Shown here: piece by piece, positions 1 to 20,222 of the stretch
How the letters are laid out: the number at the start of each line of letters is the position of its first letter
Numbering within the stretch: the first letter of the stretch is position 1
Source of the DNA: a virus
Virus record (IMG/VR): IMGVR_UViG_3300047284_000142
Span: 1 to 20,222 of that record
Direction: 5' to 3' (one strand)
DNA length: 20,222 bases
Notes under the pieces: model-generated
Databases searched by the model: none
Told to the model about the DNA's origin: nothing
Seen by the model: only the letters and a program-made list of their open reading frames with translations
Position numbers and translations under genes: made by a program

Positions 1-48
1 ACTTTGTTTGATGAGATTGACGAGTTCCTAGAGAATGGAGGTAAGTGA
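1..48 (+). CDS. C-terminal end of an unknown small protein (partial)
   Basis: Only the last 15 codons are present, ending at TGA 46-48; the tail reads LFDEIDEFLENGGK. The TGA overlaps the ATG of the next gene (TGATG), as at other junctions here, which supports a real gene. The FDEIDE stretch is encoded by the same 17 bases that encode VDEIDE at the end of the 55-aa protein at 269-436, so the two may be paralogues. No function can be assigned. Confidence 0.6.
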   Translation, partial: TLFDEIDEFLENGGK

Positions 49-269
49 TGAAAGTTGTCACCAAGAAATGTTTGGTGTGTCAGACTGGGGGTATCGTGCA
101 GTTGCCCGATACCCCTGAGGCACAGATGGCACTTGACAGGTGGCATATCGGGGAAATCCTTATCCAGCAAGCGTTTCCCGACCTAGAGCCGGCATTGCGT
201 GAGCAGATGATTAGCGGAGTTCACCCCGATTGTTGGACAAAATTGTTCGGTTCAGAGGAGGAAGAATAA
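48..269 (+). CDS. Small conserved phage protein with CxxC and HxxC
   Basis: A 73-aa protein of unknown function. The ATG at 48 is chosen over the GTG at 45 because GGAGGT (37-42) lies 5 nt upstream and the ATG overlaps the preceding stop. The central stretch RWHIGEILIQ..FPDL....RE...SG.HPDCW..LFG resembles a small protein seen in many phages and plasmids, from memory of the pattern RW..GE.IQ..FPDL...RE....G.C..CW..LF. C8/C11 and H59/C62 could bind zinc; this is inference. The C-terminus is acidic. Its stop overlaps the next ATG by one base (TAATG). Confidence 0.85.
   Translation: MKVVTKKCLVCQTGGIVQLPDTPEAQMALDRWHIGEILIQQAFPDLEPALREQMISGVHPDCWTKLFGSEEEE
88..115. repeat. Inverted repeat, 9-bp perfect stem
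   Basis: GGGGTATCG (88-96) pairs with CGATACCCC (107-115) around a 10-nt loop. A flanking G-T wobble (87/116) could extend it. It lies inside the 73-aa gene. Confidence 0.8.
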
Positions 270-436
270 TGATAAAGAAGTTCAGACTAAACTTCGTGTA
301 CACTATGGATGTGTATGCGGACGACCAAGATAAGGCGGCAGAAATCGGTTACATGGAATTGGAAACCGACCTTGCCCGCCAATCATTATACGCAGCACAG
401 TTCGCACTAGTTGATGAGATTGACGAGGTAAAGTAA
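269..436 (+). CDS. Unknown 55-aa acidic protein
   Basis: The chosen ATG at 269 overlaps the upstream stop (TAATG) and is preceded by the strong purine ribosome site GAGGAGGAAG. An in-frame start at 230 would run deep into the previous gene and is not favoured. The product begins MIKKFRLNFVYTMDVYADD and ends VDEIDEVK. The N-terminal half looks like a beta strand pair followed by a helix (KAAEIGYMELETDL), a layout common in small phage proteins. No family is recognised. Its 3' end shares a 17-bp repeat with the truncated gene at the window start. Confidence 0.75.
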   Translation: MIKKFRLNFVYTMDVYADDQDKAAEIGYMELETDLARQSLYAAQFALVDEIDEVK

Positions 437-1005
437 TGTGTATGGACACAGACTGTTTGTGTGATGTCACCCCTATCGGGGTTACCATCACGAAAGATGC
501 CGTCTACGATATGTGGCTTGGAGAACGCTTGTGCGAAATCTTGGGTTACACTGACGGCACTGACCATGAGTGGGACAAGACAACAATGTTGGATTATCTA
601 ACTAGGCTTGTTGATATCCACGACCAGTTTGTGTCCACTGGCGGTTACATTGCTTTTGACGGAGACAGTATCCCACCCCTCGAGTTTTCAGGTGTCAATA
701 ATCTTGAGAACTGGAAGTTGATTCGTGATAGCGTATTATCGTACAGCCAGCAGTATCCTGAGGTTCCCGTCTTGGACATTATCCGCCAGTTGGGTTTGTC
801 CTTGCCTCAGTTTATTCAGGCTGTTACGGTAAACAAGGCCCGTCACATAATGACCGAACAAGAGTTTCAGTCATTATGTGACGCGTGTCTGGCAGATAAA
901 CCCAACTTTGCCAAGATAGGTCGTGACCACAAAACTGGTGTCAATACTATGAAGTTCTACAAGAAACTGTTTAGAGGTATCCGTTCAGCGAAGACAGATG
1001 GATGA
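436..1005 (+). CDS. Unknown 189-aa protein with possible C-terminal HTH
   Basis: Starts at ATG 436 in a TAATG overlap with the previous stop. The N-terminus is Cys-rich (MCMDTDCLCD). The C-terminal third, about residues 140-185 (TEQEFQSLCDAC..NFAKIGRDHKTGVNTMKFYKKLF), looks like a helix-turn-helix: a helix, then F..IGRDH, then a TGVNTMKFY recognition-type helix. That reading is by eye and tentative. If right, it would be a DNA-binding regulator ahead of the replication genes. A 14-bp perfect inverted repeat (841-883) lies in the same part of the gene. After it comes the only intergenic gap in the arm. Confidence 0.8.
   Translation: MCMDTDCLCDVTPIGVTITKDAVYDMWLGERLCEILGYTDGTDHEWDKTTMLDYLTRLVDIHDQFVSTGGYIAFDGDSIPPLEFSGVNNLENWKLIRDSVLSYSQQYPEVPVLDIIRQLGLSLPQFIQAVTVNKARHIMTEQEFQSLCDACLADKPNFAKIGRDHKTGVNTMKFYKKLFRGIRSAKTDG
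462..490. repeat. Two-part hairpin near the start of the 189-aa gene
   Basis: Outer arms TGATG (462-466) and CATCA (486-490) enclose inner arms ACCCC (469-473) and GGGGT (478-482), with TATC as loop. Ten base pairs in total with a small internal loop. Confidence 0.6.
841..883. repeat. Inverted repeat, 14-bp perfect stem
   Basis: CGTCACATAATGAC (841-854) and GTCATTATGTGACG (870-883) are exact reverse complements around a 15-nt loop. This is the longest uninterrupted stem found in the window. It lies in the coding sequence of the 189-aa protein, upstream of the Cas4-like gene. It could be an RNA hairpin or an operator for a dimeric DNA-binding protein. Confidence 0.85.
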
Positions 1006-1012
1006 CTGGCTA

Positions 1013-1021
1013 TGGTATACT
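1013..1021 (+). promoter_or_regulatory. Candidate extended -10 promoter
   Basis: TGGTATACT at 1013-1021 matches an extended -10 (TGn plus TATACT). It sits in the only long gap of the left arm, directly before the replication genes. A -35 is weak: AAGACA at 991-996 is too far upstream and GACAGA at 993-998 is a poor match. Transcription would start near 1028, just before a hairpin leader. Confidence 0.5.
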
Positions 1022-1028
1022 TTTTCTA

Positions 1029-1056
1029 GGGGTTCGGGACAACAGTCCCTCACCCC
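1029..1056 (+). promoter_or_regulatory. Structured leader hairpin before the Cas4-like gene
   Basis: GGGG (1029-1032) pairs with CCCC (1053-1056). Inside, GGGAC (1036-1040) pairs with GTCCC (1045-1049) around an AACA loop, leaving a 3x3 internal loop (TTC/TCA). It is followed by two copies of CTGTCTA (1058-1064, 1067-1073) and a weak ribosome site (AGAGAAG). It could be a regulatory leader, a processing site or a protein-binding RNA. It has no U-tract, so it is not a standard terminator, and no known riboswitch class is recognised. Confidence 0.5.
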
Positions 1057-1089
1057 ACTGTCTACGCTGTCTATTAGAAAAGAGAAGAT

Positions 1090-1893
1090 ATGAAATTAGA
1101 TATTGCTAATAAGATAGTATATGTTAGACAGTCTTGGCTGAATGACCTTGCTATCTGTCCTGAACGGGCTAGATTGGGTATTGTTCGCCCTGAGTTTCGT
1201 ACTGGTTCTGATGCTACCATTATCGGAACCGCCATGCACCACGGTATTGAGTCGGTGCTTGGCGGTTCCGCCTCCTCTCGTGAAGAAATGTTACAGGCTG
1301 TTTCAGGCAAGTTTGATGAACTTGCCAAACAGCCACACAAGGTAACGAACATTGACGGAGACAAGATTCCCGACTATCTAGCCAGCATGACTGAGGCTTT
1401 CTATGAGGGTATTCTGCCCGAGGTAGAGTTGGGTGGCGAGGTTGAGAAGTTCTTTCGTGTGCCACTGGGTATTGTGGTTCAGGGTTATGCGGTGTGGCTC
1501 GAAGGCACAATGGATTATCTGACCCCTAGCGGTGTGATTTGGGACTGGAAGACTGCCAGCAAAGCCTATTACGCTAAGGAGAAACAAAAGTCGGCTATCC
1601 AGCCGACCGTCTATACTTACGCGGTTGCGTTTGAGCGAAAGGATATTGAAAATGTTGGATTTAACTACGGTGTTATGGTGCGTGGTGATGTTCCTAAGCA
1701 TCAGATTGTTTCTATATCCCGCAACGAAGCACATCATAATTGGCTTAAGCATAGCGTTGGTGGTGCTTTGCATTCTGCTCTTGCCACCTCTACCCAACGG
1801 AACTGGGTTATGAATGATTCCAGTGCGTTGTGTTCGGCAAATTGGTGTTCTTATTGGAGCGTCTGTAAGGGCGCATTCAATATGAATGACTAG
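1090..1893 (+). CDS. Cas4-like PD-(D/E)XK exonuclease with Fe-S cysteines
   Basis: A 267-aa RecB/Cas4-type nuclease expected to resect DNA ends during replication or recombination. Visible motifs in order: C23 (LAICPERARL), the IIGTAMHHGIE helix with H50/H51, GTMDY with D142, IWDWKTASK with D152 and K154 (the D-x-K core), QPTVYTYA with Q171 and Y175, and a C-terminal cysteine set C248-x4-C253-x5-C259. One N-terminal plus three C-terminal cysteines is the 4Fe-4S arrangement of Cas4/AddB nucleases. There is no CRISPR context; such nucleases are common in phage replication modules. The gene is preceded by a promoter-like leader and contains two long inverted repeats. The ribosome site is weak. 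Confidence 0.9.
   Translation: MKLDIANKIVYVRQSWLNDLAICPERARLGIVRPEFRTGSDATIIGTAMHHGIESVLGGSASSREEMLQAVSGKFDELAKQPHKVTNIDGDKIPDYLASMTEAFYEGILPEVELGGEVEKFFRVPLGIVVQGYAVWLEGTMDYLTPSGVIWDWKTASKAYYAKEKQKSAIQPTVYTYAVAFERKDIENVGFNYGVMVRGDVPKHQIVSISRNEAHHNWLKHSVGGALHSALATSTQRNWVMNDSSALCSANWCSYWSVCKGAFNMND
1224..1270. repeat. Large hairpin inside the Cas4-like gene, 10+5 bp
   Basis: CGGAACCGCC (1224-1233) pairs perfectly with GGCGGTTCCG (1261-1270). Inside it GCACC (1236-1240) pairs with GGTGC (1254-1258). A1234-T1260 may also pair, leaving one T-T mismatch. The terminal loop is 13 nt. It spans the codons of the conserved GTAMHH motif. Confidence 0.8.
1296..1334. repeat. Long hairpin inside the Cas4-like gene, 16 bp with CA bulge
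   Basis: GGCTGTTT (1296-1303) pairs with AAACAGCC (1327-1334), and GGCAAGTT (1306-1313) pairs with AACTTGCC (1319-1326). The loop is TGATG and only a 2-nt bulge (1304-1305) interrupts the stem. It lies 25 nt after the previous large hairpin. Confidence 0.85.
1590..1607. repeat. Inverted repeat, 7 bp with 4-nt loop
   Basis: GTCGGCT (1590-1596) and AGCCGAC (1601-1607) are exact complements around ATCC. It lies inside the Cas4-like gene at the conserved Q171 region. Confidence 0.7.
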
Positions 1894-1904
1894 CATCTGC
1901 TAGT
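1889..1904. promoter_or_regulatory. Palindrome over the Cas4-like stop codon
   Basis: ACTAGCATCTGCTAGT: arms ACTAGC (1889-1894) and GCTAGT (1899-1904) around ATCT. It includes the TAG stop at 1891-1893 and sits in the 43-nt gap before the next gene. It may be an operator or a small mRNA hairpin. It is followed by an A+T stretch (TGTAATATAA) that loosely resembles a -10. Confidence 0.45.
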
Positions 1905-1936
1905 CTTGTAATATAAACAACAACAGGGAGGTACAC

Positions 1937-2368
1937 ATGAGTGTGTCCAAAGACCAGTCCATCATCCTTCAGGTCGCAGGCAAGATTGCTGCCGATTTGA
2001 CGGACAAGACCAGTGATACCATGACCAATGTGGGGAATTGGATTTCAGCCTTTGAGGCTGTTTCCGAGGCTCTGTTCGGGTCAATGGGTATGACGGTTGA
2101 TGCCGAGTCTGTTGCCCCCGAGGCTATGCTTACTGACGCTTTTGGTGCGGTTGAGGTTGCCCCTCAGCCAACCAGCGGTGGCTTTCAGGTGCGTATCAAG
2201 GGCAAGCAACACGGACCAATTCCAGCGTGGCTGAACACCGAGTGCGCTAAGGCTGGCGTCACTGAAGTTTGGGATAACCGTGATGGTTTGGCGGTCAATC
2301 CTAAGCGTCCGTGGTTTAAGGCTGTGAACGGCGATAAGGCGTTCTGGGAACCACGAGCAAAGCGGTAA
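1937..2368 (+). CDS. Unknown 143-aa replication-module protein
   Basis: Has a strong ribosome site (GGGAGGT) 4 nt before ATG 1937. Residues 1-55 are helical (SVSKDQSIILQVAGKIAAD... NWISAFEAVSEALFG). A Pro/Ala linker follows, then a compact domain from about residue 82: FQVRIKGKQHGPIPAWL, then AGVTEVWDNRD, NPKRPWFKA and a final FWEPR. The W/F/K/R-rich second half resembles a domain seen next to helicase or nuclease genes in phages and could bind nucleic acid; this is inference from composition and position. It sits between a nuclease and a helicase, so a single-strand DNA-binding or loading role is possible. No named family is claimed. Confidence 0.85.
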   Translation: MSVSKDQSIILQVAGKIAADLTDKTSDTMTNVGNWISAFEAVSEALFGSMGMTVDAESVAPEAMLTDAFGAVEVAPQPTSGGFQVRIKGKQHGPIPAWLNTECAKAGVTEVWDNRDGLAVNPKRPWFKAVNGDKAFWEPRAKR

Positions 2369-2374
2369 CCACTA

Positions 2375-3460
2375 ATGGCTCCTGATTACAAGGAGCGTTG
2401 GGCAAAGGCAGGGCGGGGAGAACTTATCTCCCCGCCCACTTCGTCTAAGGCTTCATTCAACTATTATGTACCTTTGGTGCGTGCGGCAGATGATTATGTT
2501 CACTGGGCGCAGACACCACACGAACGAATCTATTTGGGGTTCGCAGACATTGACCAACAAATGCGTGGTATCGCCCCGTCCGAAATGTGCCTGATTAACG
2601 GCTACAGCCACTCGGGTAAGACGCTGGCGTTGCTTCAGATTCTAGTGGCGAACCGTGATAAGCGTGTTGTCTATTTCTGTCCTGATGAGCCACGCACTTT
2701 GACGCTGATTAAGTTGGCGTGTGTGACACATGGACTTGATGCCAATATGCTTGAGCAGCAGGTAGCCAATAACGACCATGAAGCCATTAGCGTTCTTAGG
2801 AATACAGCCCTAGAGTATTTCCCTAACTTGGCTGTCTTTGACCAAACGATTTCGCTTATTGATATGGAGCGTGCGTTAGCCGAGTACTCTGATGCTATCG
2901 GTGACCCACAACTAATCGTTGTGGACTACTTGGATTTGATTACTGGTGGTGGCGAAGACATACCTAGCAAAGCCAATAGTATCAAGGCTTTCGGCAAGCG
3001 TCACAATGTACCGTTGCTTGTGTTGCACCAGTCATCCCGTACAGCAGGTGCTGACGGCAAGAAGATGACCATTAGTTCAGGTGCGTTCGGTGGTGAACAG
3101 CAGGCTACCCACATTATCGGTGTGCGCCGTAAGCGATTCGAGATTGAGGGCCATATCCGTGAACTCCAAGAAAAACTCGACAGGGCAACCAACACCGAGC
3201 GTATTATCGAAAAGATTGAGTCGCTTCAGTATGAGTTGCGTATCCATCAGGATACTGTCACGCTGAACCTTGTGAAGTGTAAGCGTCCCGCGTCACAGTT
3301 GCTGGATGATATGGACTTCGTTATTGAGTCAGGTACGGGCAGGCTCTCTAGGTTGGAAAGCGGTGTGTTACCATACCGTGATGACCGACCCAAGGTACAG
3401 TCTTCCGAGGATTTGGCAGAGACACAACTAACCGTAGCGGATGTATTAGCAGATTGGTGA
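2375..3460 (+). CDS. DnaB-like replicative helicase (RecA-type ATPase)
   Basis: A 361-aa RecA-fold ATPase expected to unwind DNA at the fork. Walker A is GYSHSGKT (76-83), followed by the catalytic-glutamate region YFCPDEP (E105), Walker B LIVVDYLDL (180-188) and the sensor-type motif LLVLHQSSR (H218-Q219). Residues 255-290 form a charged, probably coiled-coil insertion (EGHIRELQEKL... IEKIESLQYEL). It lacks the N-terminal DnaB domain found in full-length bacterial DnaB (about 450-470 aa), as many phage versions do. It starts 6 nt after the previous stop with a weak ribosome site. An 11-bp GC-rich hairpin covers codons 13-21 and may affect its translation. The primase follows 3 nt later. Confidence 0.92.
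   Translation: MAPDYKERWAKAGRGELISPPTSSKASFNYYVPLVRAADDYVHWAQTPHERIYLGFADIDQQMRGIAPSEMCLINGYSHSGKTLALLQILVANRDKRVVYFCPDEPRTLTLIKLACVTHGLDANMLEQQVANNDHEAISVLRNTALEYFPNLAVFDQTISLIDMERALAEYSDAIGDPQLIVVDYLDLITGGGEDIPSKANSIKAFGKRHNVPLLVLHQSSRTAGADGKKMTISSGAFGGEQQATHIIGVRRKRFEIEGHIRELQEKLDRATNTERIIEKIESLQYELRIHQDTVTLNLVKCKRPASQLLDDMDFVIESGTGRLSRLESGVLPYRDDRPKVQSSEDLAETQLTVADVLADW
2411..2437. repeat. Inverted repeat, 11-bp GC-rich stem, 5-nt loop
   Basis: GGGCGGGGAGA (2411-2421) pairs perfectly with TCTCCCCGCCC (2427-2437) around ACTTA. It begins 36 nt after the helicase start codon. It is one of the most stable predicted hairpins of the window and has no U-tract. Confidence 0.85.
2906..2924. repeat. 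Inverted repeat, 7 bp with 5-nt loop
   Basis: CCACAAC (2906-2912) and GTTGTGG (2918-2924) around TAATC, inside the helicase gene at Walker B. Confidence 0.7.
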
Positions 3461-3463
3461 ACT

Positions 3464-4354
3464 ATGAATCAGGTAGTGCGTTTTGCGGAACTGTTCCGTG
3501 GTCGTGGCGATGTATACGGCTCCAATGAGGGTGGCTGCATAAAGCAGCCACTCACCCCCAACATTCTAGAGCAACACTTTATTGACCAGCCCATCGGTGT
3601 TTATCCGATGATGCGTGGCGGTGACGACCAGTATTATGTTGCGTGGGGTTGCGTAGACTTTGACACAGCAGACGCAGAACAACACGCATTCGCATTACGC
3701 TCCGCATTGGTGGAGGCAGGTGTCACTTCTTGGATTGAGCGTTCACGCTCCAAGGGTTATCATGTTTGGGTCTTCGCCCTGTCACCTGTCTCCGCTGAAA
3801 CTATGCGTCATGCTCTGATTGTTGCCTGTAATGTTGCCGAGGTTCCTACAACCGAGGTCAATCCCAAGCAGACCACCCTCAAGCGTGGACAGTACGGCAA
3901 CTATGTTCGCCTACCCTACGCTTATCTTGACAACGACACAGACCGCCAACGAATGCTTGACGACACAGGCAATGTTGTACCATTGGATGTGTTCCTAGAG
4001 TTGGCTTATGTCAATCGTACACCACCAGCACTGCTCCAGCGTATCGCTGATATGTATGTGCCACCAGCACCGTCCGAACGCCAGTTCGGCGGTTACGAGT
4101 ACGATGCTACGCTCGATGACGCTATGAGCGTCCTATCACCCTTGGGCAAGGTTATATGGCGTGACGGTCCGCTCGAGGGCCGTGACCGTTCCAGCACCCT
4201 AGTTAAGTTGGCTTATGAGTGTGCCAACACTGGGCTTAACCCCAGCCAAACCAAGATTGTTCTGAAGACGGCTGACCAGCGTTGGGGCAAATACTATCTG
4301 CGCCCTGATGGTGAACTGGAAATTGATAAGATAGTAGTCAGGGTACATTCGTGA
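3464..4354 (+). CDS. AEP-superfamily DNA primase
   Basis: A 296-aa protein with the signature of archaeo-eukaryotic-type primases: an acidic pair in WGCVDFD (D65, D67), then IERSRSKGYHVWVF (S94-F104, the S..G.HvW motif), then NYVRLPYAY (N146-Y154). These match the catalytic metal-binding, Ser/His nucleotide-binding and third-motif positions of the family. The C-terminal region (about 235-296) has a helical domain ending in QRWGKYYLRPDGELEIDKIV, a pattern often found at the end of phage primases. It should make primers for the adjacent helicase's fork. No DNA polymerase is visible in the window. Its stop overlaps the GTG of the next gene (GTGA). Confidence 0.88.
   Translation: MNQVVRFAELFRGRGDVYGSNEGGCIKQPLTPNILEQHFIDQPIGVYPMMRGGDDQYYVAWGCVDFDTADAEQHAFALRSALVEAGVTSWIERSRSKGYHVWVFALSPVSAETMRHALIVACNVAEVPTTEVNPKQTTLKRGQYGNYVRLPYAYLDNDTDRQRMLDDTGNVVPLDVFLELAYVNRTPPALLQRIADMYVPPAPSERQFGGYEYDATLDDAMSVLSPLGKVIWRDGPLEGRDRSSTLVKLAYECANTGLNPSQTKIVLKTADQRWGKYYLRPDGELEIDKIVVRVHS
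3531..3551. repeat. Inverted repeat, 8 bp with 5-nt loop
   Basis: GTGGCTGC (3531-3538) and GCAGCCAC (3544-3551) around ATAAA. One G-T and one G-C pair can extend it. It lies at codons 23-30 of the primase, a position similar to the hairpin in the helicase gene. Confidence 0.75.
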
Positions 4355-4524
4355 GAGCATTCGACGCACCAAAACGCGCTAAGCGTAAACGCACCAGACA
4401 ATTCTGGGCAAGCATCCCCAAAGCATCTGATATAAAGATTACACACGCCGATGGAACCGTAACCTATGAGAAGGTTAGCAACAAGGCTTCGGCGGCAAAA
4501 GTTATTAAAGGCGGCAAAAAGTGA
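4351..4524 (+). CDS. Small basic 57-aa protein
   Basis: The GTG at 4351 overlaps the primase stop (GTGA), and the TGA at 4522-4524 overlaps the next GTG in the same way, so both ends fit the operon's coupling pattern. The product begins MRAFDAPKRAKRKRTRQFW, a strongly basic segment, continues with a beta-type stretch (DIKITHADGTVTYEKV) and ends SAAKVIKGGKK. Function is unknown; nucleic-acid binding is plausible from charge alone. It was found from the overlap pattern because it is very short. Confidence 0.75.
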   Translation: MRAFDAPKRAKRKRTRQFWASIPKASDIKITHADGTVTYEKVSNKASAAKVIKGGKK

Positions 4525-5105
4525 CAACCATACTAGCGGTACAAGGTGACGGTTGGGCTGTAATCGGAGCCGACTCACAATGGTCAACCGATGACGGACG
4601 CATCGGCAAATCAACACAACCCAAAGTTGTGTCCATCGGCAAATACCTAGTGGCAATAGCAGGATACACCCGTGGCGCAAACATCGTCCAACACACCTTC
4701 ACGCCACCAGCACCCCCACGCACACAAGGAATCAAACTCAACAAGTTTGTTGTCAGCCAATTCATCCCCGCCTACAAGGCGGTGCTGGAAAGCAACGGCA
4801 TCGGTCTGCCACAATACGACAGTGAAGTAGCAAAAACCCCTATTGATACCCTTATGGTGGTCAACGGGGTCATCTATCAGATTGATGACGATTACGGCAC
4901 AGACATGGACAGCAACCGCTTATACGCTATCGGGTCTGGCAGCGATTATGGCCTAGGCGCACTCCAGGCTCTAACCGATAAGAAGCGTTTAACAATCCCT
5001 GTCGCCAAGCAGTGCATCCTGAAGGCTTTGGCTATTAGTGCAAAGTTTGATTCAGGTACTGGCGCACCATTCCATGTGTTCACACAGACTCACGGTAAGC
5101 CATGA
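4521..5105 (+). CDS. HslV/20S-proteasome-like Ntn-hydrolase
   Basis: A 194-aa protein resembling HslV and proteasome beta subunits, which are N-terminal-nucleophile threonine proteases. It begins MTTILAVQ, as HslV begins MTTI, so Met removal would expose Thr2 as the nucleophile. Other matches: GADSQ with D18 (equivalent of D17), K35 near the expected Lys33, a conserved YLVAIAGYTRG turn (G48), LYAIGSGSDYGLGALQAL (S139 in the IGSG motif) and AKFDSGTGAP near the C-terminus. Length is slightly above HslV (about 175 aa). No HslU or other unfoldase is visible nearby. It starts at GTG 4521 and its stop overlaps RusA (ATGA). A non-proteolytic Ntn-hydrolase role cannot be excluded. Confidence 0.85.
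   Translation: MTTILAVQGDGWAVIGADSQWSTDDGRIGKSTQPKVVSIGKYLVAIAGYTRGANIVQHTFTPPAPPRTQGIKLNKFVVSQFIPAYKAVLESNGIGLPQYDSEVAKTPIDTLMVVNGVIYQIDDDYGTDMDSNRLYAIGSGSDYGLGALQALTDKKRLTIPVAKQCILKALAISAKFDSGTGAPFHVFTQTHGKP
4588..4606. repeat. Inverted repeat, 6 bp with 7-nt loop
   Basis: CCGATG (4588-4593) and CATCGG (4601-4606) around ACGGACG, early in the HslV-like gene. Further 6-bp hairpins lie at 4733-4749 and 4768-4782 of the same gene. Confidence 0.5.
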
Positions 5106-5437
5106 GCGAACACGGAATCTTCGTCCCAGTTAAACCCATCCCAAAGGGTCGCCCACGCATGACGCGTTATGGGCGTGTCTTCACCCCGAAGACAACACTG
5201 GACGCAGAAGCAATAATCAGGGAGGCGTGGGACGGACCGTGCTTTGAAGGCACGGTCCAACTCCAATGCTTATTTACACCTGATGGTACACACATTGTAG
5301 TAACTGAACTCAACGGTAACGAATCAAAGTTGCGAGGCGACTTGGACAACTATGTGAAACTACTGATGGACGGACTGAACGGAGTAGCATGGCTGGACGA
5401 CAAGCAAGTAACAATCATAACGGCGGTAAAACAATGA
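5102..5437 (+). CDS. rusA: RusA-like Holliday junction resolvase
   Basis: A 111-aa protein with the RusA hallmarks: an N-terminal basic KPIPKGRPRMTRYGRVFTP segment and the acidic motif GDLDNYVKLLMDGLNGVAWLDDKQV, which carries the catalytic aspartates (D-x-D-N...K...D...DD). RusA dimers cut four-way junctions, so here it would resolve branched replication or recombination intermediates before packaging. It is slightly short (E. coli RusA is 120 aa): the protein ends soon after the DDKQ motif at IITAVKQ. This may be a trimmed C-terminal strand. It is coupled by ATGA overlaps on both sides. Two strong hairpins lie inside it. Confidence 0.93.
   Translation: MSEHGIFVPVKPIPKGRPRMTRYGRVFTPKTTLDAEAIIREAWDGPCFEGTVQLQCLFTPDGTHIVVTELNGNESKLRGDLDNYVKLLMDGLNGVAWLDDKQVTIITAVKQ
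5176..5194. repeat. Inverted repeat, 7 bp with 5-nt loop
   Basis: TGTCTTC (5176-5182) and GAAGACA (5188-5194) around ACCCC, at codons 25-31 of rusA. Confidence 0.7.
5234..5258. repeat. Inverted repeat, 9 bp with 7-nt loop
   Basis: GGACCGTGC (5234-5242) and GCACGGTCC (5250-5258) around TTTGAAG, inside rusA, 39 nt after the previous hairpin. Confidence 0.8.
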
Positions 5438-5907
5438 GGAACAACAACTCAGATTATGACATACCTGAACGCAGATACAACTGGGAAACAGACCTAAAGT
5501 TTGGACACAAAGGAGAAGAACTTGTCGAACAATTCTTGGACAAAATCGGAGAAGGCTCATTCGAAGTTAAAACCGACCGCTATCGTAATGGGCGTATGGT
5601 CGTGGAAATGGAACACAATCCTAGACTTCGTAAAGACGAAAATGGGAATCCGATATGGAAACCATCGGGGCTTCAAGTTACGAAAGCCGAATGGTGGGTC
5701 TATGTATACACGCTTGACGGAGCGTTCGTAATCGTCAATGTCAAACGCCTAAAGAGATACCTGAAAGCCAACAAAGAAAGATTCAACAAAAAGAACTACA
5801 AGAAGTTCGCCAACAAATCCTCCAACCCGTCCGCGGGATTCCTGCTGGAACCCGCAGATGTTATGGACATGATGATTAACCCTGATTATGATACCCCCAA
5901 ATCTTAG
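5434..5907 (+). CDS. PD-(D/E)XK-like nuclease
   Basis: A 157-aa protein starting at ATG 5434, which overlaps the rusA stop (ATGA). The in-frame start at 5389 would run into rusA. The layout is typical of small restriction-endonuclease-fold proteins: an N-terminal helix GHKGEELVEQFL with an acidic pair (E28, E29), a strand FEVKTD giving the E-x-K core (E44, K46), VVEME (E58), and SGLQVTKAEWWVYV, where a conserved SGL and WW follow the core. The C-terminal third is basic (KRLKRYLKANKERFNKKNYKKF) and probably contacts DNA. It may be a host-DNA or recombination nuclease. The fold is an assignment by motif, and the exact role is unknown. Confidence 0.78.
   Translation: MRNNNSDYDIPERRYNWETDLKFGHKGEELVEQFLDKIGEGSFEVKTDRYRNGRMVVEMEHNPRLRKDENGNPIWKPSGLQVTKAEWWVYVYTLDGAFVIVNVKRLKRYLKANKERFNKKNYKKFANKSSNPSAGFLLEPADVMDMMINPDYDTPKS
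5833..5855. repeat. Inverted repeat, 9 bp with single A bulge
   Basis: GCGGG (5833-5837) plus TTCC (5839-5842) pair with GGAA (5847-5850) plus CCCGC (5851-5855). The loop is TGCT. It lies near the 3' end of the second nuclease gene, about 33 nt before the start codon of the sigma-like gene, so it could influence translation of that gene. Confidence 0.7.
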
Positions 5908-6277
5908 ACTATACCTAGACCAGCGTGACTGGGAAGACAAAACACAGCACGACAGCGACAGCATTGAATGGTTGATGCAACCCAACGCAACCGAAAACTA
6001 TGTTGGCGATGACAGCGATATCAGCGACATGGTTGCCGAGGCACTGTCTTCGCTGACCGACATTGACCAGCGTATGATAGAGTTAATCTACCTAGAGGGC
6101 AGAACCTTTGAGTACGCAGCACGAGCAATCGGACTCAACGCCAAGTCTTATGCTTGGCGTAAAACAAAACAAGCAATGCAAAACCTAGAGGCGGCGTTAC
6201 GAAGTGACGCCAAACTAATGAAACTACTGAAAGCAAAATACGGAATCGGAGACAACGACAATGAAGACGAACTATAA
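5888..6277 (+). CDS. Sigma-70 region-4-like HTH protein
   Basis: A 129-aa protein whose residues 50-104 read as a sigma-factor region 4 / ECF-type helix-turn-helix: ALSSLTDIDQRMIELIYLEG, then RTFEYAARAIGL, then NAKSYAWRKTKQAMQNLEAAL. This matches the family pattern L..L....R.ii.L.y.eg.s..eiA..lG.....v...l..A...L. No region 2 (the -10-binding part) is recognisable in the acidic N-terminal 49 residues, so it is a partial or stand-alone region-4 protein. A role redirecting host RNA polymerase to late genes is inference. It overlaps the upstream nuclease gene by 20 nt and the next gene by 17 nt. Confidence 0.8.
   Translation: MIPPNLRLYLDQRDWEDKTQHDSDSIEWLMQPNATENYVGDDSDISDMVAEALSSLTDIDQRMIELIYLEGRTFEYAARAIGLNAKSYAWRKTKQAMQNLEAALRSDAKLMKLLKAKYGIGDNDNEDEL
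6138..6160. repeat. Inverted repeat, 8 bp with 7-nt loop
   Basis: ACGCCAAG (6138-6145) and CTTGGCGT (6153-6160) around TCTTATG, over the recognition-helix codons of the sigma-like gene. A further 7-bp stem with one G-T pair lies at 6193-6211. Confidence 0.75.
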
Positions 6278-6767
6278 GAACTTTAACTCCGCGGCGGAAG
6301 GCGCATTGGACTCACTTGTGGCAGAAGCCTCTACAACGCTCGCTGACCCTAACAAGTTTGACCCAATCGAAACATACCTTAGCAGGTGGGTGACCTCGCT
6401 TCAGCGGGGACAGTATGAGCCTGACGACTTGGAACTTGCCACAATGGTTATCTCGCACGCTGGCGTGCAGGCAATCAAGTGGCTGGAAGAAAACCACGGA
6501 CCGTTCAATAAGAAAGAAATGGTGGATATTGTATGCAGAAAGCAGCACGATTACGGACACAAAAACATCACGAACTTCGGAACAATCGGAGTCGGCATCC
6601 GAGTATGCGACAAAATCGCCCGAATCAAAAACCTGACCAAAGTCGGTGAACCAGCAGTCCACAACGAATCCCTCAAGGATTCATACATTGATATCGTAGG
6701 CTACAGCATGATAGCCCTAATGTTACAGAACGATTCATTCCATCTACAACTTAAGGAGAAAGCATGA
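6261..6767 (+). CDS. DUF1599/Nmad1-like protein
   Basis: A 168-aa protein whose C-terminal part (about residues 88-157) has the conserved pattern of the DUF1599 / nucleotide-modification-associated domain 1 family: KQHDYGHKNITNFGTIG (H96, D97, Y98, G99, N102), IRVCDKIARIKNL (D117, K118, R121, N124), then NESLKDSYIDIVGYSMIA (E136, S137, D140, D144). The helical acidic layout is related to MazG-type nucleotide pyrophosphohydrolases, so a role in nucleotide metabolism or base modification is plausible. The N-terminal 85 residues are a helical extension of unknown role. It starts at ATG 6261 within the end of the sigma-like gene. Confidence 0.82.
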   Translation: MKTNYKNFNSAAEGALDSLVAEASTTLADPNKFDPIETYLSRWVTSLQRGQYEPDDLELATMVISHAGVQAIKWLEENHGPFNKKEMVDIVCRKQHDYGHKNITNFGTIGVGIRVCDKIARIKNLTKVGEPAVHNESLKDSYIDIVGYSMIALMLQNDSFHLQLKEKA

Positions 6768-7015
6768 GTTACGGAACCACAGGAAAACGCTACAAGGTTG
6801 GCGACAACGAAATCTTTATTGACGACAAGTTCATTGTCGCAACGCTAATGAGCATTACAGTCTTCATGCAAGACGCATTGCGCAGCGTAATACAACTGCC
6901 CGAGGGCGTAGGAATTGACAACATCATTGAAGGAATGGCATCAGCAATCTATGACAGCATCACGGAAAACGAATCTGAAAACGCTGGAGAACCAACTAGC
7001 ACTATTGAGAAGTGA
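6764..7015 (+). CDS. Unknown 83-aa protein
   Basis: ATG 6764 overlaps the previous stop (ATGA) and follows a clear ribosome site, AAGGAG. The N-terminal part is beta-rich (GKRYKVGDNEIFIDDKFIVATLM) and the middle is helical (ITVFMQDALRSVI... IDNIIEGMASAIYDSI). The tail is acidic and polar. No family is recognised. A 6-bp hairpin with loop GTTCA (6823-6839) lies inside it. Confidence 0.75.
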   Translation: MSYGTTGKRYKVGDNEIFIDDKFIVATLMSITVFMQDALRSVIQLPEGVGIDNIIEGMASAIYDSITENESENAGEPTSTIEK

Positions 7016-7017
7016 AC

Positions 7018-7040
7018 TCGTGGAGCATGACGCTCCACGA
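7018..7040. promoter_or_regulatory. Hairpin, 9 bp with 5-nt loop, at start of 29-aa gene
   Basis: TCGTGGAGC (7018-7026) and GCTCCACGA (7032-7040) are exact complements around ATGAC. It begins 3 nt after a stop codon and its left arm contains the proposed GTG start at 7020. In mRNA it would hide that start codon. There is no T-run after it, so it is unlikely to be an intrinsic terminator. Confidence 0.7.
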
Positions 7041-7109
7041 ACCTATGTGGCGTGCGTAGACGAAATCAAACGCGCCTTAGACAAACTAGTAGAATTGAGA
7101 AACCAATGA
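7020..7109 (+). CDS. Small 29-34-aa protein
   Basis: The TGA at 7107-7109 overlaps the ATG of the next gene (ATGA), the coupling used throughout this arm, which supports translation of this frame. The likely start is GTG 7020, with GAGAAG (7007-7012) 7 nt upstream. A TTG at 7005 would add five residues (MRSEL) but has a poorly spaced ribosome site. The product, VEHDAPRTYVACVDEIKRAL and onward, ends DKLVELRNQ and is mostly one amphipathic helix. Function is unknown. Confidence 0.5.
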   Translation: MEHDAPRTYVACVDEIKRALDKLVELRNQ

Positions 7110-7357
7110 ACGAAGAAGACTTTGACCCCGACGACATTACAGAACTCGAGGGCATCTTTACTCAAATGATAGCCGACAACGAAGACGGCTTCATTGTTGA
7201 GTTCGGCATCAGCGTCCTAAGTGCCAAGGAACTGATTAACCTTTGGAATAAAGCGAACCTTGGTTCGCGTGCAGCCCAAAAAGCATCATGGATGGAATAC
7301 TCCAAGATTATGGGCGAACTAAAGAAAGCGTTGGAATCTAAGGATTCTGACGATTAG
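7106..7357 (+). CDS. Unknown 83-aa acidic protein
   Basis: ATG 7106 is chosen because of the ATGA overlap with the preceding frame. An earlier in-frame start at 7052 lacks this and gives a basic, unlikely N-terminus. The product is acidic at both ends (MNEEDFDPDDITELE, ESKDSDD) and helical in the middle (AKELINLWNKANLGSRAAQKASWMEY in two pieces). It is the last gene of the + arm. Its final 20 nt overlap the end of the converging late operon. No family is recognised. Confidence 0.75.
   Translation: MNEEDFDPDDITELEGIFTQMIADNEDGFIVEFGISVLSAKELINLWNKANLGSRAAQKASWMEYSKIMGELKKALESKDSDD
7253..7268. repeat. Inverted repeat, 6-7 bp with tight loop
   Basis: GCGAAC (7253-7258) and GTTCGC (7263-7268) around CTTG. 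It is 70 nt before the point where the two arms collide, but there is no T-run. Confidence 0.55.
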
Positions 7358-10300
7358 ATTCAATAATCTTCTTCAACTCTGATTCAAGTTCACCCAAGTT
7401 AAACTGACGCCTAATTGCTTCACCACGCTGTTGGGTTTCACCAATCTGCCTGTAAGGGATACCGAACCAGTTAAGCACTGAGGACAGCCAACGCTCCTCC
7501 AATGATTCCTTACCGCCCAGTTTGCCACCCGACAAGCGAAACGCTTGTGCCAGCGGTGGCAACGCCTGTTCAATAACATAAGTTACACGCGGGTCAATCA
7601 TCACCTTACCGCTATCGGGGTCAACCTCTGCGTACTCTGTCCCCGTCAAACCCTTCAACAGTTTACCAAGCGCAGCCTCAACACCGTTGGCAGTGCGCTT
7701 ATCACCAAACGGAATATCCAAAGCCACCTGTTTGCCAAGCCACAACTCTGCTGGCACACGCAACAATGGTGTCATCTGACCAATCAAACCTGATGGTGTA
7801 GCAATCTGCTTCAAATTTTCAGCCAACCGCGTCATCGGCAAATCAGGTGTAATCACCGCATTAAGGCCCGCCCCAAGCGGGCCGTACTTCTGAATCCAAG
7901 ACGGAACCATCAACTCAGCATTGACAGGAAACTCACGCTTAAGGCGTTCATACTGAACATAAGCCTTAGGGCGAGTCATCATCTGCGTAACCTGCAACGG
8001 GATGTTACGGCTCGTCCAAATCCAGAACGGCACAACACGCTTAACCTTTTCGTCCATAGTGGACAAATCGGTATAATCGAAGTGGACACGCCTAATGCGT
8101 GCCACAGCCTCATCAAAACTCATTCCACGGCGCACCGAATCCAACGCCATCGGGATACGCAACGCGTTCTCAACAAGGTCATTCTTACGGCTGTAGAATC
8201 CCAAATAGGCATTGCTACCGCGCTTGATGATGTTGCCCTTTGCGCCCTCAAGACCGAACGCTGGCAGTGCCATATCATCGGACTGTCCTCGCCCTGCCGC
8301 GGCAACAATCCTTTGTACAAGTTCTGCTTCTGCTTCAGCATCAGCACCCACAATACCTGCGCGTTCCATCCAGTTAGCATAGGTACGACCGTCACGAATC
8401 TTACCCTTTCGTTCTGCTTGGGCGAAAGCCCAACGCAGACCCTCACGCATTTCAGGCAAACCAACACCATCAGCATAATTCATAAAGGTTCCAGAGAACC
8501 CGTTACGCATAAAGAAGCCGACGCTGGCGGTAACATAACGCTTCCAATAGTTATTCAGCGCAGACACATACTTCCAAAACTTCTCAGCCTCAGCCGTGTC
8601 ACGCAACTTCTTCAGGTTCGGACCCCATCTATCAGCAACTTCTTGAGGAACCTGCACACCCATGCCTTCAAGCATCTTCCAGCCACGGTCAGCATCTTCC
8701 CAAATAATCTTACCAATTTCACCAGCCTGAGCCTTCGTCAACTTCAACAAAGTGTCTGACAACTCCGCATCAATCTTACCCAACTCGACTTCACCCTTAT
8801 GAACCAGGGCAACCACACGGTCATAAGCATCCTTAAGGGTAGGGTCAAAGTCCAGCAGCGCACTATTATCCAAAGCCCGCTGCACCTGCTTAACCCAAGC
8901 CGCGTTACTCGCACCAGTCGAACCCTTAGCAGGCTTACGGGACAACAACAACCGTATACCTTCAAGTTCATTCTCAATCATGCGGCCCATAGTCGCATCC
9001 CAATTATCCATCGCCCTAGCATTATCCATAACCAGCGGCAAACTTTCCTCAAGCGACATCATAAGAGATTCCGCCTCGCCAGACAAACCATATTCGCCAG
9101 CCAGCACATTGTCAACCTGACGGTTGACATTATTTGTTTCCCTAGCGAGGACAGAATCCATAGCAGCCAGTTGCTTACGCGCCTTCTTGACAGGAATATC
9201 CCGACCCCCATACCTGACTGTCTTCGCTGCTCTTGCGCGGTCCAAAAGTTCATCAGCGGGATTCGTAATAGAATCCAACTGCTTAGCCAACTCGTCACGA
9301 GACTGCTGAAGAGCCTGAAGGTCCAAACCTTCTGTACGCAAGGCATCGCCTTGCGACATCAAATCCAACTCATAAGACTCGGTAGAACCATCCAACAACT
9401 TACGAGCCAACGGATTGTCCTGAACAGACTGCCACTCGTCCGTCAAACCCATACCAACCGCAGGGGTCGGCGTATCCTTCGGAAGAACAACAGCCCACTC
9501 CGAACTGATGCCATCCAAATCGGGGAAAATAGTGCGCATAGGAACAAGTGAACCACGGAAACCGCTATCAACAGCATCATCGGTCATCCCACGAATAAAG
9601 TTATTCAGCATCGTGTCAGCAACGACATCGCTGTTATCAATGGAAAACTCGGCGGCTACAGCCTGAAAGTTCTCACGCAACCAACCGAAGAAACTTTCAA
9701 TTTCAAACTCGGTCAAATCCACGCCCTGTTCAACCGCGTCATCAATCATGCGCTGGAAATCAAAAACACCCTCAAGGAAATCAGCCTTAGCGGGGCTGAC
9801 AATACGAAGCGTATCATCAACAACACCACCATTAGCGATAGCAGAATCAACCACGCTAGCCCAAGTTGGGTCCTCAATGCCGGCTTCACGCCAAACCCTA
9901 TTGATGGTGTCAGAAATAGTATCAGCACTCAACAAACTTTGCATCATCTCGGGATTGCGCAAATCCACCAAATCTTCTTCGGGGATAGCATGACCCATCA
10001 AACTGTCAGGCATACGACTAAAAGTACCAAACTCATCATCAACAGGCTTGGTTGTCCAAACCTGAAATGGTGCTTCAACATCAGTGGCATCGGGAACAGA
10101 ACCCCAAATCACACCATCATTAGCGTAACTAGCGGACTCACGGACATCACCCAAAACACGCACCGCTTCCAGTTCCCTGTCTACGCGGTCCAATTCATCC
10201 ACAATCCTTTGACGGCTAGAATCAAACTGTGCGCCACTTGGCATCTCATCCAATGACGCACGCAACCGCGTGCGCTCAGCCAACAAGCGTGCCTGCTCCC

Positions 10301-12533
10301 TTGGTTCAGACTTACCGCCATTCATCATACGCTTAATACGCTCAGCAAACCATTCAAGATTCTTGCCCTCAAGTTCCGAAGCATCAGCGGAGACACCAGC
10401 CAAACGGGCATACTCGGTGCGGAAATCCTGAAGCAACGCATAACGGCTAGAAGTATTACCAGCCAACGCATCACGCAACTCCTCGGCGGCACGAAGATAA
10501 CCGCCCCACAAATCATCAAACTCACCCTTAGCATCCTGCGAAACCCTAAGGCTCTTCAAACGGGCAGACTCAATAATATCCCAAACCTCATCCAACTGAT
10601 TCGTAATATCATCAATCTCGCCATCCCTAAGGGTCTTCTCAACATAACGACCCTCGAGAACATCATCCAAAATCTTAGCGAAATCATCAGCGGCAGATGC
10701 TACACCTTCACGCGTACCAGCCAACCTAGCCTGATTACGCACCTTCGCCCTAAGAGACTTCTGTGTCTTTGTCAGAATCTTGCTAATACGGGTCAAGTCG
10801 GCAACAAGTTCTTCATCCTTAACAATCTCTTTGATGATTGTTGGCTTGATAGCATCTGCACCGAACGCCATAGCGCGGTCCACATATGCAATACGGCTCT
10901 TGGCGCGGGCGATGCTTTCAGCATAGCCCTGCGCAATCGAACCAAGGTCATCCTCAAACCATTTGAATCCGACTTCCTCCATCGAAATCTTATTAAGACC
11001 GTCAATCGTGGCGTCGTCAACTTCTCGTCCAAGGAACTTGGATTTGCTAATAACATTGCCAGCCTCATCAACCACGGGTGGGCGAATCTTGCGGAACATT
11101 AAAGTACCACTAGACTCCAGCAAATCACGCTCCGTCAATTCCGCTGAACGATACCCCGAACGAGTAACGGTATCACTACCAAGAGTCCATGCCTTTGCTT
11201 CTGGTGTAATCTTATGGAAAATGTGGTTATCAATATAACCCATTTCTGCTACAGTCAAACCATAGGTGTCGCTAAGATTGCGTTGAAGCGCAACAACTTC
11301 GTTCCGCAACTTATTCGACCAACCCTTGTAGGCCGAATAAACTTCCTTTGCTGGTTCGCTCAGACCGTCATCGCTGCCATGTTCAATAGCGCGGTAAACT
11401 TGACCAATCGTTTCATCGGTCAACCCCGCTTCGCGGGCGTTGTCCATCATGGTAGCAATTTCACCAATGGACTGTCGTAGCGTAGCCGAAAATGTACCCT
11501 TTGCCCAATCGCTAGCAGACATCTCCATAAGACCCTGAACAAACTCGGGCTTATAAATGTTTTGTGTCGCAGCGCGACCAAAACCCTTAAGAGTCAAATC
11601 CTTCAAAGACTCAGTAGTAGTCTTTTGTAGTGCCAAACGACCAGGACCAGTACTTGCGACAACATCGCCAATCGTTGCGCGGACAGGAGCCAAAGTATAA
11701 CGCCAAGCCTTAGCCAAACCACTAGTATAAGGAATTTCCTTACCCATATACTTTACTCCAGCGGCAATACCTTCAGCCTCACGAATATTCTTGGGAATAG
11801 CCGTAGCACCATAACGAGCAACATTAGACAACAAAGGCTTAAGTTCTGGATACTTTGGCACAAGCAAAGCAGCCTTGGATGCCAAAGCAAATCGTGTCGC
11901 CTTAGAGGCGGCACTCGCACCCAAAGTCAAATAAGTTGTTGGGTCAAAAATAGTATCCAACGCAAAGTTGCCAATACCACGAACCCATTTATTCTTAATG
12001 CCCAGTGCATCAGCAGCCTTAAAGTTATCCATGCGCGACTGCGCAACAAGGTCGTCAAGGCTGAACCCACGACCTGACATCAAGTCGGTCAATTCCTTTG
12101 TGAAGGATTGACCAGCAGACTGGAATGGCTCAACAGCCTTGGAATAGATGTTGAATGCACCCTTCGCGGCGGAGACAGGAACCTTGGATACTGCGCTAAG
12201 CAGGTCGCCCAAAACCCCCCTATCCTTAACGGATGCCTTACCGCCAGCCGCAATTTCCAATGCGGCGGCACGAGCCTTAGACTGCTGAGCAAAACTCAAA
12301 GCAGAATTAGCAGCCAACCCCGAAACAACCTGCTTAGTTCTGTTTTCTAAACGGGTTTGTTCCTGAGCAAAGGTCGTTTTACCGTCGCCCTTACCACCTT
12401 TACCGCCAACACCCAACTGTCGAATAGTCCCATCCGCTTTAACATAAATCGGATTACCATTCTCGTCGAACCCATATCCCTTGGGCAGAGCCTTGCTAGC
12501 CGTCTTAGAAAACGGTGATGGTGTGACAGCCAT
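7338..12533 (-). CDS. 1731-aa probable internal virion / ejection protein
   Basis: By far the largest gene. It starts at ATG 12533-12531, overlapping the upstream stop (TAATG). The N-terminus is Gly/Lys-rich and looks disordered (residues 40-55, GVGGKGGKGDGK). Residues about 60-500 are Ala-rich helical, and several coiled-coil or Glu/Arg/Asp-rich stretches lie between 560 and 1300. A C-terminal block at 1482-1511 (RVHFDYTDLS ... RVVPFWIWTSRN) matches a motif common in giant phage internal and polyvalent proteins (the FDY..L....R...PF..W...N pattern, seen in LPD38-type domains). I see no lysozyme/transglycosylase or protease active-site motif. Size, last position in the structural operon and helical content suit a protein ejected with DNA, as T7 gp16 is; this is inference. 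Confidence 0.85.
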   Translation of the reverse strand: MAVTPSPFSKTASKALPKGYGFDENGNPIYVKADGTIRQLGVGGKGGKGDGKTTFAQEQTRLENRTKQVVSGLAANSALSFAQQSKARAAALEIAAGGKASVKDRGVLGDLLSAVSKVPVSAAKGAFNIYSKAVEPFQSAGQSFTKELTDLMSGRGFSLDDLVAQSRMDNFKAADALGIKNKWVRGIGNFALDTIFDPTTYLTLGASAASKATRFALASKAALLVPKYPELKPLLSNVARYGATAIPKNIREAEGIAAGVKYMGKEIPYTSGLAKAWRYTLAPVRATIGDVVASTGPGRLALQKTTTESLKDLTLKGFGRAATQNIYKPEFVQGLMEMSASDWAKGTFSATLRQSIGEIATMMDNAREAGLTDETIGQVYRAIEHGSDDGLSEPAKEVYSAYKGWSNKLRNEVVALQRNLSDTYGLTVAEMGYIDNHIFHKITPEAKAWTLGSDTVTRSGYRSAELTERDLLESSGTLMFRKIRPPVVDEAGNVISKSKFLGREVDDATIDGLNKISMEEVGFKWFEDDLGSIAQGYAESIARAKSRIAYVDRAMAFGADAIKPTIIKEIVKDEELVADLTRISKILTKTQKSLRAKVRNQARLAGTREGVASAADDFAKILDDVLEGRYVEKTLRDGEIDDITNQLDEVWDIIESARLKSLRVSQDAKGEFDDLWGGYLRAAEELRDALAGNTSSRYALLQDFRTEYARLAGVSADASELEGKNLEWFAERIKRMMNGGKSEPREQARLLAERTRLRASLDEMPSGAQFDSSRQRIVDELDRVDRELEAVRVLGDVRESASYANDGVIWGSVPDATDVEAPFQVWTTKPVDDEFGTFSRMPDSLMGHAIPEEDLVDLRNPEMMQSLLSADTISDTINRVWREAGIEDPTWASVVDSAIANGGVVDDTLRIVSPAKADFLEGVFDFQRMIDDAVEQGVDLTEFEIESFFGWLRENFQAVAAEFSIDNSDVVADTMLNNFIRGMTDDAVDSGFRGSLVPMRTIFPDLDGISSEWAVVLPKDTPTPAVGMGLTDEWQSVQDNPLARKLLDGSTESYELDLMSQGDALRTEGLDLQALQQSRDELAKQLDSITNPADELLDRARAAKTVRYGGRDIPVKKARKQLAAMDSVLARETNNVNRQVDNVLAGEYGLSGEAESLMMSLEESLPLVMDNARAMDNWDATMGRMIENELEGIRLLLSRKPAKGSTGASNAAWVKQVQRALDNSALLDFDPTLKDAYDRVVALVHKGEVELGKIDAELSDTLLKLTKAQAGEIGKIIWEDADRGWKMLEGMGVQVPQEVADRWGPNLKKLRDTAEAEKFWKYVSALNNYWKRYVTASVGFFMRNGFSGTFMNYADGVGLPEMREGLRWAFAQAERKGKIRDGRTYANWMERAGIVGADAEAEAELVQRIVAAAGRGQSDDMALPAFGLEGAKGNIIKRGSNAYLGFYSRKNDLVENALRIPMALDSVRRGMSFDEAVARIRRVHFDYTDLSTMDEKVKRVVPFWIWTSRNIPLQVTQMMTRPKAYVQYERLKREFPVNAELMVPSWIQKYGPLGAGLNAVITPDLPMTRLAENLKQIATPSGLIGQMTPLLRVPAELWLGKQVALDIPFGDKRTANGVEAALGKLLKGLTGTEYAEVDPDSGKVMIDPRVTYVIEQALPPLAQAFRLSGGKLGGKESLEERWLSSVLNWFGIPYRQIGETQQRGEAIRRQFNLGELESELKKIIESNRQNP
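7865..7883. repeat. Inverted repeat, 7 bp GC-rich
   Basis: GGCCCGC (7865-7871) and GCGGGCC (7877-7883) around CCCAA, inside the 1731-aa gene. Confidence 0.7.
9337..9355. repeat. Inverted repeat, 8 bp with 3-nt loop
   Basis: CGCAAGGC (9337-9344) and GCCTTGCG (9348-9355) around ATC, inside the 1731-aa gene. Confidence 0.7.
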
Positions 12534-13864
12534 TAACTTCTCCTGATAGTAGAAGAAAGCAATGGGGCCTTCTTCTTCTTCTCCTTATCTTCGGAGGTTG
12601 TTCCCTTTGCAGGCTGAACCACAGGCTTGGGAGCCGTCTTAGGGGTCTGCTTAGGTACAGTTGGAGCCTTCGGCTCCTCCTTCGGCTCCTCCTTCGGCAG
12701 ATTGCCATAATCAGCGGTCGTTTCGGCACGAACCTTATCAGCCTCAGCAAGCAGGTCAGCAATAGTCTTATCAACATCGCTTTCAGCACCAGTGCGTTCC
12801 TGAGCAATCTTGCTAAGCGCATCAGCGAATTGTTGCTCGATACCAGTCTTAACATCGGCACGGCGACCAGCCAAACCTTGAAGAGCCGCAGCCAAACCAC
12901 CACGAGCAGCCTGTTGGACGGCGGTATCATAATTCTGCTGACCAACATTCAACTGACCAGCCGCCCACTTTTCCAAAGCAGACTGCTGAGCCATAAACTG
13001 GTTAGCCTCCTCTGTCGCCGCTGTAACATCACCAGTACCAGCACCCTGCTGCTGCAACGCAGCAAGCAGAGGATTAGCAGCCGTAGTATAAGTCGAAAGA
13101 GGAATCTCACTATAAGCCTTAGAGGGCGTAAAACCCTTAGTGAAATCCTCACCAGCAGCCCTAACTTGACCCTCAGCGGTATCATAAGCCTGAGAAGCGG
13201 CCTCAAGCATACGAGCCATATCCTCATCAGTCTTAGTCTTGAGTGGGTCGTACAAATCGGCAACACGCTTCAACATCTCAGCCTTACGGGTTTCAGCCTG
13301 CGTCCTAAGGAAAGACTCTGCCTCACGACCACCACGAACCTTACGGACTCGCTCTCGCTCTTCCTTTTCGGCTTCAGCCTTAGCCTTAGCGGCTGCGGCA
13401 GCAGCCGACGCACCAGCCTTAGCAGCATCAGCAGCAGCCTTTTGTTCTGCATCAAAACGCTTCTGGATATTTTCTACCTGAGCGGTTTTAGTTGACCACC
13501 AAGACGGAGGGGGCTGTTCACCAGTAATTTCGTAATAGTTATCCGCCTCATCATAAATTGCTTGCCAAGCAGCATCAATAGCAGCCTGACCAGTAGGAAC
13601 AACCTCAGACAACTGTGGACCAGTAGGCACAACAGGAGCAACAGGCTGTGAACCACCCGAACCACCAGAAGAACCAGTCTGACGATTACTCACCCGTACT
13701 GGCGGACGAGCATCAATCTGCGGACTAGAAGGCTTAGCCTGACCAATATTAACCTTAGGGGTACGCGCACGACCAATATTAACTTGTGGAGCCTTAGCGG
13801 TTCCTGGGCCTGGCTGTGGCTTCTGCTCCCACTTACTGGTAGCAGGATTATATTTGAATGCCAT
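12533..13864 (-). CDS. 443-aa Ala/Pro-rich helical virion-type protein
   Basis: Starts at ATG 13864 after a ribosome site (GGAGATAGTT). Three zones are visible. Residues 1-90 are Pro/Gly/Ser-rich and disordered, with a 10-aa repeat (PQVNIGRART then PKVNIGQAKP) and a GSSGGSGG linker. Residues about 90-385 are long Ala/Glu/Lys helices, including an almost pure Ala/Lys run (ASAAAAAAKAKAEAEKEERE). The tail 385-443 is a Pro/Lys/Glu-rich region (KEEPKEEPK...) ending basic. This low-complexity helical make-up is typical of scaffold-like or ejected internal virion proteins. It is coupled to the 1731-aa gene by a TAATG overlap, which suggests partners in one complex. No family is recognised. Confidence 0.82.
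   Translation of the reverse strand: MAFKYNPATSKWEQKPQPGPGTAKAPQVNIGRARTPKVNIGQAKPSSPQIDARPPVRVSNRQTGSSGGSGGSQPVAPVVPTGPQLSEVVPTGQAAIDAAWQAIYDEADNYYEITGEQPPPSWWSTKTAQVENIQKRFDAEQKAAADAAKAGASAAAAAAKAKAEAEKEERERVRKVRGGREAESFLRTQAETRKAEMLKRVADLYDPLKTKTDEDMARMLEAASQAYDTAEGQVRAAGEDFTKGFTPSKAYSEIPLSTYTTAANPLLAALQQQGAGTGDVTAATEEANQFMAQQSALEKWAAGQLNVGQQNYDTAVQQAARGGLAAALQGLAGRRADVKTGIEQQFADALSKIAQERTGAESDVDKTIADLLAEADKVRAETTADYGNLPKEEPKEEPKAPTVPKQTPKTAPKPVVQPAKGTTSEDKEKKKKAPLLSSTIRRS
12668..12698. repeat. 12-bp tandem repeat, 2.6 copies
   Basis: CTTCGGCTCCTC is repeated from 12668 and encodes the KEEPKEEPK segment of the 443-aa protein on the minus strand. Such short in-frame repeats usually vary in copy number. 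Confidence 0.8.
13741..13783. repeat. 13-bp direct repeat with 30-bp period
   Basis: GACCAATATTAAC occurs at 13741-13753 and 13771-13783. The 30-bp period equals ten codons and produces the VNIG repeat at the N-terminus of the 443-aa protein. Confidence 0.8.
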
Positions 13865-13873
13865 AACTATCTC

Positions 13874-14311
13874 CTAGTAGGACGAATACTGCCGCAAGGC
13901 AGTAGCCGCATCAATAATGCTTTGCTGTTTCTGCAAACGCAACTGGTTAATATAATCCTCAAGGTCCGCCTGAGCCGCAGCCTCATCCAACACAGCCTGA
14001 TTAGCCGCATCCTGAAGAGCCTGAGTCTGCTCACCAACCTGCCGCTGAAAATCAGCAGCATAACGCTCCAAACCCTTACGCTGAATCCCACTAGCCACAT
14101 TCGGACCAGCCAAACCACGCGAACCATACTCCGCCATCTTCGGACGAAACCCCTCAGTAAGTTGCCTAGTGAGTTCCTTTAGCGACCGCTGTCCACGCTG
14201 CTGACCAAGAAACGCTGCTTGACGGTTAGCAACAGACTGCGAAAGTCGGCGTTTACGCGCCGACGCCTCAGCCAAACCAAAATCCCCGTAATATGCGTCA
14301 GTCATACTCAT
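13874..14311 (-). CDS. 145-aa helical protein, unknown, virion-associated
   Basis: ATG 14311 (MSMTDAYYGDFGLAEASARK) overlaps the previous stop by an ATGA. After an aromatic N-terminus the protein is Arg/Gln/Ala-rich and almost wholly helical, with a basic first half (RKRRLSQSVANRQ... GQRSLKELTRQL) and an acidic-neutral second half (QALQDAANQAVLDEAAAQAD). The QALQDAANQAVLDEAAAQ stretch is typical of internal core or scaffold-like phage proteins. Position between a tail-fibre-type domain and the large internal proteins suggests an accessory virion component. No family is recognised. Confidence 0.78.
   Translation of the reverse strand: MSMTDAYYGDFGLAEASARKRRLSQSVANRQAAFLGQQRGQRSLKELTRQLTEGFRPKMAEYGSRGLAGPNVASGIQRKGLERYAADFQRQVGEQTQALQDAANQAVLDEAAAQADLEDYINQLRLQKQQSIIDAATALRQYSSY
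14245..14264. repeat. Inverted repeat, 7 bp with 6-nt loop
   Basis: GTCGGCG (14245-14251) and CGCCGAC (14258-14264) around TTTACG, near the 5' end of the 145-aa gene. Confidence 0.65.
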
Positions 14312-14466
14312 CGCTTTTTCCCATTCTTATCAATCATTTGAACCTTAAGGTCATCAATCTCGCGGCTCAACCGTTCCAACTCTTTCGTAAGCGAACCAAA
14401 GATAGCCTGAAGGGCATCTTTGTCGGTTCCGCTCAGCACAGACAGGAAGGGTGTTTGCCAAGCCAT
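14308..14466 (-). CDS. Small 52-aa coiled-coil protein
   Basis: ATG 14466-14464 overlaps the upstream stop (TGATG) and its own TGA overlaps the next ATG (ATGA), so both junctions fit the operon's coupling. The product begins MAWQTPFLSVLSGTDKDALQ. Residues 23-45 form a heptad-like helix (GSLTKELERLSREIDDLKVQ) and the end is basic (NGKKR). It probably oligomerises as a short coiled coil. It is too short for a family match by eye. It may be a small tail or fibre accessory protein. Confidence 0.75.
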   Translation of the reverse strand: MAWQTPFLSVLSGTDKDALQAIFGSLTKELERLSREIDDLKVQMIDKNGKKR

Positions 14467-14696
14467 CAGCCAAAAACCTGTGAACCAATAATAACTTCAC
14501 CATTATCACCGCTAGTGGACAATGCCGAAACTGCGGCAGCAGCCAACTTACTGTAGGTGATAGCACCGTCATCAATGTTTGTTCCAGCGGCAACAGCCTC
14601 AGCGAACACCTTGACGGCGTTAAAGTTTGCGTTTACTTCGGTGGCAACGGCAGGAGTGCCGTTGACAAATGTGTTGGGAATACTAAGTGTAGCCAT
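14466..14696 (-). CDS. Orphan tail-fibre-type N-terminal domain, 76 aa
   Basis: Starts at ATG 14696 in a TAATG overlap. The sequence IPNTFVNGTPAVATEVNANF, then NAVKVFAEAVAAGTNIDDGA and ITYSKLAAAAV, follows the pattern F.nGt...a.evNaNF..v....... GtNI.dGaIt..KLa found at the start of many phage tail fibres and spikes. Here it stops after 76 residues with a short VIIGSQVFG strand; no receptor-binding or shaft region follows. It may be a virion adaptor to which another fibre binds, or a reduced fibre. Family resemblance is from memory of the pattern. Confidence 0.75.
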   Translation of the reverse strand: MATLSIPNTFVNGTPAVATEVNANFNAVKVFAEAVAAGTNIDDGAITYSKLAAAAVSALSTSGDNGEVIIGSQVFG

Positions 14697-16306
14697 TATC
14701 CCTTAACCCTTCGTGATTGATATTTATAACCGATACTGTTGACACCCCATTTTTGGTTGGCTGGACCAATAAACTCAAGTTGGACGCTTCGCGCCAACCC
14801 AAGATTACGACCCTTTTGAACGGTCGAACTGATAGCACCAACCGACCAATCTTCACCCCACAAACCTGAACCCCACAACAAACCAGTAGCAGGAGGTGTT
14901 TGAGTAATCGTGAAAATCTTTCGCTCGTTACCAGAACCCTCAGAATAGTCATGGTAAACTTTGACAGTAATATTCTGCGCCAAAGCGGATTCCTTCACAA
15001 CGAAATCTGGGCGGCGAAACATCTTCTTCTGCAAATAAGTCCCACCATCAAACCAACGAGTCTTATAGTAACTAGTGAACGCTGTCTCCGTGCCAGTAAC
15101 ATTGTCTGACTCTTCGGAGTACAAATCAACTTTCATAACATATGCTTGTGTTGGATGACACATCAACCTATAGTCATTGTTTAGATTGTCTGTCCAGTCA
15201 CAACCACCAACCAAACCAACACCACCAGTCGTCTGGAACTGGGTGTAAACGCCACCGCGGATGGACGGGTCCAACACAAAATTAACAGTCGGATTAGTTA
15301 CAGTTGTTTCAGTCGAATACGGAACAGAAATCCATACACGACGACCAACCCACGACACGCTGATTGCTTCATGCGCAGCAGGGTTAATATAATTCAAATC
15401 GATAGCCGTTCGAAGATTACTAAACATATCTTGCAGGCCAGCACCATTATAGAAAAACAAACCCTGATTATGGCTAAACCAATACACACCATCCTCAGCC
15501 TGAGCAATAGCATGATGATTCAAACAACCAACACGATTAGTGAGTTCAACAACCTGAAAGGTTGCTGAATCATAACCCAAGACAAGATACACCGCACTAG
15601 GCTTAAACACAACCAGTTGACCGTTCACAACAGCCATACCAGTCACACCATTACCACCACCAACAATATCAATATAATCATCTTGGTCCCAGTTCTCAGG
15701 CGCATTCTCTAAAGACCAACGAATACGATTCGGGTAAGCCACACCAGCCTCATGAACATTTGCAGCCCACATCTTGTTGGCGTGAACCATCAAATGTTCA
15801 GCAGTTGGCATCTTACGCTCAGAAGTAGTGGGCGTGGTTTGCCAATCATGCGGATTGGTTCCCGATGCTGTCAACGCTGTGGCATAAGTATCGGTAGTGT
15901 TCCAAGCATAACCACCGTTACCAGAAATACCAGTAGCCAAATATAATGTTTTGCCCCACTGGGCAAAACACGCACCATGCGGACTAGCAACAACAATATC
16001 ATTACCAGCGGAATATTGGAGAGTCGTAAAGTTCCCACCAGTGGAACGATACACCTTAGTACCGTTAGCCAACATCACCGTAGGCGTATCACCACTAAAA
16101 GGAAACAACTTCTGCGGGTCCCAAGTACCAGCCACCGCAGTCGTATTCAAACGATGCTGACCACCACGGCTGAAGACACCACCGCGCGGGTCAATCTCTA
16201 CATTCAACATATCAGGTGACTCAAACGCAGCCAACTGAAACTGGTCGGCACGAAAGTTCAAACCACCAGTAAAATCTGAAACTTCGGTAATAGCAATCTG
16301 GCTCAT
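14696..16306 (-). CDS. 536-aa tail hub/nozzle-like structural protein
   Basis: Starts at ATG 16306 (TAATG overlap). The N-terminal FTGGLNFRADQFQLAAFESP, then DMLNVEIDPRGGVFSRGGQ, is typical of podovirus tail proteins in which an early strand describes nodes ('GG.n...d...l...e..d..Nv...p.g.l..R.G'). The body consists of repeated strand motifs with W/Y/G turns (WGKTLYLATG, NKMWAANVHE, GVYWFSHNQGLFFYNG, GRRVWISVPY), which suggests a beta-propeller-like fold as in P22 gp10 or T7 gp12 type nozzle/hub proteins. It sits directly downstream of the adaptor, as in podoviruses. The exact orthologue is not certain. Confidence 0.8.
   Translation of the reverse strand: MSQIAITEVSDFTGGLNFRADQFQLAAFESPDMLNVEIDPRGGVFSRGGQHRLNTTAVAGTWDPQKLFPFSGDTPTVMLANGTKVYRSTGGNFTTLQYSAGNDIVVASPHGACFAQWGKTLYLATGISGNGGYAWNTTDTYATALTASGTNPHDWQTTPTTSERKMPTAEHLMVHANKMWAANVHEAGVAYPNRIRWSLENAPENWDQDDYIDIVGGGNGVTGMAVVNGQLVVFKPSAVYLVLGYDSATFQVVELTNRVGCLNHHAIAQAEDGVYWFSHNQGLFFYNGAGLQDMFSNLRTAIDLNYINPAAHEAISVSWVGRRVWISVPYSTETTVTNPTVNFVLDPSIRGGVYTQFQTTGGVGLVGGCDWTDNLNNDYRLMCHPTQAYVMKVDLYSEESDNVTGTETAFTSYYKTRWFDGGTYLQKKMFRRPDFVVKESALAQNITVKVYHDYSEGSGNERKIFTITQTPPATGLLWGSGLWGEDWSVGAISSTVQKGRNLGLARSVQLEFIGPANQKWGVNSIGYKYQSRRVKG
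15948..15969. repeat. Inverted repeat, 9 bp with 4-nt loop
   Basis: GTTTTGCCC (15948-15956) and GGGCAAAAC (15961-15969) around CACT, inside the 536-aa tail gene. There is no T-run on either side. Confidence 0.8.
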
Positions 16307-17016
16307 TACTGACCCAGATTCTTACCCATCATCTGCAACCAGCCGTTAAAAGTCGGGCGACCCGAAGTTTGACCAGCATTAAGTCGCAGATGCGCATGAC
16401 TTGTTGGCTTAGCAATAGTTTCCCTAGCCAGTGACACGCCCTCATCAAATGAACGCTTATACTCCTGCGCCATAACAGTATCCTCAAGACGCTGATAGAC
16501 ACGGCTACACGCATAATACGCCAACGGAAAATGCAGATTCGCTGACGCATCCACATAACCCTCGGAGGTAATCCAATCCACAGGTTCACGATAACCGCGA
16601 ACCGTCAAAGTACGAACATTGTTCGGCTTTGGAAACAAATGAATCTTGCCTTCCCACACAGCATAAAACAGCGGGTCACCACTAGTGTCATACGACCCGA
16701 CATAGGTTGTCTCCGCCATATCATAGCCAACCATATCCAACCGCAAACCAACATTCGTATTATCAACAATAGACACAATCTGAGCCATCGGGTCAGCCGT
16801 AAACGCCGAAATCGTGTACGCCCGCTGCTCAGCAACCGTATTAAAAGTAAAAGTCTTCTCCAGCCAAGGCCACCGCTTCTCAAGGTCCAAAATACGGTAA
16901 TAGCCGTCACGCAAATACAGATTCAGCAACGAATCAGGCAAATCCTCAGCATCCAAATCCGTGATATCTCGAACGGTCTGACGCAAAGCGGCAGCCGTCA
17001 TCTGGTTATAAGCCAT
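16306..17016 (-). CDS. Head-tail adaptor/neck protein
   Basis: A 236-aa protein coupled by TAATG on both sides. It begins with a helical MTAAALRQTVRDITD, then LYLRDGYYRILDLEKRWPWLEK and a strand pair ending FNTVAEQRAYTIS. Later blocks FYAVWEGKIHLFPKPN, TLTVRGYREPVDWIT and HFPLAYYACSRVYQRLEDT complete a pattern typical of phage connector/adaptor proteins (helix, WPW, strands, GYR.P.DW, helix). It would join the portal to the tail. The portal is not in the window. The assignment rests on pattern and position; a tail-completion protein is the alternative. Confidence 0.75.
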   Translation of the reverse strand: MAYNQMTAAALRQTVRDITDLDAEDLPDSLLNLYLRDGYYRILDLEKRWPWLEKTFTFNTVAEQRAYTISAFTADPMAQIVSIVDNTNVGLRLDMVGYDMAETTYVGSYDTSGDPLFYAVWEGKIHLFPKPNNVRTLTVRGYREPVDWITSEGYVDASANLHFPLAYYACSRVYQRLEDTVMAQEYKRSFDEGVSLARETIAKPTSHAHLRLNAGQTSGRPTFNGWLQMMGKNLGQ

Positions 17017-17264
17017 TACTCGCCGCCCTCAATCTTATCAGCCAAAACAGCCAAAGCCCGAACCTGCTTCAAATGCCCAGCACAATAACGCTGATTTTTC
17101 ACCTTGTTCGCCCCACAAGTATCATCATTGCCCTCACATTTGTCTCCGCGACCGATATACGGTCCAGATGGGGCAGCAATACGGGAATCGGCAACCGCCG
17201 ACAGGCGGTAGCCGTCCACAGGCTTACCATACAAAGCGTGCGCTGGAATAGAACCCTTCATCAT
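17016..17264 (-). CDS. Small Cys/His (zinc-type) protein, 82 aa
   Basis: The start is ATG 17264, immediately followed by a second ATG at 17261; either could be used. The C-terminal half holds C-x5-C-x10-C-x2-H (KCEGNDDTCGA ... YCAGHLK), which looks like a small zinc-binding site. I recall similar CxGNDDTCGA...CxGHL sequences in other phage structural operons, but not a function. It lies 21 nt after the 170-aa gene with a G-rich ribosome site and is coupled to the adaptor by TAATG. A 10-bp hairpin (17189-17214) is inside it. Confidence 0.78.
   Translation of the reverse strand: MMKGSIPAHALYGKPVDGYRLSAVADSRIAAPSGPYIGRGDKCEGNDDTCGANKVKNQRYCAGHLKQVRALAVLADKIEGGE
17189..17214. repeat. Inverted repeat, 10 bp with one A-A mismatch
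   Basis: CGGC (17189-17192) and ACCGCC (17194-17199) pair with GGCGGT (17204-17209) and GCCG (17211-17214) around GACA. Only A17193/A17210 fails to pair. Confidence 0.75.
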
Positions 17265-17285
17265 AATAGCCCCAATGTTCCCTAG

Positions 17286-17798
17286 TTACTTAGGCAATCT
17301 AGTAAGAGTCTTCAGCAAAGCCTTCTTAGACAGGGATGTAGCCTCTTTAGCGGTCTTTACAAGCGGACTACCAGCATAGGTTAAACCAAGCCACACAGAA
17401 TCCGCCATACTAGCCTTACCTCTAACAAGACGGTCAAGTTCTGGCAAAGACAGCATACTGCCAACACCAGACTTATTGAGTGCGCCAGCGTAATCACCCT
17501 TACGGAACTGGTCACGGGCAGCCTGACCAACAGTTAACTCATCCAAAGTACGGACGGTAGCCCCCACAGGGTCTGACTTCAACAGTTTAATATCCTGTTT
17601 GCCCATTTCCCCCAAACCAGAAAGAACATTCCACAAAGCCGCACTAAACTTATCTAGTTTATCCATTTTGGGTTGTGGAGCCATCCGAGGTTCGGCAGGC
17701 TCCACAATATCTTCGGGAGTATATGGTCCAGTTGGGTTTTGGCGTGGCGTTACTGGAACAGCCTTACCGCTGGACGGCTTCCTAAAACGAGCAGCCAT
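17286..17798 (-). CDS. 170-aa basic/helical protein, unknown
   Basis: Starts at ATG 17798, 2 nt after the previous stop. The first 45 residues are Pro-rich and disordered (SSGKAVPVTPRQNPTGPYTP). From about 45 on it is helical (KLDKFSAALWNVLSGLGEMG, KLLKSDPVGATVRTLDEL), with a small hydrophobic stretch near residues 130-145 (SVWLGLTYAGSPLV). It ends basic (LSKKALLKTLTRLPK). A possible membrane-active helix fits an ejected or internal protein; this is inference. It is less basic than the four genes upstream. No family is recognised. Confidence 0.75.
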   Translation of the reverse strand: MAARFRKPSSGKAVPVTPRQNPTGPYTPEDIVEPAEPRMAPQPKMDKLDKFSAALWNVLSGLGEMGKQDIKLLKSDPVGATVRTLDELTVGQAARDQFRKGDYAGALNKSGVGSMLSLPELDRLVRGKASMADSVWLGLTYAGSPLVKTAKEATSLSKKALLKTLTRLPK

Positions 17799-17800
17799 AA

Positions 17801-18895
17801 CTACTTCCGCTTAGGCTTAGGAACCAACTTGCCTTCCTTGTTGCGAACCCAAATAGTACGCTTAACTGGCGGCAACTTCGGTTCACGACGACGATTCAAC
17901 GACTGGTCACCAAGTTCCTTCAAACGCTTTTCAGACTCCTTAGAAGACATACCACGCTTATTAGACGGGCTGGGGATGCTACGCAAACGCTTCCAGTTCT
18001 CATCCTCACGCTTCCTAAAACGCTTGTACTGCTCTGGAGACATCTTCTTCACGCGTGGGTCAACAACATCCTTAGCATTGGCTTCCTGCGCACGACGCAA
18101 CCGCTTGCTAGACTCCTGCTCACTAACCTTTTTGGTTGTCTTCTTTCTTGGACCAGAAGAACCACGCATCTTAGAAGTGGCTTGACTCAAACGCTTCTTA
18201 TCCTTGCGGTCACGCTCAAGTTTTTCAAGACGCTTGTTTACTTCGCGTTCCTTTGCAAACCTGTCATCGCCAACTTCTTTGACCAATGACTGACCCTTGG
18301 ACTCACGGCGAAGTGCGCGGCGCGCGCCTTCGTCGACCAAAGCCTTTTGTCCACCTTCTTTTTCAATTTCGGTGTACTTGCGCATAACTTTTCTAAGGTT
18401 ACGCTTAGCCGTCATATTGGCGCGGCGGGCACGCCCCATATGGTCCTGGGTAATAGCCTTAATATCAGATGCGTCTAGGGTGTAACCTTCTTTTTCCGCA
18501 TAGGTTTTTGCATTGCGAATAATCTTGTCCAACTGTGGGGAGTCAACACCACGGCGTAATTCCTTATTGGTTGCCTCAATAACCTTATTGAAACGCTCAA
18601 TATCGGTCGCAAAGTTTTCCTTAGCCTTGCCAAGTTTATATTCGCCAGTGCCATAACGCTGCGAAACAGCCGTATCGGTAACCTGCTTAAAATTACGCCT
18701 ATTCCACCCTCTGCGTGCCTCACGCGCCTGCTTGGAAGCCTCGGTCTTTGCCGCACGCGTACTTGCAGCCTCAGCCTTATTAGCAGCCTTACGAGCCTCA
18801 CGCGAAACAGAACCAGTCTTTTTTCCAGTCTTCTTTGCAGCCGACTTACCAGCCTTTAATGCCTGACGGATAATATCATCAAGATTACTAGCCAT
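17801..18895 (-). CDS. 364-aa highly basic helical protein
   Basis: ATG 18895 overlaps the upstream stop (TAATG). It begins MASNLDDIIRQALKAGKSAA, followed by a long Ala/Lys/Arg region (KKTGKKTGS, REARKAANKAEAASTRAAKT). The rest is K/R/E-rich helix (KRLEKLERDRKDKKRLSQA, SKRLRRAQEANAKD) with a basic end VPKPKRK. Its N-terminus resembles that of the next basic gene upstream (LLDAINAALKAAGQKT against LDDIIRQALKAGKSAAKKT), suggesting paralogy. The charge and helices suit DNA-binding or internal-core proteins packaged in the head. A role in packaging or ejection is inference; no enzymatic motif is seen. Confidence 0.78.
   Translation of the reverse strand: MASNLDDIIRQALKAGKSAAKKTGKKTGSVSREARKAANKAEAASTRAAKTEASKQAREARRGWNRRNFKQVTDTAVSQRYGTGEYKLGKAKENFATDIERFNKVIEATNKELRRGVDSPQLDKIIRNAKTYAEKEGYTLDASDIKAITQDHMGRARRANMTAKRNLRKVMRKYTEIEKEGGQKALVDEGARRALRRESKGQSLVKEVGDDRFAKEREVNKRLEKLERDRKDKKRLSQATSKMRGSSGPRKKTTKKVSEQESSKRLRRAQEANAKDVVDPRVKKMSPEQYKRFRKREDENWKRLRSIPSPSNKRGMSSKESEKRLKELGDQSLNRRREPKLPPVKRTIWVRNKEGKLVPKPKRK
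18319..18328. repeat. 10-bp perfect palindrome GGCGCGCGCC
   Basis: A self-complementary CpG-rich site inside the 364-aa gene. It stands out in an otherwise moderate-GC region and may be a restriction or methylation target. Confidence 0.6.
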
Positions 18896-19398
18896 TACTT
18901 AGCACCTTTCTTGCGCGACCGCTTCTGCTTAGGAGCGGCTGGTTCAGCCTTGGCAGCCTGTTCGGCCTTCCACTTTTGATAACTATTCATCTTTGCTTCG
19001 TTCTTTTTACGATGCTCAATACGATTCTGAGCCTGCGTCGCTTCACGACCAGCCTTCTTCTCGGCAGCCGCAGCCTCCGTCCTCGCACGATGAAGCGCAG
19101 CGTTCAACTCACGACGCTGCTCGCGAGACATACCAGCAACCTGAGCAGCCTGTTCCTTAGAGAACTGCGGGTTATGCTTCATAATGTTTTCAATCTGCTT
19201 TTCAGCACGAGTCGGCGCAGAAGCCTTCGGCTTCGCAGCCTTCTTGGCAGCCTTCTTAGCGACGACAGAAGGGCGACCAGCAGCCTTCTTTGCTGTCTTC
19301 GCTACCGACTTGCTTGTGGTTTGGACGGTCTTTTGTCCAGCAGCCTTTAGGGCTGCGTTGATTGCGTCGAGGAGTGGGTTTGGAATCTTAGATGCCAT
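18895..19398 (-). CDS. 167-aa histone-H1-like basic protein
   Basis: ATG 19398 overlaps the previous stop (TAATG). By count it has 29 Lys and 12 Arg in 167 residues (about 25%), with much Ala. A short amphipathic helix (MASKIPNPLLDAINAALKAA) leads into an H1-tail-like stretch (SVAKTAKKAAGRPSVVAKKA, AKKAAKPKASAP), a small helical domain (FSKEQAAQVAGMSREQRREL) and a basic end (KQKRSRKKGAK). AKKAAKPKA-type repeats are known from histone H1 and bacterial H1-like or HU-tail proteins, which bind DNA through charge. DNA condensation inside the capsid is a reasonable inference. Confidence 0.78.
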   Translation of the reverse strand: MASKIPNPLLDAINAALKAAGQKTVQTTSKSVAKTAKKAAGRPSVVAKKAAKKAAKPKASAPTRAEKQIENIMKHNPQFSKEQAAQVAGMSREQRRELNAALHRARTEAAAAEKKAGREATQAQNRIEHRKKNEAKMNSYQKWKAEQAAKAEPAAPKQKRSRKKGAK

Positions 19399-19850
19399 TA
19401 CTTGTTCTTTGACCTTTTCTGGAAAGCCTTTGCCATCTTATCATTTTTCTTGTTAGCCAGACGCATATGCTTTGCTTCTATTCGCGGACTAGACCAATAT
19501 CCACTATTTTCAACAGCATCCGCTTTTGCTATAAGAACATTACGCTTCTTGGCAGAACTTCTAACCTTTTTAGCAGAAGCCTTCTTGTTCCCCATAAAGG
19601 CTTGTAGTTCCTTTTGATAAAGAGATTCTTCCTTCTTGAGGTAAGATGCAACACGCTTATCTGCAACCTTCTTTTCAATATCGCGAGCAGCGTAATATGC
19701 CTTGTTCGCAATTTTGCTGTTTGAACGCGGAAGCGTCTTATCAACTACAGCCCTAGCAGCCTTTTGAATAATAGGGCGGGCAACATCGTCAATAATGCCA
19801 GTCGGGTGACCCTGACGAGCCTGAATAGCGGACTTCTTCTTAGATGCCAT
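19398..19850 (-). CDS. 150-aa highly basic protein
   Basis: ATG 19850 overlaps the previous stop (TAATG). By count, 28 Lys and 11 Arg in 150 residues (26%). Starts MASKKKSAIQARQGHP. A middle helix (AYYAARDIEKKVADKRVASY) is followed by KKASAKKVRSSAKKRN and ends KAFQKRSKNK. No cysteine or enzyme motif is seen. It shares the MASK start with the next basic protein and belongs to the same run. Function is unknown; nucleic-acid binding is inferred from charge. Confidence 0.77.
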   Translation of the reverse strand: MASKKKSAIQARQGHPTGIIDDVARPIIQKAARAVVDKTLPRSNSKIANKAYYAARDIEKKVADKRVASYLKKEESLYQKELQAFMGNKKASAKKVRSSAKKRNVLIAKADAVENSGYWSSPRIEAKHMRLANKKNDKMAKAFQKRSKNK

Positions 19851-20092
19851 TACTTCATCTTCCTTCGTGCTGCTGGTACACGCTTGCTGGTGCTAGCGGT
19901 ACGGGATGGCTTGACATATCCTTCTGGATACTTGCGAAATGCGGGAGCCTTTTGTGCTGGGACAGACGCGCTTGGCTTTGGCTTGCGACGAGTCCTTGGT
20001 GCTGGCTTCGGCACAACCTTACCAGTACGCCCACGATTCGGCGTAGGCGGCTTAGGAAGACCGTTATCCAAAAAAGAATAGTAACTAGGCAT
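19850..20092 (-). CDS. 80-aa Pro/Arg/Lys-rich protein
   Basis: ATG 20092 follows an AAAGGAAAC ribosome site. After an aromatic N-terminus (MPSYYSFLDNGL) it is a low-complexity Pro/Lys/Arg chain (KPPTPNRGRTGKVVPKPAPR, then TRRKPKPSASVP), with 21 basic residues in 80. It is first of the basic run after the capsid gene and lies just past the hairpin at 20115-20142. No family is recognised; it is probably disordered and DNA- or RNA-binding. Confidence 0.75.
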   Translation of the reverse strand: MPSYYSFLDNGLPKPPTPNRGRTGKVVPKPAPRTRRKPKPSASVPAQKAPAFRKYPEGYVKPSRTASTSKRVPAARRKMK

Positions 20093-20114
20093 TAATGTTT
20101 CCTTTATATATGGA

Positions 20115-20142
20115 AATGGTGGGGGTCGAAACCCCCACCATT
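20115..20142 (-). terminator. 12-bp hairpin after the probable capsid gene
   Basis: AATGGTGGGGGT (20115-20126) pairs exactly with ACCCCCACCATT (20131-20142). On the minus transcript the loop is UUCG. It lies in the 73-nt gap between the truncated gene's stop and the next gene's ATG. Only three Ts follow the stem on the minus strand, so it is at best a partial terminator. It may also protect the capsid mRNA or mark a processing site. No other stem this long with a 4-nt loop is in the window. Confidence 0.7.
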
Positions 20143-20165
20143 AACTAGTTGTTCCCTAGACGCTA

Positions 20166-20222
20166 TTAGGCGGTCTTGGCGGTCAACTTGCCCTGCTTTG
20201 CCGCGTTGCGGCAGGTCAGGTT
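20166..20222 (-). CDS. Truncated C-terminus, possibly major capsid protein
   Basis: Only the last 18 codons (NLTCRNAAKQGKLTAKTA) and the TAA stop (20168-20166) are inside the window. The Ala/Lys-rich end and the position before a strong hairpin and the structural operon fit an abundant virion protein such as the major capsid protein, but 18 residues cannot establish this. Confidence 0.6.
   Translation of the reverse strand, partial: NLTCRNAAKQGKLTAKTA

Follow-up and report, generated by a model that had tools for sequence, protein, structure and literature searches.

A proteasome-like peptidase gene conserved in the replication operon of a podovirus lineage

HslV and the 20S proteasome need AAA+ partners. 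A survey by Fuchs, Alva and Lupas described 22 new proteasome-like families, several of which occur in phages; none of the new homologues had a co-occurring AAA+ partner (Fuchs et al., 2021; PMC8665760). BPH, another proteasome-like protein, forms double rings and bound epoxomicin but left standard peptides and casein uncleaved (PMC5777263); intact catalytic residues are thus no guarantee of general protease activity. Proteasome-like proteins also travel with phages as mobile carriers: phage homologues are already known from the 2021 survey, and HslV genes without HslU were reported in a Salmonella jumbo phage in 2020 (PMC7823757). We found no phage member with a demonstrated function, substrate or assembly in the searchable literature.

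The locus described here comes from a freshwater phage of a podovirus group with genomes of about 38 kb, and lies in the window, by which we mean the whole 20,222-nt stretch that was analysed. A gene with a GTG start at window positions 4521-5105 (plus strand) encodes a 194-aa protein with the N-terminus M-T-T-I, which the initial annotation had taken for an HslV/proteasome-like protease; family profiles and predicted fold bear this out. The HMM search proposed there as a check gave significant matches to Pfam PF00227 (Proteasome; 1e-7, 32.2 bits against a cut-off of 22.4) and to PHROG 1040 ('peptidase HslV family'; 6e-20), and the latter profile matches every member of our viral peptidase alignment (36/36). 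When the PDB was searched with the single sequence BPH ranked first, and a profile of the family had BPH (5ovu) as its top match (2e-10), while the best viral structure model found with Foldseek is an annotated phage HslV that is 58% identical (A0A6J7XBU4). Taken with the residue conservation described below, these Pfam, PHROG, PDB profile and Foldseek matches establish that the similarity to the proteasome family is not due to chance. The protein scores far below the cut-offs of the narrower models, including the HslV equivalog TIGR03692 (a weak 31.3 bits versus 157.75) and two 20S proteasome beta models (TIGR03634, 26.4 bits versus 224; TIGR03690, 14.3 bits versus 191.9), and PADLOC assigned it to no defence family. 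The likeness to HslV seen at the outset thus holds for the fold, the MTTI start and the active site, but the protein is not HslV proper and is nearer to BPH than to HslV by both structure and sequence.

The assignment had been made to depend on an Ntn-hydrolase fold and on a conserved Thr2. An AlphaFold2 model of the peptidase (pLDDT 90, pTM 0.87) and its Foldseek matches give such a fold; the best match is BPH 5ovs (8e-13, TM 0.75/0.79), and ranks 1-4 are all occupied by BPH entries 5ovs and 5ovt, with HslV coming after. The model contains helices H1 (residues 50-59), H2 (71-91), H3 (141-152) and H4 (159-176), among them both of the helix pairs that form the ring contacts of BPH and HslV, and it ends in a strand (184-190) with no helix H5. 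A predicted pore loop (residues 92-108; window 4794-4844, plus strand) lies between H2 and the next strand, where model confidence is lower (72-76). This 17-residue loop has a net charge of -1, is only mildly acidic and lacks the run of acidic residues found in BPH; the family mean is 16 residues, with 3.4 acidic and 1.4 basic. Since an archaeal proteasome-like protein is a ligase (PMC8665760) and BPH is inert on general substrates (PMC5777263), the phage protein might be a highly specific processing enzyme or a connectase-like protein ligase dedicated to a single target of phage or host origin, and not a degradative barrel. We consider this doubtful, as connectase lacks H1 and H2 and carries a two-helix S3/S4 insertion, whereas the model has both helices and no such insertion.

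The active-site residues singled out initially (T2, D18, K35 and Ser139 of an IGSG motif, I137-G138-S139-G140) and the MTTI start are all where they were said to be. Thr2 (codon at 4524-4526), the predicted nucleophile, which would become Thr1 once Met is removed, is Thr in 49 of 50 homologues and Ser in the remaining one, so the conservation on which the assignment hung was found. Asp18 (4572-4574; proteasome Asp17) and Lys35 (4623-4625; proteasome Lys33) are invariant (50/50 each), and Gly48 (4662-4664; proteasome Gly47, of the oxyanion hole) is Gly in 47 and Ser in three. Both glycines of the Gly138-Ser139-Gly140 motif (4932-4940) are invariant; position 139 is Ser in 37 sequences, Thr in 11 and Cys in two. 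These counts combine a non-redundant set of 44 sequences, reduced at 92% identity, with six further homologues; within the set of 44 the figures are 43/44 for Thr2 (the other being Ser), 44/44 for each of Asp18, Lys35, Gly138 and Gly140, and 41/44 for Asp177. Thr conservation in the viral scan is partly selected, as N-terminal patterns were used to find the sequences; 12 highly diverse phage homologues gave an alignment too divergent for scanning. Homologues free of this bias were reached by tblastn in annotated phages and through the AAA_5 gene discussed below; because those reached through a different gene show the same conservation, it is not an artefact of searching for MTTI.

A catalytically dead decoy or structural subunit had also been put forward. 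Nothing specific speaks for it beyond the existence of inactive homologues of the fold, such as the proteasome alpha subunits, and the nucleophile (Thr or Ser), Asp and Lys are each retained in 50 of 50 homologues down to 18-25% identity. The gene is under purifying selection (dN/dS 0.07-0.13 between the window and its relatives), and with an invariant active site a dead decoy is therefore unlikely; we would give it hardly any weight. There is also no sign in the sequence of a propeptide, since the frame 5' of the start stays open for only four codons and is also short in most of the relatives' genes. We found no RNA structure at the start codon. Judged by its sequence, then, the window protein is a genuine, conserved and active-site-complete member of the proteasome-like Ntn-hydrolase family.

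The gene sits in a replication operon, all on the plus strand, in which a DnaB-like helicase (2375-3460; PF03796, 3e-14) and an archaeo-eukaryotic-type (AEP) primase (3464-4354; PF22548, 1e-19) lie upstream and a RusA-like Holliday-junction resolvase (5102-5437; PF05866, 2e-14) follows downstream; the helicase and RusA are syntenic, as is the primase in all lineage members. The primase is of the TOTE type, and adjoins the DnaB-like helicase in what is a podovirus-like genome. An ORF for a 57-aa basic protein (4351-4524) ends inside the peptidase start in a GTGA overlap of 4 nt, and the peptidase stop overlaps the RusA start, again by 4 nt. In relatives the order is AAA_5, DUF7192, further genes, a RecB-like exonuclease, a 143-aa protein, DnaB, AEP primase, a variable stretch, the peptidase, another variable stretch, RusA, p172, a sigma-like gene, p168 and p83. 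A test independent of the peptidase, seeded on AAA_5, found the peptidase in 7/7 loci with at least 8.8 kb of downstream sequence, two of which (L014 and L103) are on contigs already known to be peptidase-positive; one further AAA_5 locus with 7.4 kb downstream (L101) has none, which is compatible with the spacing. The peptidase is a syntenic core gene of the replication operon in this podovirus group, between the AEP primase and RusA. Of the operon position given in the initial annotation, the replication setting and the downstream rusA stand, but the basic protein is not a fixed neighbour.

That small basic ORF switches from one side of the peptidase gene to the other between relatives. No homologue of it was detected in five of them (L003, L014, L016, L104 and L002, a 95%-identical relative), and it lies downstream of the peptidase in four others (L106, L108, L112 and L116), which rules it out as a partner.

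Contigs of the lineage measure 37-39 kb; in one of 38,112 bp (G040) the AAA gene is found at 33.6 kb but the peptidase at 3.5 kb, an arrangement that circular permutation of a complete genome would produce. The window therefore amounts to about half a genome of ~38 kb, and its first position falls shortly after the AAA and DUF7192 genes of the close relative L002. The structural operon runs on the opposite strand to the peptidase and converges with the replication operon at 7338-7357. It includes a 1731-aa protein (7338-12533, minus strand) whose sole family match is a short one to a tail-fibre PHROG. Phages commonly encode prohead or virion-maturation proteases, and one distant group has the peptidase after tail-like and lysis-like genes; however, the placement within the replication operon, on the strand opposite to the structural genes, and a complete related podovirus that lacks the peptidase (MW202803.1) make such a role for the window protein very improbable.

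That no unfoldase was in view, as first remarked, is true of the window, which covers about half a genome and has an AAA+ gene just outside it. Looking for one among the neighbours in related phages, as had been suggested, revealed no HslU/ClpX-type gene: PF07724 (ClpX/HslU-type) did not reach its cut-off in any of 25 contigs that carry the peptidase, nor in any of seven from the lineage. Among AAA+ genes the closest encodes a MoxR/NorQ-type AAA_5 ATPase and, followed by DUF7192 (L002, 99-2242; L003, 1611-3775), lies 6-9 kb upstream of the peptidase in relatives; AAA_5 is found ~9-12 kb upstream in several other peptidase-bearing contigs. Given the AAA+ dependence of HslV and 20S, the peptidase could be an ATP-dependent protease served in trans, either by a host AAA+ protein (ClpX, Mpa/ARC or HslU) or by this phage ATPase with DUF7192. 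The ATPase, however, is CbbQ/NorQ-like by fold (in a moderately confident model) and PHROG 249-like by sequence rather than HslU/ClpX-like, its gene and that of the peptidase are never adjacent, and contigs of 85-98 kb carry the peptidase without AAA_5. Conversely, MW202803.1 (DnaB 42% identical) has an ATPase-like gene, DUF7192, DnaB, primase and RusA but no peptidase. The 634-nt unannotated gap between its primase and RusA genes was considered as a missed homologue and holds unrelated small ORFs. DUF7192 occurs in 99 annotated phage records, 88 of them Mycobacterium phages, and by comparison of organism names Tunturi_5 is the only phage on both the DUF7192 and the peptidase lists. The pair is thus not a dedicated partner; we mostly reject this candidate, as each side occurs without the other, and likewise the converse, a peptidase belonging to an AAA_5/DUF7192 system, as the three genes do not obligately co-occur. 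The boldest version, in which peptidase, MoxR/NorQ-type AAA+ and DUF7192 form a phage-made, ATP-driven degradation machine with a CbbQ/NorQ-class remodeller feeding a proteasome-like barrel, strikes us as a long shot, and we know of no such pairing in cells.

A need for an ATPase partner, assumed initially, does not follow for the BPH-like branch, because neither BPH nor the other homologues of the 2021 survey have a known AAA+ partner (PMC5777263, PMC8665760). Hijacking of a host unfoldase, also raised then, becomes less likely in its HslU version if the host is actinobacterial, because the same survey marks no HslV in Actinobacteria (PMC8665760). On balance, we regard an unfoldase acting in trans as possible but rather unlikely.

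The reading that we favour, with modest confidence, is a BPH-like threonine peptidase that forms a barrel, works without an unfoldase and is made together with the replication proteins. Host methionine removal would expose Thr1, and the observed equivalents of Asp17, Lys33 and Gly47 would complete the site, with the chemistry expected of these residues. By analogy with BPH and HslV, self-assembly of the subunits would most likely give a closed double ring that encloses the active sites. Because its start and stop overlap neighbouring genes, the peptidase is probably translated along with the replication proteins. There being no dedicated unfoldase, it most likely works independently of ATP-driven unfolding, which is also the presumed mode of BPH; its substrates, let in past the pore loop, may be host or phage polypeptides that are unfolded or short, or particular ones. 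A role at the replication stage, for example in the removal of a host or defence protein or in peptide turnover, seems more likely than one in virion maturation. While Met1 processing, ring assembly, ATP independence, timing and substrate are all inferred, the family, predicted fold, residue conservation, selection, synteny and, across the contigs examined, the lack of HslU-type genes are direct observations.

Outside this lineage the peptidase adjoins WhiB, thymidylate synthase, ligase, or tail-like and lysis-like genes in different phage groups, so no neighbour is constant across the whole family; such differing context is expected of a self-sufficient enzyme. In three unrelated phages (L009, L011 and L013) it is adjacent to thymidylate synthase or at most three genes from it. 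WhiB is present in 24/41 records searched and, among 14 control genomes, was matched in Corynebacterium only, which suggests that much of the clade is tied to actinobacterial phages; no WhiB was seen in the window's own lineage, and the link stems from other records of the clade. Two scans of genome contigs gave no bacterial homologue except one, a clade member (L099, 6380-7018) on a contig binned with a gammaproteobacterium in a genome record that also holds a WhiB gene; this is probably a misbinned actinobacterial phage contig. The peptidases of two relatives, L106 (15400-15990) and L108 (16559-17149), branch in the tree within the clade formed by L017, L019, L060 and L099, at a distance from that of the window, while the DnaB, primase and RusA of both are of the window-lineage type. 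The simplest reading of these sequences is in-place replacement by a distant allele, which suggests that function rather than exact sequence has been kept.

What is new here is the large clade linked to actinobacterial phages, a setting in which the 2021 survey found no phage specific to Actinobacteria that carries AAH (PMC8665760), together with the core status of the gene in one lineage and the in-place allele replacement. As a family find the peptidase is ordinary; it is of moderate interest because the lineage makes a good and tractable test case: the podovirus group is compact, the gene is fixed there in a replication operon and under purifying selection, and the complete related phage without it provides a natural comparison.

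Compared with known systems, the peptidase shares with the HslV of HslVU the MTTI start, the catalytic residues, the GSG motif and a compact fold without H5, but differs in its score (31 bits against a cut-off of 158), in its longer pore loop and in that no HslU was found in the lineage. Anbu has the C-terminal helix H5 where the model ends in a strand. PPH is likewise phage-borne, of group I and without an accessory AAA+ protein, but measures ~140 aa and lacks H2, whereas the window protein has 194 aa and H2 at 71-91 (PMC8665760). By its scores, length and helices, it thus belongs with none of HslV proper, 20S beta, PPH, Anbu or connectase. AAH, compared here by description, is also phage-borne, of group I and without an accessory AAA+ protein (PMC8665760); the actinobacterial link of the present clade is no more than suggestive of membership. 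Salmonella phage pSal-SNUABM-04 resembles the window's phage in its annotation, an HslV without an HslU (PMC7823757). Members of PHROG 1040, A0A6J7XBU4 and the protein of Actinomycetia phage DSL-LC01 belong to the same family and differ in sequence and context. The window protein and BPH (5ovs, 5ovt, 5ovu; PMC5777263) are only ~20% identical, the pore loop is less acidic than the five-acidic run of BPH, and the gene, unlike any BPH member listed in the 2021 survey, is carried by a phage, where it lies in a replication operon. Even so, BPH is the best match in both sequence and fold among solved structures and has in common with the phage protein Thr1, no propeptide, a pore loop longer than that of HslV and no known unfoldase partner; as part of the favoured reading, we would assign the peptidase to group I of Fuchs et al. 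(2021), as a compact protein of the BPH/HslV type.
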